Below are positions 1 through 64,000 of a stretch of 64,000 bases of DNA, one piece after another. The notes beneath the pieces were generated by a model, which was not told the origin of the DNA, ran no database searches, and saw only the letters and a program-made list of their open reading frames with translations. Source of the DNA: Sphingobacteriaceae bacterium (lineage in GTDB: Bacteria > Bacteroidota > Bacteroidia > UBA7662); assembly GCA_030682795.1 (NCBI GenBank), contig JAUXNJ010000047.1, forward strand, positions 124,001 through 188,000, written 5' to 3'. Position numbers and translations under genes: made by a program. The first letter of the stretch is position 1. Every line of letters starts with the position of its first letter.

Positions 1-1755
1 CACCCCATGAGCGACCCACGCATTGATGCAGCACTCAAGGCCAATATCAATTTAGCTGAGGTCAAAAACTGGTATCCAGTAGAGGAGGTTAAAGCACTAG
101 AAGGCCGTATTTCAGCCGATTTAACCGCCAAAGGCAATATGAGTGCCATCGATCAAAAGCGTTTCAGCGACTTTATTTTGGATGGACAGATGAGTTTAAC
201 CGATTTCCACACCACTTACGAAGGATTAGAGCAGGGTGTAGATATTAAAAGGGCCAGCATGCGTTTCAGTCCGCAATTTGTCTCCCTCGATGAATTTTCT
301 GTTCAAATGGGCTCCAGTGATTTCAAAGCCAATGGTCGCATCGACAATCTGGTACAATATTACTTTGATGCGGATGTATTGCGCGGGACATTTAATACGA
401 CATCGAACTTGTTGAACCTCAATGAGCTCATGGGCGAGGGAGAAGAAGTGAGTGCTGATGCACCAGCCACGGATAGCACCTCTTTAGAAGTTTTTGAGGT
501 TCCCGCAAACATTGACTTTGCGCTGAATGCCAATTATAAGAAGGTGATTTACGACAACATGGATATTACCAACATGGTTGGGGCTTTGGTTTTGCGAGAT
601 CAATCTGTTGGTTTTAAAGATGTAAGTATGAATTTATTAGGTGGTACTGTTCAAATGGGTGGATCGTACAATAGCCAGAATATCAAAAAACCAAGTATTG
701 ACTTCAACTTGGCCTTGCAACAGTTTGGTATGCAAGAAACCTTCAAGACTTTTGTCACCATGCAAAAAGTGGCGCCCATCGCGCAATACACGAGTGGTAA
801 TTTTAGCACGGGTTTTAATCTTGAAGGCATATTGCTTCAGGACATGACCCCTGATTTAAATACCCTTTCTGGCGGCGGTCTACTTAAAATTCCGAATGCT
901 ACCATCTCAGGTTATAAACCTTTGGAGAAGCTCGCCGAGGTGGTGAAGATGGATAATCTCCGCAAGATGATGATCAGCGATGTGCAACTGACTTTTGAAT
1001 TTGAAAAAGGCAGGTTGTATGTGCAGCCATTCGACATCAATTATCAAGATATTAAGCTTACCATTTTTGGATCCAACGGCTTTGACCAAACCTTGGATTA
1101 TACCATCAATATGGCGGTTCCGCGTGCCAAACTAGGGGCAGCCAATACCTTTATGCAAGGCCTTTCAAAACAAGCTGCAGGCAAGGGCATCGATATCAAC
1201 CTTTCGCCTGTCATTAATATTAAAATACGAATGACCGGTACCAATACCGATCCAAAGATCACTGCAGATTTAGGCGATATGGCCGGTGATGCCGCTGCCA
1301 ATCTCAAACAGCAGGCTTTGGATGAGTTAGAGCGGCGTAAAAAGGAGTTGGACGACAAAGCTAAGGCAGAAGCCGAGCGTTTGAAAAAAGAGCTCGAAGG
1401 CAAGAAGGACGATGCTGAGAAACGTGCGCGCGAAGAGCTTGAGAAAAAACGCCAGCAAGCCAAGGCTGAAGCAGACAAGATTTTGGCTGATGCCAAGGTT
1501 CAAAGCGATAGACTTAGAGTAGAAGGCAAGCGGGCAGCTGATTTGATTCGCAAGGAGGGAGATGACTCGGCTAAAAAGCTAGTTGCTGAAGCGGGTAACA
1601 ATCCTGTTAAAAAATTAGCAGCTGAGAAGGCTGGGGAGCAATTAAAGAAGCAAGCCGAAACGCGTGCACAGCAAACCGAACAGGAAGCTAACGCTCGGGC
1701 AGATCAGCTGATGGCTGAAGCACAAAAACGTGCTAATCAATTATTGAATCCGTAA
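1..1755 (+). CDS. AsmA-like C-terminal region protein, 5' partial
   Basis: The frame is open at the left edge (bases 1-6 read His-Pro before the first ATG at 7), so this is probably the 3' part of a longer gene. The visible 584 residues show the repetitive beta-strand pattern of AsmA-family proteins, envelope proteins linked to outer-membrane lipid and protein homeostasis. Strand-rich sequence runs to about residue 435. It is followed by about 150 residues of Ala/Glu/Lys/Arg-rich sequence (roughly 440-580) that should form a long coiled coil. The tail is an unusual addition to the AsmA fold and might mediate oligomerisation or tethering; that is inference. The stop is one base before the deaminase ATG, suggesting cotranscription. 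Family assignment rests on overall pattern rather than a single motif. Confidence 0.72.
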   Translation, partial: HPMSDPRIDAALKANINLAEVKNWYPVEEVKALEGRISADLTAKGNMSAIDQKRFSDFILDGQMSLTDFHTTYEGLEQGVDIKRASMRFSPQFVSLDEFSVQMGSSDFKANGRIDNLVQYYFDADVLRGTFNTTSNLLNLNELMGEGEEVSADAPATDSTSLEVFEVPANIDFALNANYKKVIYDNMDITNMVGALVLRDQSVGFKDVSMNLLGGTVQMGGSYNSQNIKKPSIDFNLALQQFGMQETFKTFVTMQKVAPIAQYTSGNFSTGFNLEGILLQDMTPDLNTLSGGGLLKIPNATISGYKPLEKLAEVVKMDNLRKMMISDVQLTFEFEKGRLYVQPFDINYQDIKLTIFGSNGFDQTLDYTINMAVPRAKLGAANTFMQGLSKQAAGKGIDINLSPVINIKIRMTGTNTDPKITADLGDMAGDAAANLKQQALDELERRKKELDDKAKAEAERLKKELEGKKDDAEKRAREELEKKRQQAKAEADKILADAKVQSDRLRVEGKRAADLIRKEGDDSAKKLVAEAGNNPVKKLAAEKAGEQLKKQAETRAQQTEQEANARADQLMAEAQKRANQLLNP

Positions 1756-1756
1756 A

Positions 1757-2206
1757 ATGAGCCATATGAAGCTGGAAGCTGGTATGATTGCTGCCATTGA
1801 AGAAGCGAAAGCAGGACTTGCTGAAGGTGGTATTCCCATTGGTTCTGCGCTCGTAAAGGATGGCAAAATCATCGCTCGTGGACGTAATAAGCGCGTGCAG
1901 GAGGATAATCCCATCTTGCATGGTGAGATGGACTGCCTATTCAACGCTGGGCGCGTAGGGAGCTATAAAAACACTGTGATTTATTCAACGCTCATGCCTT
2001 GCTATATGTGCGCTGGGACGATCGTACAGTTTAAAATCCCCAAGGTGATCGTGGGTGAATCAAAAACCTTTGCTGGAGCCAGAGACTTTATGGAGTCGCA
2101 TGGGGTGGAGGTAATAGATTTGAACAATACTGAATGTATTGAGATGATGGAAAGCTTTATAAACCAGTCACCTGAGCTGTGGAATGAAGATATTGGCGAG
2201 CTATAA
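1757..2206 (+). CDS. Cytosine deaminase, yeast FCY1-like (CMP/dCMP-type zinc fold)
   Basis: 149 residues with the zinc-dependent deaminase signature: His55-Gly-Glu57 (zinc ligand and proton shuttle) and Pro-Cys82-x-x-Cys85. Beyond the generic fold it resembles fungal cytosine deaminase: HGE rather than HAE, an Asn44 at the place of the substrate-contacting Asn of the yeast enzyme, and a C-terminus ending W-x-E-D-I-G-E, where the yeast enzyme has the Asp that contacts cytosine. The predicted reaction is cytosine to uracil plus ammonia, in pyrimidine salvage. Bacterial cytosine deaminases are more often CodA-type amidohydrolases, so this is notable. Guanine or another base deaminase activity cannot be excluded. 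It starts one base after the AsmA-like gene; Met4 is an alternative start. Confidence 0.82.
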   Translation: MSHMKLEAGMIAAIEEAKAGLAEGGIPIGSALVKDGKIIARGRNKRVQEDNPILHGEMDCLFNAGRVGSYKNTVIYSTLMPCYMCAGTIVQFKIPKVIVGESKTFAGARDFMESHGVEVIDLNNTECIEMMESFINQSPELWNEDIGEL

Positions 2207-2250
2207 ATAGGCGTCATATCGGCTCGCAAAGGTTAACGATGTTAACCAAT

Positions 2251-2286
2251 AAAAAAGCCGTTGTTCTTACGAGCAACGGCTTTTTT
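2251..2286. terminator. Bidirectional intrinsic terminator between cytosine deaminase and rplS
   Basis: A near-perfect hairpin has GCCGTTG as its core stem, flanked by A6 on the left and T6 on the right, so it can stop transcription from both converging genes. One internal pair is a wobble or mismatch, depending on the strand. Confidence 0.9.
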
Positions 2287-2302
2287 ATGTGTAAGGCTAA
2301 AA

Positions 2303-2647
2303 TTAGCGCTTGGTCTTGATTTTGGCTGCTTTTCCTTTTGCTTCACGCAAGTAGAACAAACGAGCACGACGTACGAGACCGCGGTTCAATACTTCAACTT
2401 TGTCGATAAAAGGTGACGAAGAAGGGAAGATACGCTCTACAGCGATACCGTTAGAGATCTTACGTACAGTAAAGGTTTCGGTGGTGCCGCTACCACGACG
2501 CTGCAAAACTACGCCTTGGAAAACCTGGATACGCTCCTTGTTACCTTCTTTAATTTTGTAGTGCACAGCTACCGTGTCACCCGCTTTAAAGGGGTTTAGG
2601 TCAACACCAACTTTCGTATTTTCTGCTACAAATTTTACCAGGTCCAT
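2303..2647 (-). CDS. rplS: 50S ribosomal protein L19
   Basis: 114 residues, the usual size for bL19, which lies at the 30S-50S interface. Sequence landmarks are the [13 protein letters not shown] segment near the N-terminus, the [10 protein letters not shown] loop at the middle, and the basic C-terminus. It is the last gene of the conserved rpsP-rimM-trmD-rplS series, but 78 bases separate it from trmD and the gap holds a full Bacteroidota promoter, so it can be transcribed independently. The gene converges on the deaminase gene and shares its bidirectional terminator. Confidence 0.98.
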
Positions 2648-2681
2648 GATATTATGATTATTCTTTTTTCGAAACGAGATG

Positions 2682-2712
2682 CAAATATACGGTTTTACAT
2701 ATTACTGCAAAA
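2682..2712 (-). promoter_or_regulatory. rplS promoter (TTTTG, 18-base spacer, TATATTTG)
   Basis: On the minus strand, TTTTG at 2712-2708 is followed after 18 bases by TATATTTG at 2689-2682, matching the Bacteroidota -33/-7 consensus. The predicted leader is about 30 bases. Confidence 0.8.
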
Positions 2713-2725
2713 CATAATTGCGTAA

Positions 2726-3418
2726 TTAATGCTGATTTTTATCAGCTAAGAGGCTAGGTCTGCGTGCTTTTGTGCGTTCCACGGCCTGATCATGTCGCCA
2801 TTGCTCAATTTTGGCTTCATGACCTGATAAAAGTACTGCTGGTACTTCCCAGCCTTCATAATTCGAAGGGCGGGTATACGTTGGTGGCGCCACCAAGCCG
2901 TCCTGGAATGAATCAGAGAGGGCAGAGGTTTCGTCGTTCAGCACGCCGGGTAACAAACGAACCACCGAGTCGGCTACGATGGCGGCTGCCAATTCGCCCC
3001 CAGTAAGCACATAATCGCCCACCGAAATTTCCATGGTACACAAATGTTGCCGTACACGCTCGTCTACGCCTTTGTAATGGCCACACAACAAAATGAGGTT
3101 GCCTGTTATGGCTAATTTGTTGCACAAAGCCTGCTCAAGCAGCTGTCCATCGGGCGACATATAAATCACCTCAGCATAATCGCGCTCCGCTTTGAGCTGA
3201 CTAATACACTTGTGAATAGGAGCAATCATCATCACCATGCCTGCTCCGCCGCCATAAGGCTGATCGTCGATTTGACGGTATTTGTTAGTGCTGTAGTCGC
3301 GCAGGTCATGCACCACGATTTCTGCTACACCTTTGTCTTTGGCCCGCTTCAAAATGCTGTGCGATACAAAGCTCTCGAGTAGCTGGGGTACGGCGCTCAG
3401 GATATCGATGCGCATCAT
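2726..3418 (-). CDS. trmD: tRNA (guanine-N1-)-methyltransferase TrmD
   Basis: About 230 residues. TrmD methylates G37 of tRNAs next to the anticodon, using S-adenosylmethionine, and prevents +1 frameshifting. The [13 protein letters not shown] segment and the trefoil-knot sequence [15 protein letters not shown] followed by [14 protein letters not shown] are diagnostic. Two tandem ATGs give alternative starts at 3418 and 3415. Either overlaps the rimM stop (ATGA or TGATG), so the two genes are translationally coupled. It is part of rpsP-rimM-trmD, an order conserved widely in bacteria. Confidence 0.98.
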
Positions 3419-3942
3419 GAGGTATACACATCTAGTAAACCACCTGGCAAGCGCAAATGAATCTGTTTAGCAGCCTTGTCAACACGAACAAGTATATCGT
3501 CGTGCATTGGACAAAGCACCTCATGACTTTGGTGGTCGAATTGTAATAAAAATTGCTGCGGGGTTTCCAACACGCCGGTTACTTCACCCACTGCACCCAA
3601 ATCCTCATCTACAACCTGCATGCCCACCAATTCGTGAAAGTAATACTTATCATCAGGGAGCGGGGGCAAGGCGGTAAGGGGCAGAAATACACCCGCGCCA
3701 ACCAAATCGTCGGCGCTTTCCTCGTCGTCAATGTCTTCGAATTTCAAAAGCAGCTGATTGGCTTTAAAGGCCTTTTGCTTTTGAACTAAAAAAGGGATCA
3801 GTTTGCCCTTGATGTCAAGGAAAACTGATCCCAATTTACTATAATCCGAAGGTTTGTCGACATCCATTACCATCAGCAGTTCTCCGTTAATACCGTGAAC
3901 GCGCTCGAGGTAACCTAGTTCAAATACTTCGTCGAAAGTCAA
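3415..3942 (-). CDS. rimM: Ribosome maturation factor RimM (TTG start)
   Basis: RimM assists 16S rRNA processing and assembly of the 30S head, binding S19. I place the start at the TTG at 3942, which gives 175 residues beginning (M)[16 protein letters not shown]. That matches the family's usual length and N-terminus, and lies 4 bases after the rpsP stop. No ATG is available at this position. The longer open frame back to 4032 runs through the rpsP tail in another frame and encodes only Gln/Lys-rich sequence, so I reject it. The protein has the N-terminal beta-barrel and a C-terminal PRC-type barrel (PHVVD-like region around [11 protein letters not shown]). It is coupled to trmD by an overlap. 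Confidence 0.9.
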
Positions 3943-3946
3943 GAGC

Positions 3947-4591
3947 TTATTCGGCTGCGCCTTCTTCTTTCTTTTCTTCTTCGGCTGCAGGTGCTTCCTC
4001 TGCTGCTGCTTCGGCTGCTGGAGCCTCTTCAACTGCTACTTCTGCAACTACAACTTCTTCTTCTGCAGCAGCTTCTGCTACTACTTCAGTTACTTCTTCG
4101 GCAGCTGCTTCTTCAGCAACTTCCTCAGCTACTGGAGTATTTTTAACCAAAATGGCAGCGGCGCGAGCCTCTTTCACCTTAGCTTCTTGCTCCATAGCAG
4201 CTTTTCTGCGCTTTTGATCAGCGGCGCTCAAATTGCTCACCTTGTTGTTGATCAAAGTTTCTTTAGAGGCTACCCATGCTTCAAAGCGCTTTTCAGCTTC
4301 TTCCTGCGTAAGGGCTTCCTTCTTAACACCTTCTAACAAGTGCTTCTTCATCAGAACACCTTTGTAAGAAAGGATGGCACGACAAGTGTCACTAGGCTGG
4401 GCTCCGTTGAAGAGCCATTCTACTGACTTGTCTACATTTAAATCGATGGTTGCCGGATTGGTGTTTGGATTGTATAAACCCAAACGCTCAATAAATCTCC
4501 CGTCTCTCGGAGCACGTGCATCAGCCACCACAATATGATAGATTGGCTTACCCTTTCTACCATGACGCTGTAATCTAATTTTTACTGGCAT
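3947..4591 (-). CDS. rpsP: 30S ribosomal protein S16 with long acidic tail
   Basis: The first 80 or so residues are standard bS16 ([26 protein letters not shown] at the N-terminus, then [10 protein letters not shown]). The protein is 214 residues, more than twice the length of E. coli S16. Residues about 85-150 are a mixed-charge extension, and about 155-214 is almost entirely Ala, Glu and Val. Extended S16 proteins are known in Bacteroidota; this tail is long and very low in complexity. Such an acidic tail would project from the ribosome, and its role is unknown. It heads the rpsP-rimM-trmD operon, from its own promoter at 4616-4646. Confidence 0.96.
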
Positions 4592-4615
4592 TTAAACGTT
4601 GTTTTAAACGAACCG

Positions 4616-4646
4616 CAAAGATAATAGAAAAGCCTAAGTCTGCAAA
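4616..4646 (-). promoter_or_regulatory. rpsP-rimM-trmD promoter (TTTG, 19-base spacer, TATCTTTG)
   Basis: On the minus strand, TTTG at 4646-4643 and TATCTTTG at 4623-4616 are separated by 19 bases, a full match to the Bacteroidota consensus. The leader is predicted to be about 20 bases. The -33 element lies in the loop of the inverted repeat that follows ffh. Confidence 0.82.
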
Positions 4647-4676
4647 TTCTTAGTAGAATTGTTTACGGACTTAGGC
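4632..4676 (-). terminator. Putative ffh terminator overlapping the rpsP promoter
   Basis: The inverted repeat GCCTAAGTC (4632-4640) / GACTTAGGC (4668-4676) has a 27-base loop. Read on the minus strand it is followed by TTTTCT, a modest U tract. The long loop makes it a weaker candidate than the other terminators here. Confidence 0.5.
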
Positions 4677-4702
4677 GCTACTATTACAGGAGGTTGAGTG
4701 GT

Positions 4703-6040
4703 TTATCGCCGCATGCCAGGAATATTGGGCATTTTAGGCATTTTGCCCATGCCGCCCATCTGATTCATTTTCTTCATCATATCGCGCATATCGCTGAATT
4801 GCTTCATGAGTTGGTTGACTTGAGTGACCGAAGTGCCTGATCCTTTGGCGAGGCGTTCGCGGCGACTGCCGTTGATGAGATTGGGATTGGCCCGTTCGGC
4901 AGGGGTCATCGATTGTATGATGGCCTCCACATGTTTAAAGGCGTCGTCGCTGATGTCGATGTCTTTCAAAGCCTTGCCCATCCCAGGAATCATACCCATG
5001 AGGTCTTTCAAATTGCCCATCTTTTTGATTTGGCCAATTTGAGATAGAAAATCATCAAAGTCGAACTGGTTTTTGCTGATTTTTTTGTTGATCCGAGCAG
5101 CTTCTACTTCGTCGATTTGCAGCTGTGCTTTTTCAACCAACGACACCACATCGCCCATGCCGAGAATGCGGTTGGCCATGCGGTCGGGGTAAAACACATC
5201 TAAAGCCTGCATTTTTTCGCCGGTACTCACAAATTTGATGGGCTTACCTACGGTGTAGCTAATGGTCAATGCCGCACCACCGCGCGCATCGCCGTCGAGC
5301 TTGGTGAGTACCACGCCATCGAAGTTGAGGCGGTCGTTGAAGGCTTTGGCAGTGTTAACGGCATCCTGACCAGTCATGGCATCTACCACAAAGAGGGTTT
5401 CGCCTGGTTTGATGCTGCGATGCACGGCTGCAATCTCGTTCATCATTTCCTCGTCCACTGCCAAACGGCCGGCTGTATCCACAATCACTACGTCGTAACC
5501 CTGAGTGCCAGCCAGTTTAATGCCCTTTTCAGCAATCTGAACAGGGTTTTTATTGCCTTCTTCGGTATAAACGGTAACGCCAATTTGCTCCGCCAATACT
5601 TGCAATTGGTTGATGGCGGCAGGACGGTAAACGTCGCCTGCAATCAACATCACCTTTTTACCTTGGCCTTTTAAGCGTGTAGCGAGTTTGCCGGTAAAAG
5701 TGGTTTTACCAGAACCTTGCAAGCCGGCAATTAAAATTACAGCAGGATTGCCTTTGATATTGATATCGACCGACTGCCCACCCATCAAACGGGTAAGCTC
5801 TTCGTTCATGATTTTTACCAGAAGCTGACCAGGCGAAACGCTTTTAATTACATTTTGACCCAGCGCCTTGGTCTTTACCGTATCGGTAAATTCTTTGGCA
5901 ATCTTATAGTTTACGTCGGCATCCAAGAGGGCGCGACGAATTTCTTTCATGGTTTCCGAAACGTTGGTTTCGGTGATGCGGCCTTCGCCTTTGAGGACCT
6001 TAAACGCGGATTCTAATCGATCGGTAAGTTTTTCAAACAT
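4703..6040 (-). CDS. ffh: Signal recognition particle GTPase Ffh
   Basis: 445 residues from the ATG at 6040, beginning MFEKLTDRLESAFKVLKG, the usual Ffh N-domain. Upstream in-frame sequence is not conserved in the family and contains the promoter, so the longer frame is rejected. The domains are a four-helix N domain, a G domain with GLQGSGKTT (P-loop), DTAGR and TKLDGDARGG, and a C-terminal Met-rich M domain (MRDMMKKMNQMGGMGKMPKMPN) that binds 4.5S RNA and signal peptides. It acts with 4.5S RNA and FtsY in cotranslational targeting. Neither partner is in the window. The gene precedes rpsP, as in many bacteria. Confidence 0.98.
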   Translation of the reverse strand: MFEKLTDRLESAFKVLKGEGRITETNVSETMKEIRRALLDADVNYKIAKEFTDTVKTKALGQNVIKSVSPGQLLVKIMNEELTRLMGGQSVDINIKGNPAVILIAGLQGSGKTTFTGKLATRLKGQGKKVMLIAGDVYRPAAINQLQVLAEQIGVTVYTEEGNKNPVQIAEKGIKLAGTQGYDVVIVDTAGRLAVDEEMMNEIAAVHRSIKPGETLFVVDAMTGQDAVNTAKAFNDRLNFDGVVLTKLDGDARGGAALTISYTVGKPIKFVSTGEKMQALDVFYPDRMANRILGMGDVVSLVEKAQLQIDEVEAARINKKISKNQFDFDDFLSQIGQIKKMGNLKDLMGMIPGMGKALKDIDISDDAFKHVEAIIQSMTPAERANPNLINGSRRERLAKGSGTSVTQVNQLMKQFSDMRDMMKKMNQMGGMGKMPKMPNIPGMRR

Positions 6041-6059
6041 CTTGCTGCAATATGAGGTG

Positions 6060-6067
6060 CAAAAATA
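6060..6067 (-). promoter_or_regulatory. ffh -7 element TATTTTTG
   Basis: An exact TAnnTTTG on the minus strand, followed by GCACC, 19 bases before the ffh ATG. No -33 TTTG lies at the ideal 18-20 base spacing. Confidence 0.65.
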
Positions 6068-6122
6068 AGGAATTGTTTTCCAAAGCCATCTACAAAGCAG
6101 GAGGGATTGGGTCTGTAACAAC

Positions 6123-6154
6123 AAAAAAGCCGCTTCTGTTGAAGGAAGCGGCTT
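6123..6154 (-). terminator. Intrinsic terminator of the rpoD gene
   Basis: The stem AAGCCGCTTC / GAAGCGGCTT is followed on the minus strand by a T6 run. It lies 19 bases after the sigma factor stop codon. Confidence 0.93.
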
Positions 6155-6172
6155 GATATAGGATTTTGGGAA

Positions 6173-7036
6173 CTAGCCCAGGTAAGACTTTAGCATTTTG
6201 CTGCGCGAAGTGTGGCGCAACCGCTTGAGGGCTTTGTCCTTGATCTGACGAACGCGTTCGCGGGTAAGGTCAAATTTCTCGCCGATGTCTTCTAAAGACA
6301 TGCCATGGTCCATACCAATACCAAAGTACAACTTAATTACTTCACGCTGACGCTCAGTAAGGGTTGCTAAAGAACGGTCGATTTCGTTGGCCAACGACTC
6401 TTGCATCAAGATGCCATCGCTTTTTGGCGCATCTTCGTTAATGAGTACGTCTAACAAGGTATTTTCTTCGCCCTGAACGAAAGGGGCATCCATCGAAATG
6501 TGACGGCCGCTGATATTTAAAGTGCTTTCCACTTCATCGGTTGATACCTCCAACATTTCTGCGAGCTCTTCTACTGATGGGTCACGCTCGTATTGCTGCT
6601 CGAGTTGAGAAAAGGCTTTGCCGATTTTATTTAATGAACCTACGCGGTTCAAAGGCAAACGCACAATACGGGAGTGCTCAGCCAAAGCCTGCAAAATCGA
6701 CTGACGAATCCACCATACGGCGTAAGAAATGAACTTAAAACCACGGGTTTCGTCGAAACGCTTGGCGGCTTTGATTAAACCGAGGTTGCCTTCGTTGATC
6801 AAGTCACTCAAAGTCAAACCCTGATTTTGATATTGCTTAGCCACAGAAACCACGAAGCGTAAATTGGCCTTAGTGAGCTTTTCTAATGCCCGTTGATCCC
6901 CTTCACGTATCTTTTTTGCTAAAATCACTTCCTCTTCCGGGGTAATTAGATCGACCTTACCAATTTCTTGCAGATACTTTTCAAGTGACTGACTTTCGCG
7001 ATTGGTGATGGATTTGGTGATTTTTAACTGACGCAT
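6173..7036 (-). CDS. rpoD: Primary sigma factor RpoD/SigA, Bacteroidota short type
   Basis: 287 residues. It lacks the long N-terminal region 1.1 of proteobacterial sigma-70, as is normal for the primary sigma of Bacteroidota. Region 1.2 is near residues 17-45 ([19 protein letters not shown]). Region 2 contains [12 protein letters not shown] and AVWWIRQSI, region 3 [13 protein letters not shown], and region 4 [18 protein letters not shown], the helix-turn-helix that reads the -33 box. This is the factor expected to use the TAnnTTTG promoters found throughout the window. It has its own promoter (7095-7102) and terminator (6123-6154), so it is probably a single-gene transcript. Confidence 0.97.
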
Positions 7037-7094
7037 ACGTTTGTTTAAAGATGAATGGATTTGCTACAGAATAGGGTGTATTCTTGCAAAGGTG

Positions 7095-7102
7095 CAAAGG
7101 TA
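7095..7102 (-). promoter_or_regulatory. rpoD -7 element TACCTTTG
   Basis: An exact TAnnTTTG on the minus strand. CCTTTGCA occurs again 8 bases downstream (CACCTTTGCAAG), giving a partly duplicated element. The predicted leader is about 55 bases. Confidence 0.68.
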
Positions 7103-7191
7103 TAAATAATTTTGCGCTATAAAAAGTTCATTTTACTGATAATGAATGATTAACAGAAACCAATGTGCTTTTATTTTGTTTAGAAAGACAT

Positions 7192-7199
7192 TAAGTTTG
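7192..7199 (+). promoter_or_regulatory. -7 element TAAGTTTG four bases before the DUF2452 ATG
   Basis: An exact TAnnTTTG ending 4 bases before the ATG at 7204, which predicts a transcript starting at or next to the start codon. TTTTG at 7174-7178 is closer (13 bases) than the usual -33 spacing. Confidence 0.65.
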
Positions 7200-7203
7200 T
7201 TAC

Positions 7204-7689
7204 ATGTCACTAGAAGAAGTCAAAGAAAAGCAGTATTATACAGGTAATCAGGCCTTTGCGCCAATACCGTTGCATGTAGGTTCTGCCATCATTCGTCCCA
7301 TTGATAAGGGTAAATTGAAAGTCACCGCACTCGAAACGGTAGAAAAGCAAGCCAATCAGCAAATTGCCATGCTTAAAAAGCAGGCGGAGTTGATCATGCA
7401 GCAGGTTCGCGATATAGAAATTAGGGTGAGAATTGCGGAAGAAATTTATGCCGCAGACATCAGTTTTGAACCTGTAATTGGTAACGATTATCATTTATAT
7501 GAAAAAAAGTCGGGCGACCGAGTGCTTTCAATGCTATCGCCAGCCGATTGGGGTAAGAAAATTCCGTTTGAGAAATTTGTGGCGAGTGTGAAGTTGTTGG
7601 GTGACCGCACTTGGGAGGTACTCGAAGTAGGGGCAGGATTTGATGCTGCTCAGGAGCAAGCCGAAGAAAGCAGTTATTCAGAAGCCTAA
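7204..7689 (+). CDS. DUF2452 family protein
   Basis: 161 residues with no signal peptide or membrane segment, so probably cytosolic. The layout fits DUF2452, a small family also found in animals: an N-terminal YYTGNQAFAPIPLHVGSA segment, a helical middle (about 45-80) rich in Gln/Lys, and a C-terminal part containing YHLYEKKSGDRVLSMLSP and W-G-K-K-I-P-F. Its biochemical role is not established. It is divergent from rpoD and ends at a strong terminator, so it stands alone. The promoter element almost touching the ATG suggests a leaderless mRNA. The family call comes from recalled consensus and is fairly but not completely secure. Confidence 0.72.
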   Translation: MSLEEVKEKQYYTGNQAFAPIPLHVGSAIIRPIDKGKLKVTALETVEKQANQQIAMLKKQAELIMQQVRDIEIRVRIAEEIYAADISFEPVIGNDYHLYEKKSGDRVLSMLSPADWGKKIPFEKFVASVKLLGDRTWEVLEVGAGFDAAQEQAEESSYSEA

Positions 7690-7728
7690 GAAGCTATAAG
7701 GATACGATTTGTGCAAAAAATGCGCAAT

Positions 7729-7763
7729 AAAAAAGCCGATCGTGATAAACGATCGGCTTTTTT
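7729..7763. terminator. Bidirectional terminator between DUF2452 gene and small basic gene
   Basis: A perfect 14-base inverted repeat with core GCCGATCG, a 7-base loop (TGATAAA), and A6 and T6 flanks on both sides. It serves both converging genes. Confidence 0.95.
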
Positions 7764-7781
7764 ATATTGTAATGCCTTGAA

Positions 7782-7913
7782 TTAAGCTTCTGCAGCTACT
7801 TCAGCATTTTCATTCTTGTAACTGCCAAGGGTTGTTTTTTTCAAGCCTTGGTTCCGGAGCCGCGACTTGGTTTTGTTCTTGGCGGCTTTTCTTTTGATCT
7901 TAGTAACGCCCAT
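7782..7913 (-). CDS. Conserved-looking small basic protein, 43 aa
   Basis: A short gene too small for common ORF cut-offs. It encodes 43 residues starting MGVTKIKRKAAKNKTKSR, with 11 Lys and 3 Arg, nearly all in the first 27 positions, and an acidic Ala/Glu C-terminus. Support comes from context: an exact promoter (TTTG, 19 bases, TATATTTG) lies 19 bases before the ATG, and a strong bidirectional terminator follows the stop by 18 bases. The basic composition suggests RNA or ribosome binding. I recall short Bacteroidota hypotheticals starting MGVTK/RxKRK, but this is not the bTHX ribosomal peptide sequence. Function unknown. Confidence 0.85.
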   Translation of the reverse strand: MGVTKIKRKAAKNKTKSRLRNQGLKKTTLGSYKNENAEVAAEA

Positions 7914-7932
7914 GGTTTTTTCTTTAAGGGTG

Positions 7933-7963
7933 CAAATATATCATTAACAAACGTGAACTCAAA
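7933..7963 (-). promoter_or_regulatory. Promoter of the 43-aa gene (TTTG, 19-base spacer, TATATTTG)
   Basis: On the minus strand, TTTG at 7963-7960 and TATATTTG at 7940-7933 are 19 bases apart. The -33 box starts directly after the speA stop codon, so the small gene need not depend on speA read-through. Confidence 0.82.
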
Positions 7964-9346
7964 TTAATATCCGAGAATTTTTAAAACCTGCTTACTGCTT
8001 TGTTCTTCCTGGAAGAGTTGGTAGTCGAGGTTGTTGTCCTTGGTTTTTCTAATCAACACATGGCGCGGGGTAGGAATGAGGCAATGGTGAATACCTCCCG
8101 TACCGCTCAAGGTTTCTTGATAAGCACCTGTATGGAAGAAGGCCAAGTACTGTGCTTTTCGTGTTTTAGGCATCCAGGTAGAGGCATTGTTTTGCTCGGT
8201 CTTGTAAAAATCTAAGCCGTCGCAGGTAATGCCACCCAGGTTCACCCGCTCGTATTCCGAATCCCAGTTATTGAGTGGAAGTACGATGAAGCGCTGGTTC
8301 ATGGCCCAAACGTCGGGTAACATGGTGATCAAGCTGCCATCCACCATCAACCACTTTTCACGGTCGTTTTGCTGCTTTCGGCCTAAAACTTTAAAAATGA
8401 TACCAGAGGCTTCTGCCACCGTATAGCTGCCAAATTCGGTGATGATGTCTGGCTCAGGCACATCGTTTTCGTTGCAGATGGTTTTGATACGGTTTACAAT
8501 CTCACCAATCATATACTCGTAATCGTAGTCGAATTCGAGGGTGTTTTTGAAAGGGAGGCCGCCACCGATGTCGAGGGCGTGCAAATCGGGACAAATTTTC
8601 TTCAGCTTCACATAGGTCGTCACCAGCTTTTCGAGCTCGTTCCAAAAATGCGGGGTATCGTTGAAGCCTGAACTCACAAAGAAGTGAAGCAACTTGAGCT
8701 TAAATCGATCGTCATCCTTGATTTTGCTTTGGTAGAAATCAACAATTTCATCTGCCCGAATACCTAAGCGCGAAGTATAAAAAGGGTAGTCGGGCTTTTC
8801 TTCTGCCGACAGCCGGATGCCCACGCTAATGGGAATCTCTACTTCATTGTCGTAATAGTTAAATTCTTCCTTATTGTCAAGAATGGGGATGATATTGTGG
8901 AAACCGTCGTGAATCAAATCTACGATGTTCTCTTTATAACTATCCTTTTTAAAGCCATTGCAAATCACCATGATGTCTTTGGTAATCATGCCTTTTCTTT
9001 CGAGCGCTTCAATGATAGGCATGTCGAAAGCCGAAGATGTCTCTAATTGAATGTCATTAGACAAAGCTTCTTCTAAGATGTGTTTGAAGTGCGAGCTTTT
9101 GGTGCAATAGCAATAGGTGTAGGTGCCTTGGTAATTATGTTTTGCAAAAGCATCGTTGAAGAGTTTCTTGGCCTTCTGAATTTTTTGAGAAATGAGTGGT
9201 AGATAAGTGAAACGCAGGGGAGTACCAAAGGTTTCTCCCAACTCCATCAGGTTGATATCGTGGAAATACAACTCATCATCGATGAGTTTCCAACCTTCCT
9301 GGGGGAATCCGACACTTAAGTCGAGGAATTCTGCATAACTTTGCAT
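7964..9346 (-). CDS. speA: Arginine decarboxylase, PLP fold III type
   Basis: 460 residues from the ATG at 9346 (MQSYAEFLDL). The in-frame TTG 27 bases upstream overlaps the promoter and is rejected. The enzyme converts L-arginine to agmatine and CO2, the first step of one polyamine route. The N-terminal alanine-racemase-like barrel includes the PLP-lysine region YTYCYCTKSSHFKHILEEAL (about residues 50-70) and the HALDIGGGLPF glycine loop. The C-terminal beta domain holds the substrate/PLP segment with the ACE-box-type DGLDFYK. Length and N-terminus match the arginine decarboxylases of Bacteroidota. It is divergent from an arginase-family gene, with 59 bases between the start codons. Confidence 0.9.
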   Translation of the reverse strand: MQSYAEFLDLSVGFPQEGWKLIDDELYFHDINLMELGETFGTPLRFTYLPLISQKIQKAKKLFNDAFAKHNYQGTYTYCYCTKSSHFKHILEEALSNDIQLETSSAFDMPIIEALERKGMITKDIMVICNGFKKDSYKENIVDLIHDGFHNIIPILDNKEEFNYYDNEVEIPISVGIRLSAEEKPDYPFYTSRLGIRADEIVDFYQSKIKDDDRFKLKLLHFFVSSGFNDTPHFWNELEKLVTTYVKLKKICPDLHALDIGGGLPFKNTLEFDYDYEYMIGEIVNRIKTICNENDVPEPDIITEFGSYTVAEASGIIFKVLGRKQQNDREKWLMVDGSLITMLPDVWAMNQRFIVLPLNNWDSEYERVNLGGITCDGLDFYKTEQNNASTWMPKTRKAQYLAFFHTGAYQETLSGTGGIHHCLIPTPRHVLIRKTKDNNLDYQLFQEEQSSKQVLKILGY

Positions 9347-9370
9347 GGGCCTTAACGCTAAATTTTGTCG

Positions 9371-9378
9371 CAAAGTTA
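9371..9378 (-). promoter_or_regulatory. speA -7 element TAACTTTG
   Basis: An exact TAnnTTTG on the minus strand, followed by C, 24 bases before the speA ATG. It lies in the short divergent region shared with the arginase-family gene. Confidence 0.65.
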
Positions 9379-9405
9379 GGTTATTCAGTCCATTAATACA
9401 CGTTT

Positions 9406-10362
9406 ATGTCAGAATTAGTCCTTATAGAAGTCAAATCAGAATTAGGCGCAGGAACCAGGGGGGCAAGCTTAGGGGTAGATGCCATTAAAATCGCTGCCCA
9501 CGACTTCGCATCAAAGTTTTTTCTCAAAATCGACAGGCTGGAAGTCTCTAATAAAAATGAGTTATTATATGAGCCCGTACGCACGCCTTTTGCACGTTAT
9601 GCCGAGGGCATTCACGAGGTGCTCCAAAATGTAGCGAACACGGTTTCCGGAGCTATCAAAGAAGGGAAATATCCAATTGTTTTGGCGGGAGACCATAGCA
9701 CGGCCGCAGGGACCATCTCAGGAATCAAAATGGCCCATCCGAAAAAACGTTTAGGGGTTATTTGGGTGGACGCTCATGCAGATTTACATTCTCCCTACAC
9801 AACACCTTCAGGCAATATGCACGGCATGCCATTGGCCATGGTCACAGCTGAGGACAACGTTGAATGCAAATCGAACGAACCCGATGAAAAAACAGTGGTT
9901 CTTTGGAATAAAATTAAAGGCATAGGTGGGATTATGCCGAAAGTTCAGCCCGAAGACATTGTTTTTATTGCTGTGCGAGATATAGAACCGCAAGAAGCTT
10001 TTTTAATGAAAAAGCACAATATGAAAAACTTTAGCGTGGTGGATGTGCGTAAAAGGGGTGTAGAAAAAGTAGCATTCGAGGCTTTGACCTCGCTTGATAA
10101 ATGCGATATTATTTATGTGTCGTTTGATGTCGATAGCATGGATCCAAAAGTTAGCATGGGTACCGGAACACCAGTGCCTAGTGGCATCAACGAGCGGGAA
10201 GCTGGTAAGTTGCTCCAAAACCTAGTGAGCAGTACGAAAGTGGTGTGTTTTGAGATGGTGGAAGTAAATCCAACCCTCGATAAAGAGAATCTCATGGCTG
10301 AAAATGCCTTTGAAATCTTGGTAAAAGTTTCTAATTCAATATCAAACCAATCTATTTTTTGA
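9406..10362 (+). CDS. Arginase/ureohydrolase family protein
   Basis: 318 residues with the binuclear manganese motifs of ureohydrolases: GDH97S, VD122AH124AD126 and SFDVDSMDP. The substrate loop S135-G-N137-M-H139-G and the late EMVEVNP are arginase-like rather than agmatinase-like, so L-arginine hydrolysis to ornithine and urea is the first guess. However, the position equivalent to rat arginase Asn130, which contacts the substrate carboxylate, is His128, and the equivalent of Asp183 is a Glu (RDIEPQE). Divergence from arginine decarboxylase makes agmatine a real alternative substrate. It is followed 5 bases later by argS, so both probably share a transcript. Confidence 0.85.
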   Translation: MSELVLIEVKSELGAGTRGASLGVDAIKIAAHDFASKFFLKIDRLEVSNKNELLYEPVRTPFARYAEGIHEVLQNVANTVSGAIKEGKYPIVLAGDHSTAAGTISGIKMAHPKKRLGVIWVDAHADLHSPYTTPSGNMHGMPLAMVTAEDNVECKSNEPDEKTVVLWNKIKGIGGIMPKVQPEDIVFIAVRDIEPQEAFLMKKHNMKNFSVVDVRKRGVEKVAFEALTSLDKCDIIYVSFDVDSMDPKVSMGTGTPVPSGINEREAGKLLQNLVSSTKVVCFEMVEVNPTLDKENLMAENAFEILVKVSNSISNQSIF

Positions 10363-10367
10363 GACGT

Positions 10368-12155
10368 ATGAGCCTGCATGAAAATATAATTTCTGATTCA
10401 ATTAGCGAATACGTTTCAAATAAATACCAAGTATCTAAATCGGATATAAATCTTGTTTTTCAGCAAACTCGTAAAGAGTTTGAAGGTGATGTAACGCTGG
10501 TGATTTTTGGCTTGACAAAAATGCTCAAATTAGCACCGCCTGCCTTGGGAGCAGCCTTAGACGCTTTGCTTTTAACCATTGAATTTGAAGGAGGGCCTCT
10601 GGTACGATCTACGAATTTGGTGCAGGGCTTTTTGAACATCAGTCTGAGCGATGCCTACTGGCTGAGTCGCTTAAAGCAAAACAGTTTGGAGCTGCCAAAA
10701 ACAGGTAAAAAGACGGTGGTGGAGTATTCGTCTCCCAACACAAACAAACCGTTGCACCTCGGCCATATTCGCAATAACCTTTTGGGACATTCAGTGAGCC
10801 GTATTTTAGAGGCGGCCGGAGATGAAGTTGTTAAGGTGCAAATTATCAATGACCGCGGAATTCACATCTGCAAATCGATGGTGGCCTGGCAAAAGTTTGG
10901 TCAGGGTGAAACGCCGGAAAGCAGCGGGTTAAAAGGAGACCACCTGGTAGGTAAGTATTATGTGGCCTACGACAAAGCATATCGCGCCGAAGTAGCTGAG
11001 CTTGTTGATAAAGGTATGGGTGAAGATGAGGCCAAGGCCAAGGCTCCCATTTTGCAAGAAGCTCAAAATATGTTGAGGGAGTGGGAAGCGGGCGACAGCG
11101 CAGTGAAGACGCTCTGGGAAACCATGAATAATTGGGTATACGGTGGCTTTAATGCCACCTACGAGCGTTTGGGGGTGAGTTTCGACAAGAACTATTACGA
11201 GTCAAATACCTATTTACTCGGCAAGGATAAAGTGCTGGAGGGCCTCGATAAAGGGGTGTTTTACCGCAAAGAAGATGGTTCAGTATGGGCCGATTTGTCG
11301 GATGCCAAGCTCGATCAAAAGGTGGTTTTGCGCAGCGATGGTACTTCGGTGTACATGACCCAGGACATTGGTACCGCCATTGAGCGGTATCAGGAGTGGC
11401 AAATGGATAAAACCATTTATGTGGTTGGCAATGAGCAGGATTATCATTTCAAAGTGCTTTTTATCATACTAGACCGTTTGGGCTACGATTGGGCCAAGCA
11501 GTGCTACCATTTGTCGTACGGCATGGTGGACTTACCGAGTGGCAAAATGAAGTCGCGTGAAGGTACGGTGGTTGATGCCGATGATTTGATTACCGAGGTA
11601 ATTACTGGTGCTCGTGAAAAAACCTTAGAGTTGGGTAAACTGGATGCTAGTTCACCGGCTGAGCAAGAGGCTTTATTTGCTCAGATTGGACTTGGGGCAT
11701 TGAAATACTTCATATTAAAGGTTGATCCGCAGAAAAGGATGTTGTTTAATCCAGAAGAATCAATTGATTTGAATGGCAATACCGGGCCTTTTATTCAATA
11801 TAGTCATGCGCGAATCAAGTCGATTTTACGCAAAGCAGCAGCTTTGAACTTGGATGTGACAGCTGAATGGAAGCAGCCTAAAGTTTTGGAGCCAACCGAA
11901 CGTGAATTAATACAGCAATTGGTGAGTTATTCGGCCATTGTGCTTGAAGCGCGCGAAAAGTTGAGTCCAGCAGTTGTTTGTCAGTATGCTTACGATTTGG
12001 CCACTAATTTCAACCGTTTTTACCATGAATGCCATATTATGAATGAGGAAAGGGCAGAAATCAAGCAATTTCGCTTGAATTTAGTAGGTTTAACGGCCGA
12101 TGCCTTGAAACGAGCTTTGTTTTTGATTGGTGTTGATGCACCTGAACGCATGTAA
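10368..12155 (+). CDS. argS: Arginyl-tRNA synthetase
   Basis: 595 residues from the ATG at 10368. An upstream in-frame TTG overlaps the previous stop and is not needed. It is a class I synthetase charging tRNA-Arg. HLGH (in NKPLHLGHIRNNLLG, about residue 128) is the HIGH motif and KMKSREG (about 390) replaces KMSKS. The C-terminal anticodon-binding helical domain ends in the conserved hydrophobic-PERM. Placement with an arginine decarboxylase and an arginase-family gene gives a three-gene arginine locus, though the synthetase is essential and the link may be incidental. Confidence 0.98.
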   Translation: MSLHENIISDSISEYVSNKYQVSKSDINLVFQQTRKEFEGDVTLVIFGLTKMLKLAPPALGAALDALLLTIEFEGGPLVRSTNLVQGFLNISLSDAYWLSRLKQNSLELPKTGKKTVVEYSSPNTNKPLHLGHIRNNLLGHSVSRILEAAGDEVVKVQIINDRGIHICKSMVAWQKFGQGETPESSGLKGDHLVGKYYVAYDKAYRAEVAELVDKGMGEDEAKAKAPILQEAQNMLREWEAGDSAVKTLWETMNNWVYGGFNATYERLGVSFDKNYYESNTYLLGKDKVLEGLDKGVFYRKEDGSVWADLSDAKLDQKVVLRSDGTSVYMTQDIGTAIERYQEWQMDKTIYVVGNEQDYHFKVLFIILDRLGYDWAKQCYHLSYGMVDLPSGKMKSREGTVVDADDLITEVITGAREKTLELGKLDASSPAEQEALFAQIGLGALKYFILKVDPQKRMLFNPEESIDLNGNTGPFIQYSHARIKSILRKAAALNLDVTAEWKQPKVLEPTERELIQQLVSYSAIVLEAREKLSPAVVCQYAYDLATNFNRFYHECHIMNEERAEIKQFRLNLVGLTADALKRALFLIGVDAPERM

Positions 12156-12175
12156 AAGAGCTTTCCTGAATATTG

Positions 12176-12200
12176 AAATCCCGCTTCGGCGGGATTTTTT
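12176..12200 (+). terminator. Intrinsic terminator of the arginase-argS transcript
   Basis: The stem AAATCCCGC / GCGGGATTT has a UUCG tetraloop followed by T6. The right arm reaches the stop codon of the converging LOG gene. Confidence 0.95.
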
Positions 12201-12789
12201 ATTGCACTTTGGCGTCTTTCAACTCCATTTCCCAAACAGCTGCGTTTTGAGCCGCTGAGAGTATGTCTTCGGCTCTAGTAACTACGGTCCACATGTTTTT
12301 GTGGTTAGCCGACATGAATTTTTCGGTTTCGCAAAGCGCCAATTGGGCAAGCAAGGGATCATAAAAGCCATCTTGGTTAAAGATGATGATGGGGTGCGGG
12401 AAAAGGCCAAGGCGCTTCCAAGTAATGGCTTCGAGCAGTTCTTCTAAGGTGCCAGAGCCACCTGGCAGCGCAATCAGCGCATCTGTACCTTCTAAAAAGC
12501 GCTTTTTGCGTTCATGCATATCGGCTACAAAATGAAATTGTTTCACTTGTTTGTGGGCCCATTCCACTTCCTTCATAAAATTAGGCATGATGCCGGTGAT
12601 TTCACCTCCAAATTCCAACACTTTATCGGCCAAACGGCCCATCAAGCCGGTTCCGCCGCCACCATAAACAACCTTTACATGGTTATCTACCAGCGCTTTT
12701 GCCAGTACGTCAACAGCCAATAGGTATTTCTCAGGAGTAATGGCCGAAGAAGCACAGTACACACATACTTGGCGGATGGTTCTGCTCAT
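12199..12789 (-). CDS. LOG family nucleoside 5'-monophosphate phosphoribohydrolase
   Basis: 196 residues of the LOG (Lonely Guy, TIGR00730-type) family, related to lysine decarboxylase-like proteins. It shows VYGGGGTGLMG near the N-terminus and the signature PGGSGTLEE at about residue 107. Characterised members cleave cytokinin riboside or other nucleotide 5'-monophosphates to free base and ribose phosphate. In bacteria without cytokinins, the physiological substrate is uncertain. The gene follows the E1 dehydrogenase gene with a single base between stop and start, so it is likely cotranscribed with it. Confidence 0.92.
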   Translation of the reverse strand: MSRTIRQVCVYCASSAITPEKYLLAVDVLAKALVDNHVKVVYGGGGTGLMGRLADKVLEFGGEITGIMPNFMKEVEWAHKQVKQFHFVADMHERKKRFLEGTDALIALPGGSGTLEELLEAITWKRLGLFPHPIIIFNQDGFYDPLLAQLALCETEKFMSANHKNMWTVVTRAEDILSAAQNAAVWEMELKDAKVQ

Positions 12790-12790
12790 T

Positions 12791-15217
12791 TTAGAGGTAC
12801 TTCGGGAAACTCGATGGATCGGTCTCGCTCATGATGTTGTAAACGGTTTCAACAACATCATCTACGCTAGGTTTGCTAAAGTAGTCACCATCGGTGCCAT
12901 AGGCCGGACGGTGGGCTTTGGCGGTTAGCGTGCGGCCTGGACTGTCGAGCCAGAAATAAGCACCTTGCTCTTCCATCAAATGCTGGAAAATGAAAGCTGA
13001 GGCACCGCCGGGAACGTCTTCGTCGAGGATGAGGAAGCGGTTGGTTTTTTTAACTGATTTAATCAAGTCATGATCGAGGTCGAATGGTAGGAGTGACTGT
13101 ATATCAATTACTTCTGCATTTATGCCAGTCTCTGCCAATTGCTTTGCAGCATCCAGCGCTATACGGCAACAAGAACCGTAGGTGATGATGGTAATATCGT
13201 CACCTTCTCGCAAAGTTTCGGGCTTGCCGAGTGGTACCGTGAAGCTCTCGAGGTTATCAGGCATGGTCTCTTTTAAACGATATCCGTTTAGGCACTCAAT
13301 GACCAAGGCGGGTTCGTCGCTTTTGAGCAAGAGGTTATAAAAACCAACGGCTTGAACCATGTTGCGCGGCACCAACAAATGCATGCCTCGGATACTGTTG
13401 AGGATCATGCCGATGGGAGAGCCTGAATGCCAAATGCCCTCGAGTCGATGTCCCCTGGTGCGGATGATGAGCGGCGCTTTTTGTCCACCCTTGGTGCGGT
13501 ATTGCAGCGTGGCAATGTCGTCGCTCATGATTTGGATGGCGTACAGTAAATAATCGAGGTACTGGATTTCAACCAGGGGGCGTAGACCACGCATAGCAGC
13601 TCCGAATCCTTGTCCTACAATGGTCATCTCGCGAATTCCGGTATCGGAAATACGGATTTCACCATGTTTGTCCTGCATGCCTGAAAAGCCTTGGTTTACG
13701 TCCCCAATCTTGCCAACATCTTCTCCAATGGCAAAAAAGCGGGGTTCGCGCTGGAAAATGCTGTCGAAGGCCTTGTTTAAGATTTCATAGCCGTTCAACA
13801 CGGCACTGTTGTCTGTGAATACCGGGGCAATTTCGGTTTGTTTTAAGGCCGATCCTGCCGATTCACTGTAGAGGTAGCTGCTGTACAACTCCTCATGTTT
13901 TTTATTGAGCTCGTACTTAAAGTTCCGCAGTTGTTCGAGGGCTTCGCTGCTTTCGTGTCGACAAATACGTAAAGTGCGACGAATAGCTCCCATAATATCC
14001 TTACGGATAGGGTCGATGGTGCTGGCTAATTCGCTTCTTACCGCACTCACAAAACTGGTGTTGGCAGAACTAGCCATTACAGCGTCAATCATACGCAATG
14101 CCTCTTGGAGTTCCGCTTCGATTTCTGATCGGAAAGCCTGATAAGCTGCTTTTTGCTCGGTTTTGACATAGGCAGTGGCTTCTTTTTCAATGCTCTCAAG
14201 CTCCGATTCGCTGCTGATGCCCTGTGCTAACATCCATTTACGCATCTGCACCAAACAATCATGCTCTTGCTCCCAAGCCAAACGTTCAGGTGATTTATAG
14301 CGCTCGTGTGAGCCAGAGGTAGAGTGGCCTTGTGGCTGGGTTACCTCGGTGATGTGGAAAATAGCAGGCATATGCGAGCTGCGCATCTCCTCAATGGCAG
14401 TGAGATAGGTTTCGCAAAGGGTAGGATAGTCCCAGCCTTTGGCGGTATAAATGCGAAATCCGTTGCCATTTTCATTCGTAGCAAAGCCGCTGAGGATGTC
14501 ACTGAGGTTTTCTTTTGTGGTTTGATATTTGGCAGGCACGGAAATGCCATACTGGTCATCCCAAATATTCACTGCTAAAGGCACCTGCAGAACTCCGGCA
14601 GCATTAATGGTTTCCCAAAAATGACCTTCGGAGGTAGATGCGTTTCCGATGGTTACAAAACTCACTTCGTTGCCCTGTTTGCTGAATTGGGTAAACTGTT
14701 GCAAATCAGGATTGTTTCGGTATAATTTCGATGCGAACGCAATGCCCAAAGCACGGCCCATTTGTCCTGCTGTAGGAGAGATGTCAGAAGTTGAATGCGG
14801 CTCAGCAGTCAGGTCTTTCCACTGTCCTTGGTCATCTAAAAAGCGACTCGCAAAGTGGCCGTTCATCAAACGACCCGCCGAGGCCGGCTCCGCTTCTAAA
14901 GAAACGTGCGCATAGAGCTGGGCGAAAAATTTACGCACATCGCTCATGCCGGTGGCAAACATAAAGGTTTGGTCACGGTAGTAGCCCGAACGAATGTCGC
15001 CATTCTTAAAAGCTTTGGCCATAGCCAATTGAGCAACTTCTTTACCATCTCCAAAAATGCCAAACTTGGCCTTGCCAGTGAGCACTTCCTTGCGGCCTAG
15101 TAAGCTGGCCTGTCGACTTTCAAAAGCAATGCGATAATCTTGCAATACTTCATTTTTGAAGTCTTCGAAAGTAACGGGACTGTTTTCTGGCTTAAGATTG
15201 GCAGTAGACTTCGACAT
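12791..15217 (-). CDS. Fused alpha-beta thiamine diphosphate E1 2-oxoacid dehydrogenase
   Basis: 808 residues from the ATG at 15217 (MSKSTANLKPEN). A GTG two codons upstream is an alternative. The first 390 residues are an E1-alpha domain, then comes a Lys/Glu-rich linker, and residues about 465-808 are an E1-beta domain (FAIGEDVGKIGDVNQGFSGM, ISDTGIREM, VPRNMVQAVGF). It would decarboxylate a branched-chain 2-oxoacid or pyruvate and acylate an E2 lipoyl protein. E2 and E3 genes are not in this window. The thiamine-binding motif is altered: GNASTSEG (191-198) instead of GDG, and WDDQYGIS instead of ENNGYAIS. The E1 family is secure but the exact substrate is not. Confidence 0.88.
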   Translation of the reverse strand: MSKSTANLKPENSPVTFEDFKNEVLQDYRIAFESRQASLLGRKEVLTGKAKFGIFGDGKEVAQLAMAKAFKNGDIRSGYYRDQTFMFATGMSDVRKFFAQLYAHVSLEAEPASAGRLMNGHFASRFLDDQGQWKDLTAEPHSTSDISPTAGQMGRALGIAFASKLYRNNPDLQQFTQFSKQGNEVSFVTIGNASTSEGHFWETINAAGVLQVPLAVNIWDDQYGISVPAKYQTTKENLSDILSGFATNENGNGFRIYTAKGWDYPTLCETYLTAIEEMRSSHMPAIFHITEVTQPQGHSTSGSHERYKSPERLAWEQEHDCLVQMRKWMLAQGISSESELESIEKEATAYVKTEQKAAYQAFRSEIEAELQEALRMIDAVMASSANTSFVSAVRSELASTIDPIRKDIMGAIRRTLRICRHESSEALEQLRNFKYELNKKHEELYSSYLYSESAGSALKQTEIAPVFTDNSAVLNGYEILNKAFDSIFQREPRFFAIGEDVGKIGDVNQGFSGMQDKHGEIRISDTGIREMTIVGQGFGAAMRGLRPLVEIQYLDYLLYAIQIMSDDIATLQYRTKGGQKAPLIIRTRGHRLEGIWHSGSPIGMILNSIRGMHLLVPRNMVQAVGFYNLLLKSDEPALVIECLNGYRLKETMPDNLESFTVPLGKPETLREGDDITIITYGSCCRIALDAAKQLAETGINAEVIDIQSLLPFDLDHDLIKSVKKTNRFLILDEDVPGGASAFIFQHLMEEQGAYFWLDSPGRTLTAKAHRPAYGTDGDYFSKPSVDDVVETVYNIMSETDPSSFPKYL

Positions 15218-15239
15218 GAGCACGTTTTTTTAAGAATCA

Positions 15240-15247
15240 CAAAGATA
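15240..15247 (-). promoter_or_regulatory. -7 element TATCTTTG of the E1 dehydrogenase-LOG operon
   Basis: An exact TAnnTTTG on the minus strand, 22 bases before the E1 ATG. No convincing -33 box. Confidence 0.65.
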
Positions 15248-15337
15248 AGGAAAACGGGCTAAAGGTGGATTAAACGCTTTCAATCGCATTTTGAACCTTT
15301 TCATGAAATTTTAGCTTTTTTGCTTATTAAACTTTTG

Positions 15338-15345
15338 TACTTTTG
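15338..15345 (+). promoter_or_regulatory. -7 element TACTTTTG of the DUF1573 gene
   Basis: An exact TAnnTTTG with a TTTTTTG tract 15 bases upstream, slightly closer than the usual -33 spacing. The leader is about 27 bases and AT-rich (TAATTGTTTTAATTAATAAATT). Confidence 0.68.
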
Positions 15346-15374
15346 AGATAACTAATTGTTTTAATTAATAAATT

Positions 15375-15827
15375 ATGAAAAAGCTATTTGCAATTCTTTC
15401 TTTCGTAGCCATTTCTGGTGCCGTTTTAGCTCAAGCTCCAGCCGCAGAGAATAAAAATAAAGGTGAATTCAAGTTCGAAAAAGAAATCCATGATTTTGGT
15501 ACGATCGTCGAAGGCGAGATGGCCACTTACGAATTTACCTTCACCAATACTGGCAAAGAGCCGTTGATTATTTCCAATGTAGCCGCATCGTGTGGTTGTA
15601 CAACCCCAAGTTGGACACGTGAACCAGTAAAGCCAGGTGAGAAGGGTTCAATCAAAGCAGTTTACAATTCTGCCAACCGTCCTGGCCCATTTACCAAGCA
15701 AGTTACCATCACAAGTAACGGAGCAACTCCAACCAAGGTACTTACCATCAAAGGAGTTGTTGATCGTCAGCCGAGCGGTGTTCCCGAAAATAAAAATAGC
15801 AGCGCTAGTCCGGTTACAAAACCATAA
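15375..15827 (+). CDS. Exported DUF1573 protein
   Basis: 150 residues with a clear signal peptide (MKKLFAILSFVAISGAVLAQA, cleavage near residue 20). The mature part is one DUF1573 immunoglobulin-like domain: F-E-K-E-I-H-D-F-G-T-I-V-E-G, then the conserved SCGCTTP cysteine pair near residue 74, and ending in an ASH/MSP-like beta-strand pattern. DUF1573 is abundant in Bacteroidota and its function is unknown; a surface or periplasmic binding role is assumed. The Lys-rich start, AT-rich leader and single-gene promoter/terminator arrangement suggest a well-expressed monocistronic gene. Confidence 0.92.
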   Translation: MKKLFAILSFVAISGAVLAQAPAAENKNKGEFKFEKEIHDFGTIVEGEMATYEFTFTNTGKEPLIISNVAASCGCTTPSWTREPVKPGEKGSIKAVYNSANRPGPFTKQVTITSNGATPTKVLTIKGVVDRQPSGVPENKNSSASPVTKP

Positions 15828-15846
15828 TTCGGCCAAAATGTTAATG

Positions 15847-15874
15847 AACCCGTGTATCTTTGCACGGGTTTTTT
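15847..15874 (+). terminator. Terminator of the DUF1573 gene with a promoter element in its hairpin
   Basis: The stem AACCCGTG / CACGGGTT has an 8-base loop followed by TTTTGTTTT. The loop and inner stem hold TATCTTTG, the -7 element of the following gene. Confidence 0.88.
15855..15862 (+). promoter_or_regulatory. -7 element TATCTTTG of the aminotransferase, inside the preceding terminator
   Basis: An exact TAnnTTTG followed by C, 23 bases before the aminotransferase ATG at 15886. The predicted start site falls in the descending arm of the hairpin. Confidence 0.6.
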
Positions 15875-15885
15875 GTTTTATAGCT

Positions 15886-17085
15886 ATGCCAGTAATTTCT
15901 AAAAGAGGAGAGGCGATGCCCTCTTCACCGATTCGTAAGCTCGTTCCTTTTGCTGAAGAAGCATCCTCGAAGGGTGTAATGATTTACCACCTCAATATCG
16001 GTCAGCCTGATATTGAAACAGCACCAGAGTTTATTGAAGCCATGCATAATTTCGAAGGGAAGGTGCTTGAGTATTCCCATTCAGCAGGATTTGAGTCTTA
16101 CCGTAGACGCTACTCTGAGCGATTTCAAGAGCGGGGCTTAAATATTGGTCATAACGACATCATCATAACTACAGGTGGCTCTGAAGCTATCATTTTTGGC
16201 ATGATGAGCTGTTTGAATCCTGGTGATGAAGTGATTATTCCTGAACCATTTTATGCGAATTATAACGGTTTTGCGCAGATGGCTGGGGTAAAAGTGGTGC
16301 CAATTACTACTTACATCGATGACAGCTTTGCACTACCATCGGTAGGGGAATTTGAAAAGCTTATCAATTCGAAAACCAAAGCCATTGTAATCTGTAATCC
16401 TAATAATCCTACTGGAACACTTTATACCGATGAAGAGCTTAATCAGCTTAGGGAATTAGTAATAAAGCATGATTTATACCTTTTTGCAGATGAAGTGTAT
16501 CGCGTATTTGCTTATGGCGATAAGCAACATACTTCCATATTAAGCTTGGCGGGATTAGAGGAGCATGCAATCGTCGTTGAAAGTGTTTCGAAGATATACA
16601 GTGCTTGTGGCGCGCGGATTGGTGCCTTGGTAACCCGCAATAAAGCGGTGATTGCCACAGCAATGAAGTTTGCTCAAGCGCGTTTGAGTCCGCCTACCTT
16701 AGAACAAATTGGTGCCATGGCTGCCTTAGAAACGCCTCAGGCGTATTTTGATGAAGTACGTGAGGAATACATTAGTCGTCGTGATTTGGTGGTGAATGCA
16801 CTTCGCGAAATGCCAGGTGTGGTTTGTCCTAATCCAGGTGGTGCATTTTATTGCGTCGTGCGCTTGCCTATCGACGATAGTGATTTGTTTTGTCAATGGA
16901 TGTTGGAATCGTTCGAATACGATAAACAGACAGTAATGATGGCACCTGCGACAGGCTTTTATGCCACGCCGGGTTACGGCAAGAATGAGGTTCGCATAGC
17001 CTATGTCCTTAAAAAGGAGTATCTCGAAAAAGCCATGGTATGCTTAGCGAAAGGCTTAGAAGCCTATCCGGGGCGAACGATTTAA
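15886..17085 (+). CDS. PLP aminotransferase, fold type I (class I/II)
   Basis: 399 residues starting MPVISKRGEAMPSSPIRKL. The longer open frame to 15637 overlaps the DUF1573 gene and terminator and is rejected. Aspartate-aminotransferase-type landmarks are HLNIGQPDIETAP, ITTGGSEAI, NPNNPTGTLY, DEVYRVF (PLP-binding Asp/Tyr) and SVSKIYSACGARIG, containing the Schiff-base lysine (about residue 237). It transfers an amino group from an amino acid to a 2-oxoacid. The sequence does not settle whether aspartate, aromatic or another amino acid is preferred. It is followed by a strong terminator, so it is probably monocistronic. Confidence 0.9.
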   Translation: MPVISKRGEAMPSSPIRKLVPFAEEASSKGVMIYHLNIGQPDIETAPEFIEAMHNFEGKVLEYSHSAGFESYRRRYSERFQERGLNIGHNDIIITTGGSEAIIFGMMSCLNPGDEVIIPEPFYANYNGFAQMAGVKVVPITTYIDDSFALPSVGEFEKLINSKTKAIVICNPNNPTGTLYTDEELNQLRELVIKHDLYLFADEVYRVFAYGDKQHTSILSLAGLEEHAIVVESVSKIYSACGARIGALVTRNKAVIATAMKFAQARLSPPTLEQIGAMAALETPQAYFDEVREEYISRRDLVVNALREMPGVVCPNPGGAFYCVVRLPIDDSDLFCQWMLESFEYDKQTVMMAPATGFYATPGYGKNEVRIAYVLKKEYLEKAMVCLAKGLEAYPGRTI

Positions 17086-17100
17086 ACATGTCCTTTTAGG

Positions 17101-17136
17101 TAAAAGCCGTCTTAAAGCTATTTAAGGCGGCTTTTA
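17101..17136. terminator. Bidirectional terminator between aminotransferase and the glycosyltransferase operon
   Basis: A 16-base inverted repeat, TAAAAGCCGTCTTAAA / TTTAAGGCGGCTTTTA, with one wobble pair and a short loop. The last bases are also the stop codon of the minus-strand gene. Confidence 0.85.
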
Positions 17137-18282
17137 TCGTTTCAGAATGTGATCAAGTAAGGGGAGGTAATATTCCCAAAAAAAATATGCGCGGTCGGTA
17201 GGCTCTGTGGGATCGTAAAAAAACTCCCGAAACCATCTTATACCTTTAAAATAACTTCTTTTGTAGGTGAGGGGATTATCGGCAAAATCGCCAGCAAAAT
17301 AATAAAAGCTATAATCGTAATCCTCATGCCTGATGATGGCTGGAAAGTTTTTTTTTAGTCCTATTTTAGCAAGAAGTTCATCTCCTTTTGCGGTGGTTTC
17401 CAAGTTGTATTGGGCTAGCACTTCATTTTCGCCTGGGTCCATGATATCAAACCAAAAGGGGTAAGGCATTTGTTTTGGCAGTTTGGTTTCTTGTTGAAAA
17501 AACGGGGCTGTTCGAATAATGGGTACAGGAAAGGTTAATTCAACGTCCATCTCCAAAATCTCAATCTTATCGGCTTGGCTTACTAAGACGATTCCAGCTT
17601 TTTTAAAGGGCCATTTGCCATGTTGAAGGACATATTGGCTTTTCATCCATTGAGGGATTTCCTTATTTTGAAGGGTATCGAGGTTTTCGACGAATCTTCC
17701 AATCCAGCCGGTCCATTTAAGATTGAATAGCGCTTCAAACGCACTTCTTTCAGTTTCAGCAGTAGGAGATCCTATGCAGTTAAATTCGGTAATGATGGTT
17801 TTGCCGAGGGATTTGGCCTTGTTCATTACATGCAAATCAGCCACCGACAATCCGCCGTAAATAACGCCCGAGCGCTCGTTGGCTGAAATGCTTTTATTCC
17901 ACTCTTGTTCGAAAATCCCATAGGTATCCGTGAAATACAAAAAGTCTGAAAAGTTCGCTACGCTATCAAGCTGATTAACAGTGAGCTGACTTAGGCCCTT
18001 GATTTGGTATTGTCCGTTAAGACCGGGGAAAAAGCCGTAGTAATCTCGATCGGGATTGAAGCGTTTTCTGGTTATTGGATGCACATATTTCTCATGGTTT
18101 AGGTGCCAAAATAAGGAGGCATGCTCTTCATTACTGGTGTTAAGGACTGTTTTATCGATGACGGTAATGGCTAAAGGCTGTTTGGGTTGTAGAAACCAAA
18201 CGAGTAGCATGATCAATGGACTTGCAAAAATCAGAATCACCATGATTTTGATCAGCTGGAGGAAGCGGGCGAAGTTTTTCAT
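17134..18282 (-). CDS. Membrane-anchored protein of unknown function, last gene of the polysaccharide-type operon
   Basis: 382 residues. One membrane segment at about 11-32 is followed by an extracytoplasmic domain of roughly 350 residues. I do not recognise a named family. Distinct segments are VIYGGLSVADLHVMNKAKSLGK, EFNCIGSPT, KWTGWIGRFVENL, PYPFWFDIMDPGE and the repeated-aromatic YYFAGDFADNP, which look like a folded enzymatic or binding domain rather than low complexity. The ATG overlaps the glycosyltransferase stop as ATGA, so it is almost certainly made with the synthase. Possible roles are polysaccharide modification, hydrolysis, or assembly with the synthase in the periplasm; the sequence does not decide. 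I recall related GWxGR/AGDFAD-type hypotheticals outside Bacteroidota, unverified. Confidence 0.85.
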   Translation of the reverse strand: MKNFARFLQLIKIMVILIFASPLIMLLVWFLQPKQPLAITVIDKTVLNTSNEEHASLFWHLNHEKYVHPITRKRFNPDRDYYGFFPGLNGQYQIKGLSQLTVNQLDSVANFSDFLYFTDTYGIFEQEWNKSISANERSGVIYGGLSVADLHVMNKAKSLGKTIITEFNCIGSPTAETERSAFEALFNLKWTGWIGRFVENLDTLQNKEIPQWMKSQYVLQHGKWPFKKAGIVLVSQADKIEILEMDVELTFPVPIIRTAPFFQQETKLPKQMPYPFWFDIMDPGENEVLAQYNLETTAKGDELLAKIGLKKNFPAIIRHEDYDYSFYYFAGDFADNPLTYKRSYFKGIRWFREFFYDPTEPTDRAYFFWEYYLPLLDHILKR

Positions 18283-19703
18283 TTTTTTGGTGCGCTAAAA
18301 CCTGTTCTGGTCATTTCTCCCCAGCTTTTTTTACCTTTTATAAAATCTATATTGCCCTGGATGGCCCACCAAACAACAAATGGGTGATGAAAGAAGGGCT
18401 CTAACATGGCAGCGGTAATTAACTTCAGAATGTCTTTAAAACGTTTGTATTGGTGATAGGAAAGTTCATCAAAAAGAATGGCGGCCATGCTCATCATCAT
18501 GGCAAAGGCATAAACACTACCCATGAGCGCAAAGAAAAAGGGCCAATTTGGTAAGTTTAAAAGGGCTAATAGCATAAAATACACGATCCCAAATGTTTCA
18601 ATGATGGGTGCCATCCATTCAAAAAAGAACCAATAGGGGTAGCTAAACATTCCCAGAACGCCATATTTGGGATTGAAAAACATCTTTTTGTGCATGAGCA
18701 AAGTTTCAATCGTACCCCGCATCCAGCGATTACGCTGCCTGCTTAAGATTTTGTGCGTCGACGGCGCCTCGGTCCAACATAAGGGATCGGGAATAAAATT
18801 GACTTCATATTGCTCCCCTTTTTCGATCATAAAGCGTCGCATCCGAACAATTAGCTCCATATCTTCTCCTACAGTATTGTGGTCGTAGCCCCCACAGCCA
18901 ATGGCGATTTCGCGGTCAAACAGTCCAAAAGCCCCAGAAATGAGCAACAAGCCATCGGCCTTGCTCCAACCCATTCGGCCCATCAAAAAAGCGCGCGTAT
19001 ACTCCATTACTTGAAAGCGGGCAATGAGGCTGTCAGGCACGTGGATGGCCTTTAAATAACCGTCTTCGATCACGCAAGAGTTTGCGATTCTAATTACGCC
19101 ACCTACAGCAATGGTGCGGTTTTTACTCTCTAAAAATGGCTTGATCATTTTTAAAAGCGCGTCTTGAGATAAAACGCAATCTACATCGATGCAAGCGGCG
19201 AATTTACCACGACTTACATTTAAGCCAGCATTTAAGGCGTCGGCTTTGCCTCCGTTTTTTTTATCGATGACTAACAAGCGCCCATATATTTCTTGTTTTG
19301 ATTTGTAAATGCTTCTTATTTCTTGATGGTGAATGGGGGCATCAAAAGCATAGGGTACAGCTTCTAAATCAAAATTTTCAATGAGCTTTTCTAAAGTATT
19401 GTCTTTTGAGCCATCATTCACAACTACGATCTCAAGCGAGGGGTATTGTAAGGCTAAAAGCGAACGAACATTTTCTACAATCGTAAGTGATTCGTTGTAG
19501 GCAGGTGCAATTAGGCTGATGGCTGGTGAAATGGGGGACGCTAAAATCTCGCGATAATCGGTATTGGCATTTTTCTTTTTATAATAAATTAAAGCTTGTG
19601 CCGATACCACGGCCAAAATCAAATAAGAAGAGCATATCGCAATTGTATAAACGAGCAATACCAGGTCGAAGTAATGTGTGAAAATTTCTAATCCAGTTTT
19701 CAT
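18279..19703 (-). CDS. Membrane GT2 glycosyltransferase, processive synthase type
   Basis: 474 residues. A membrane segment at about 14-37 precedes a cytosolic GT-A domain. NDGS (96-99), KNGGKADALN (149-158), the Asp173-x-Asp175 metal/sugar-nucleotide motif, GED281 and RQRNRW (322-327, the Q/RxxRW signature) are all intact. These are the features of processive synthases such as PgaC, cellulose and hyaluronan synthases. The C-terminal region (about 350-450) has three or four further membrane segments and ends W-G-E-M-T-R-T-G-F. It should polymerise a beta-linked polysaccharide from a nucleotide sugar across the inner membrane. Substrate unknown. It overlaps both neighbours by 4 bases. Confidence 0.93.
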   Translation of the reverse strand: MKTGLEIFTHYFDLVLLVYTIAICSSYLILAVVSAQALIYYKKKNANTDYREILASPISPAISLIAPAYNESLTIVENVRSLLALQYPSLEIVVVNDGSKDNTLEKLIENFDLEAVPYAFDAPIHHQEIRSIYKSKQEIYGRLLVIDKKNGGKADALNAGLNVSRGKFAACIDVDCVLSQDALLKMIKPFLESKNRTIAVGGVIRIANSCVIEDGYLKAIHVPDSLIARFQVMEYTRAFLMGRMGWSKADGLLLISGAFGLFDREIAIGCGGYDHNTVGEDMELIVRMRRFMIEKGEQYEVNFIPDPLCWTEAPSTHKILSRQRNRWMRGTIETLLMHKKMFFNPKYGVLGMFSYPYWFFFEWMAPIIETFGIVYFMLLALLNLPNWPFFFALMGSVYAFAMMMSMAAILFDELSYHQYKRFKDILKLITAAMLEPFFHHPFVVWWAIQGNIDFIKGKKSWGEMTRTGFSAPKK

Positions 19704-20818
19704 GGCGCTGGTAATCTTGGGTCTTCTGCATGCTTGAGGCGTAGCAACACCTCCTCAGAAAGGTTTAGACCTGCTAAAAGTGAGGAGAGGAATGCAGGGT
19801 CATAGCCTCCACGTAGGCCGAAAGCTGCCATCAAGGATAATTGATGGTCGCTACTGGTAAGGGCATCCAAAAATAATTGAAGCGAATTATAGCCGGTGCC
19901 TCTCAAGTAATCGAGTATGGCTATTCTTACTTTTATGGTTTCGGACGAGAATCTTTGAGCCAACATGGACTCCGCTTCAAAGTCGCCAAGCTTGCGCAAG
20001 GCCTTAATGCTTTGAAACCGAATTTCTTCGTTGTGATGGGTACTTAACAGAGTGAGGGCAGCAATGTCTTGATGGCATCCAAAATAAGAGGACATCCGTA
20101 TTCCAAAAATAATCACGCTGGCATTATCGGAGTTGTACAAGGTTTTAAAACTGTCGTGTTTGGTGTTTCCTCTCGATTTTAAGGATTCGTGCAGCCGAAG
20201 TTGTTCCCAGTCGCTTAGCTGGTAGCTCAGGTCTTTTAAAAAAGAGATACTTTCACGCGAATTTTGCAATTCAAGCAGTGCCAATTGTGCATTGCCCCTT
20301 ACCAGAAACTCTTTGTCTAAAACCATTTTGGCAATCAGCGGCATTGCTTCTGTGATCTGCATTTCTCTCAGCTCATTGATGCCGGCTGCTTTCACTTCCC
20401 AACTAGAAGACCCAAGTTTTTGAAGGCAGTATTGATCGAGCTTAAGCTTTCTGAATAGTTGCTGTATGCTATTGGCAAGTTCACCCTCTAAACCTTTATG
20501 TACTGCAACAAGTTCGTCTACCAGCAACTGTTTCTGAAATCTGTTTTTGAGATATTTTTTTTTAAAAGACTTTTCAAATTCTGCTTTCAGTAATGCCGTT
20601 TCTGGCTCTTCCAACATTTGAAGGATAATGAGCTCGAAAACAGCTTTTAGTTTTTTGGACTTCCGGGAGTCACTGATTTTAGAGAGCCTACTGAAAATGG
20701 TAACGATTAAAAATGTGCAGGCTAATATTAAAAAAGAGAAAATGAGCCAAAAAATAAATAACATGCTGGCGCCGTGGTTATAAAGCGCATATTCAGAGAG
20801 AGACTTGAGCGTATTCAT
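19700..20818 (-). CDS. Membrane-anchored HEAT-repeat protein
   Basis: 372 residues. One strong membrane segment (about 18-42) is followed by a basic stretch and helical repeats. From about residue 140 the pattern is HEAT-like (VKAAGINELREMQITEAMPLIAKMV, VRGNAQLALLEL, IRFQSIKALRKLGDFEAESML, VRIAILDYL). HEAT repeats form protein-binding solenoids. By the positive-inside rule, with Arg/Lys-rich sequence directly after the membrane segment, the repeats are probably cytosolic, where they could scaffold the glycosyltransferase or the receiver protein. That assignment is inference. It is linked by ATGA overlaps to the YaiO-like gene upstream and the synthase gene downstream. Confidence 0.85.
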   Translation of the reverse strand: MNTLKSLSEYALYNHGASMLFIFWLIFSFLILACTFLIVTIFSRLSKISDSRKSKKLKAVFELIILQMLEEPETALLKAEFEKSFKKKYLKNRFQKQLLVDELVAVHKGLEGELANSIQQLFRKLKLDQYCLQKLGSSSWEVKAAGINELREMQITEAMPLIAKMVLDKEFLVRGNAQLALLELQNSRESISFLKDLSYQLSDWEQLRLHESLKSRGNTKHDSFKTLYNSDNASVIIFGIRMSSYFGCHQDIAALTLLSTHHNEEIRFQSIKALRKLGDFEAESMLAQRFSSETIKVRIAILDYLRGTGYNSLQLFLDALTSSDHQLSLMAAFGLRGGYDPAFLSSLLAGLNLSEEVLLRLKHAEDPRLPAP

Positions 20819-22062
20819 CGAAATAAATATTGAATTGCAAGTCCCGTACTGTATCGTGTTCTGAAGAAGCCCGGCAAAAATTCTTCATTTTTATATTCTG
20901 CAAATGGCCGAATTAACAAGGATTGTTTGATGGGTATCTGGCCCTCCAAGCGAAGTAAAAAAGCATCTAACAGGTAGATTTGATTGGAGCTTTGTTCTGC
21001 GGGATTATTCAGCCTGAAGTCCATATCTGGTGAATTGCCCAAACCAGTAGTGATGCCTAGCCATTGCCTGCTGTTTTTGAAATAGCGCCGTGCCTGTAAG
21101 TTGTAGGTTAGGTAGAGGTTGCCAGCGGTTGGGATGACGAACGGACGAATACTGAACCAATAGTTTTTCCGATACTTTGAAAGTGCTGTAGTAAAAGAAG
21201 TGACCGGTGCATCTGAGAACTGCTGATGACGAAGTCCAGCCGAAAGTTCCCAACTTGGCTTTAACGTAGTAAACCACTCAAAACCTAAGCGGAAAGTGGG
21301 GAAAAGTACACCTTGCGCTATTCCTACACCTGCATAGACATAGTTTTTATCATTTAATCGAGAATAGTGTTCGATTTCGAGCTGCGTGGAAGCTAAATTG
21401 AATCGACTAATTTGCGTGGCGCGAAACAATACTGGACCTCGCTTGAGTTGTCTGCCGTATTCAAGTGAAAGCCAATGCCAATCCGGAATTGAATTGTCAA
21501 AAGCACTGTATTGGTAATCAACTACCAAATGTTGCTTTTGGGTTTTGTAGATGTTTTGTTCGTGTAAATTACGGAGACTAATAATTTCTGGATGTTGTGC
21601 TAATAAAAGCTCTGTAAGCTTGAAACTTTCCTCGTATCGCTCAAGGGCATGATAAATGCGCGCTTCAGTGAAACGCAGCTGGGGGTCTTGTTTAATTGGA
21701 GTGGGGAGATTTTCAAAAACCACTAAGGCCGAATCATTTTTACCCGCCCATAGGAGTGCATCGAAAATAAGGAGACGAATTTCCTTATTTTCGGGATGCT
21801 TGTCCTTTAAGAGGATTGCTTTTTGTAAGCCTAAGGCATAGTTTTTATCCCACAAATAAGTACGAGTGAGCAACAGTTCAGCATCTAAATAAGCGGGGTC
21901 TGCTACCAAAATGGTTTCGAGCAGGGTTCTAGCTTCGGTATAGGCTTGGGCTCGGGCAGCGGTTTGGGCAGCTTGAAAAAGACTATCGGTATTCAAGGGG
22001 GCTTGAGCCTGTGAAAACACTGAAGCGGTTATAAAAACAAAGACAAGCCAGCTCCTCATCAT
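20815..22062 (-). CDS. YaiO-family TPR/outer-membrane beta-barrel protein
   Basis: 415 residues with a signal peptide (about 1-20, ending SQAQA). Residues about 24-190 are TPR-like helical pairs (EARTLLETILVADPAYLDAELLLTRTYLW is one unit). Residues about 195-415 show alternating aromatic/hydrophobic strands and end in LAIQYLFR, as expected for an outer-membrane barrel. This matches the YaiO family. TPR plus barrel is also the design of PgaA and BcsC, which bind and export polysaccharide, so a secretion channel for the adjacent synthase is a reasonable inference. Two tandem ATGs; the first overlaps the receiver gene stop by 4 bases. Confidence 0.85.
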   Translation of the reverse strand: MMRSWLVFVFITASVFSQAQAPLNTDSLFQAAQTAARAQAYTEARTLLETILVADPAYLDAELLLTRTYLWDKNYALGLQKAILLKDKHPENKEIRLLIFDALLWAGKNDSALVVFENLPTPIKQDPQLRFTEARIYHALERYEESFKLTELLLAQHPEIISLRNLHEQNIYKTQKQHLVVDYQYSAFDNSIPDWHWLSLEYGRQLKRGPVLFRATQISRFNLASTQLEIEHYSRLNDKNYVYAGVGIAQGVLFPTFRLGFEWFTTLKPSWELSAGLRHQQFSDAPVTSFTTALSKYRKNYWFSIRPFVIPTAGNLYLTYNLQARRYFKNSRQWLGITTGLGNSPDMDFRLNNPAEQSSNQIYLLDAFLLRLEGQIPIKQSLLIRPFAEYKNEEFLPGFFRTRYSTGLAIQYLFR

Positions 22063-22421
22063 CTTCTAAGATATTTGCGAACTCGAATACTGAGTTCTTC
22101 CGGACTAAAAGGTTTGCTGATAAAGTCGTCTGCTCCTAGAGAAAAGGCTTCCACTACGGTTTTTTCTAATCCAACGGCGGATAAGATAATGATAGGCGTA
22201 TTTTTTTGTAGGACGTTTCTGACGTGATTAATTATTTCCAAACCTGATACGTAAGGCATCATGATGTCTGTTAAAATGAGGTCAGGTAATTCAGATGCTA
22301 TCATGCTTAGTCCAGTTTTGCCATCGGCAGCAATTAATACCTCGTATCCTTCTTTTTTTAGTCTGAATTCTAATATTTTGAGCATCATGCGCTCATCTTC
22401 TATGACTAGTATTTTTTTCAT
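22059..22421 (-). CDS. Single-domain response regulator (CheY-like receiver)
   Basis: 120 residues from the ATG at 22421 (MKKILVIEDE). Upstream in-frame sequence runs through the promoter and is rejected. All receiver positions are present: acidic pair Glu8/Asp9, phospho-acceptor Asp52 in LTDIMMP, Ser81 and Lys103 in ISKPF. There is no output domain, so it must act by protein-protein contact, perhaps on a later product of the operon such as the HEAT protein or synthase. No histidine kinase is adjacent; the kinase at 60445 belongs to another pair. It is the first gene of the five-gene operon, with a TATCTTTG element 15 bases upstream. Confidence 0.93.
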   Translation of the reverse strand: MKKILVIEDERMMLKILEFRLKKEGYEVLIAADGKTGLSMIASELPDLILTDIMMPYVSGLEIINHVRNVLQKNTPIIILSAVGLEKTVVEAFSLGADDFISKPFSPEELSIRVRKYLRR

Positions 22422-22436
22422 AAACCAAATGCTGTG

Positions 22437-22444
22437 CAAAGATA
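22437..22444 (-). promoter_or_regulatory. -7 element TATCTTTG of the receiver-YaiO-HEAT-GT2 operon
   Basis: An exact TAnnTTTG followed by CAC on the minus strand, 15 bases before the receiver ATG. No other element is visible inside the operon, where the genes overlap. Confidence 0.68.
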
Positions 22445-22573
22445 CCCGATAGACAATGTCTAAAGTTGGGCTTAAATTAGTCATTTTGCATATATTCTCT
22501 TTATTTTAGGACGAATTAATGAGGATGCCAAATTTGTGCATCTGCGGTAACAACCATCCTAATCGAAAATTAT

Positions 22574-22581
22574 TAAATTTG
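22574..22581 (+). promoter_or_regulatory. -7 element TAAATTTG three bases before the acs ATG
   Basis: An exact TAnnTTTG ending 3 bases before the ATG at 22585. It argues for that start and against the upstream in-frame ATG at 22519, and predicts a leaderless acs mRNA. Confidence 0.65.
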
Positions 22582-22584
22582 AGA

Positions 22585-24480
22585 ATGATACAACCGATAA
22601 AAACCTTCGACGCTTATCAAGAAGCGTATACAAAAAGCGTAAATGACCCCGCTCAATTTTGGGGGGAAGTGGCTGAAAATTTTGATTGGAAAAGCCCCTG
22701 GGGCAAGGTTTTCAGTGGAGATTTCTCTCAAGCTGAAAGTAAGTGGTTTGAAGGCGCCACTTTGAACATCACCGAAAACTGTTTAGACCGCCATTTAGCT
22801 GAGCGTGGCAATAAGTTGGCCATGATATGGGAGCCGAATGACCCCAAGGAGCGCTTTGTAAGGTATACATTTCGAGAACTGCATGAGCAGGTTTCAAAGT
22901 TTGGTAATGTGTTACGCGCCCAGGGGGTAGGCAAGGGCGATCGGGTTTGTATTTATATGCCCATGATTCCGGAGTTGATGGTCGCAGTATTGGCCTGTGC
23001 CCGCATTGGTGCGGTGCATTCGGTGGTTTTTGCGGGATTTGCGGCACACAGCATCGCCGACAGAATCAATGATTCGGGCTGTAAGTTGGTGGTAACTGCA
23101 GATGCGCTGTACCGTGGGGCCAAGCAAATTCCTTGTAAAGCTGTGATTGACGAAGCCTTACTGAGCTGTAGCACAGTTGAAAAGGTAATTGTATATGAGC
23201 GGGCGCAATGGCCTGTTGAAATGGTGGTGGGTCGTGACATCTGGTGGCACGAAGCCATGGCTTCTGCCAGTACGCATTGTGAACCAGAAGTGATGCAGGC
23301 TGAAGATATGTTGTTCATACTATATACTTCAGGGTCAACAGGCAAACCAAAAGGTGTGGTACATACTTGCGGAGGCTACATGGTGTATACGGCCTATAGT
23401 TTTGCGAATGTATTTCAGCCAAAGGAAAGTGATGTGTATTGGTGTACCGCTGATATTGGTTGGATTACGGGACATAGCTATTTGATTTATGGGCCTTTGC
23501 TTAATGGTACAACCACTTTGGTGTTTGAAGGAGTCCCTACTTATCCCGATCCGGGTCGTTTTTGGCAGGTATGCGATAAACATGCAGTCAACATCTTTTA
23601 CACCGCCCCAACGGCTATTCGGAGTTTGATGGCGGCTGGGGAGGACCATGTATTGTCATACAGTTTGGATAAACTACGGGTGCTTGGGTCAGTAGGTGAG
23701 CCTATCAATGAGGAAGCTTGGCATTGGTACAACATCCACGTGGGTAAAGAACGCTGTCCGTTAACCGATACCTGGTGGCAAACCGAAACCGGCGGCATCA
23801 TGATTGCTGCTTTGGCAGGGGTTTCGCCCCTCAAACCGAGCTTTGCAGGTTATCCTTTGCCAGGCATTCAGCCGGTATTGCTCAATCAGTCGGGTGAAGA
23901 GATAGCAGAAAATGAACAAGAAGGCTATTTAGCGATTAAATTCCCTTGGCCATCTATGATTAGAACCACCTATGGTGACCATGAAAGGTGTCGTTTGACC
24001 TATTTTGATACCTATAAAGGCTATTATTTTACAGGAGATGGGGCGAAGCGCGACACCAATGGCATGTATAAAATCATTGGCAGGGTCGACGATGTGATCA
24101 ATGTGTCGGGCCACCGTTTTGGAACAGCCGAAATTGAAAATGCCATCAACCAAAATACGCATATTGCCGAATCAGCGGTTGTGGGATATCCGCACGACAT
24201 CAAAGGGCAGGGGATTTATGCTTTTGTAGTTTGTAAAGACAAAGTTTTTGATCCAGTGAATTTGCGTGGTGAGATTAACGAAACCGTGACTGCTCAAATT
24301 GGTAAAATCGCTAAACCAGATAAAATTCAGATAGTAAGTGCGTTGCCCAAAACCCGTTCGGGTAAAATAATGCGCCGCATTTTGCGCAAGGTTGCAGAAG
24401 GGGATGTGAGTAATTTGGGAGACACTAGCACCTTGCTCGACCCTTTGGTGGTAGAGGAAATTGTGGCAGGCAAGCTGTGA
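22585..24480 (+). CDS. acs: Acetyl-CoA synthetase (AMP-forming)
   Basis: 631 residues from MIQPIKTFDAYQEAYTKSVNDP, the usual Acs N-terminus. It activates acetate with ATP and CoA via acetyl-AMP. The adenylation motif YTSGSTGKPKGVVH (about residue 240), the DTWWQTETGG motif and the C-terminal LPKTRSGKIMRR are present. The Lys in that last segment is catalytic and, in many bacteria, is inactivated by acetylation. It is divergent from the receiver-led operon, and the 163 bases between them hold both promoters. The length is a little short of E. coli Acs (652) but normal. Confidence 0.97.
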   Translation: MIQPIKTFDAYQEAYTKSVNDPAQFWGEVAENFDWKSPWGKVFSGDFSQAESKWFEGATLNITENCLDRHLAERGNKLAMIWEPNDPKERFVRYTFRELHEQVSKFGNVLRAQGVGKGDRVCIYMPMIPELMVAVLACARIGAVHSVVFAGFAAHSIADRINDSGCKLVVTADALYRGAKQIPCKAVIDEALLSCSTVEKVIVYERAQWPVEMVVGRDIWWHEAMASASTHCEPEVMQAEDMLFILYTSGSTGKPKGVVHTCGGYMVYTAYSFANVFQPKESDVYWCTADIGWITGHSYLIYGPLLNGTTTLVFEGVPTYPDPGRFWQVCDKHAVNIFYTAPTAIRSLMAAGEDHVLSYSLDKLRVLGSVGEPINEEAWHWYNIHVGKERCPLTDTWWQTETGGIMIAALAGVSPLKPSFAGYPLPGIQPVLLNQSGEEIAENEQEGYLAIKFPWPSMIRTTYGDHERCRLTYFDTYKGYYFTGDGAKRDTNGMYKIIGRVDDVINVSGHRFGTAEIENAINQNTHIAESAVVGYPHDIKGQGIYAFVVCKDKVFDPVNLRGEINETVTAQIGKIAKPDKIQIVSALPKTRSGKIMRRILRKVAEGDVSNLGDTSTLLDPLVVEEIVAGKL

Positions 24481-24501
24481 GCCGGTATGCGTGGTTTGGG
24501 A

Positions 24502-25482
24502 TTAGCCCAAGCTGCGCATTCCATATAAAATAGCCAGCAACACAATTATCTGAGTAGTGAAGATTAAGCCCCCGCTTAATGCAGCCTTTGGTCCCATTTT
24601 AACCATTTGTTTCAAATTCATACTCAATCCTATGCCGCTCATGGCCAATAAGAGCAGGTAATTGCCTGTTTTTTCAAGGCCTTTGGTATATGTTGCTGGA
24701 AAGATTCCGCTGGAAGTAATGATGGCAGCAATGATAAATCCCCAAAAATAATTAGGGATAATGCTCAAGTCCATTTTGGCACCAACAGTGTTTTTATTCA
24801 TGCGGTAGCTGATAAAAAGAATTACCGGTCCTAACATCAAAATTCTACCCATCTTAATAAGCAATGCGAGTGCTCCAGTTTCAGGTGAGATGCTGTACCC
24901 AGCTGCAACTACATGACCAACTGATTGTAAAATGGCACCCGAAAACAAAGCACTTTCACTGGTGGATAACTCCAAAGCTGCGGCTATGGCTGGAAAAAGG
25001 AAGATGCCTATGGTACCTAGTAAATTCACTACCGTAACAGCCAAGCCAATTTCTGTAACCGTTGCTTTCAAGGCTGGGGCGGAGGCTGCAATGGCACTAT
25101 TGCCACAAATACCACTTCCGGCACCTAGTAGCCAGCGCATCGAAATGCTCATTTTTCCGCAATACCACTGCGAACTGAATAAGGTAAGGGCTACCATAAA
25201 AACGATTACCAAGAGGTAGATGAGAGAAAGCTCTTGAAGCAATCTTACATTCAGCCCAAATCCTAATAGAATTGTTGCTAAAGCTAATAAATGCTTTTCG
25301 GCATATTTAAAAACTTGGGTGCTGCCTTCTTGCCAATGCATCAAATTCCCGACCAACAAGGAAATAACCAAGGCAATGGTAATACTACCTGGTCCTGGGA
25401 TAAAAGGAGATAAATAAGTGGCGACAATGGCAATGCTCAATAAAATCAGCCAACCAGTAATGTTTTTTGGAATTTGAAACAT
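24502..25482 (-). CDS. YeiH/UPF0324 family putative anion exporter
   Basis: 326 residues, almost entirely hydrophobic, with about ten membrane segments and glycine/alanine-rich half-helices. The conserved family segments are GAGSGICGNSAIAA, LGTIGIFLFP and FSGAILQSVGHVVAAGY. It belongs to the YeiH/UPF0324 family, in which some members have been proposed to export sulfate or related anions; the true substrate here is unknown. On the minus strand a CATCTTTG, one mismatch from the -7 consensus, lies 5 bases before the ATG. It converges on acs with only 21 bases between stops and no visible hairpin. Confidence 0.88.
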   Translation of the reverse strand: MFQIPKNITGWLILLSIAIVATYLSPFIPGPGSITIALVISLLVGNLMHWQEGSTQVFKYAEKHLLALATILLGFGLNVRLLQELSLIYLLVIVFMVALTLFSSQWYCGKMSISMRWLLGAGSGICGNSAIAASAPALKATVTEIGLAVTVVNLLGTIGIFLFPAIAAALELSTSESALFSGAILQSVGHVVAAGYSISPETGALALLIKMGRILMLGPVILFISYRMNKNTVGAKMDLSIIPNYFWGFIIAAIITSSGIFPATYTKGLEKTGNYLLLLAMSGIGLSMNLKQMVKMGPKAALSGGLIFTTQIIVLLAILYGMRSLG

Positions 25483-25653
25483 GCTAACAAAGATGGGGTA
25501 TGGTTTAAATGCAATCGGTTACTTTGGTCACATCAAGAAAAATCGGAATTGAAATTTATTTGTCTTAATCTTTGGATACTATTTTTGAATAGCATATCAT
25601 TGAACTTATAACCTGTTGAATGAACTTTACAGTTCGATGGCGATAAGCCGAAT

Positions 25654-25688
25654 GAAAAGTGCGTTGAGTCATATCAACGCACTTTTTC
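25654..25688 (-). terminator. Intrinsic terminator of the Lys9-like gene
   Basis: The stem GAAAAGTGCGTTGA / TCAACGCACTTTTTC has a 6-base loop and T-rich flanks on both strands. It overlaps the stop codon of the minus-strand gene. I see no gene in the rest of the 25483-25686 gap. Confidence 0.88.
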
Positions 25689-27030
25689 ATTTAAATTGCA
25701 CTCCATAAGCTTTTAATTCCTCCATAATGGGTTGATACAGGGCTTTGTCAGTGGGAATTAGGACTCCTGATAGTTTTATTTTTTCTTCTAAAAATAACCG
25801 TACTGCAATTGCCAAGGGTAAACCTACGGTTTTAGCCATTGCTGTGTAGGTTTCGTTTTCTCCTTCAAGCAAGAGAGTAGATGTTTCGGTTTTGATTTCA
25901 CCCGCAAGTTCATATTCTAAGCAGTGATGCATAACAATTAAGTCGCGGTCGCCTGGTGCAAGCTGCCATTTGCGTTCGAGCATTTCGAGAAGTAAATCGG
26001 CCGGACTACCATTTGTTCTTTTGAATTTACGATCACTGAAAAAGTCCAGATAATCGAACTGAACAAGCGTGGTGGCTATTTGGGCTTCGTCTAGGTTCAT
26101 ACGTTCGCGAAGAAGCCGTTCGAAACCTTCCCGAACGGTAGGGCTGTCGTCAGGCGGCAGAAACATATTTAAGAAGTCGCGGTAGTTTAATTGATCGCAG
26201 TTTTGCAGCTGCAACTGATCATTCGTCAAACCTAAAAACACTAAAATAGCCCAGCCTTGACAAAAATCAGGGTAACGGAAAGTAGCTCTTAAAATGGTGT
26301 GTGCCGAGGCAAGGTCATAATAGTCTTTATATGGCAACGAATCACGGTTAGCATAGGCGTCTAAGGGTCCAAAATCAGGGACTTCTACGCTTTCAAACTC
26401 TCTAAAAATTCGGTTATAGGGCTTAAATCGGATGTAGTCATTAGCTAAATAACGGGCTGGTCCTGGTTGAGCAGCCATAACCACATTGCGCGGATTCCAG
26501 GAAAACTTATAGTGCCAGGGATTGGTGTCACAATCGCGGGCCACCAAGCCGCCGGTGTAGGAGTACAGCGCTTTAATCACGCCACCTTTGGCCCGTATGC
26601 CATCGATCAGTTCCATGGTGCTCATGTGGTCGATACCGGGGTCGCAGCCAATCTCGTTTAAAAATAACAGTCCTTTGGCAGTTACTTCTGCTTGCATGGC
26701 CTGCATAGCGTCAGAGATGTAGGAGGCTGTGAACATCGATTTGCCGAGTTCAAGACAGAGTTGCGCTACATGAATGTGCATGTCGGCCGGCATCAGTGAC
26801 ACCACAACGTCGGCGGCGGCAACCTCGTTTCGGAGTTTCGTTGCATCTTTTAAATCGAGTCCAATGGCGCGTGCAGCAGGACTATCACCAGCTTTTTGTT
26901 TGGCTGCAGCTTCGTGCAAATCTGCAATGGTCACTTGCCAGGCATTGTGCTCAGCGTGTTTTAGCAGGTATTCGATTAAGTAAATGGAGGAGCGTCCAGC
27001 GCCTAGGACAAGTATTTTTTTCAAAACCAC
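25687..27030 (-). CDS. Saccharopine dehydrogenase (Lys9-like) family protein
   Basis: About 447 residues. The N-terminal Rossmann fold begins KKILVLGAGRSS. The middle has NEIGCDPGIDHM and YTGGLVA, and the segment NPWHYKFSWNPRNV is typical of the Lys9-like C-terminal domain. Known members oxidise saccharopine to aminoadipate semialdehyde and glutamate, or work in reverse. In Bacteroidota the role is probably lysine degradation, which is inference. There is no ATG at the start: GTG at 27030 or TTG at 27024, the latter giving MKKILVLGAG. It is divergent from cdd and ends on its own terminator. Confidence 0.85.
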   Translation of the reverse strand: MVLKKILVLGAGRSSIYLIEYLLKHAEHNAWQVTIADLHEAAAKQKAGDSPAARAIGLDLKDATKLRNEVAAADVVVSLMPADMHIHVAQLCLELGKSMFTASYISDAMQAMQAEVTAKGLLFLNEIGCDPGIDHMSTMELIDGIRAKGGVIKALYSYTGGLVARDCDTNPWHYKFSWNPRNVVMAAQPGPARYLANDYIRFKPYNRIFREFESVEVPDFGPLDAYANRDSLPYKDYYDLASAHTILRATFRYPDFCQGWAILVFLGLTNDQLQLQNCDQLNYRDFLNMFLPPDDSPTVREGFERLLRERMNLDEAQIATTLVQFDYLDFFSDRKFKRTNGSPADLLLEMLERKWQLAPGDRDLIVMHHCLEYELAGEIKTETSTLLLEGENETYTAMAKTVGLPLAIAVRLFLEEKIKLSGVLIPTDKALYQPIMEELKAYGVQFK

Positions 27031-27090
27031 CGCGTTTAAAGGTTGTTTGTTATATTTTCGACAATATTAGTGAGTATTCGTGGCAATCAG

Positions 27091-27594
27091 ATGCCCGAAA
27101 AAGCGGAAATGATGAAAGAAATTAGCAAGAATTGTCAGTTATATGTGCATGAAAGTACTGAAGTGCTTGAACCACAGGCGCAATCACTCTTAGCGGCTGC
27201 TTTGGAGGCTACCAAGCGTGCTTATGCGCCTTATTCCGATTTTCATGTGGGTGCCGCCATTCAGTTAGCCAATGGTGAGCAGCTGCTGGGCTGCAACCAA
27301 GAAAATGCGGCTTTCCCGAGTGGACTTTGTGCCGAGCGCGTTGCGTTTTTTGCTGCTGGGGTGCAGTTTCCTGGGGTTGCTATTGAATCGTTGGCCATTA
27401 CCATTCGGTCGGCAAGCAAGGCTGACGAACATCCTGCGGCCCCTTGCGGCGGCTGTTTGCAGGTAATGCGAGATGTAGAGCAGCGACAGGGCAGTCCCAT
27501 TCGCATTTATTTAAAAGGCGCTGGTGCACCCGTCTTTGAAGCCGCCAGTGTAGCTACCTTTTTGCCATTTGGTTTCGCTTTGGTGGCGAAGTAA
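27091..27594 (+). CDS. cdd: Cytidine deaminase
   Basis: 167 residues from the ATG at 27091. An upstream TTG frame is unlikely because it covers the divergent promoter region. The enzyme converts cytidine and deoxycytidine to uridine and deoxyuridine. Zinc and catalytic residues are in LCAERVAFF (Cys ligand, Glu proton shuttle) and APCGGCLQVMRD (two Cys ligands). It is longer than the classic 130-residue tetrameric enzyme because of about 35 extra N-terminal residues. With the FCY1-like gene near the left end, the window holds two pyrimidine-salvage deaminases. Its stop codon directly abuts that of maf. Confidence 0.94.
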   Translation: MPEKAEMMKEISKNCQLYVHESTEVLEPQAQSLLAAALEATKRAYAPYSDFHVGAAIQLANGEQLLGCNQENAAFPSGLCAERVAFFAAGVQFPGVAIESLAITIRSASKADEHPAAPCGGCLQVMRDVEQRQGSPIRIYLKGAGAPVFEAASVATFLPFGFALVAK

Positions 27595-28167
27595 TTACAG
27601 CTCGAAGCTCCGCAAGGCGTTGTAAAGTGCCTCGGTAGGTAAGCCCATTACATTGGTATAAGAACCCTCGATGCGTGCAATGGCAATATTTCCCAGCCAT
27701 TCTTGTATGCCATAGCCACCGGCTTTATCGTAAGGTTTGTATTTATTAACGTAGTACAGAATCTCTTCGTCGGTAAGGTGGTTAAACAGTACATCGGTAC
27801 TGTTGCTGAAGGTGAGTACATCGGAAGTGGTGCGTAAACAAACCCCTGTAATTACCGTTTGAAGTTTGCCAGATTGTTTACGCAGTAGTGTGATGGCTTC
27901 AGCGGTATCGGCTGGTTTTCCCAGTACTTCCCCTTCTAAAACCACTACGGTATCGGCTGTGAGCAATAGTTCTTCATCAGAAATGATATAGGCCTGGGCT
28001 TTTTTACCCGCAAGGTATTCGGCCACCTTTTCTGCGGCTAAATCCTCTGGGTATTTTTCATCAACCAGTTGCAAACGAACGCTAAATTCAACGTCCATCT
28101 CCTTCAATAAAGCTTGGCGACGGGGAGAGGCGGATGCCAAAATCAATTTAAAGGGCAGGTCTAGCAT
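27595..28167 (-). CDS. maf: Maf-family nucleoside triphosphate pyrophosphatase
   Basis: 190 residues. The N-terminal LILASASPRRQALLKEM and the ADTVV motif near residue 70 are diagnostic of Maf/YhdE. These enzymes hydrolyse non-canonical or methylated nucleotides, or dTTP/UTP, to the monophosphate, and have been linked to cell-division arrest in Bacillus. The start codon shares one base with the prenyltransferase stop (TAATG), so it is the third gene of a kdsC-prenyltransferase-maf operon on the minus strand. Confidence 0.95.
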   Translation of the reverse strand: MLDLPFKLILASASPRRQALLKEMDVEFSVRLQLVDEKYPEDLAAEKVAEYLAGKKAQAYIISDEELLLTADTVVVLEGEVLGKPADTAEAITLLRKQSGKLQTVITGVCLRTTSDVLTFSNSTDVLFNHLTDEEILYYVNKYKPYDKAGGYGIQEWLGNIAIARIEGSYTNVMGLPTEALYNALRSFEL

Positions 28168-29099
28168 TACAAATACATCAAGTCAAAATAGAAAAAAGCC
28201 AATGATCCGATGCCACCGAGCATGAACCATTTCATGCGGGTAGAAACTGTGGCGAAATCGCTCAATTGATTTGATTTAAGCAATCGCACCAAGGCAAGGC
28301 TTCCGGGTAAGAGCACTGCAAGGAATATGTAAGCGGCTGTATACCAGCTTTTAGCTTGTAACTGCATGACTAAGAATACCAATAGCAACATCAGTGTAAC
28401 CAATTGAATAATTACTGCCAGTGTTCGTGTAAATGGAATGCCGTATTTTATGGGGAGGGTGCGATAGCCAGCGGCTTGATCGCCATGGATGTCTTCCACT
28501 GCTTTGGCCAATTCTCGCACCAAAGTGGCTAGGTAGGCAAATGTAGCGTAGGCCAATCCTGCGTAAAGCAGATACCTAGCTGAGGCGGCTGCTTCCCGGT
28601 AAAGCACACTGATGGCTATGTATTCATAGAGTATGGGTACAAAAACTAAAATAGCTAAAAAGGCCGCCACCACCATATGGCCGAGTAAGGCGATGCCTTT
28701 CCAGCTTTCGGCATATTTCCAGAGGAGAAAAGTAACAATGATATGAATGATGGCGAGGTTTAGCAAACCAGCTTGCCAGCCAATTAAAGCACCAAGTGCT
28801 ATGCCACTAACACTCAAAATGGCATACCAATTGAGGGCTTTTTCTGGATTTTCTAAGACCTTTTGAGGTTTGTTTACGTGGTCTGCTTCCTGATCGTAAT
28901 AATCATTGATGAGATATCCACCAGCAGCAACTAAGACACAAGAGAGTACCAATCCTGCATAACTCCAATGGCTCAGCAGGAGGTGGAGGTCATGGCTTTG
29001 GATGATTGGGGCCATTAAAAAATACCGCATACTAAACATGAGCAATGCCATGAGTAGCAAATTGGGCCAGCGGAGGTGTTTCAGCATGGAGCTAAGCAC
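28167..29099 (-). CDS. UbiA-family prenyltransferase
   Basis: 310 residues (306 from the second Met, which avoids part of the overlap with kdsC). About eight or nine membrane segments. The two Asp-rich motifs of the UbiA superfamily are present: NDYYDQEAD at about residue 65 and DIHGDQAAGYRTLP at about 195. These bind the prenyl diphosphate through magnesium. Candidate roles are geranylgeranylglycerol-phosphate-type lipid synthesis or quinone or cofactor prenylation. The lack of quinone genes nearby and the NDYYD variant make the acceptor uncertain. It overlaps kdsC by 8 bases. Confidence 0.88.
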   Translation of the reverse strand: MLSSMLKHLRWPNLLLMALLMFSMRYFLMAPIIQSHDLHLLLSHWSYAGLVLSCVLVAAGGYLINDYYDQEADHVNKPQKVLENPEKALNWYAILSVSGIALGALIGWQAGLLNLAIIHIIVTFLLWKYAESWKGIALLGHMVVAAFLAILVFVPILYEYIAISVLYREAAASARYLLYAGLAYATFAYLATLVRELAKAVEDIHGDQAAGYRTLPIKYGIPFTRTLAVIIQLVTLMLLLVFLVMQLQAKSWYTAAYIFLAVLLPGSLALVRLLKSNQLSDFATVSTRMKWFMLGGIGSLAFFYFDLMYL

Positions 29100-29613
29100 T
29101 TAAAGCATTGCTCACAAACCATTTTCCTTGCATTTGGAGGACTTCTCGCAAGAGCATTCGCACACAGCCCTTTCCACCGTCTATAGGAATGATGTAATCG
29201 GAGATGGCTTTAATTTCTGGCGCTGCGTCTTGTGGACAAGCGGCTATTCCTGCCATTTGCATCGCATCAAAGTCGGGTAGGTCATCGCCCATGTATAACA
29301 ATTCTTCTTTTATAATATCGTATTGATGCATAAGTTTATGAAGTAGACTAAGTTTGTTTTCGACGCCTAAATGAACTTCTGTTAAACCTAAGCGCTTCAA
29401 ACGCACAGCAACGCCTTCTGATTTCCCGCCACTGATTACCCAAACAGGGAAGCCCATTTTGGATGCATGGTTGAGGGCATATCCATCTTTGGTATTCATG
29501 ATCCGGTGTTCTTCACCGCTAGTGGTGACCACAATAGAGCCATCCGTTAAAACGCCATCCACATCTAAAACAACTACTTTGATGAGCGGAAAACGAGCTT
29601 TGATAGAAGACAT
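29092..29613 (-). CDS. kdsC: 3-deoxy-D-manno-octulosonate 8-phosphate phosphatase
   Basis: 173 residues, a C0-type HAD phosphatase without a cap domain. The motifs are DVDGVLTDG (nucleophile Asp), ISGGKSEG, and GDDLPDFDAM. It releases phosphate from KDO 8-phosphate during lipopolysaccharide core synthesis. Small C0 HAD proteins can have other substrates, but this motif set is typical of KdsC. No kdsA or kdsB is in the window. It heads the operon with the UbiA-type gene and maf. A TATTTTCG, one mismatch from the promoter consensus, lies just upstream. Confidence 0.88.
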   Translation of the reverse strand: MSSIKARFPLIKVVVLDVDGVLTDGSIVVTTSGEEHRIMNTKDGYALNHASKMGFPVWVISGGKSEGVAVRLKRLGLTEVHLGVENKLSLLHKLMHQYDIIKEELLYMGDDLPDFDAMQMAGIAACPQDAAPEIKAISDYIIPIDGGKGCVRMLLREVLQMQGKWFVSNALSA

Positions 29614-29780
29614 ACGTAGGATTTGATGCGAAAATACAGATTAGTAGGCATATGACCTGATTTGCGTGTTAAAAATACGCTCTTAGGTTAATTAGTCGGG
29701 TTGTTTTTATTTGACGTGAGATGTCATTCAAAATGCAGAATTTTGACCTGTAGCAAAATCACAAGCTATACTTATTCGCT

Positions 29781-29788
29781 TAAATTTG
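29781..29788 (+). promoter_or_regulatory. -7 element TAAATTTG four bases before the DUF2130 ATG
   Basis: An exact TAnnTTTG ending 4 bases before the ATG at 29793, predicting a leaderless transcript. The rest of the 29614-29792 gap shows nothing else convincing. Confidence 0.65.
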
Positions 29789-29792
29789 TAAC

Positions 29793-31055
29793 ATGTCAAC
29801 GCCAACCCAAATCCACTGTCCAAATTGCGGTACCGCCATCGATGTGCAAGATATTCTTGCGCATCAATTAGAAGACGAGATTAAGCTCAAGTACGAACGC
29901 GAAGCGCAAGCCGAAAAGCAGCGAATACAGGAGCGAGAGCAGCTTTTGAAGCAGTCGTTGGCCGATTTTGAAGAGAAGAAAAAGCGTGAAAACGAATTGT
30001 TCCAAGAACGATTAGAAAAGCAACTCAAAGAAAAGCAGGCAGAAGCGGAGGTGAAAATCAAGGCCCGTTTGCAAGAGGAACAATCAGAACAATTTAAATC
30101 CATGCAGCAAGAGCTCAACGAAAAGTCGGAGCAGCTCAAGGAACTCAATCGTAGCAAAGCTGAAATTGCGCGTTTGATGCGGGAAAGGGAAGAATTAAAG
30201 GAAGCCGCCATGGCAGAGGCACAGTTGCAGTTGAATCAAACCTTGTTAACAGAAAAGGATAAAATCCGCAAGTCAGAAGAAGAAAAAAATGAGCTCCGCA
30301 TTCGCGAATTGCAAAAAAAGCTGGAAGATCAGATGAAGCTGACTGAAGAGATGCGGCGCAAGCAGGAGCAGGGCTCCATGCAAATGCAAGGCGAGGTGCA
30401 AGAGTTGGCCATTGAAGAGTGGTTGATGGCCCAGTTTCCTCTGGATACCATTGATGAAATTAAAAAAGGTGCCCGTGGAGGTGATTGCATTCAAGTGGTG
30501 CATACCCGCAGCAAACAAAATTGCGGTAGAATATATTATGAAAGTAAACGTACCAAAGACTTTCAAACGGGCTGGATTGAAAAATTCAAAGCCGATATGC
30601 GCGAAAAAGAGGCGGATATTGGCGTTTTGGTGACGGAAGCAATGCCCGCGCACATGGACCGGGTTGGTCAAATCGATGGTGTATGGGTTTGTACTTATGA
30701 GGAATTTAAAGGTTTGGCTGCTGTATTGCGCGAATCGGTGATTCAAGTGAGCACGGCGCTTATTTCGCAAGAGAACAAGGGCGATAAAATGGTGATGCTT
30801 TACGACTATTTAAGTAGTACCACTTTCAGGATGCAGGTAGAGGCCATTGTCGAGGGCTTTACCGCCATGAAAAGTGCCCTAGAAAGCGAAAAACGCAGTA
30901 TGCAGCGCATTTGGAAAGAGCGTGAGAAGCAAATCGATAAGGTGGTAACCAACACCATCGATATGTACGGCTCCATTAAAGGAATAGCTGGCAGTGCCAT
31001 TCAAACGGTTAAAGCTTTAGAATTACCTGAGGCTGACTTCGAGGAAGAAGAATGA
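29793..31055 (+). CDS. DUF2130 coiled-coil protein
   Basis: 420 residues. A short zinc-ribbon-like N-terminus (IHCPNCGTAIDV, one CxxC visible) is followed by a very long charged coiled coil (about 30-200). The C-terminal globular DUF2130 domain (about 205-390) contains EEWLMAQFPLDTIDEIKKG and an endonuclease-like core: GGDCIQVV then IYYESKRTKDFQ (the Asp ... Glu-x-Lys arrangement of PD-(D/E)XK folds). A nuclease-like fold is therefore plausible, but no activity is established that I know of. The promoter element lies only 4 bases before the start codon. Confidence 0.88.
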   Translation: MSTPTQIHCPNCGTAIDVQDILAHQLEDEIKLKYEREAQAEKQRIQEREQLLKQSLADFEEKKKRENELFQERLEKQLKEKQAEAEVKIKARLQEEQSEQFKSMQQELNEKSEQLKELNRSKAEIARLMREREELKEAAMAEAQLQLNQTLLTEKDKIRKSEEEKNELRIRELQKKLEDQMKLTEEMRRKQEQGSMQMQGEVQELAIEEWLMAQFPLDTIDEIKKGARGGDCIQVVHTRSKQNCGRIYYESKRTKDFQTGWIEKFKADMREKEADIGVLVTEAMPAHMDRVGQIDGVWVCTYEEFKGLAAVLRESVIQVSTALISQENKGDKMVMLYDYLSSTTFRMQVEAIVEGFTAMKSALESEKRSMQRIWKEREKQIDKVVTNTIDMYGSIKGIAGSAIQTVKALELPEADFEEEE

Positions 31056-31112
31056 GGCAAAAGCAGGTGATTGTCGCGATTTTTTACGATTTTCGCCTGA
31101 TAAATACTTTTT

Positions 31113-31766
31113 ATGCTCGACAAACATGGTATCGCAAAACGTATTGCACGTGAGTTAGAAGATGGTTTTTATGTAAACCTTGGTATTGGTATTCCTACGT
31201 TGGTTGCGAATTACATTCCAACCGGTGTGGAAGTGGTGTTGCAGTCTGAAAACGGTTTGCTCGGCATGGGGCCTTTCCCCATAGAAGGGGATGAGGATGC
31301 TGATTTGATCAACGCAGGAAAACAAACCATTACCACGGTTGCGGGCTCGAGCTTTTTTGATTCTGCAATGAGTTTTGGGATGATTCGTGCTGGTAAGGTA
31401 GACTTAACGGTCTTGGGCGCCATGGAAGTAAGCGATACCGGAGACATAGCCAATTGGAAAATTCCCGGTAAAATGGTCAAAGGTATGGGCGGCGCCATGG
31501 ATTTGGTGGCGAGTGCCAAAAACATCATTGTGGCCATGCAGCATGTAAATAAAGCTGGTGAATCGAAATTGCTGCCGAGTTGTAGTTTGCCAATCACCGG
31601 TCTAAAGTGCGTAAAAAAGGTGGTTACCGAGTTGGGATTTTTTGAAATAGATGAGCGTGGCTTTGTGTTGAAAGAGCGTGCGCCTGGCGTAAGTGTAGCC
31701 GAGATTGTAAGTAAAACCGCGGGTCGTTTGATAGTGGAAGGGGAAATTCCCGAAATGGAGCTTTAG
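31113..31766 (+). CDS. scoB: 3-oxoacid CoA-transferase subunit B
   Basis: 217 residues. The SENGLLGMGPFP segment contains the catalytic Glu that forms the glutamyl-CoA thioester, and GIGIPTLVANY and GGAMDLV are also typical. With subunit A it transfers CoA between succinyl-CoA and acetoacetate, in ketone-body and short-chain acid use. Subunit A is normally encoded next door but is absent here: DUF2130 lies upstream and an acetyltransferase downstream. It must be elsewhere in the genome. A TACTTTTT tract directly before the ATG is a poor promoter match. Confidence 0.95.
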   Translation: MLDKHGIAKRIARELEDGFYVNLGIGIPTLVANYIPTGVEVVLQSENGLLGMGPFPIEGDEDADLINAGKQTITTVAGSSFFDSAMSFGMIRAGKVDLTVLGAMEVSDTGDIANWKIPGKMVKGMGGAMDLVASAKNIIVAMQHVNKAGESKLLPSCSLPITGLKCVKKVVTELGFFEIDERGFVLKERAPGVSVAEIVSKTAGRLIVEGEIPEMEL

Positions 31767-31768
31767 TT

Positions 31769-32263
31769 TTGGAAAAAATCAATTTTGCCATTCGAAGGGC
31801 AACTGCGGCTGATATGCCAGCGGTGCATGCGCTCATCAAGGAATTGGCCATTTATGAGCGTGCGGAGCAAGAGTTTGTACTGAGTATTGAGCAGCTTGTT
31901 ATCGATGGATTTGGAGAGAATTCTATTTTTGAATGTCTGGTCGCAGAAAGTGATGCCACAGGTATTGTGGGAATGGCCTTGTTTTACACCAAATATTCGA
32001 CTTGGAAAGGCGCCTGCATTTATTTAGAAGATTTGGTAGTGCAGCAAGCCTATCGGGGTTGCGGTTTGGGGCGGGATTTGTTGGAATCATTGATGGCCAT
32101 AGCGCGTGACCGAAAAGTTGGCCGACTTGAATGGCAAGTGCTCGATTGGAATGAGCCAGCCATAGGTTTTTACCGCAAGTTAGGTGCTCATTTAGATGAA
32201 GAATGGATTAATTGTAAGTTTACTTTTGATCAACTTCAGGCTTTTTGGCCTGAAAAGCGTTAA
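31769..32263 (+). CDS. GNAT-family N-acetyltransferase (TTG start)
   Basis: 164 residues if started at the TTG at 31769, two bases after the scoB stop. Alternative starts would remove the first conserved strand (FAIRRATAADMPAVH). The core acetyl-CoA signature is VVQQAYRGCGLGRDLLESL (the RxxGxG/A pattern), and LEWQVLDWNEPAIGFYRKLGA is the usual C-terminal GNAT motif. It resembles the diamine/spermidine acetyltransferase-like group (IYLEDLVVQ before the signature), which would fit with the arginine decarboxylase locus, but substrate is not decided by sequence. Probably cotranscribed with scoB. Confidence 0.88.
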   Translation: MEKINFAIRRATAADMPAVHALIKELAIYERAEQEFVLSIEQLVIDGFGENSIFECLVAESDATGIVGMALFYTKYSTWKGACIYLEDLVVQQAYRGCGLGRDLLESLMAIARDRKVGRLEWQVLDWNEPAIGFYRKLGAHLDEEWINCKFTFDQLQAFWPEKR

Positions 32264-32283
32264 TTTGCGCCAAATATCAGGTT

Positions 32284-33558
32284 GTGAAAGTTTTTAAATT
32301 TGGTGGTGCTTCTGTAAAAGATGCCGCTGGTGTGATGAATTTGCACCGGATTTTATCCTTGTTCACTGGTAATTCAATCCTCGTGGTTGTCTCTGCCATG
32401 GGTAAAACCACCAATAAACTTGAATTGGTGATACAAGCCTGGTATACGGGCAATACGCCAGAAGCGGTTGAGCACATTGAAGAATTGCGTTTTTATCATC
32501 AAGAACTGATTCGCGGTTTGGAAATGGACCTTTCCCAACAGGAGGCGCTCTTGTCAAGTACTGATGTGTTTTTTAATGAGCTAAGAGAGATGGTGGTTAA
32601 GCCAACGGATGCTTATTATAACCAGATTTATGATCAGATTGTAGCCTATGGCGAACTCATTTCAACGCACATTATCAGTGGCTATTTAAATGCCAAACAA
32701 ATTGCAAATCGTTGGCTGGATGCCCGTGAATTTATAGTGACGAATGATACTTTCAGAGATGCCCGAATCAATTGGAGTAAAACTGAAAGTAACATTGTTA
32801 AACTAGCTAACAATGAGGGGTTAATTGACGGAATAAATGTTACTCAAGGATTCATTGGTAGGGTTGACGGAACAAAGCTTACCACTACTTTAGGGAGGGA
32901 AGGTTCTGATTTTACGGCCTCCATTTTTGCCTACTGTTTAGGTGCCAAAGATGTGACCATTTGGAAAGATGTACCCGGAGTATTAAACGCCGATCCTAAG
33001 CTTTTTCCTTTTGCTGAGAAAATTGATGAGCTCTCGTATGAAGAGGCAGTAGAAATGACCTACTACGGCGCCTCAGTGATTCACCCTAAAACCATTAAAC
33101 CGCTTCAAAATAAGGGTATAAAGTTATATGTACGGTCTTTTCTTAAGCCTGAACTCGAAGGAACCGTTATCCGTCAAATTGACGAATGGCGCAGTTTCCC
33201 TCCATGCATCATCGTGAAAAAGAACCAAATGCTTATTTCCTTCGCTTCACGTGATTTTAGCTTTGTAGCTGAAGAAAGTCTTAGTTTGATCTTTGGAGAG
33301 TTGTATAAGCTAGGTATCAAGGCACATATCAGCCAAAATTCAGCGATTAGCTTTCGTATTTGTGTAGATGAAGACCCCTTTAAAGTGCAGCCATTTATCG
33401 AAGCGGTGTCGAGCCATTTTGATGTGTCTACCGAAGGAGGCCTTTCGTTATGGACCTTACGCCATCAAAGTGAGAAGCTAGAAAAGGGTTTGATTTCAGG
33501 CAAGACTGTACTTTTGGAACAGCGATCAAAGTCTGCCGTACAATATGTTTTAAGGTAA
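32284..33558 (+). CDS. Aspartate kinase, monofunctional
   Basis: 424 residues from a GTG start (M)KVFKFGGASVKD. It phosphorylates aspartate, the first step toward lysine, threonine and methionine. KFGGAS at the N-terminus, GREGSDFTAS (about 205) and WKDVPGVLNADPK (about 223) are diagnostic. The C-terminal 120 residues are ACT-like but divergent, so feedback control may differ from E. coli ThrA/LysC. Homoserine dehydrogenase and the other pathway genes are not in the window. TAATTTG with one spacer base fewer than consensus lies about 17 bases upstream of the start. Confidence 0.95.
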   Translation: MKVFKFGGASVKDAAGVMNLHRILSLFTGNSILVVVSAMGKTTNKLELVIQAWYTGNTPEAVEHIEELRFYHQELIRGLEMDLSQQEALLSSTDVFFNELREMVVKPTDAYYNQIYDQIVAYGELISTHIISGYLNAKQIANRWLDAREFIVTNDTFRDARINWSKTESNIVKLANNEGLIDGINVTQGFIGRVDGTKLTTTLGREGSDFTASIFAYCLGAKDVTIWKDVPGVLNADPKLFPFAEKIDELSYEEAVEMTYYGASVIHPKTIKPLQNKGIKLYVRSFLKPELEGTVIRQIDEWRSFPPCIIVKKNQMLISFASRDFSFVAEESLSLIFGELYKLGIKAHISQNSAISFRICVDEDPFKVQPFIEAVSSHFDVSTEGGLSLWTLRHQSEKLEKGLISGKTVLLEQRSKSAVQYVLR

Positions 33559-33596
33559 AAATCCTTTGAATCAGATTTTCCGTTAATTTCGTGTAA

Positions 33597-35201
33597 ATGC
33601 CTATTATGCTGCGTTTCAGTGGGATTCTCTTGTTTGTTTTTTTTAGTCTGTTTTCAAAAACTTTTGCACAGCAAAATCGGCTGTGCGGACAAGATGAATT
33701 GCATCGCTTGCACCCTGAATGGCAACAACTTCAAAAAGAGCGTAAGGCCTTTAATGAATTCGCAACACAATTTCAGGCCACAGAACAAACGGCTAACATC
33801 ATAAAAATACCTGTGGTGGTGCACATCATGCATTTGCCTTCTGAGGCTTATGGTGTACAGTCCAACATTACCGATGAACAAATCCGTTCACAAATAGAGG
33901 TGTTGAATGAAGATTTTGGAAAGGTATTTGGTACGCGCGGGTATAACGTAAATCCGGTGGGCGAGAATACAGAAATTGAATTTTGTTTAGCCACGCGGGA
34001 TCCAAGCGGGAACCCAACCACAGGGATTAATAGAGTGCCATATGCTGGTTCGAGCAACTTTCAGTTATCGCAAGATCGCAATATGAAAGACTTAAGTCGC
34101 TGGCCTGTTAATCGTTACTTGAACATTTGGGTAGTTAAAAGCATCCAAAGTGGGATTTTGGGATATGCCTATTTGCCCGAAGTGATGGCATCAGATCCGG
34201 AAAGGTCTTTTGTTGACGGAGTTGTGATGGGGGCTTTTTACTTTGGCAGCAGAGATAAACAGCTCCTTGGGCAGAATTTTTATCTCAGCAATACTTTTGC
34301 ATACGGCCGTACCGCTACGCACGAAGTTGGTCATTTCTTGAATTTGAAACATACCTGGGGCGACGGGGGCTGCGAAATTGATGATGATGTAGACGACACA
34401 CCTTTGTGCAGCGGTCAGTATTTTGGCTGCCCTCCAAGTCCTTCACGTCCTTTTCAGTGCGGTTTTAATCGCATGGTTGAAAATTATATGGATTATTCGG
34501 ATGATGCCTGCTTTAATATTTTTACCCTCGGACAAAAGACCAGAATGCGAGCCGCATTGCAGTTTTATCCATTTAGAGCCAGTCTTGTAAGTTTGGCCAA
34601 TGTGGCAGCCACGGGTTGTGCCGATAGTGGCGGAAGCATTTCCTTTGCTGATACCATTGTTAAAATTTCAGGAGATTCACAGGTTATTAGAGTTGGTCGT
34701 AACACGGAAGAGGTTTTCCGCATTCGGATATTGAATCAATTGAGGGTTGGATTTAACAATGAGGAGGTGCGCTGGCAGGTGATTTCGCAGCCATTTGGTG
34801 CTGGACTGGTTTTTGATACCTTAGTGAGAACATCGGGAGGAGGCTTTGCCACAATGAATGTTGGTTTGGCTAATTTCCCTGGACGCTATGTGTTCAGAGC
34901 GAGTGCAAATACATTGAGGACCCCAAATTTTGTGGATTTCAGAATTGAAGCCATGGCTGCCACCAATGCTTATCCCAATCCATTTAAAGATGAAATCGTG
35001 CTAGCCATAGAATTGCCCAACATTAACCCAGTGCAGCTGCGGGTAACCGATTTACAAGGTAAAGTAGTTATGGATTTTACAACAGAAGCCAAGGAAGCAG
35101 TAGTGCTAAATATGGCGGGTTATCCTGATAATTTTTATCTGGTGACGGTAATAAGCCCACAGCTCATTGATTATTTCAAAATTATTAAAATCACGCCTTG
35201 A
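33597..35201 (+). CDS. Secreted M43 metalloprotease with T9SS sorting domain
   Basis: 534 residues. A signal peptide (about 1-24, ending TFAQQ) targets it to the periplasm. The pappalysin-type catalytic domain has HEVGHFLNLKHTWG (HExxHxxGxxH type zinc site, about residue 242) and the Met-turn NYMDYSDD. Cys residues around it probably form disulfides. The final 80 residues (NAYPNPFKDE to FKIIKITP) are a type IX secretion type A sorting domain, so the product should cross the outer membrane through the Por/T9SS machinery and be anchored or released. TAATTTCG, one mismatch from the -7 box, lies 5 bases before the ATG. It overlaps the next gene by one base (TGATG). Confidence 0.93.
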   Translation: MPIMLRFSGILLFVFFSLFSKTFAQQNRLCGQDELHRLHPEWQQLQKERKAFNEFATQFQATEQTANIIKIPVVVHIMHLPSEAYGVQSNITDEQIRSQIEVLNEDFGKVFGTRGYNVNPVGENTEIEFCLATRDPSGNPTTGINRVPYAGSSNFQLSQDRNMKDLSRWPVNRYLNIWVVKSIQSGILGYAYLPEVMASDPERSFVDGVVMGAFYFGSRDKQLLGQNFYLSNTFAYGRTATHEVGHFLNLKHTWGDGGCEIDDDVDDTPLCSGQYFGCPPSPSRPFQCGFNRMVENYMDYSDDACFNIFTLGQKTRMRAALQFYPFRASLVSLANVAATGCADSGGSISFADTIVKISGDSQVIRVGRNTEEVFRIRILNQLRVGFNNEEVRWQVISQPFGAGLVFDTLVRTSGGGFATMNVGLANFPGRYVFRASANTLRTPNFVDFRIEAMAATNAYPNPFKDEIVLAIELPNINPVQLRVTDLQGKVVMDFTTEAKEAVVLNMAGYPDNFYLVTVISPQLIDYFKIIKITP

Positions 35202-35710
35202 TGAAAATAGGCTTGCTAAGTGATACCCATGGCTGGTTAGAGGATCGTATTTTTCATCATTTTGCCGATTGTGATGAGATTTGGCATGCTGGTGACATTG
35301 GAGATGTAACGTTGACAGATAAACTAGCCGCCTTTAAGCCTTTGAGAGCAGTATATGGTAATGTCGATGGTGGTGTATTACGCCGAATTTACCCGGAAGA
35401 TTTGCACTTTGAAGTCGCTGGTCTGAAGGTGTATATGACGCACATTGGCGGCTATCCTGGAAAATATCCCGCCCGGGTTTTCACACAATTGCTCAACGAA
35501 AAGCCTGGCCTGTTTATTTGCGGGCACTCCCATATTTTGAAAGTGATGCCTGATCGTCAATTGCAATTATTGCATATTAATCCGGGCGCTGCCGGCAATC
35601 ATGGCTTCCACAAGGTTAAAACCTTGGTACGATTTGAAATCAATCAAGGAAAAATCGAATGCTTGCAAGCGATTGAGCTTGGGCCGCGTTCGGGAGCGGA
35701 AAGCCTTTAA
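35201..35710 (+). CDS. YfcE/MJ0936-family phosphodiesterase
   Basis: 169 residues from the ATG at 35201, which forms TGATG with the protease stop. The calcineurin-like metal sites are in order: LLSDTHG, HAGDIGD, YGNVDGG, THIGGYP, and CGHSH, followed by HINPGAAG. These small phosphodiesterases hydrolyse artificial or cyclic phosphodiesters in vitro, and the physiological substrate is unknown. Its close coupling to a secreted protease is probably organisational and not functional. Its stop is one base from that of the converging gene. Confidence 0.93.
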   Translation: MKIGLLSDTHGWLEDRIFHHFADCDEIWHAGDIGDVTLTDKLAAFKPLRAVYGNVDGGVLRRIYPEDLHFEVAGLKVYMTHIGGYPGKYPARVFTQLLNEKPGLFICGHSHILKVMPDRQLQLLHINPGAAGNHGFHKVKTLVRFEINQGKIECLQAIELGPRSGAESL

Positions 35711-35711
35711 A

Positions 35712-36731
35712 TTAGGCTTTGATTTCGTTCAACATGGGGTCAAAGCGCCTAACTCCACCTCCTTGCTTTTCTAAAAAAGTTATTACTTGACCTTTTTTGG
35801 TGTAAACTTCTTCGGCAGGGAAACCATAGGGTTGTAAGAAGGATTGCAGTACTGTACCGTAAACGCCATCTTCCCAAGGTCTAAAGGCTTCTTCTTCCTT
35901 TTTGTCGTCCTGGATTTTAAGCGTCACGAAGGTGGTTGGATCGGCTTCGTCGGGCCAGGCAATGCCATAATCGAAAACCGGATTCATGAGCCAAGTTTTA
36001 TAGCTCAACTTCGCAAATAGCTCGTCAACCTGAATGGGGTGTAGCACTACGCCATCGAAATTTCTGAAATACTGCTCAAAAAACGACATTTGGCTGCCGT
36101 TGTCGAGCAGACTGGTCATAATGCTCAATTCGCCCATTCGGATGCTCATGGCCAAGGTATTCGTACTTACTTTTAAGTCGTAATTGGCTCTTGGATTTTC
36201 ATAGGCATGGCTTTGCACTACAAAAACTGAACCTGGGTCGAAGTTCATGAATTCGACTGGACGAATGGCACTCGAAAGCGCCAAATGCATCAATTTAAAA
36301 CGCTGCTGATAACTGTCCTGCAACAAAAATGCATTGCGCATATTTTTCTCGCGCAGTGCCTCTTGCATTTCATAATACAAAATGCCCTGAAAAACCCAAT
36401 TGAGCCATTGATAAAGCATTTCCGGTTTCAGCCATTTGAATGCTTCAAATCCGGCACCTAGCAAATCTCCAATGGCGCGCTGTAGGTAGTCAATGCCGCC
36501 TTCCCGCGCTTCTTTACCTATGGGCAATTTTAAGTCTTTGTAAGCCAACTTTTTTCCACTCATCAGGGTAACCGTTTGGTCTTTTAGCTGAAACCTTTCT
36601 TGTAGCCACTCTGGGAAAATGGGCAATAGGTCTGTTCTTGGGTCGATGGGTGTACCGTTTAAATAGCAGCGGTCAAGATAAAACTCTCCTTTGTCGAAAG
36701 GATTATAGGGAATAAGGCTGTTGGAGCTCAC
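35712..36731 (-). CDS. Conserved hypothetical protein, third gene of the purB operon
   Basis: 339 residues, soluble, no signal peptide or membrane segment. I do not recognise a family. Composition is rich in aromatic residues (many Trp, Tyr, Phe), and there is a helical central region (about 95-200) and a C-terminal LEKQGGGVRRFDP. It overlaps the DUF5522 gene by 4 bases and lies in the same transcript as purB, so a housekeeping rather than accessory role is likely. It may be limited to Bacteroidota; only a database search could tell. Confidence 0.8.
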   Translation of the reverse strand: MSSNSLIPYNPFDKGEFYLDRCYLNGTPIDPRTDLLPIFPEWLQERFQLKDQTVTLMSGKKLAYKDLKLPIGKEAREGGIDYLQRAIGDLLGAGFEAFKWLKPEMLYQWLNWVFQGILYYEMQEALREKNMRNAFLLQDSYQQRFKLMHLALSSAIRPVEFMNFDPGSVFVVQSHAYENPRANYDLKVSTNTLAMSIRMGELSIMTSLLDNGSQMSFFEQYFRNFDGVVLHPIQVDELFAKLSYKTWLMNPVFDYGIAWPDEADPTTFVTLKIQDDKKEEEAFRPWEDGVYGTVLQSFLQPYGFPAEEVYTKKGQVITFLEKQGGGVRRFDPMLNEIKA

Positions 36732-36919
36732 TTTTTGGGATTATTGTTGATGAAAACAGCATTTTTATCTGTTTCAAAATAAGGGAAGGCATTTTTGTTA
36801 TGGCCATAGGGACAGTGCAAACAATTGAGCAAGCAACAATGACCTCGTTTTTTGAGGTATACTTCAGTAAAAACGTACTGTCCTTTCGGATTGATGTAGT
36901 AATCGAGGCCTTCTTCCAT
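36728..36919 (-). CDS. DUF5522 cysteine-rich small protein
   Basis: 63 residues: EEGLDYYINPKGQYVFTEVYL, then RGHCCLLNCLHCPYGH with four Cys and several His in a short span. This is the DUF5522 pattern and probably binds a metal such as zinc or an iron-sulfur cluster. Function is unknown. It begins 3 bases after purB and overlaps the following hypothetical gene by 4, so the three are translated from one message. Confidence 0.85.
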   Translation of the reverse strand: MEEGLDYYINPKGQYVFTEVYLKKRGHCCLLNCLHCPYGHNKNAFPYFETDKNAVFINNNPKK

Positions 36920-36922
36920 GAA

Positions 36923-38266
36923 TCAAATCCCGGTATAATTCCAAGGACTAATATCGTGTAATTCTGCTTTCACACCAAATGAAACATCCAGACTTTCTAT
37001 AAAGGCGTGTATACTTTCAGCGGTAATTGCTGAGTTGGTGCGCGTTAAGGCCTTCAAGGCTTCGTAAGGTTTTTCATAGCCTTCTCTGCGCAAAATGGTT
37101 TGAATGGCTTCTGCCACTACTGCCCAATTAGCTTCGAGGTCGGTAAGCATGGCTTTTTCATCTACCAGTAGCTTTTTTAAACCCTTGGTGGTGGAGGTAT
37201 AGGCAATGAGTGTATGTGCAAAAGGCACGCCTAAATTGCGCAATACGGTGCTATCAGTGAGGTCGCGTTGCAAGCGCGAAACAGGTAACTTGGCAGCCAT
37301 ATGCTCTAAAAGGGCATTTGCTACACCTAAATTCCCTTCAGCATTTTCAAAGTCTATGGGATTTACCTTATGCGGCATGGCAGAACTGCCCACTTCCCCT
37401 GCTTTGATTTGTTGCCGGAAGTAGTTCATCGAAATGTAGGTCCAAAAGTCGCGACATAGGTCCACTAAAATGTTGTTGATGCGTTTTTGTGCGTCGAGCA
37501 AGGCCGCCAAATAATCGTAATGCTCAATTTGAGTAGTGAATTGATAGCGGTGTAAACCTAAGGTAAGACCCACGAACTGATTGCCGAAGGCTTGCCAGTC
37601 GATACTTGGATAAGCCACATGATGGGCGTTGAAATTTCCTGTAGCTCCGCCAAACTTTGCTGCGATGGGAACTTGCTGCAGCATTTCAGCCTGATTTTGC
37701 AGGCGCTCCACAAACACCCGCATTTCTTTGCCCAATCGGGTAGGTGACGCTGGTTGCCCGTGTGTATGGGCAAGCATTGGAATGTGATCCCATTGGGTCG
37801 CCAGCTCGTCGAGTTCACCAATGAGGGTGTGTAGTTGTGGGAGCAGACTTTCTTCCAAAGCATGCTTCAGCGAAAGCGGTACAGCAGTATTATTGATGTC
37901 TTGTGAGGTGAGCCCAAAGTGGATGAATTCGCTAAATTGATCTAAGCCATGTTTGCTGAACTTCTCTTTCAGAAAGTACTCAACCGCTTTTACATCGTGG
38001 TTGGTAGTTTTTTCCGTGTTTTTGATTTCTATGGCATCTGCTTCCGAAAATTGCTCGTACCAAGATCGCAAGGCCGGGAAGTGCTTAGCATCAAAGCCTT
38101 CAAGTTGAGGCAGGGGCATTTCGCATAAAGCAATAAAATATTCTACTTCAATCCATACCCGGTAGCGAATGAGGGCAAATTCAGAAAACCAAGCGCTTAG
38201 CGGTGCTGTAACGCGATGGTAGCGGCCGTCAATTGGTGAAATGGCAGTAAGTGGGCTGAGATTCAT
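36923..38266 (-). CDS. purB: Adenylosuccinate lyase
   Basis: 447 residues. It cleaves SAICAR and adenylosuccinate in purine synthesis. SPIDGRYHR near the N-terminus, the catalytic HTHGQPASPTRLGKE (about 160) and the family signature GSSAMPHKVNPIDFENAEGN (about 290) are present. It is the E. coli-type PurB (about 456 residues) and not the shorter Bacillus type. It heads a three-gene operon with a DUF5522 protein and a hypothetical protein. I see no exact promoter motif in its 81-base upstream region shared with the DUF4294 gene. Confidence 0.97.
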   Translation of the reverse strand: MNLSPLTAISPIDGRYHRVTAPLSAWFSEFALIRYRVWIEVEYFIALCEMPLPQLEGFDAKHFPALRSWYEQFSEADAIEIKNTEKTTNHDVKAVEYFLKEKFSKHGLDQFSEFIHFGLTSQDINNTAVPLSLKHALEESLLPQLHTLIGELDELATQWDHIPMLAHTHGQPASPTRLGKEMRVFVERLQNQAEMLQQVPIAAKFGGATGNFNAHHVAYPSIDWQAFGNQFVGLTLGLHRYQFTTQIEHYDYLAALLDAQKRINNILVDLCRDFWTYISMNYFRQQIKAGEVGSSAMPHKVNPIDFENAEGNLGVANALLEHMAAKLPVSRLQRDLTDSTVLRNLGVPFAHTLIAYTSTTKGLKKLLVDEKAMLTDLEANWAVVAEAIQTILRREGYEKPYEALKALTRTNSAITAESIHAFIESLDVSFGVKAELHDISPWNYTGI

Positions 38267-38347
38267 ATAGAAGTAATAGTTGAGAACACTTTTTAGCGGA
38301 TATTTGCAGTTATCTAAATGCGCTGTAAAATTAGCAAAGCCCGTTGA

Positions 38348-38965
38348 ATGAAGCTTTTAAAAACCACTTTAATCCTTATTTGTATGTTGTCTGCGCAACA
38401 GCTGCAAGCGCAAGTGGTTGTTATACAGCCTACTAAGGGGGAGTTTCCAGCCTATATTGATGCGAATGGAGACACTATTCCTGTGGTATTTTTACCTTCC
38501 ATAACCATTTCAAGCAAGCGTGTTTTTAAAAGTCCAAGGGATGAAAAGCGATATAATCGTTTGTATTACAATGTTTTAAAGGCGTATCCTTTGGCTAAAG
38601 TAGCGGGCAAACGATTGCAAGAGCTTGAGGCGGAGTTGCCGGGAATTCCCGAGCACAAGCGGCAAAAGCACATCAAAGGGGTAGAAGAGGAGCTGAAAAA
38701 GAAGTACAAACAAGATTTGCTTAATTTGACAGTGACGCAAGGTAAAATCCTGATTAAATTGATTGATCGGGAGACGAGCAGGACGAGCTACGAGGTGATT
38801 AAAGAATTTAGGGGAAGTTTTCAGGCCTTTATGTGGCAAAGTTTGGCTGGATTATTTGGCACCAACCTTAAAACGGGATATGATGATCAAGAAGATCGTG
38901 ACATTGAATTGATACTTCAAGAAATTGAGGGGGAACACTACCAGCCTCCTTATAAGTATCGTTAG
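38348..38965 (+). CDS. Exported DUF4294 protein
   Basis: 205 residues with a signal peptide (about 1-21, ending LQAQ). The mature protein starts near VVVIQPTKGEFP and contains the DUF4294 core: ITISSKRVFKS, YYNVLKAYPLAKVAGKRL and the basic helix KRQKHIKGVEEELKKKYK, with a likely coiled-coil middle. A GATATTTG, one mismatch from the promoter consensus, lies about 42 bases upstream. It is a conserved Bacteroidota family of unknown function. The nearby purB is divergent and bshB1 follows from its own promoter. Confidence 0.85.
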   Translation: MKLLKTTLILICMLSAQQLQAQVVVIQPTKGEFPAYIDANGDTIPVVFLPSITISSKRVFKSPRDEKRYNRLYYNVLKAYPLAKVAGKRLQELEAELPGIPEHKRQKHIKGVEEELKKKYKQDLLNLTVTQGKILIKLIDRETSRTSYEVIKEFRGSFQAFMWQSLAGLFGTNLKTGYDDQEDRDIELILQEIEGEHYQPPYKYR

Positions 38966-38997
38966 ACCGCAATCACCGTAATTTCCTTCACTAACTG

Positions 38998-39005
38998 TAT
39001 CTTTG
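38998..39005 (+). promoter_or_regulatory. -7 element TATCTTTG three bases before the bshB1 ATG
   Basis: An exact TAnnTTTG followed by CGC and then the ATG at 39009. It supports that start over the TTG at 39003, which lies inside the element. Confidence 0.68.
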
Positions 39006-39008
39006 CGC

Positions 39009-39728
39009 ATGTTCAAGTTAGATATTTTGGCATTTGCTGCCCACCCAGATGATGTTGAGTTGAGTTGCAGTGGGACCCTCATTCGGCACATTGAGGCGGG
39101 TAAACGTGTGGGAATTGTGGATTTAACTAAAGGTGAATTAGGGTCAAGAGGAAGTGCTGATTTGCGCAAGGCGGAAGCCGCGGCAGCATCTCAAGTAATG
39201 GGGATTCATTATCGCGCCAACTTAGGTATGCGTGATGGTTTTTTTACGATTGATGAAGCTCATCAGCGCCTGATTATTCAACAAATCAGGCACACTCGGC
39301 CGGATATTGTATTGGCCAATGCCGTTAGTGATCGCCACATTGACCATGGCAGAGCAGCTAAATTGGTTGCTGAATCTACTTTTTTAAGTGGTTTGCGGCG
39401 AATTGAAACCCAGTTTGAAGGAGAATTCCAGGAAGCATGGAGACCGCGGGTATTGTATCATTATATACAAGACCGGTACATAAAGCCCGATTTTGTGGTA
39501 GACATTACAGAACAGTTTGAGCGCAAGCTAGCGGCTGTAAGGGCATTTGGTTCACAGTTTTATGATCCAAACAGTCAAGAGCCCATGACACCGATTTCGA
39601 GACCTGATTTTTTAGATTTTATTGAGGCCCGGGCCAGAGAAATGGGTCGATTGGTCCCCGTAACCTATGGGGAAGGCTTTACAGTAGAAAGAGCAATAGG
39701 TGTGAATGACTTAAGTCAATTGCTTTAA
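39009..39728 (+). CDS. bshB1: Bacillithiol biosynthesis deacetylase BshB1
   Basis: 239 residues of the PIG-L/LmbE zinc deacetylase family. AAHPDDVELSCSGTL (zinc ligands His and Asp-Asp) at residues 10-24, KGELGSRGSADLR and DRHIDHGRAA are the motifs of the BshB1 subgroup. It removes the acetyl group from N-acetylglucosaminyl-malate in bacillithiol synthesis, giving the organism a low-molecular-weight thiol instead of glutathione. BshA and BshC are not in the window. The -7 promoter element three bases before the ATG predicts a leaderless mRNA. Confidence 0.92.
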   Translation: MFKLDILAFAAHPDDVELSCSGTLIRHIEAGKRVGIVDLTKGELGSRGSADLRKAEAAAASQVMGIHYRANLGMRDGFFTIDEAHQRLIIQQIRHTRPDIVLANAVSDRHIDHGRAAKLVAESTFLSGLRRIETQFEGEFQEAWRPRVLYHYIQDRYIKPDFVVDITEQFERKLAAVRAFGSQFYDPNSQEPMTPISRPDFLDFIEARAREMGRLVPVTYGEGFTVERAIGVNDLSQLL

Positions 39729-39740
39729 TCGAAAGTTTCA

Positions 39741-41033
39741 TTAACTTATTTTTTCACCAATATCTTCCATTTCGCCTCTTTCGAGGGTAATGAGGGTGAC
39801 TTCTGGTAAAATACCAACACGACCAGGGTAGCCAATGAAGCCAAATCCTCGGTTTACGTACAAAAATTGTTTCCCAAATTTGTATAAACCAGCCCAATAC
39901 GGATATACCCAAGCGCTTGGGCTCCATTTAATATAACCAGGAATTTCTACCCCAAACTGCATGCCATGGGTATGGCCTGATAAAGTAAGGTCAATATCTG
40001 ATTGGTGTTGGTTTACTTCTTCCTGAAAGTGAGAAGGATCGTGGCTGAGCAGAATTTTGAATGAAACCTGTTCCGTTCCTTTTAGCGCCTGTTGCAATCT
40101 GCCATATTGGGCAAATCGGCCTTTTTTACCCCAATTTTCTACGCCGACCAAGGCAATTTGCTCACCCTCCTTTTCAAGGAGTTCGTTTTCATTTAATAGT
40201 AAGCGCCAGCCAAGTTTTTGGTGCGCCTCGTACATATGTTGCATGTTTTTAGCCTTTTCCTCTTGACTTGACCATTTGGCATAGTCTCCATAATCGTGGT
40301 TGCCCAAAATGCTAAAAATCCCCTTTTTAGCTCTCAATTGACTCAAATGTCCCATCCAACGGTTCACTTCCTCGGTGCGGTTATTGACCAGATCACCTGT
40401 AAAAAAAATATAATCGGCTTGCTGTTCATTTACCAAGTCAATTCCACGCTGCACGGCACTGTAAGAATCAAAGGAGCCTACATGTATGTCGCTAAGCTGC
40501 ACAATTGTGGTGCCATGAAATGCTTCAGGTAGGTTAGGGAAGCGTAATCGTACCTTACGCAACTGGTAGTTGTAGGCGCCTTTGATCATGCCATAACCTA
40601 AACTTAAAAAGGGTAAGGCGGCTGTGAGAATAGCGGCACGGCTGATGAATTCAGATCGTGTAAGACCATTACTTTTACCAGGTTCAATGGGTTTGACCTC
40701 TTGGGAGAGAATACCTGTTTTTTTAAATATCCAATGAAAAAAGGCAAGCACATCATCGATGAACAAAAAAGGCAAGGCTGCCAATTTTGAAAAAAACAAC
40801 AAACCAAAACCGCCGATGATGAAATTACGAGCGGCAGGATTTGCTAAATCGTAACCATAAATATTCAAACCAAATACAGCAGCGTAAGCGAGTGCATTGA
40901 TAATCCAAAAAAGTTGTTTGCTGAGTTTAGGCGGCTTTTTATGCTTTCTGTACCTGAAAATGAGCCTGTAGGCATACAAATCCATCAACAATGCAATGGC
41001 CAAAAAAATCAAAACAAGCGGTGCTGAACGCAT
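39741..41033 (-). CDS. Membrane-bound metallophosphoesterase
   Basis: 430 residues. Four or so membrane segments occupy the first 160 residues, including a long hydrophobic stretch at 65-95. The catalytic domain follows: LSDIHVGS, GDLVNNRTEE, GNHDYGDY and SGHTHGMQFG supply the dinuclear metal ligands in the calcineurin-like order. It is similar in layout to YkuE/YaeI-type phosphodiesterases, some of which cleave the pyrophosphate of UDP-2,3-diacylglucosamine or other lipid-linked diphosphates. The substrate is open. Converges on bshB1 with 12 bases between stops. Confidence 0.9.
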   Translation of the reverse strand: MRSAPLVLIFLAIALLMDLYAYRLIFRYRKHKKPPKLSKQLFWIINALAYAAVFGLNIYGYDLANPAARNFIIGGFGLLFFSKLAALPFLFIDDVLAFFHWIFKKTGILSQEVKPIEPGKSNGLTRSEFISRAAILTAALPFLSLGYGMIKGAYNYQLRKVRLRFPNLPEAFHGTTIVQLSDIHVGSFDSYSAVQRGIDLVNEQQADYIFFTGDLVNNRTEEVNRWMGHLSQLRAKKGIFSILGNHDYGDYAKWSSQEEKAKNMQHMYEAHQKLGWRLLLNENELLEKEGEQIALVGVENWGKKGRFAQYGRLQQALKGTEQVSFKILLSHDPSHFQEEVNQHQSDIDLTLSGHTHGMQFGVEIPGYIKWSPSAWVYPYWAGLYKFGKQFLYVNRGFGFIGYPGRVGILPEVTLITLERGEMEDIGEKIS

Positions 41034-41104
41034 TTATAAAGGAATATTACTTTCGACAAAAGTGCAGTTAAATTCGAAATTAAGGTGTTAAATCCTGCTA
41101 AATG

Positions 41105-41647
41105 CTATAACTGCAAACCGATGCCTAAAGTGCCAAAACCTTTATGTCCCATGCCAACTTCAAAACGACCTAACCAACGACCTGAACCAAATGTAACCGA
41201 TAGCGGGATAATTTGAAAAGCAGGACGTCTGTACAAGGATACAAAATAGGCATTGAAATTATCTGTGGTAGTGGTTTCACCAAAACGAAAGCCTAAAGCG
41301 AGTTGAGAGCTTACTTGATATTTTTCGTCATTTACCCAGTAATAATCAAAATGTGGAAGGATGCAAAAAAAACGATGCGACCGGGATTGTGTCCACCTCT
41401 CTTGCTCCAACTGGCGACTAAAAACAGAAACTCCTACACCTAAACGATTCGCACTTAATCTGTATTCGAGCAGGCCAAGTCCTGGCAAACCATAGGAACT
41501 GCCATCCGAACCAAAAAAATTTTCTAGATAGCTGAAATCTAAAATACCTGCGCTTAGAAAAACCTGTTGTTTGAGTTGATCTTCTTGTGCCTTGGCGGTA
41601 AAAGCTGCCCAAAGGCAAATAGAAAACAGGAATATTCGTAATTTCAT
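41105..41647 (-). CDS. Exported beta-strand-rich hypothetical protein
   Basis: 180 residues with a signal peptide (about 1-20, ending TAKAQ). The mature part alternates short strands with turns (LLEYRLSANRLGVGVSVF, SSQLALGFRFGE, SVTFGSGRWLGRFEVGMGHKGFGTLGIGLQL) and ends with an alternating-hydrophobic strand, as for a small outer-membrane barrel of eight or so strands. No family recognised. It is divergent from the M1 peptidase gene with only 12 bases between start codons, and its promoter lies in the peptidase's first codons. Confidence 0.8.
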   Translation of the reverse strand: MKLRIFLFSICLWAAFTAKAQEDQLKQQVFLSAGILDFSYLENFFGSDGSSYGLPGLGLLEYRLSANRLGVGVSVFSRQLEQERWTQSRSHRFFCILPHFDYYWVNDEKYQVSSQLALGFRFGETTTTDNFNAYFVSLYRRPAFQIIPLSVTFGSGRWLGRFEVGMGHKGFGTLGIGLQL

Positions 41648-41659
41648 GTTTTGAAATTT

Positions 41660-43309
41660 ATGGTCAAATATAAAATTTTATTAGGTGCATTGGTTTGCTT
41701 CTTGGTGTGTGATGTTGTGTATGCACAGTCGTTTTCTCAGGCAGACAGTTTAAGAGGCCAAATAACGCCAGCAAGGGCTTGTTACAATGTGTTGAAATAT
41801 GAAATTGATGTCAAGTTTCCATACTTAACTGGTGAGCGCGATGCAGCGGGTAAGCTCAAATATCCCATCCAAGGTTCAGTTTTATTTATCGCTGCCAATA
41901 CCTCAGACCACCAACGACTTCAGCTAGATTTATTTGCCCACTTAGTTATTGACAGCATTGTATGGAAAGAAAGGCATTTAAGTTTTACGAGAATTGCAAA
42001 TGCAGTGTTTGTTGACTTTCCGGAATTGCAGCGAGCCGGCGAGGATTTGGCGTTCACTGTACATTACCATGGCGATTTGATTATTGCCAAACGCGCTCCT
42101 TGGGATGGTGGCTTTGTATTTACAACCGATAATGCTAAAAAACCATGGATTGGTGTTGCCTGTGAAGGTTTCGGTGCCAGTAGTTGGTGGCCGTGTAAAG
42201 ACCATCTCAGTGATGAACCCGATAAGGGTGTTCGACTTAATATTCACATCCCTCCAAACAGCGGTTTGCTGGCCGTGGGTAACGGCAGACTAACGAGCCA
42301 AAAAACATCAGCTGATTGGGAGGTGTTTAGCTGGGAAGTGCGCAATCCCATTAATACCTACAATGTAACTGTGAATATTGGCGATTATACCCATTTTTCC
42401 GATAATTATTCGGATGCGGATGGAGAGGAGCGCCTGTTGGACTATTATGTTTTGTCGTACCAACTTGCCCGTGCCCAAGCGCATTTTAAGCAGGTAGGGC
42501 CCATGTTGCAATGCTTTGAAAAAGTATTTGGGCCTTATGCTTTTTGGGAAGATGGCTACAAACTTGTAGAAACGCCTTATTGGGGCATGGAGCATCAAAG
42601 TGCGGTGGCCTATGGCAATAATTATAAGAACAACAAATGGGGCTTTGATTTTATCATCATCCACGAAAGTGCACATGAATGGTGGGGCAACAGCGTGAGT
42701 GTGGCCGATCATGCTGATATGTGGATTCACGAAGGATTCACGACCTATGCCGAAACCATTTATTTGGAATGCCAATCCAACCAAGCTAACGCCAGCACCT
42801 ACCTGCTCGAGCAACGAAAGCGCATTGCCTTAAAGCAGCCTATGGTAGGGCCTTATGAGGTGAATTTTACTGATGCAGATACCGATGTTTACTACAAAGG
42901 GGCCTGGATGTTGCATAGCATGCGCAATAGTTTAGCTAACGACAGCTTGTTTTTTACTTATTTGAAGCGTTGTTACCAACAGTTTTACAAGCAGGTTACC
43001 CATACCGACGCCATGCTCGACTTTTGGATATTGCAAATGGGAGAAAATTATCGGCCAGCTTGGGAGCATTACCTCTTTAAAATAACTTTACCTGTTTTGG
43101 CTTGGCAACAGCGAGGTAAGGGCAAAAAAGCCAAGTGGTATTACCGCTATGAAGGTGTGGAGGATGGTTTTTACTTGCCGCTGACGTTGTCTGATGGACG
43201 ACGAATAGTGCCAGGCAAGTTATGGCAGCTATATGAAGGCGACTTTAATGCAACCACGGAACAGCATATTTTGACACGCTACTTATTGGATGTCAAAAAG
43301 ATGAATTGA
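41660..43309 (+). CDS. M1-family metallopeptidase
   Basis: 549 residues from the ATG at 41660, with an N-terminal signal peptide ending near VYAQS. The catalytic domain has IIHESAHEWWGN followed by WIHEGFTTYAE (HExxH-x18-E zinc site). The exopeptidase motif, normally GAMEN, is GMEHQ here. It is shorter than classical aminopeptidase N because the C-terminal helical domain is reduced, as in many Bacteroidota M1 proteins. It should trim N-terminal residues from peptides in the periplasm, though the motif change may alter activity. It abuts the next gene stop to stop. Confidence 0.9.
   Translation: MVKYKILLGALVCFLVCDVVYAQSFSQADSLRGQITPARACYNVLKYEIDVKFPYLTGERDAAGKLKYPIQGSVLFIAANTSDHQRLQLDLFAHLVIDSIVWKERHLSFTRIANAVFVDFPELQRAGEDLAFTVHYHGDLIIAKRAPWDGGFVFTTDNAKKPWIGVACEGFGASSWWPCKDHLSDEPDKGVRLNIHIPPNSGLLAVGNGRLTSQKTSADWEVFSWEVRNPINTYNVTVNIGDYTHFSDNYSDADGEERLLDYYVLSYQLARAQAHFKQVGPMLQCFEKVFGPYAFWEDGYKLVETPYWGMEHQSAVAYGNNYKNNKWGFDFIIIHESAHEWWGNSVSVADHADMWIHEGFTTYAETIYLECQSNQANASTYLLEQRKRIALKQPMVGPYEVNFTDADTDVYYKGAWMLHSMRNSLANDSLFFTYLKRCYQQFYKQVTHTDAMLDFWILQMGENYRPAWEHYLFKITLPVLAWQQRGKGKKAKWYYRYEGVEDGFYLPLTLSDGRRIVPGKLWQLYEGDFNATTEQHILTRYLLDVKKMN
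41665..41672 (-). promoter_or_regulatory. -7 element TATATTTG of the exported barrel protein, inside the M1 peptidase coding start
   Basis: An exact TAnnTTTG on the minus strand, 17 bases before the ATG at 41647 and overlapping codons 2-5 of the divergent peptidase gene. Confidence 0.6.
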
Positions 43310-43870
43310 TTACAAGGTTTTTCTTTCACCATACGGTTGAAGCACTTCCGCTAAGATGATGGCCTGGCGCCAGTCGATTTCATCAAACGCATTGTTGGTG
43401 GTTGATTTTTTGCCGATTTCGTATGCTGATACATCATCTGCGTCAATAGAAGATTCGCTCACATCGCCTGGCATGTCTGAAATACTGGCTTTGCGTTTAG
43501 CATAAAGTGCCATCAAATCTGGTTTGACGTCTTCCACCACTAGTTTTTCGCTCTTCGGTTGGCGGTTGTATTTGGTGATGGTTTCGGTTTCGATGCGACG
43601 GCTGCTACTGTCGGCCTCAGGTTTGTTAGCAGGCGTGGCCATGGCCCTAGGGGCAGGGGGTGCAGCTTCTGTAACGGTACGAGGGGCAGGTTTAGGTTGG
43701 GCTTCTTCAAAGGCTTCCCCGAAAATTTCCTTCATCCACTCTGGAACTTCAGGTTTTGCTTCGCCTTGCGCAGGTTTTTGTGCATTTTTGCCCGCTTTAC
43801 TCTTTTTCCACCAAGTGAAAAGCGAATAGGCGCCAAGGGCAAGCAAATAAACCAGCGTAGGAAAATCCAT
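43310..43870 (-). CDS. Membrane-anchored Pro/Ala-rich hypothetical protein
   Basis: 186 residues. One N-terminal membrane segment (about 5-21) is followed by a Lys-rich stretch, then a Pro/Ala/Glu-rich disordered region (about 35-100, PKPAPRTVTEAAPPAPR). A more conserved-looking C-terminus (DEIDWRQAIILAEVLQPYGERKTL) follows. Such proteins are common in Bacteroidota and function is unknown. Lys-rich sequence after the membrane segment suggests the tail is cytosolic. It is divergent from smc and abuts the M1 peptidase stop. Confidence 0.82.
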   Translation of the reverse strand: MDFPTLVYLLALGAYSLFTWWKKSKAGKNAQKPAQGEAKPEVPEWMKEIFGEAFEEAQPKPAPRTVTEAAPPAPRAMATPANKPEADSSSRRIETETITKYNRQPKSEKLVVEDVKPDLMALYAKRKASISDMPGDVSESSIDADDVSAYEIGKKSTTNNAFDEIDWRQAIILAEVLQPYGERKTL

Positions 43871-43911
43871 ATAAATATCAAATTGGTGGACAATGTAAAG
43901 TTAAGAGCAAT

Positions 43912-43919
43912 TATGTTTG
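43912..43919 (+). promoter_or_regulatory. smc -7 element TATGTTTG
   Basis: An exact TAnnTTTG 34 bases before the smc ATG, in the divergent gap shared with the Pro/Ala-rich gene. Confidence 0.6.
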
Positions 43920-43953
43920 TATGTAGCGTTTTGCACGAATTGTTGAAAGAAGT

Positions 43954-46900
43954 ATGCGGTTAAAGTCCATCGAAATAAAAGGCTTCAAAAGCTTTGGCGA
44001 TAAAGTCACCATCCATTTTAATGATGGGGTGACGGGTATTGTAGGACCCAATGGTTGCGGAAAAAGCAATGTGGTGGATGCCATGCGCTGGGTGTTGGGC
44101 GAGCAAAAGTCGCGAATGCTCCGCAGCGATAAAATGGAAAATGTGCTGTTTAATGGCACCAAAAGCCGGAAACAAGCACATCTGGCAGAGGTGCATTTGA
44201 GTTTTGAAAATTCTAAAAATATCCTGCCTACTGAATTTAACGAGGTGACCATCACCCGTAAACTCTATCGCAGCGGTGAAAGCGAATATCAGCTCAATGG
44301 GGTGAATTGTAGGCTCAAAGACATTACGAACCTATTTTTAGATACGGGTATTGGCAGTGATTCGTATGCCATCATGGAGTTGAAAATGATTGATGACATT
44401 CTCAATGACAAAGAAAATTCGCGCCGATTGCTCTTTGAAGAGGCCTCTGGGGTATCGAAATACAAAATCCGTAAAAAAGAAACCCTCAGTAAACTGCAGG
44501 ATACCGAAAATGATCTTAACCGGGTAGATGATTTGCTCTTTGAGATTGATAAAAATCTCAAAATGCTGCAGGCGCAAGCCCGTAAAACCGAGCGCTTTTA
44601 CAAAATGCGGGAGGACTACAAGGCTGCAAGCTTAGATTTGGCCTATTTCAGCTTGCTAGGTTTTAAAGAACAAATTGCTGAGCAACAGGAAAAGGAGCAA
44701 CAACTGCGCGACAAACGGCAGGGCATAGAGGCGACTATTAGCAAGGATGAAGCGAGCATACAGGCAGTTAAGTTAGAGATTGTAGAGCGCGAAAAGCTAC
44801 TAGCCAGCCGCCAAAAAGCTACTAATGAGTTTATAGCATCCATCCGCCAATATGAAAACGAGCAGCGCCTACAAAACGAAAGACACCGGTTTCTAACCGA
44901 TAAAGAGCAAAGTCTGCAAAAGCAATTGAGGGATGATGCCGAGCATTTGCAATACATCAGTACAGAGCTACAAAAACTCAGTCTTCAGCTCACGGAGGTG
45001 CAATCGCAAGTAGTTGCTAAAGAGTTAGATGCTAAGGGAAAGCAGGCTTTGTTGGAAGAAAGCAGGGCCACGCATAAAAGTCTGCAAGAGCAACTTCAGC
45101 AAGCCCAGCAAAAGCTCAATACGCAGCGCAACGAAGCCCATCAGCTCGAAAAACAGGTGGCTGTATACCGCATTCAAATGGAATCGTTGGGGCAGGAGCT
45201 AAGTCGAAACCAAAACGACCGCATCTCCAAAACCACCGAGTTGGATGGTTTTGCGGAGGGACTCGATAGTCTGCAAGCCCGTACCAGCCAATTACAACGT
45301 GATTTTGCACAACTACAGCAGTCTGAGCAGCAGTTGCAAGAAAAACTCCGTTTGCTGCGCGCTCAAATGGAGCAGAGCAGGGGTCGGACAGTGGATGTTA
45401 ACCGCCAACTCGACAAGCTGACCAATGAATACAACTTGACTAAAAGTCTGGTCGACAACCTCGAAGGCTACCCCGATTCGCTGAAGTTTTTGAAAAAGAG
45501 CACCAACTGGACCAAAAATGCGCAGTTATTAAGCGATGTACTCACCGTAAAACCTGAATACAAAGCGGCCATTGAGAATTACCTAGAGCCTTATTTAAAC
45601 TACTATGTAGTAAATACCTATGCAGAAGCCCGTGCCGGGGTTGATTTGTTGAGCGATTCGGGCAAGGGTCGAGCCAGTTTTTTTGTACTGGAGGCTGTTG
45701 AAAAGCTGCGCCAAAACCAGCCACATATGTTGCCTGACTGCATCGATGCTTTGAGCATTACTGAATGTGATGTGGCTTATGTGAATCTCATCAATCATTT
45801 GCTCGGCAATGTGTACATCAGCAGCAGTGAAGATTTTGAAACGGCGCTCAAAACGCACAGCTCCCAATATCCTGGTATTGTACTTATAAGTAAATCGGGT
45901 AAGTACACTGGCAGCGGTTTGAGTTTGGCAGGGGGGAGTTTGGGCTTGTTTGAAGGCAAACGCATCGGCCGCAAACGCAACCTCGAGTTGTTGCAAAAGC
46001 AGATTCAGCAATTGGAGGCCAAAGCTAAAGAAGAACGCGACTTACTGATTCAATTACAGCGACAAGAACAAGAGGGTGTGGCGGCGTCGCAGGCCAATCA
46101 AATCGAAAGCACGCGTGCCGATTTGAACAAGGCAGAGCGCGAGTTGGCCTTGATGCTGAGTCAGCAAGACCAGCACAAAAAGTTTCTTGAGGCCAACCGA
46201 AATAGGCAGGATGAACTAGAATTAAAGCTCAAAGAATCAACTGATTTGCTTTCTTTAAGCGAACCTAAACTTGAGATTATTTTTGAGGCAGTAAATCGGC
46301 TTCAGGAGCAAGTAGCACAACTCCAGCAGGCCTACAACAGCATCAATGAAAAGGTGCAGGTACAGTCGGCGGCCTTCAACCAGGCCAACATCAGCTATCA
46401 CCAGGAGTTTAACCGCTTGAGCGGCTTGGAGAAAGACCGGGATTTTAAAAATAGTCAGATTGAAGTACTCAACAAGCGCACTACCGACAATACTCGTATT
46501 TTAGGTGAAGTACAGGCCGAAATCAAGACTGTTTTGGGAAGCACCGATTTCAGCGATACCAAATTGCTGGATATGTACGAGCAAAAAGAGCATATGGAAA
46601 AAGCGGTACAAGAAGCTGAGGTGGCCTATTATCAATCGAGAGGAAAGTTAGACGAGCTTGAGAACCATATTCGTGACCAGCGGCGTGAAAATGAGCAAAA
46701 CAATTACCTCTTGCAACAACTTCAAGAGGCGATGAATCAATTGCGACTGCAGGAAAACGGTCTTACCGAACGCCTATCGGTAGAATTTGAAGTCGATGTA
46801 GCGGCTTTACGTGGCCGAGACGTGGCGCCGGTGCTCGAAGCAGCTGTCCTCAAACAAATGGTGGCCGATATGAAGCAGAAGCTCGATAATTTTGGTCCCA

Positions 46901-47502
46901 TTAACCCAATGGCCATTGAGGCTTACCAGGAAATTGAGAGCCGACATGTCTTTATCACCACCCAACGTGATGATTTGCTAAATGCCAAGTCTTCTTTGCT
47001 CCAAACCATTGCCGAAATTGATGAAACCGCCCGAGTGAAGTTCATGGCAGCCTTTAATACCATTCGTGATAATTTTATCGTGGTTTTTCGCTCCTTATTC
47101 ACAGAGGAAGATGCTTGTGATTTGGTATTGGTTGATCCTGCCAATCCGCTCGAGTCGCCCATCAACATCATTGCCAAGCCTAAGGGTAAAAAGCCATTAA
47201 CCATCAACCAGCTTTCGGGTGGGGAGAAAACGCTTACTGCTACAGCTTTGCTTTTTGCCATTTACCTTTTCAAACCAGCTCCTTTCTGCATTTTTGATGA
47301 AGTTGATGCTCCGTTGGACGATCACAACATCGATAAATTTAATAAGCTCATTCGTCGCTTTAGCGAGCATTCGCAATTCATTATTGTGACGCATAATAAA
47401 AAGACCATGGAAACTACCGATATCATTTATGGGGTAACGATGGTGGAGCAAGGTGTAAGCCGGGTAGTACCAGTAGATTTTAGAGGATTGGTTTTGAATT
47501 GA
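43954..47502 (+). CDS. smc: Chromosome segregation protein SMC
   Basis: 1182 residues. The head half at the N-terminus has Walker A GPNGCGKSN (31-39). Coiled coils flank a hinge at about 495-660 (NLEGYPDSLKFL to SSQYPGIVL). The C-terminal head half has the ABC signature LSGGEKTLTA (1087-1096) and Walker B CIFDEVDAPLD (about 1111-1121). SMC forms the condensin-like ATPase with ScpA and ScpB, which are not in the window. The length matches the bacterial family (about 1150-1190), with no frameshift. The promoter lies 34 bases upstream, and an AT-rich hairpin follows the stop. Confidence 0.98.
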   Translation: MRLKSIEIKGFKSFGDKVTIHFNDGVTGIVGPNGCGKSNVVDAMRWVLGEQKSRMLRSDKMENVLFNGTKSRKQAHLAEVHLSFENSKNILPTEFNEVTITRKLYRSGESEYQLNGVNCRLKDITNLFLDTGIGSDSYAIMELKMIDDILNDKENSRRLLFEEASGVSKYKIRKKETLSKLQDTENDLNRVDDLLFEIDKNLKMLQAQARKTERFYKMREDYKAASLDLAYFSLLGFKEQIAEQQEKEQQLRDKRQGIEATISKDEASIQAVKLEIVEREKLLASRQKATNEFIASIRQYENEQRLQNERHRFLTDKEQSLQKQLRDDAEHLQYISTELQKLSLQLTEVQSQVVAKELDAKGKQALLEESRATHKSLQEQLQQAQQKLNTQRNEAHQLEKQVAVYRIQMESLGQELSRNQNDRISKTTELDGFAEGLDSLQARTSQLQRDFAQLQQSEQQLQEKLRLLRAQMEQSRGRTVDVNRQLDKLTNEYNLTKSLVDNLEGYPDSLKFLKKSTNWTKNAQLLSDVLTVKPEYKAAIENYLEPYLNYYVVNTYAEARAGVDLLSDSGKGRASFFVLEAVEKLRQNQPHMLPDCIDALSITECDVAYVNLINHLLGNVYISSSEDFETALKTHSSQYPGIVLISKSGKYTGSGLSLAGGSLGLFEGKRIGRKRNLELLQKQIQQLEAKAKEERDLLIQLQRQEQEGVAASQANQIESTRADLNKAERELALMLSQQDQHKKFLEANRNRQDELELKLKESTDLLSLSEPKLEIIFEAVNRLQEQVAQLQQAYNSINEKVQVQSAAFNQANISYHQEFNRLSGLEKDRDFKNSQIEVLNKRTTDNTRILGEVQAEIKTVLGSTDFSDTKLLDMYEQKEHMEKAVQEAEVAYYQSRGKLDELENHIRDQRRENEQNNYLLQQLQEAMNQLRLQENGLTERLSVEFEVDVAALRGRDVAPVLEAAVLKQMVADMKQKLDNFGPINPMAIEAYQEIESRHVFITTQRDDLLNAKSSLLQTIAEIDETARVKFMAAFNTIRDNFIVVFRSLFTEEDACDLVLVDPANPLESPINIIAKPKGKKPLTINQLSGGEKTLTATALLFAIYLFKPAPFCIFDEVDAPLDDHNIDKFNKLIRRFSEHSQFIIVTHNKKTMETTDIIYGVTMVEQGVSRVVPVDFRGLVLN

Positions 47503-47514
47503 TTAGAAAGAACC

Positions 47515-47555
47515 AAAAGTATTTTATAATCACAAAGTTTATAAAACATACTTTT
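47515..47555. terminator. AT-rich hairpin after smc
   Basis: AAAAGTATTTTATAA pairs with TTATAAAACATACTTTT through one bulge. The A4/T4 ends give short U tracts in both directions, so it could serve smc and the converging permease gene. It is weak because of the AT-rich stem. Confidence 0.5.
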
Positions 47556-47619
47556 AGCAAGAGATAAATGAAATAGACTTGCTATTGAATGGAAGTTATT
47601 TCATGCGCACGCTCTCTTT

Positions 47620-48840
47620 CTAATCGAAGCGAATGGCCTCTACTGGCTTAATTCGGGCAATGGCCAGGGAAGGTAGCACCAACAGTAGCACACAAACGCT
47701 CAAGGTAGCTACATTGAGTACAATCAATTCTATGGCCGAAATTTCTAAAGGCACCGCCGACACATAGTAATTGCTTTCGTCTAATGTAATTAACTCAAAG
47801 CGTTTCTGTAGCCAGTACAACAGCAAGGCGAGCCCGTTGCCGATGAGCATGCCGACGCCTGCGATGTAAGTGCCAGTAAGCAAAAACAAACGACGGATGT
47901 CTCTATTTTGCATGCCAAAAGCCTTAAACAAGCCAATGGTTTGTGTGCGTTCCAAAATCAAAATGAGCAAGGCCGAAATCATATTTATGCCGGCCACTAA
48001 AAGCATGATCACCATTAACACCTGCTTGTTCAAATCAAACAAATTCAGCCAGCTAAACAAATTTGGATAGAGTTCTTCAATGGTATAAGCCTCCAAATTG
48101 AGGTCCACCATATCGCTGATTTTATAAGCTGTATTTTGTAACGCAGCTTTTGGTAGCAGGTGCACTTCCAGACTGCCACACTCATCAGGCTCCCAATTAT
48201 TGAGCCGTTGAATATGGCGTAAATCGCTAATTACGAATGGCTTGCTAAACTCTCCTTCAATGCCTAATTTGTAAACGCCCACCACGGTAAACAACCGCAA
48301 TCGCGGCGGATCCTGGATAAAATAGAATTGAATCTTATCGCCGAGTTTCAATTTCAAGCGCTTGAGTACACTTTCAGGCAATAATATTTCGTTTGAATTA
48401 TCGCCGGTTGCAAAATCTGGCAATCGCCCTGCCACCAAACAACTCGCTAAAAACGACTGGTCATAGCTTGCGTCAATACCTTTTAATACCACGCCTTCAA
48501 AACTTTCCTCCGTACGAATAATGCCTGCCTTGGTAGCATAGGGTGCCACCCAATCGACTTCGGGCAAGGCCTGAATGGAGTCGAGCATATCGCTGCGAAT
48601 TGCAAAAGGCTGTTGTTCAAAAGATTGACTTATTTCGAGTCTACTTACTTGAATATGGCCCCAAAAGCCGGTAAATTTGGCGGGAATACTTTGTTGAAAG
48701 CCATTTACAATGGCCGTCGCCGCCAAAATTACCACAATGCCCACCGCAACACCAGCAATGGCGATGCGCACAACCAGTCGGGACAGGTGGTTACCTTGGT
48801 CGAGGGCCAAACGCTTGAATAAAAAGCTAACCAGTTGCAA
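47620..48840 (-). CDS. FtsX-type ABC transporter permease (LolC/E or MacB-like)
   Basis: 406 residues from a TTG start at 48840; no ATG is available near the conserved N-terminus. Layout is that of LolC/LolE: one membrane segment (about 27-50, RIAIAGVAVGIVVILAA), a large periplasmic domain, then three membrane segments near the C-terminus (about 270-390) ending SLAIARIKPVEAIRF. Such permeases release lipoproteins to LolA or move other lipophilic substrates with a LolD-type ATPase, which is not in the window. The start codon shares base 48840 with the DUF1343 gene on the other strand. Confidence 0.88.
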   Translation of the reverse strand: MQLVSFLFKRLALDQGNHLSRLVVRIAIAGVAVGIVVILAATAIVNGFQQSIPAKFTGFWGHIQVSRLEISQSFEQQPFAIRSDMLDSIQALPEVDWVAPYATKAGIIRTEESFEGVVLKGIDASYDQSFLASCLVAGRLPDFATGDNSNEILLPESVLKRLKLKLGDKIQFYFIQDPPRLRLFTVVGVYKLGIEGEFSKPFVISDLRHIQRLNNWEPDECGSLEVHLLPKAALQNTAYKISDMVDLNLEAYTIEELYPNLFSWLNLFDLNKQVLMVIMLLVAGINMISALLILILERTQTIGLFKAFGMQNRDIRRLFLLTGTYIAGVGMLIGNGLALLLYWLQKRFELITLDESNYYVSAVPLEISAIELIVLNVATLSVCVLLLVLPSLAIARIKPVEAIRFD

Positions 48841-50036
48841 TGAGAAACAATTTGCCCAAAATTAGGAAAGCCGCAGCACTTCTGGGGTTATTATTTATCA
48901 ATGTTTGCAGCGTAGTGGCGCAAAGCAGTCCACTATTGATGGGTGCCGATCAAGCCGATCGCTGGTTGCCTTTGGTAGAGGGAAAGAAGCTTGGGCTGGT
49001 GGTGAACCATACTGCAACGGCTAAAGGACAACATTTGCTCGATTTTTTGTTGGCTGAAGGTCAGGATGTACGCCTCGTTTTTGCACCCGAACATGGTTTT
49101 AGGGGAGAAGCAGAGGCAGGAGCCAACATCAAAGACGGCAAGGATAGCAAAACGGGTACTCCGGTAGTATCGCTTTACGGCGCCAAAAAGAAGCCCACGG
49201 CCTCAGATTTAAGTCAGGTGGATCTTCTTGTTTTTGATATTCAGGATGTTGGCGCTCGTTTTTATACTTACATCAGCACGTTGCATTATGTGATGGAAGC
49301 TTGTGCCGAGCAGGACTTGCCGCTTTTGATTTTGGACCGACCCAATCCCAATGGCCATTACATCGACGGCCCTATCTTAGACACCGCTTTTCGCTCCTTT
49401 GTAGGCATGCATCCCATTCCAGTGGTGCACGGCATGACCATTGGCGAGTATGCCTGCATGATCAATGGCGAGCGCTGGTTAGCGGGAGGTATTCAGTGTA
49501 AGCTTGAAATCGTGACAGTTGTAGGCTATCACCACCAAGTATTTTACGAACTGCCCATTCCTCCTTCACCCAATTTGCCAGATATGCGCTCTATTTACCT
49601 TTACCCATCGATTTGCTTTTTTGAAGGCACGCCAGTGAGTTTAGGTAGGGGTACCGACAAGCCCTTTCAGCGGGTTGGTGCTCCATGGTTCAAGGGTGGA
49701 CCGACCAGTTTTACCCCCGTCTCTATTCCAGGAAAAGCCGCTAAACCGCCTTTTATGAATGAAAAGTGCTTTGGCTTCGATTACTCCAATGCATCGCTTG
49801 AAAGCCTCCGAGAAAAAAAGCAACTCGATTTGCAGCCACTCATTGATTTTTACCAGCAAGCGCCTAAAAAAACCGAATTTTTCATCCCCTTCTTTGAAAA
49901 ACTGGCGGGAACCAGCGAGTTGCGCAAGCAAATTGAAAAGGGTAAGAGTATTGCTGAAATACGGGCCAGTTGGCAGCCTGGCTTGGAAGCTTTTGCAAAG
50001 GTGCGAGCCAAGTACTTACTATATCCAGAGAATTAA
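48840..50036 (+). CDS. DUF1343 (NamZ-like, GH171) exo-beta-N-acetylmuramidase
   Basis: 398 residues with a signal peptide (about 1-28, ending VVAQS). The DUF1343 core contains LGLVVNHTATAKG, FAPEHGFRGEAEAG, DIQDVGARFYTYI and ILDRPNPNG. Characterised members release N-acetylmuramic acid from the non-reducing end of peptidoglycan fragments and are classified as GH171. A cell-wall recycling role in the periplasm is likely. No anhydroMurNAc or MurNAc catabolic genes are in the window. It is followed 2 bases later by fmt, so the two are probably cotranscribed. Its start codon is discussed under findings. Confidence 0.92.
   Translation: MRNNLPKIRKAAALLGLLFINVCSVVAQSSPLLMGADQADRWLPLVEGKKLGLVVNHTATAKGQHLLDFLLAEGQDVRLVFAPEHGFRGEAEAGANIKDGKDSKTGTPVVSLYGAKKKPTASDLSQVDLLVFDIQDVGARFYTYISTLHYVMEACAEQDLPLLILDRPNPNGHYIDGPILDTAFRSFVGMHPIPVVHGMTIGEYACMINGERWLAGGIQCKLEIVTVVGYHHQVFYELPIPPSPNLPDMRSIYLYPSICFFEGTPVSLGRGTDKPFQRVGAPWFKGGPTSFTPVSIPGKAAKPPFMNEKCFGFDYSNASLESLREKKQLDLQPLIDFYQQAPKKTEFFIPFFEKLAGTSELRKQIEKGKSIAEIRASWQPGLEAFAKVRAKYLLYPEN
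48857..48864 (-). promoter_or_regulatory. -7 element TAATTTTG of the FtsX-type permease, inside the DUF1343 gene
   Basis: An exact TAnnTTTG on the minus strand, 16 bases before the TTG start at 48840 and within codons 6-9 of the divergent gene. This location is forced by the shared start base. Confidence 0.55.
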
Positions 50037-50038
50037 TC

Positions 50039-50977
50039 ATGCACAATAAACGCGTAATCTTTTTAGGCACACCCGATTTTGCCGTAGCTTCATTGAAAGC
50101 TTTGGTGGAAGGAGGGGTAAATGTGGTGGCGGTAGTCACCATGCCTGATAAACCAGCAGGGCGGGGACAAAAACTGCAACAATCGTCAGTAAAACAGTAT
50201 GCTGTGGCACAAAACATTCCTGTTTTGCAACCAGAGCGGCTGAAAAATCCTGAATTTTTGCAAATACTCAAGTCGTATCAAGCCGATTTACAGGTGGTAG
50301 TAGCCTTTCGCATGCTGCCAGAAGTGGTTTGGAACATGCCGGCACTAGGCACTTTTAACCTACATGCGTCGCTGCTGCCGCAATACCGAGGTGCAGCTCC
50401 TATCAATTGGGCGCTCATCAATGGGGAGCTGGAAACCGGCATTACCACCTTTAAACTCAAGCATGAAATTGATACGGGGGACCTTGTTCACCAACAAAAG
50501 GTAGCCATTACGCCAAACATGAATGCTGGTGAATTGCACGATTTATTAATGGAAGAAGGGGCGAAGTTAATGCTGCAAACAGTCCAAGAAGTTTTGGCAG
50601 GAGAGGTGACCTATATTGCTCAAACGGCTAGCTCGAGCGAGCTCCAACATGCTCCCAAGCTTTTTAAAGAGCATTGTATGATCGACTGGCAGCAGTCGGG
50701 TGGTCAAATCCACAACCTGGTACGGGGCCTGTCGCCTTACCCTGCCGCTTTCACCAGGGTGAATGGATTGGTGTTGAAAATTTATGCCATACGATTTGAA
50801 GCCATGAAGCAAGCCTTGGCAGTGGGCCAAGGTTATTTAGAAAACGGCAACTGGTATGTGGCAGTACAGGATGGACGGATGACCTTACTTGAAGTGCAAT
50901 TAGAAGGCAAAAAGCGGATGTCTACCGCCGCTTTTCTGTTAGGAAATGCTGCCTTGGCTCAGTTACCATTAGGGTAA
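50039..50977 (+). CDS. fmt: Methionyl-tRNA formyltransferase
   Basis: 312 residues from the ATG at 50039 (MHNKRVIFLGTPDFA). The longer frame upstream overlaps the DUF1343 gene and is rejected. It formylates initiator Met-tRNA using 10-formyl-tetrahydrofolate. The catalytic loop LHASLLPQYRGAAPINWALING and the nearby ELETGITTFKL (with GDLVHQQ) are present. The def gene, often next to fmt, is absent here. Its stop directly touches that of the converging aminotransferase. Confidence 0.97.
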   Translation: MHNKRVIFLGTPDFAVASLKALVEGGVNVVAVVTMPDKPAGRGQKLQQSSVKQYAVAQNIPVLQPERLKNPEFLQILKSYQADLQVVVAFRMLPEVVWNMPALGTFNLHASLLPQYRGAAPINWALINGELETGITTFKLKHEIDTGDLVHQQKVAITPNMNAGELHDLLMEEGAKLMLQTVQEVLAGEVTYIAQTASSSELQHAPKLFKEHCMIDWQQSGGQIHNLVRGLSPYPAAFTRVNGLVLKIYAIRFEAMKQALAVGQGYLENGNWYVAVQDGRMTLLEVQLEGKKRMSTAAFLLGNAALAQLPLG

Positions 50978-51826
50978 CTACGCTTGCGTAAGACTTTGGA
51001 GGGCCAGCTGATTGAGGTCATCGACCAAAATGCTAGCCTGTTTTTTAAAATAACGCTTCGTTCGCCAGCCACCCACCCAGCGTAATCCGGAGATGGCGTT
51101 GGTTAAATACACTTCGTCGGCGGTTTGGAGGTCGTTGTGAGCAAGCAGTTGCTCCTTGATTTTGTATCCCAATGCCGGAAGCTTTTCCATCATTACCCGT
51201 CGCAGGATACCGGGTAAACAACCGTCTTCTAAACGAGGGGTGAGCAAGACTCCCTGTTTCAATATAAAAACGTTGCTGCTGCTGCTTTCCAGCAAGCCAC
51301 CTTCGCTGTGGTATAAAAAGGCATCATCCCAATTGGCGGCTTTGGCTTCACGAGCCGCCAGCACATATTGCAAGGCATTGGTGGTTTTTACATCTGGCTG
51401 GAAAAGTGCTTGTTTTATGATTTTACTGTCGCCCAACTGCAGGCCTTTGGCATTCAGCACAAATTCATTTGGTTCGAGGGCGGTAATTTGCATGAGTTGC
51501 ATGCCTCCATCGTTTTCGGGCCGGTATAGGCCGCCTGCCCGGCGCCACACATGTACGCGGAGGCGAGCGCCTCCATGGATTTTATTGAGTTCAATTAGCT
51601 TTTGAAGCCTTTGTTCGAATTGCAGCTGGGTTTGATGGTAGTGGATACCCAGTTGTTTAAGTCCGTACTGCAGCCGCTCAAAGTGAAAACTGGGCCAAAG
51701 CGCTTGACCATACATCACTCTGATGCTTTCAAACACGCCATCTCCGTACAAAAAGCTCCTGTTTTGGGCCAAATCGCCCATTTCTTGGGCCTTTATGCCT
51801 TCGCCATCCAGCAACATTAATTCCAT
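50978..51826 (-). CDS. Class IV PLP aminotransferase / aminodeoxychorismate lyase-like
   Basis: 282 residues of fold type IV. FLYGDGVFESIRV near the N-terminus, the KTTNALQYVLA segment with the PLP-lysine region, and LLESSSSNVFIL with the loop Ser/Asn residues are present. Candidates are branched-chain amino acid aminotransferase, D-amino acid aminotransferase or 4-amino-4-deoxychorismate lyase (PabC). The ESSSSNVF form and short length slightly favour PabC or a D-amino acid enzyme, but sequence alone does not decide. The promoter element ends 4 bases before the ATG, so the transcript may be leaderless. It is a single-gene unit. Confidence 0.9.
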   Translation of the reverse strand: MELMLLDGEGIKAQEMGDLAQNRSFLYGDGVFESIRVMYGQALWPSFHFERLQYGLKQLGIHYHQTQLQFEQRLQKLIELNKIHGGARLRVHVWRRAGGLYRPENDGGMQLMQITALEPNEFVLNAKGLQLGDSKIIKQALFQPDVKTTNALQYVLAAREAKAANWDDAFLYHSEGGLLESSSSNVFILKQGVLLTPRLEDGCLPGILRRVMMEKLPALGYKIKEQLLAHNDLQTADEVYLTNAISGLRWVGGWRTKRYFKKQASILVDDLNQLALQSLTQA

Positions 51827-51830
51827 CTTA

Positions 51831-51838
51831 CAAAGTTA
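51831..51838 (-). promoter_or_regulatory. -7 element TAACTTTG four bases before the class IV aminotransferase ATG
   Basis: An exact TAnnTTTG on the minus strand, ending 4 bases before the ATG at 51826; a leaderless transcript is predicted. Confidence 0.65.
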
Positions 51839-51955
51839 CGCAAGCCTTGGCGATGCCGTTGAAATAGGTTGTTTTTTTTCAGCATCAGCATTTAGAGCGA
51901 TTTTGCTACCTAACTTGGAATACAATACATAATTTCGTTTTTCGAATAGGATCTT

Positions 51956-52999
51956 ATGGAAAACATCAACCGAGTAGTCACTTTAGGTCAATTTATCATT
52001 GAGCGTCAAAAAGAATTCCCTTATTCTAAAGGCCAATTATCGCGTTTGCTGCGGGATATTGGCATTGCCTCTAAAATTGTAAACCGGGAGGTGAACAAGG
52101 CCGGACTGGTAAATATTCTGGGTGATGCAGGTGCTACGAATGTTCAAGGAGAAGATGTTAAGAAGTTGGATGTTTTTGCTAATGAGCAGTTTATTGCAGC
52201 TTTAAATGCTGGTGGAGAGTGCTGCGCTGTTGCTAGCGAGGAGGATGAAGACATTATTCCAATTTACAGTGAAATCTCCAAGGATGCCAAGTATGTGGTT
52301 TTGATAGATCCTTTAGATGGCTCTTCTAATATCGATGTGAATGTATCGATTGGGACGATTTTTTCAATTTATCGCAGAACTTCCTTTAACGGTCCTGGTA
52401 CCCTTGAAGACTGTCTCCAACCCGGCAGTGAGCAGGTAGGAGCCGGCTACGTGGTTTATGGGTCATCTACCATGCTGGTCTACACTACAGGGCATGGTGT
52501 AAACGGTTTCACCCTTGATCCTTCTATCGGCGAGTTTTGTTTGTCGCATCCCGATATGCGCATTCCTGAAAACGGCACAATTTATTCGGTGAACGAGGGC
52601 AATTATGTGGATTTTCCGGAAGGCATCAAAAAATACATTAAGTATTGTCAGGAGCCTGATAAAAAGACCAAGCGACCATACAGCTCACGCTACATTGGCT
52701 CGATGGTGGCCGATTTCCACCGCAATTTGATCAAAGGTGGGGTGTTTATTTATCCCGCTACTGGCAAAGCTCCTGAAGGTAAACTTCGGCTAGGATATGA
52801 GTGTAATCCGCTGTCGTTTATCATTGAACAGGCCGGTGGCAAATCCACCGATGGGTTCAACCGAATTCTCGATCTCAAACCTAAAACTTTGCACCAGCGC
52901 ACACCAGTGGTAATGGGAAGTAAAAATATGGTAGAAAAGGTAGAGGAGTTTTTAAGGACCTATTCACCAGTGAAGCCTGTGGAGTACTTCATTGGCTAA
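51956..52999 (+). CDS. fbp: Class I fructose-1,6-bisphosphatase
   Basis: 347 residues. It hydrolyses fructose 1,6-bisphosphate in gluconeogenesis. [19 protein letters not shown] (about residue 118) supplies the magnesium ligands, and [13 protein letters not shown] near the C-terminus is conserved. The N-terminus has ITLG-like [12 protein letters not shown]. It fits acetate use through acs in the same window, because gluconeogenesis needs both, though the genes are far apart. TAATTTCG and TAACTTGG, each one mismatch from the promoter consensus, lie in the 129-base upstream gap. Confidence 0.97.
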
Positions 53000-53022
53000 T
53001 TCCAACTGAATAAGGTCTTTTC

Positions 53023-53364
53023 TTAATCTTCCAGATCGTTTTTTAAACTGCTCAGGAAGCTTTTGATTTTGAGCAGACTTTCACGCACAGCCATGGCTTT
53101 GTCGAGTTGCTCGGGTTTCTCCTTGAGTTTCTCCTTGGCACCTTTCAAGGTGAACCCACGCTCTTTTATGAGGTGGTAAAGGGTGCGGAGTAGGTCGAGG
53201 TCGGCGCGACTATACATCCGGTTTCCTTTGCGGTTTTTTCGTGGTTGCAATTGTTCAAACTCTGTTTCCCAGAAGCGGATGAGGGAAGGACTTACTTCCA
53301 TCATTTCTGCTACTTCACCAATGCTGAAGTAGGATTTTTCAATTGGTTTGTCTTTATAAGGCAT
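53023..53364 (-). CDS. MerR-family transcriptional regulator
   Basis: 113 residues. The winged helix-turn-helix is YFSIGEVAEMMEVSPSLIRFWE (about 12-33), the wing is RKNRKGNRMYSRADLDLL, and a dimerisation helix follows (about 62-112). It lacks the effector-binding C-terminal domain and cysteines of metal sensors, so it is a minimal MerR protein. It begins 2 bases after the M23 peptidase gene on the same strand, and the pair shares one message. Regulation of cell-wall or stress genes is possible but not shown. Confidence 0.92.
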   Translation of the reverse strand: MPYKDKPIEKSYFSIGEVAEMMEVSPSLIRFWETEFEQLQPRKNRKGNRMYSRADLDLLRTLYHLIKERGFTLKGAKEKLKEKPEQLDKAMAVRESLLKIKSFLSSLKNDLED

Positions 53365-53366
53365 GT

Positions 53367-54335
53367 TTAGTCGAAGGATTGGTTAAGCATGGATGCTTTT
53401 TGAATCATCAAATCGTATTGTTCCGGCGTGATGTCGTTGTAGAAAAAATTTACCGGGTTTACTTTGGAGCCCTCCTTGATCACTTCGTAATGAAGGTGAG
53501 GAGCGGTGCTTTTGCCTGTATTACCTACATAGCCAATTACTTCGCCGCGTTTTACGGTTTGACCGTATTGTACGTTAAAGCGCGACATATGTGCATAAAG
53601 CGTTTTGTAGCCAAAACCATGATCGATAATTACACAATTGCCGTAGCCACGGTCCATGCGCATAATTGAAGACACCCTTCCATCGCCAGTGGCATAAATT
53701 TCTGTGCGAATAGGAGCCGAAAAGTCGATGCCTTCATGCATTTTGATGGTTTTATAAATAGGGTCAATGCGATAACCAAAACCGGAGCCTAGGCGATTCA
53801 AATCGTTGTTTTTGATAGGTTGGATGGCAGGTATCGATGCCAGTAGTTTAGCCTTATCTTTAACCATTCCTACAACTTCATCATAGCTTTTACTTTGGAT
53901 GTACATTTGCTTGGCCAATGTATTGATGCGCTTGGTTGTTTCTATCATTAACTGACTGTTGCTAAAATTCTGTAAGTCGCGATAATTAATTCCTGAAAAC
54001 CCTGCTGTTCTGGTGGCCTCTGGTATAGGTTCCGCTTCAAAAACTACCCTGTAAATGTTATCATCCCGATTTTGAAGTTCACTTAAAGCCTTTTCCACCA
54101 AGTTAACCTTTTGATTTAAAAGGTCGTATTGCAATTCAAGTTGGTTTATTTCACGCTTTAAAACCTTTTCCTTTGGTGAATCTAAATAGGTATAGGCGAT
54201 GGCAATGATGATAAAAGCGAAGACGGCCGTGGCGGATAAAAAGCCAAAAATGCGGAGCAGGCGCTGCTTCCACGACATCTCTACTTTCTCATACTTCAGC
54301 TTTGCTGCATTGTAGTAATACTTTACTCTCGCCAT
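53367..54335 (-). CDS. M23 peptidase (LytM/NlpD type) with membrane anchor
   Basis: 322 residues. One membrane segment (about 30-50) is followed by a coiled-coil region (about 55-170). The C-terminal LytM domain (about 195-305) has MHEGIDFSAP and APHLHYEV (zinc ligands His, Asp and His), so it should be catalytically active, hydrolysing peptidoglycan crosslinks or activating an amidase. The orientation is N-in, so the peptidase faces the periplasm. It precedes the MerR gene in a two-gene operon, with the promoter at 54395-54402 and a leader of about 55 bases. Confidence 0.95.
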   Translation of the reverse strand: MARVKYYYNAAKLKYEKVEMSWKQRLLRIFGFLSATAVFAFIIIAIAYTYLDSPKEKVLKREINQLELQYDLLNQKVNLVEKALSELQNRDDNIYRVVFEAEPIPEATRTAGFSGINYRDLQNFSNSQLMIETTKRINTLAKQMYIQSKSYDEVVGMVKDKAKLLASIPAIQPIKNNDLNRLGSGFGYRIDPIYKTIKMHEGIDFSAPIRTEIYATGDGRVSSIMRMDRGYGNCVIIDHGFGYKTLYAHMSRFNVQYGQTVKRGEVIGYVGNTGKSTAPHLHYEVIKEGSKVNPVNFFYNDITPEQYDLMIQKASMLNQSFD

Positions 54336-54394
54336 GCTTACGTTTTTATCACTAATTTAGCGCCGCTGAAATTACAACAGCTTTACAGCCTTTG

Positions 54395-54402
54395 CAAATT
54401 TA
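54395..54402 (-). promoter_or_regulatory. -7 element TAAATTTG of the M23-MerR operon
   Basis: An exact TAnnTTTG on the minus strand, 59 bases before the ATG. It lies in the divergent gap with alaS. Confidence 0.6.
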
Positions 54403-54443
54403 GTTTCAGTCAAAAACACTATTAATCGGTATATCAGCCATTT

Positions 54444-57071
54444 ATGACAGCTAACGAGATCCGTAAACAATTCCTAGACTTCTTTCAGGAGCGCGGACAT
54501 CAGATCGAAAACCCAGCACCCATTGTGGTGAAAGGCGACTCTACCCTCATGTTTACCAATGCGGGTATGAATCAATTCAAAGAATTATTTCTCGGAAATC
54601 AGCCCATTAAGCACCCCCGCGTAGCCGATACACAACATTGTTTACGGGTTTCAGGCAAGCACAACGACCTGGAGGATGTAGGCCACGACACCTACCACCA
54701 TACGCTTTTTGAGATGCTGGGCAACTGGAGTTTTGGCGATTATTTCAAAACCGAAGCCATTGCTTGGGCCTGGGAATTGCTCACGGAGGTGTTTAAGCTC
54801 GATAAGGATCGTTTGTATGTTACCGTTTTTGAGGGTGATGCCAAAGAGGGGCTAGACTTTGATACCGATGCCAAAAGTGAATGGTTGAAGTGGATTGCTG
54901 CAGACCGTATTTTATTGGGCAATAAAAAAGATAATTTTTGGGAGATGGGCGAGCAAGGACCATGCGGACCATGTTCTGAAATTCACATCGATTTGCGTGC
55001 TGCTGCTGAAAGGGCGGCTGTATCAGGTGCCAGCTTGGTAAACAACGACCATCCACAGGTGATTGAAGTTTGGAACCTGGTGTTTATGGAGTTTAATCGC
55101 AAGGCTGATGGCAGTCTCGAAAAATTACCCGCCAAGCATGTAGATACTGGCATGGGTTTCGAACGACTCTGCAGGGCCATAGCAGCCGCCAGCAGCAATT
55201 ACGACACCGATGTTTTCCAACCCCTTATACAGCAGCTTGAGCGTCTCTCTGGCAAGAAATACGGCCTGCACGAGGACACCGATATCGCCTTCAGAGTAAT
55301 TGCCGACCACATCCGTGCCATTACCTTTGTAATAGCGGATGGCCAATTACCTTCGAACAACAAGGCTGGTTACGTTTGTAGACGCATATTACGTCGTGCT
55401 ATTCGCTACGGTTACACCTTTTTGGGCTTCGAAGAAGCCTTTATGTACCAGTTAGTGCCAACACTCACCGAGCAAATGGGAGCAGTATTCACCCAATTGG
55501 CACCGCAGCAAGACTTTCTTCAGCGGATCATTAAAGAAGAAGAAATTGCTTTTTTGCGCACGCTTACCAATGGTTTGCGCCGCATTACCCAAGTACAAAA
55601 CGAGTTGAAAGCTGCTGGTCAAACTCAAATCGATGGTACAACCGCCTTCGAATTGTTTGATACTTACGGTTTTCCAATCGATTTAACTGCCCTCATCGCA
55701 CGCGAAAACGGCTACAGCATTGATGAAGCAGGCTTCAAAATCGAAATGGAGAAACAGAAAAGCCGCTCCAGGGAAGCCGCCAAGATTGATGCAGGCGACT
55801 GGGTATTGGTTAGTGAGGAGCAAGATGCGGTGCAGTTTGTAGGCTATGATCAATTAGAGGTACAAACCCAGATTCAACGCTATCGCGCTGTAAAATCCAA
55901 AAATAAGGAGAGTTTTCAGGTAGTACTACAAGAAACACCTTTTTACGCAGAAAGCGGAGGCCAGGTAGGAGACACCGGTATTCTGCGTGACAGTAGCAAC
56001 CGGGAAATCAAGGTTTTGAATACCTTCAAAGAAAACAACCTCATTGTACATGAGCTGAGCGAATTGCCTGTGAATCCCGCCGATACCTTTTTGGCTTTGG
56101 TAGACAGTGCTTTGCGTTCCGAAACAGCTTCCAACCATAGTGCCACCCATCTTCTGCATGCCGCTTTGCGCTTGGTATTAGGCCAACATGTTGAGCAAAA
56201 GGGCAGTTTAGTAAACTCCGATTACTTGCGCTTCGACTTCTCTCACTTTGCGAAAATGAGCGAGGTAGAGTTAGAGGCGGTAGAACGAGAAGTGAATGCC
56301 CACATTCGCGCAGCTATCAAACTAGACGAGCGCCGGACGGTACCCATCGAAGAAGCAAAAGCTTTAGGGGCCATGGCTTTGTTTGGGGAGAAATATGGAG
56401 ATAGGGTGCGTGTAATTACCTTTGATCCGAATTACAGCGTAGAATTATGTGGAGGCACCCATGTGCACAATACTGCTCACATTGGTTTGTTCAAAATTAC
56501 CAGCGAATCGAGCATTGCCACCGGGGTACGCCGCATCGAGGCCATCACCGGAAAAACAGCATTGAGCTGGATGCAGCAGCAGCTCAATCAATTGCAAGAA
56601 GTAAAAGATTTGTTGAAGAATCCTAAAGATTTAAGCGCGCAAGTCCAAAAGTTGCTAGAAGAAACCAATGCACTTCGCAAGGAACTTGAGCAACTTGAAC
56701 AGGCCCAGCTCAATCAATTGGCCGTCGGCTTGCAGGGGCAATTTGTGGCCAAGGGAGATGCCCAGCTGCTTGCTGTCCAAGTGGAAGTGCGTTCTGCCGA
56801 AGGCTTGAAAAAACTAGCTTCTGAATTGCGCAAGCAACACAGCAATAGCTTTGTTGTAGTAGGCGCCGTAGTGGGTGATAAGCCGCAATTGGTGGTGGCC
56901 ATTGGCGATGATTTGGTGAATAATGCCAAACTCAACGCGGGTAGCATTGTTCGAGAAGCAGCCAAATTGATGCAAGGTGGTGGTGGAGGGCAGCCTTTCT
57001 TAGCTACGGCTGGAGGTTCAAATGTGTTGGGACTTCCAGCGGCCATCGAAGCTGCCAAAAACGTGATATAA
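54444..57071 (+). CDS. alaS: Alanyl-tRNA synthetase
   Basis: 875 residues. The class II catalytic core holds KHNDLEDVGHDTYHHTLFEMLGNWSFGDYF. The editing domain has NHSATHLLHAAL, a zinc site is completed by ELCGGTHVHNT, and a C-terminal DHHA1-type domain contains QGGGGGQPFLATAGG. It charges tRNA-Ala and clears mischarged Ser or Gly. Length matches E. coli AlaRS (876). Followed one base later by gatB, so the two translation genes are cotranscribed, with the thioredoxin-like lipoprotein gene after them. Confidence 0.98.
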   Translation: MTANEIRKQFLDFFQERGHQIENPAPIVVKGDSTLMFTNAGMNQFKELFLGNQPIKHPRVADTQHCLRVSGKHNDLEDVGHDTYHHTLFEMLGNWSFGDYFKTEAIAWAWELLTEVFKLDKDRLYVTVFEGDAKEGLDFDTDAKSEWLKWIAADRILLGNKKDNFWEMGEQGPCGPCSEIHIDLRAAAERAAVSGASLVNNDHPQVIEVWNLVFMEFNRKADGSLEKLPAKHVDTGMGFERLCRAIAAASSNYDTDVFQPLIQQLERLSGKKYGLHEDTDIAFRVIADHIRAITFVIADGQLPSNNKAGYVCRRILRRAIRYGYTFLGFEEAFMYQLVPTLTEQMGAVFTQLAPQQDFLQRIIKEEEIAFLRTLTNGLRRITQVQNELKAAGQTQIDGTTAFELFDTYGFPIDLTALIARENGYSIDEAGFKIEMEKQKSRSREAAKIDAGDWVLVSEEQDAVQFVGYDQLEVQTQIQRYRAVKSKNKESFQVVLQETPFYAESGGQVGDTGILRDSSNREIKVLNTFKENNLIVHELSELPVNPADTFLALVDSALRSETASNHSATHLLHAALRLVLGQHVEQKGSLVNSDYLRFDFSHFAKMSEVELEAVEREVNAHIRAAIKLDERRTVPIEEAKALGAMALFGEKYGDRVRVITFDPNYSVELCGGTHVHNTAHIGLFKITSESSIATGVRRIEAITGKTALSWMQQQLNQLQEVKDLLKNPKDLSAQVQKLLEETNALRKELEQLEQAQLNQLAVGLQGQFVAKGDAQLLAVQVEVRSAEGLKKLASELRKQHSNSFVVVGAVVGDKPQLVVAIGDDLVNNAKLNAGSIVREAAKLMQGGGGGQPFLATAGGSNVLGLPAAIEAAKNVI

Positions 57072-57072
57072 T

Positions 57073-58530
57073 ATGGAATCGACGATATACGATCAGTACG
57101 AATTGGTAGTTGGGCTTGAAGTGCACGCCCAGCTCAATACCCAATCAAAGGCTTTTTCATCCGATTCAGCCGCTTATGGTGCCGCACCAAACACCCAGGT
57201 GAGTCCCATTTCATTGGGTCACCCGGGCACTTTGCCCAAGCTCAACGAGCGGGCTTTGGAATTTGGGGTTAAGCTAGGACTGGCCATGAATTGCGAAATC
57301 CGCCGATGGAACGAGTTTGCGCGCAAGAATTACTTTTATGCCGACTTGCCCAAAGGTTATCAAATTACCCAGCATACCACACCCATTTGCTACAATGGTT
57401 GGGTAGATGTGCGCAACGATGACGGGAGCAAACGCCGCATTGGCATTACCCGCATTCACATGGAAGAGGATGCTGGCAAAAGTATGCACGACCAAGATGC
57501 TTTTGACTCGCTCATCGACTTAAATCGATGTGGTGTGCCTTTATTGGAGATTGTGAGTGAACCTGACATGCGCACGCCGCGTGAGGCCTATTTATACCTC
57601 ACCGAAGTGCGCCAATTGGTGCGCTACCTCGATATTTGCGATGGCAATATGGAAGAAGGTAGTCTGCGCTGCGATGCCAACATCAGCGTGCGTAAAAAAG
57701 GCGCTACGGAATTTGGTGTGAAGGTGGAAGTCAAAAACATGAACTCCATTCGCAATGTGCAAAGGGCCATCGAACATGAGTTCAAGCGCCAAATCGACAT
57801 GCTTCAAAAGGGCGAGACCATCTACAGTGAAACCCGCAGTTTTGATGCTGTAAATGGAACCACCTTTGCCTTGCGTTCAAAGGAGCAGGCTAACGATTAC
57901 CGCTACTTTCCTGAACCAGATTTGCAACCTGTGGTAGTGGAACTTGCCTACATTGAAGAGGTGCGCAACCACATGCCCCTGTTGCCTTCTCAATTGATTG
58001 AGCGCTTCACCAACAGTTATGGCTTGAACGAATATGATGCCTTGGTGCTCACCGATAATCGTGAAGTAGCACTTTACTTCAATGAACTTACTTCCCTCAC
58101 AACCAATTACAAACAAGCTGCTAACTGGGTAATGGGACCGGTGAAATCCTGGATCAATGCTGAAGCCCAAAGCATGGATGCCTTTCCGCTTTCGAGCAAA
58201 CAGATTGCTGCTTTGATAGCCCTCATCGACGAAGGAGTGGTAAGTAACAGCGTAGCTACGCAAAAGCTTTTTCCTGCCATGCTCGAAAATCCAGCTGCAT
58301 CACCCATGGATTTAGCTAAGCAAATGAATTTGGTGCAGGAGCGAAATGTAGATGAATTGCGTATGCACGTAGAAGCAGTTTTGGCCGCTTGGCCCGACAA
58401 AGTAGCAGAATACAAATCTGGTAAAAAGGGCGTTTTAGGCTTATTCATGGGAGACGTGATGAAACGCACCCAAGGTAAAGCTGACCCCAAAATGACCAGT
58501 CAATTATTAAATGAAATCTTATCTAGTTAA
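57073..58530 (+). CDS. gatB: Aspartyl/glutamyl-tRNA(Asn/Gln) amidotransferase subunit B
   Basis: 485 residues. GatB activates mischarged Glu-tRNA-Gln or Asp-tRNA-Asn for amidation, using ammonia from GatA. VGLEVHAQLNT at the N-terminus, the CNPxxx-like SLGHPGTLPKLNE loop, LEIVSEPDMRTPREA, and the C-terminal YqeY-like helical domain are present. GatA and GatC are not in the window. Its presence indicates that the organism uses the indirect route for at least one of Gln-tRNA or Asn-tRNA. It starts one base after alaS. Confidence 0.97.
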   Translation: MESTIYDQYELVVGLEVHAQLNTQSKAFSSDSAAYGAAPNTQVSPISLGHPGTLPKLNERALEFGVKLGLAMNCEIRRWNEFARKNYFYADLPKGYQITQHTTPICYNGWVDVRNDDGSKRRIGITRIHMEEDAGKSMHDQDAFDSLIDLNRCGVPLLEIVSEPDMRTPREAYLYLTEVRQLVRYLDICDGNMEEGSLRCDANISVRKKGATEFGVKVEVKNMNSIRNVQRAIEHEFKRQIDMLQKGETIYSETRSFDAVNGTTFALRSKEQANDYRYFPEPDLQPVVVELAYIEEVRNHMPLLPSQLIERFTNSYGLNEYDALVLTDNREVALYFNELTSLTTNYKQAANWVMGPVKSWINAEAQSMDAFPLSSKQIAALIALIDEGVVSNSVATQKLFPAMLENPAASPMDLAKQMNLVQERNVDELRMHVEAVLAAWPDKVAEYKSGKKGVLGLFMGDVMKRTQGKADPKMTSQLLNEILSS

Positions 58531-58533
58531 ACT

Positions 58534-59661
58534 ATGCGCATTTTAAGCATTCTGCTAACCACGCTGTTAGCCTTATCGGCTTGTAATCAAGCCCCAAAAG
58601 ACCGTTTCACCGTTGAAGGCACCGTTGCAGGTGCAGCTGGTGAAGTAATTAAAATGATAGAATTCACCTTAGAAGATGCCGTGACTGTTGACTCAGCCAT
58701 CATTGCTGAAGACGGTAGTTTTAGCATTACTTCCAGCAATACGGAGCCAACCGTTTATATGTTGAGCTTGGCCAATGCTGGGCTGATACCTGTTTTGGCT
58801 GCTAATGGTGACATAATTAAAATCACCACTTCTGCGGAGCAATACATATCAGAAGCCAAAGTAGAAGGTTCTGAAGGCACCACAGAACTCATTGCTTACT
58901 TTAAGCAATTTAACAGCTTTCAGGAACAAGTAGCTGCATTAAATGAGGAGTTGATGCCTTTTGCTGAAACGCCTGAATTTGATCAAAAGCGTGCTGAAGC
59001 ACAGGAAAAGTACAAGACTTACGAGGCTGGACAAAAAGCTTATGTAAAGTCTTTTATTGATGGCAATAAAAACGGGGTGGTACCTGTTTTTGCTTCTTTG
59101 TATGCAGCTAATTTTATTTCTCCTGAATCTGATTTTGATTGGTTTTTCAGCCTTTTAAATCGCTTTAAAGCTGAAAATGCCGAAAGTAAGTATACCGCAT
59201 GGTTCACCCAATTTGTAGAGCCTTATGCGAATCTAGCTGCACTCCAGCCTGGCAAACCTGCTCCGGATTTTAAACTGCCAACGCCAGAAGGTGACAGCAT
59301 TTCTTTGAGCGATTATCGTGGGAAATATGTTTTAGTTGACTTTTGGGCATCTTGGTGCGCACCTTGTCGCCAAGAAAATCCCAACATCGTAAAAATGTAC
59401 AACCGGTTCAAAGACAAGAATTTTGAAATATTAGGTGTTTCCTTGGATAAGGAGCGTGCTGGATGGGTAAAAGCCATAGCCGATGATCAATTGAGCTGGA
59501 AGCAAGTAAGCGATTTAAAGTTCTGGGACTCGATGGTAACAGGCTTGTATGCCATACAGTCGATTCCAGCCACCTTATTGGTAGATCCCGACGGAAACAT
59601 CGTGGCTAGAAACCTGCGCGGACCTGAACTAGAAGAAAAAATCGCTAGTTTGCTGCAGTGA
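58534..59661 (+). CDS. Thioredoxin-fold lipoprotein (TlpA/DUF4369 type)
   Basis: 375 residues. The N-terminus ends in a lipobox, LSAC (about 14-17), so it is a periplasm-facing lipoprotein. A DUF4369-like beta domain (about 20-120) is followed by a helical region, then a thioredoxin fold (about 245-375) with VDFWASWCAPCRQENP, the active CxxC redox site, and a cis-Pro loop SIPATLLVD. It should reduce or oxidise disulfides in envelope proteins, as do TlpA and ResA. It begins 3 bases after gatB, and an imperfect hairpin lacking a U tract follows its stop. Confidence 0.92.
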   Translation: MRILSILLTTLLALSACNQAPKDRFTVEGTVAGAAGEVIKMIEFTLEDAVTVDSAIIAEDGSFSITSSNTEPTVYMLSLANAGLIPVLAANGDIIKITTSAEQYISEAKVEGSEGTTELIAYFKQFNSFQEQVAALNEELMPFAETPEFDQKRAEAQEKYKTYEAGQKAYVKSFIDGNKNGVVPVFASLYAANFISPESDFDWFFSLLNRFKAENAESKYTAWFTQFVEPYANLAALQPGKPAPDFKLPTPEGDSISLSDYRGKYVLVDFWASWCAPCRQENPNIVKMYNRFKDKNFEILGVSLDKERAGWVKAIADDQLSWKQVSDLKFWDSMVTGLYAIQSIPATLLVDPDGNIVARNLRGPELEEKIASLLQ

Positions 59662-59665
59662 TAGG

Positions 59666-59718
59666 AAGGCGTTGCTGGCTTTTGAATTAATAATAACTTA
59701 ACAGCCCAGCAATGCCTT
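59666..59718. repeat. Long inverted repeat after the thioredoxin-like gene
   Basis: AAGGCGTTGCTGG pairs with CCAGCAATGCCTT (13 pairs, one wobble), plus two more pairs across a bulge. The loop is 22 AT-rich bases. No T run follows in either direction. It begins 5 bases after the TlpA-type stop and ends 40 bases before the PhoB-like ATG. It may be an mRNA-stabilising or atypical terminator structure. Confidence 0.7.
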
Positions 59719-59758
59719 TACAACAAAATAGTAGTTTACTTTGGTTAAAATTTAACAT

Positions 59759-60448
59759 ATGAGCACCACCAAGTACAAAATTCTTGCGGTTGACGATGAG
59801 CCCGATATCCTCGAAATCATTGCCTACAACCTAAATAAAGAAGGTTATGAGGTGCTCACCGCCAGCAATGGTGCCGATGCCATTAAAATTGCCCGGGAAG
59901 AAAAACCCGATTTAATTATCCTAGACATCATGATGCCGAAGATGGATGGTATTGAAACTTGTCGGCAGCTACGTGAAATCGAGAAGCTCAAAACTACCTT
60001 TATCGTCTTTTTAACGGCACGCGACGAAGAATTTGTAGAAATTATGGGCTTTAATGCTGGTGCTGATGATTATATTTCCAAGCCTATCAAGCCAAGAGCA
60101 CTTTTAAGTCGTATCAATGCCATTTTACGCAGAGGTGGCAGTAAAGATGATGGGCAGCAGCCAAAAATTGAAGCCAATGGCTTGATTATCGACCGAGAGA
60201 CGTACATCGTTTACAAAGGTGCCGAGCAAATTTCTCTCGCTAAGAAAGAATTTGAGCTACTCTATTTATTAGCCAGCAAGCCAGGCAAGGTGTTTTCACG
60301 CGATATGATTTTAGAGCAAATTTGGGGCAATGACGTGGTAGTGATCAACCGTACCATTGACGTACACATCCGAAAATTGCGCGAAAAGGTAGGCGAAGAA
60401 TTCATCGTGACGATTAAGGGTGTAGGTTATAAGTTTGGCGTGGAGTGA
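59759..60448 (+). CDS. PhoB/OmpR-family response regulator
   Basis: 229 residues. The receiver domain (1-120) has VDDEPD, phospho-acceptor Asp56 in LDIMMP and SKPIKP. The C-terminal winged helix (about 132-229) is of the OmpR/PhoB type, with EFELLYLLASKPGKVFSRD and VVINRTIDVHIRKLREK. It controls transcription on phosphorylation by the kinase encoded next, with which it overlaps by 4 bases (GTGA). The pair resembles PhoB/PhoR of Bacteroidota, commonly phosphate-responsive, but no phosphate-transport genes lie near. Confidence 0.95.
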   Translation: MSTTKYKILAVDDEPDILEIIAYNLNKEGYEVLTASNGADAIKIAREEKPDLIILDIMMPKMDGIETCRQLREIEKLKTTFIVFLTARDEEFVEIMGFNAGADDYISKPIKPRALLSRINAILRRGGSKDDGQQPKIEANGLIIDRETYIVYKGAEQISLAKKEFELLYLLASKPGKVFSRDMILEQIWGNDVVVINRTIDVHIRKLREKVGEEFIVTIKGVGYKFGVE

Positions 60449-61482
60449 AAAACCCAACCCCAGCAGCCATTTCTTTTTTGGCAGCGCTTCTCATTAGTTT
60501 GCTTTTAGTGCCTGGCACTTGGGTATTGGGCATACGGGATTGGCGTATGCTACTCTTTTTTGTATTTAGTTTTTTGGCGACTTATGCCGTGGTGTTGGCA
60601 GCTGTAAAACATTTTATCTACCGCAAAATCAAGCTCATTTACAAAATCATTTACACCCTTAAATCGAGCAAGTTTAATCAGGTAGTGAGCGATAAACTCA
60701 GTGAAGATCCCTTGGGTGAAGTGATGCGCGAAGTTCAAAGCTGGGCCAGAGAAAAAGGAGGGGAGATTGATCAAGCCCAGGTGATGGAAACCTATCGAAA
60801 AGAATTTCTAGGAAACGTATCTCACGAGCTTAAAACACCTATTTTTAACATACAAGGCTACATACATTCGCTCTTAGATGGGGAACTTGACGATAAAGAG
60901 CTTACCCGTCATTTTCTGAACAAAGCTGCCAAAAGCGCTGATCGCATGGAGCATTTGGTAAAAGACCTTTTGGCAATTTCAGAACTTGAAAGTGGCTCAA
61001 ATAAACTCGACTTGGAAACATTCGATGTATATGAGCTGATTCAAGACATCATTGAGGCCCTTGAGTTTAAGGCTAGGGAAAAGGACATCAGCTTAGGGTT
61101 CAAGCATGGCTGCAATCCGCCCTTTTTTGTACGCGCCGATAAAAAGAAAATCCGACAGGTTTTTGTGAACCTCATTACCAATTCAATTAAATACGGGAAA
61201 GCAGGTACTCAAACCCTCATTGGTTTGTACGATATGGATAAGAATTACCTTATTGAGGTATCGGACCACGGCATTGGCATTGAAGAAGAGCATTTAAGCC
61301 GCTTATTCGAGCGCTTTTACAGGGTTGACAAAGCGCGGGCACGCGATGAAGGCGGAACTGGATTGGGCTTGGCCATTGTGAAACACATCATTGAGGCCCA
61401 CAATCAAACCATCAATGTGCGCTCAACGCCAGGAATTGGAAGTACTTTTGGAGTAACCTTGTCAAAAGCGCTGGATAAGTGA
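60445..61482 (+). CDS. Sensor histidine kinase, PhoR-like
   Basis: 345 residues from a GTG start that overlaps the regulator stop. Two membrane segments (about 8-29 and 35-54) with only a few residues between them mean there is almost no periplasmic sensing domain. Signal must be read through the membrane or from inside. The HisKA domain has His127 in NVSHELKTPI, and the HATPase has NLITNSIKYG, DHGIGIEEEHL and GGTGLGLAIVK. It autophosphorylates and passes phosphate to the adjacent regulator. No HAMP domain is visible. Confidence 0.95.
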   Translation: MKNPTPAAISFLAALLISLLLVPGTWVLGIRDWRMLLFFVFSFLATYAVVLAAVKHFIYRKIKLIYKIIYTLKSSKFNQVVSDKLSEDPLGEVMREVQSWAREKGGEIDQAQVMETYRKEFLGNVSHELKTPIFNIQGYIHSLLDGELDDKELTRHFLNKAAKSADRMEHLVKDLLAISELESGSNKLDLETFDVYELIQDIIEALEFKAREKDISLGFKHGCNPPFFVRADKKKIRQVFVNLITNSIKYGKAGTQTLIGLYDMDKNYLIEVSDHGIGIEEEHLSRLFERFYRVDKARARDEGGTGLGLAIVKHIIEAHNQTINVRSTPGIGSTFGVTLSKALDK

Positions 61483-61492
61483 AGCAATGCCG

Positions 61493-61500
61493 TATTTTTG
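61493..61500 (+). promoter_or_regulatory. -7 element TATTTTTG four bases before the RluA-type ATG
   Basis: An exact TAnnTTTG ending 4 bases before the ATG at 61505. The upstream in-frame ATG at 61487 would place this element within the coding sequence, so 61505 is favoured. Confidence 0.65.
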
Positions 61501-61504
61501 CGGC

Positions 61505-62224
61505 ATGAAAAAAGTACAGTTTACCGATCTGATACTGTTTGAAAACGATCAGGTAGTTGTGGTAAACAAGCCGCCCATGCTCAGCTCCCTCGACGAGCGA
61601 TTTGCTGATGCCCCATCTTTGCTGCGAATGGCTAAAAGTCACCATCCCGAGTTGCGGTTGTGCCACCGCCTCGACAAAGAGACCTCTGGAGCGCTCATCT
61701 TAGCTAAAAACGATGCTGCTTACCGCTTTATCTCCATGGAATTTGAACACCGCAGGGTGCTTAAAAAATACCACGCCATTGTAGAAGGCATCCACCAGTT
61801 TGATATGGAAGAAGTGGATCTGCCCATTGGTCCACACCGCAATGGCCTGATGAAAGTTGATTTCGGTGGAGGCAAAGAAGCCCTAACTTATTTCAAGTCG
61901 ATTGCTTACTTCCGCCACTTTACCCTGGTTGAATGCACGCCGATTACAGGTCGCACCCACCAAATACGTGTGCATCTGGCAGCTCGTAAGGCGGTAATCA
62001 CTAACGATATTGCTTACGGCGGCAAGCCACCTATGCTGTCGAACTTTAAACGCAACTACAACCTCGGCAAATTCGATGAAGAACGGCCTTTGATTGGTCG
62101 ATTGGCTTTGCACGCCCATGCCGTTACCTTTCGCTATGCCGAAGACCAAGAAGTGACTGCCACGGCCGATTATCCTGCCGATTTTAAAGTATTGCTCAAG
62201 CAACTCGAAAAATACGACAGCTAG
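61505..62224 (+). CDS. RluA-family RNA pseudouridine synthase
   Basis: 239 residues from the ATG at 61505 (MKKVQFTDLILFEN). The catalytic motif HRLDKETSGALILAK (Asp of HRLD) and the late RTHQIRVHLA segment are RluA-type. It isomerises uridine in 23S rRNA or tRNA. There is no N-terminal S4 domain, unlike RluC and RluD. Target not determinable. It is followed one base later by the NdpA-like gene. The promoter signal directly before the ATG suggests a leaderless start independent of the kinase gene. Confidence 0.93.
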   Translation: MKKVQFTDLILFENDQVVVVNKPPMLSSLDERFADAPSLLRMAKSHHPELRLCHRLDKETSGALILAKNDAAYRFISMEFEHRRVLKKYHAIVEGIHQFDMEEVDLPIGPHRNGLMKVDFGGGKEALTYFKSIAYFRHFTLVECTPITGRTHQIRVHLAARKAVITNDIAYGGKPPMLSNFKRNYNLGKFDEERPLIGRLALHAHAVTFRYAEDQEVTATADYPADFKVLLKQLEKYDS

Positions 62225-62225
62225 G

Positions 62226-63260
62226 ATGATTCAACTTGACCAGGCCAAAATCGACAAACTCATCTACCACCGGCTATTTGACGAGGAAGGCGGGGAACCA
62301 GACTTGAATGAAGCACCCTATTTCCGCGAGAATGCGGAAGAAGAGGAAGTACTGAAGCGCATTTTCCTCAAGCCTTTTGCCCAAACGGCGGCTACTTTTG
62401 AGTTCATGCACGAAGTAGAGCTGAAGCTAAATCCACTTTATAGTTTAAGTAAGGGCTTAGAAAATGGCAGGGATTTTACCGAGACCTCCCAGCTCATCTG
62501 CAAGCACCTGCATCAGGTTTCCCGGCATCCAGCCATTCCAGGTGGCGATTTATTTATCATCGCTTTTCAAGATGTGCAAATGGGGAACGCGGTCTATAAT
62601 GCTTTGGGCATCTACAAAATCGAGAATAAAGATTTCTTTTTAGAAACGGCGGAGGTAATTACAGGAACCCCAGGCTTGCGCATTAAGCAGGGCATAGGCG
62701 GCAAGCGATTCGACAAGGCCTGTTTGGTGTTGTTTACCGAAGAGGAGGCCTATACCGTTTTAATGATGGAGAAGGCCGGTAGCGAAACCGACTATTGGCA
62801 ACGGGCTTTTATCGGCTTAAAATCGAAGCAAGACGATGTAAACCATACCAATGGCTTCTTGACCCTCACCAAAAACTTCGTTACCCAGCAATATCCCGAG
62901 GAATTTGTGGTAAGTCGCGCCGACCAAATCGACTTGCTCAATCGATCGGTTGACTTTTTTAAAAAACACGAGCAATTTGATAAGCAGGAGTTTGAAAATG
63001 AGGTGCTTCAAGATGCCGAGGTCATCAAAAGCTTCCACGATTACAACAAGCAATTTCAGCGGGAAAACGAGTGGCAGTTGGCCGATCAGTTCGATATTTC
63101 AGCTATAGCTGTGAAAAAACAGCAGCGAATTTTCAAAAGTGTGCTCAAACTCGACAAAAACTTCCACATCTACATCCATGGCAACCGCGAACTCATTGAG
63201 CAAGGCACCGATCCAGATGGCCGGAAATTTTATAAGATTTACTACGACAACGAAGCTTAA
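62226..63260 (+). CDS. Nucleoid-associated protein, NdpA/YejK family
   Basis: 344 residues, the usual YejK/NdpA length. The family is recognised from the extended alpha/beta layout: GGDLFIIAFQDVQMGNAVYNALGIYKIENKD in the middle, GIGGKRFDKACLVLF, and a C-terminal charged region ending in GRKFYKIYYDNEA. Members bind the nucleoid and may recruit other factors, including topoisomerase-like proteins, but their role is only partly known. It is cotranscribed with the pseudouridine synthase, and its stop overlaps that of the converging DCC gene within GCTTAAGC. Confidence 0.85.
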   Translation: MIQLDQAKIDKLIYHRLFDEEGGEPDLNEAPYFRENAEEEEVLKRIFLKPFAQTAATFEFMHEVELKLNPLYSLSKGLENGRDFTETSQLICKHLHQVSRHPAIPGGDLFIIAFQDVQMGNAVYNALGIYKIENKDFFLETAEVITGTPGLRIKQGIGGKRFDKACLVLFTEEEAYTVLMMEKAGSETDYWQRAFIGLKSKQDDVNHTNGFLTLTKNFVTQQYPEEFVVSRADQIDLLNRSVDFFKKHEQFDKQEFENEVLQDAEVIKSFHDYNKQFQRENEWQLADQFDISAIAVKKQQRIFKSVLKLDKNFHIYIHGNRELIEQGTDPDGRKFYKIYYDNEA

Positions 63261-63646
63261 GCCAAAAAGCGCGCTTGGCTCTCTGGGCTAGGAAGCGGAC
63301 AGTTGTCGAACTTTCCAAACATGCGGTAGCGATTACGGGCCACCAGGTCGTAGGCCCAATTTCTCAAAAAAGAAGGGATGATAAGCCAAATAGCATGCAA
63401 GCGCCAAAAGCCGCCCAGTAAGCGCAGCATTTGAATCACGGCGGTGGAGCGTTCGTAAAGCTTGTTGTTGTGCCATAAGAGCACCGAATCGCCTTGGATG
63501 GCTAAGTGTTCGGTAGCCAAGCCTTTTACAAAGTTACTATCTAAGGTAGCGAAACGAAAAAGCCGTTTGTGATCATGGCGGAGCAGAAACTGCACTGACC
63601 AATGACACAAACGGCAATGTCCGTCAAAAATAATTACTGGGTTCAT
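63257..63646 (-). CDS. DCC-family (DUF393) thiol-oxidoreductase-like protein
   Basis: 129 residues. The DCC signature FDGHCRLCHWSV (DGxCxxC) is at residues 8-19, in a thioredoxin-like fold. The rest contains a hydrophobic stretch (about 72-96) and R-x-R-M-F-G-K-F-D-x-C-P at the C-terminus. A redox function is often proposed and the biochemical role is not established. The ATG overlaps the stop of the DUF349 gene by 4 bases, so the two are coupled. The stop overlaps the NdpA-like gene on the other strand. Confidence 0.9.
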   Translation of the reverse strand: MNPVIIFDGHCRLCHWSVQFLLRHDHKRLFRFATLDSNFVKGLATEHLAIQGDSVLLWHNNKLYERSTAVIQMLRLLGGFWRLHAIWLIIPSFLRNWAYDLVARNRYRMFGKFDNCPLPSPESQARFLA

Positions 63647-64000
63647 GCGTCGCGTAACAGCAACAGTTTTTCTTTCAACTGTGCCATTTCATTACGCGCG
63701 CGCTCAATTTTTTGTTCAATTTCTTTTCGCAACATATCGGCATTTTTCGATTTCGCGAAGAATTCCATGTTGTTTTGCCATAGCAGGATGTCATTATTCA
63801 GATGGCTGATGCGGGTTTGGATCTGGAATTGCTCTTTACGCAAGCCACGGTCACCGTCTTTGCCCGACTTAATGGTCTCAATTTTTTGCTGGAAGTTGAG
63901 CTTGGTTTTTTCCTGCGTCGAAATCTTTAACTCATCAAAATGCTTATTTAAGGCATTGCGGTAGCGGTCGTTGATGTCTTTTTTGTCTTTCAAAGGAATA
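63643..64000 (-). CDS. DUF349 protein, C-terminal part (5' partial at window edge)
   Basis: About 119 residues are visible and the frame stays open to base 64000, reading Ile-Pro-Leu-Lys before the first in-frame TTG, so the gene starts outside the window. The IPLKDKKDINDRYRNALNKHF segment fits the end of a DUF349 helical repeat. The rest is a charged coiled coil ending KLLLLRDA, with Trp in LLWQNNMEFF. DUF349 proteins are long repeat proteins of unknown role, common in Bacteroidota and Actinobacteria. The short reading frame beginning at 63993 is not a separate gene. Confidence 0.82.
   Translation of the reverse strand, partial: IPLKDKKDINDRYRNALNKHFDELKISTQEKTKLNFQQKIETIKSGKDGDRGLRKEQFQIQTRISHLNNDILLWQNNMEFFAKSKNADMLRKEIEQKIERARNEMAQLKEKLLLLRDA

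Follow-up and report, generated by a model that had tools for sequence, protein, structure and literature searches.

A five-gene operon and its flanks

The window, i.e. the whole 64,000-nt stretch of DNA that we analysed, contains five minus-strand open reading frames (ORFs) spanning positions 22421 to 17134, as deduced from the ORF list and the translations. This agrees with a preliminary description of the same DNA, which had proposed a five-gene operon on this strand; likewise, the 4-base ATGA overlaps that it claimed are present at all four junctions (22059-22062, 20815-20818, 19700-19703 and 18279-18282). The genes and associated signals are:

Gene 1: 22059..22421, minus strand; 120-aa response regulator consisting of a lone receiver domain (Pfam Response_reg, 100 bits)
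Gene 2: 20815..22062, minus strand; 415-aa protein in which a signal peptide is followed by TPRs and a YaiO outer-membrane beta barrel, possible pore for export (Pfam YaiO and TPR_19; TIGR04390)
Gene 3: 19700..20818, minus strand; HEAT-repeat protein with a single TM helix near its N-terminus, candidate adaptor (Pfam HEAT_2, 52 bits, three stretches)
Gene 4: 18279..19703, minus strand; processive-type GT2 synthase, membrane-integrated, 474 aa (motifs, AF2 fold)
Gene 5 (P5): 17134..18282, minus strand; N-terminal TM anchor and periplasmic GATase/ThuA-like (flavodoxin-like) domain, unnamed family (AF2, Foldseek)
Possible promoter: 22437..22444, minus strand; possible Bacteroidota -7 promoter element TATCTTTG (sequence match only)
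Terminator: 17101..17136, minus strand; strong hairpin followed by a T run, lying where two convergent genes meet (MFE -15.7 kcal/mol, z -4.3)

Judging from the translations, the operon has as its neighbours a convergent gene for an aminotransferase-like protein and a divergent one whose product resembles acyl-CoA synthetases. Gene 1 admits a longer alternative reading that begins at the ATG at 22484; we favour the start at 22421 because lengths of 118-125 aa predominate among the homologous single-domain receivers. The promoter claimed for the operon stood in part: TATCTTTG is present at 22444-22437, and its promoter role goes no further than plausible, with TANNTTTG being common (72 occurrences in the window vs 62 expected by chance), no good -33 TTG seen upstream of TATCTTTG, and a distance of ca. 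16 bases to the ATG. A sigma-70 promoter scan yielded five sites, fewer than in shuffles.

The encoded proteins

Response_reg is the sole Pfam domain of gene 1, in keeping with its description as a receiver without output domain. The phosphoacceptor Asp, the acidic pocket and the Lys of receivers are all in this protein, and in a comparison of 72 homologous receivers, residues D9, D52 and K103 (D30, D73 and K124 in the 141-aa numbering) are shared by 93% of them or more. The product of gene 2, previously assigned to the TPR/YaiO-type barrels, has a signal-peptide-like N-terminus followed by TPRs (TPR_19) and a YaiO barrel, and passes both curated YaiO cut-offs, with 158.2 bits for Pfam PF19413 (cut-off 23.9) and 138.3 bits for NCBIfam TIGR04390 (cut-off 32). 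The barrel domain is common to this protein and to YaiO from E. coli; no experimentally shown export role of YaiO was found in the open-access literature.

Gene 3 codes for a protein with a TM-like stretch at 14-49, then basic residues and then the HEAT repeats, which fits the membrane-anchored HEAT protein that had been proposed. Because the basic residues come after the N-terminal TM helix, the positive-inside rule predicts that the HEAT part is cytoplasmic. Some HEAT proteins from Bacteroidales bear a SPOR (peptidoglycan-binding) domain at their N-terminus, with a strong match in L047:6986-8968 and a weak one in L020:6996-8996, and this domain would connect the HEAT part with the cell wall.

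The GT2 motifs D97, DxD (173-175), GED (279-281) and Q323/R324/R326/W327 of the gene 4 product are invariant in 39 sequences. Its AF2 model (pLDDT 87) has hyaluronan synthase (HAS), BcsA and chitin synthase as best PDB folds (E to 4e-15), and the archaeal mannosyltransferase PcManGT is also among the matches. The operon thus encodes what is found in the synthase-dependent class, namely a processive GT2 with D, DxD, ED and QxxRW motifs in a synthase-type membrane fold, together with TPRs and an outer-membrane barrel.

Gene 5 was originally described as coding for an unnamed, anchored extracytoplasmic protein, and P5 does carry an anchor at its N-terminus and matches no Pfam or NCBIfam family. 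Its AF2 model (pLDDT 89) gives weak Foldseek matches to GATase1, ThuA-like and GH42-domain folds, and PDB sequence searches retrieved nothing firm. We discarded P5 as a class I glutamine amidotransferase, since it lacks the Cys-His-Glu triad and, across 33 sequences, neither a Cys nor a His is invariant, so that the likeness is one of fold only. Three conserved acidic residues (D43, D119 and E166) are located at strand ends in the model, where we would guess at a ligand or glycan site.

Conservation of the gene set and its accessory partners

Searching Bacteroidota contigs with the GT2 yielded 80 loci, 79 of them with room upstream and 53 with wide flanks. A HEAT gene is directly upstream of the GT2 gene in all of the 79 loci and in 35 of the 38 loci from a phylum sample; among the 79, the two genes overlap by 4 bases in 33 loci and by 1 base in 19. 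The apparent exceptions contain either a repeat-rich membrane-anchored protein in the place of HEAT (L148 and L162) or a weak HEAT match overlapping an over-extended ORF (L160). Of the 79 Bacteroidota loci, 56 have a short receiver gene immediately before HEAT or YaiO-HEAT, vs none of 399 further long ORFs that were counted there as controls; in the phylum sample, the receiver occupies this position in 23 of 38 loci, vs 6 of 219 control genes. Natural receiver-HEAT fusions were not found among some long ORFs of the relatives' loci.

The records from outside the Bacteroidota are plasmids and show spread, not frequency. For instance, we found receiver-(TPR or YaiO)-HEAT-GT2 in Mesorhizobium, Erythrobacter and Devosia, and receiver-HEAT-GT2 in three haloarchaea, one of them with an extra small gene. 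Legionella adelaidensis contains YaiO-HEAT-GT2 plus nucleotide-sugar dehydrogenase and epimerase genes, Deinococcus contains TPR/hydrolase-like-HEAT-GT2, and Planococcus CotH-hydrolase-like-HEAT-GT2. The receiver is absent from HEAT-GT2 loci that include those of Legionella, Bacteroides finegoldii, Deinococcus, Paenibacillus and Planococcus, and it is therefore not obligatory. YaiO is present in 49 of the 53 Bacteroidota loci with wide flanks and missing from the archaeal and Bacillota HEAT-GT2 loci, as expected if YaiO is an outer-membrane pore. Conservation of order, which had been put forward as a check on the original reading, thus extends to related Bacteroidota and to distant genomes, and these comparisons indicate that the gene order is far from chance, the same order recurring across the Bacteroidota and beyond.

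A close GT2 of the operon type occurs in 90 of 395 sampled Bacteroidota genomes, roughly a quarter. Besides the window's own genome, full P5 was found in 13 genomes, all of them within these 90, a co-occurrence with a hypergeometric probability of 2e-9 when genomes are treated as independent and kinship is ignored. Twelve of the 14 P5 genes are within ca. 2.2 kb of the GT2 gene, and the other two (G101 and G151) are on other contigs. On a FastTree phylogeny of GT2, which has several long branches, P5 has to be gained or lost 14 times or more along well-supported branches, so the link between P5 and GT2 is not a single inherited accident. P5 appears in 33 of the 53 Bacteroidota loci with wide flanks; nevertheless, it is not core, because most genomes with the GT2 are without it. 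Matches to P5 in G057 (L004 and L005; E ca. 4e-4) were dismissed because one proved to be a histidine kinase and the other a protein of the TonB type, and another in G367 is weak and broken by stops.

A sulfatase-domain enzyme is encoded in 31 of the 53 loci with wide flanks, and in many relatives an LTA-synthase/phosphoglycerol-transferase-like membrane enzyme adjoins the GT2 or is fused behind it; the co-variation of P5 and the sulfatase on the GT2 tree involves only a few differing pairs. E. coli BcsA-BcsG is a synthase with a phosphoethanolamine transferase. The relatives resemble it in pairing or fusing GT2 with a membrane enzyme of the alkaline-phosphatase superfamily, but their partner is LTA-synthase/phosphoglycerol-transferase-like, and the window's own genome is without it. 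Indeed, this whole genome (estimated to be 100% complete) has no match to the sulfatase family PF00884, so its polymer is probably not modified by an LTA-synthase-like enzyme.

In Paenibacillus, a 1033-aa protein encoded directly upstream of HEAT-GT2 corresponds to P5 in its N-terminal part (29% identity, E 1e-41). Its second domain recurs near HEAT-GT2 in Bacteroidota and Deinococcus, and we infer from its motifs a resemblance to clan GH-A. This glycoside-hydrolase-like family, found near HEAT-GT2 in Bacteroidota, Deinococcus and Bacillota, has a conserved PxxxxExG motif and no Pfam or NCBIfam match that names it, with TPR or T9SS-tail domains alone scoring. A profile search gave one weak GH2 match (E 0.015), and PDB sequence searches nothing firm. 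Members are encoded at:

L176:11-1756 and L176:2880-4868
L016:11649-14201
L081:1712-4285
L164:2420-4972
L181:2328-4754
L186:1802-3871

CotH kinase-family genes also occur inside or beside the HEAT-GT2 set, at L012:5745-7169 (a Bacteroidota MAG) and L186:359-1777 (Planococcus). Likewise, nucleotide-sugar genes beside the synthase vary by host, with GlmS and a nucleotidyltransferase in Halosolutus and the dehydrogenase and epimerase in Legionella (L184:6609-9583 and L179:1907-4108), which hints at different polymers.

Control of synthesis and relation to known systems

A survey of synthase-dependent exopolysaccharides comprises five systems (cellulose, acetylated cellulose, PNAG, alginate and Pel), with a c-di-GMP-binding part being typical of the operons (PMC7112194). 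As in the systems covered there, the operon of the window combines an inner-membrane synthase, a periplasmic part and a TPR/outer-membrane pore; unlike them, it has no c-di-GMP part, has a receiver and a HEAT protein instead, and is not among the five. Neither HEAT nor "response regulator" was found in the available text of that survey (PMC7112194), and no description of the five-gene set was found in the full text of the open-access literature. We take it to be a machine of a familiar kind that is set apart by its control module and by accessory parts not seen before.

Neither GGDEF nor PilZ was found in the window's own whole genome (controls were positive), and control by c-di-GMP is thus unlikely. 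The same genome has 33 HATPase_c matches over the cut-off, not all of which need be histidine kinases; the operon itself contains no HATPase_c or kinase gene. Genes for hybrid kinases and Hpt proteins are neighbours of the HEAT-GT2 set in several relatives. That a receiver might act on a polysaccharide enzyme has a precedent in Myxococcus, where the phosphorylated single-domain receiver EpsW activates the phosphoglycosyl transferase EpsZ after translation (PMC12802240). The target of EpsW belongs to a Wzx/Wzy pathway, whereas here the candidates are the HEAT protein and the GT2 synthase; a precedent for a HEAT intermediary between receiver and polysaccharide enzyme was not found in the open-access literature. 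Gene adjacency and the myxobacterial precedent (PMC12802240) suggest a relay from the receiver through HEAT to GT2. In one Bacteroidota locus (L160:5907-7532), two receivers fused to a GGDEF domain are encoded directly upstream of HEAT-GT2; phosphorelay and c-di-GMP control may be merged there, and c-di-GMP may enter in some lineages.

From the gene order, the motifs and fold of GT2, and the YaiO/TPR protein we infer, with good support, that the operon synthesizes and exports a polymer. This supports the phospho-receiver-controlled machine first proposed, of which the receiver-HEAT-GT2 relay stays the more conditional part. On balance, we think it likely that the five genes together make up a complete exopolysaccharide machine of the synthase-dependent kind, with the phosphorylated receiver acting on the synthase via HEAT. 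GT2 would polymerise a nucleotide sugar and extrude the chain through a membrane channel of its own. In the periplasm, P5 with its inner-membrane anchor would handle or bind the chain, and the YaiO protein would use its TPRs and barrel to carry the chain across the outer membrane. An unlinked histidine kinase would phosphorylate the single-domain receiver, which would then dock on the membrane-anchored HEAT protein, and upon docking HEAT would switch the synthase.

It is improbable that GT2 is not a polymerase and instead attaches single sugars to lipids or proteins, the set then decorating an envelope component. GT2 does fall short of the curated thresholds for PgaC, CelA and NodC, and has PcManGT among its fold matches, but the QxxRW-type motif and the GED base are invariant, the first fold matches are polymerising membrane synthases, and there is a companion TPR/YaiO barrel that is absent from the archaeal and Bacillota loci; its earlier assignment as processive-type is hence supported. 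Hyaluronan synthases (Chlorella virus HAS and Xenopus HAS1), the best of these fold matches, share only ca. 16% identity with GT2, and we know of no HEAT or receiver partner for them. We give very little credit to the operon being a divergent PNAG/Pga or cellulose/Bcs system. Although PgaC/IcaA poly-GlcNAc synthase (TIGR03937) is the best NCBIfam match, and the TPRs and outer-membrane barrel resemble PgaA/BcsC, GT2 reaches 144.3 bits against a cut-off of 422.3 for that model and 41.2 against 699.1 for CelA/BcsA (TIGR03030). No PgaB deacetylase, PgaD, BcsB or PilZ domain was found in the five proteins using Pfam and NCBIfam, nor does the operon contain any other deacetylase gene. With PilZ and GGDEF missing genome-wide, the absences listed in the preliminary description, and its view that this is not a known Pga or Bcs system, are confirmed.

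A further alternative, which appears to us unlikely though to be taken seriously, is that the machine is right and the receiver acts elsewhere, for instance by serving as a phosphate sink or by taking part in a phosphorelay to transcription, HEAT being a constitutive assembly scaffold. HEAT proteins typically serve as scaffolds, some HEAT-GT2 loci are without a receiver, and the Hpt and hybrid-kinase genes flanking several relatives are as in phosphorelays. Against this, the short receiver gene is directly upstream of HEAT or YaiO-HEAT in most loci and in several phyla, archaea contain receiver-HEAT-GT2 alone, and no DNA-binding output is encoded in the operon.

Returning to the reading with receiver control through HEAT, the chances are about even that these loci represent an undescribed class of synthase-dependent system, spread over several bacterial phyla and haloarchaea. 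Its core would be HEAT-GT2, its switch the phosphorylated receiver acting via HEAT instead of c-di-GMP, and P5 and the glycoside-hydrolase-like protein would be new families of extracytoplasmic accessory proteins. This GT2 type occurs in about one in four of the sampled Bacteroidota genomes. No GGDEF enzyme that could make c-di-GMP is encoded in the genome of the window itself. If the relay is true, it would amount to direct two-component phosphorylation control of a polymerase in bacteria and some archaea, and would provide roles for several hypothetical proteins.
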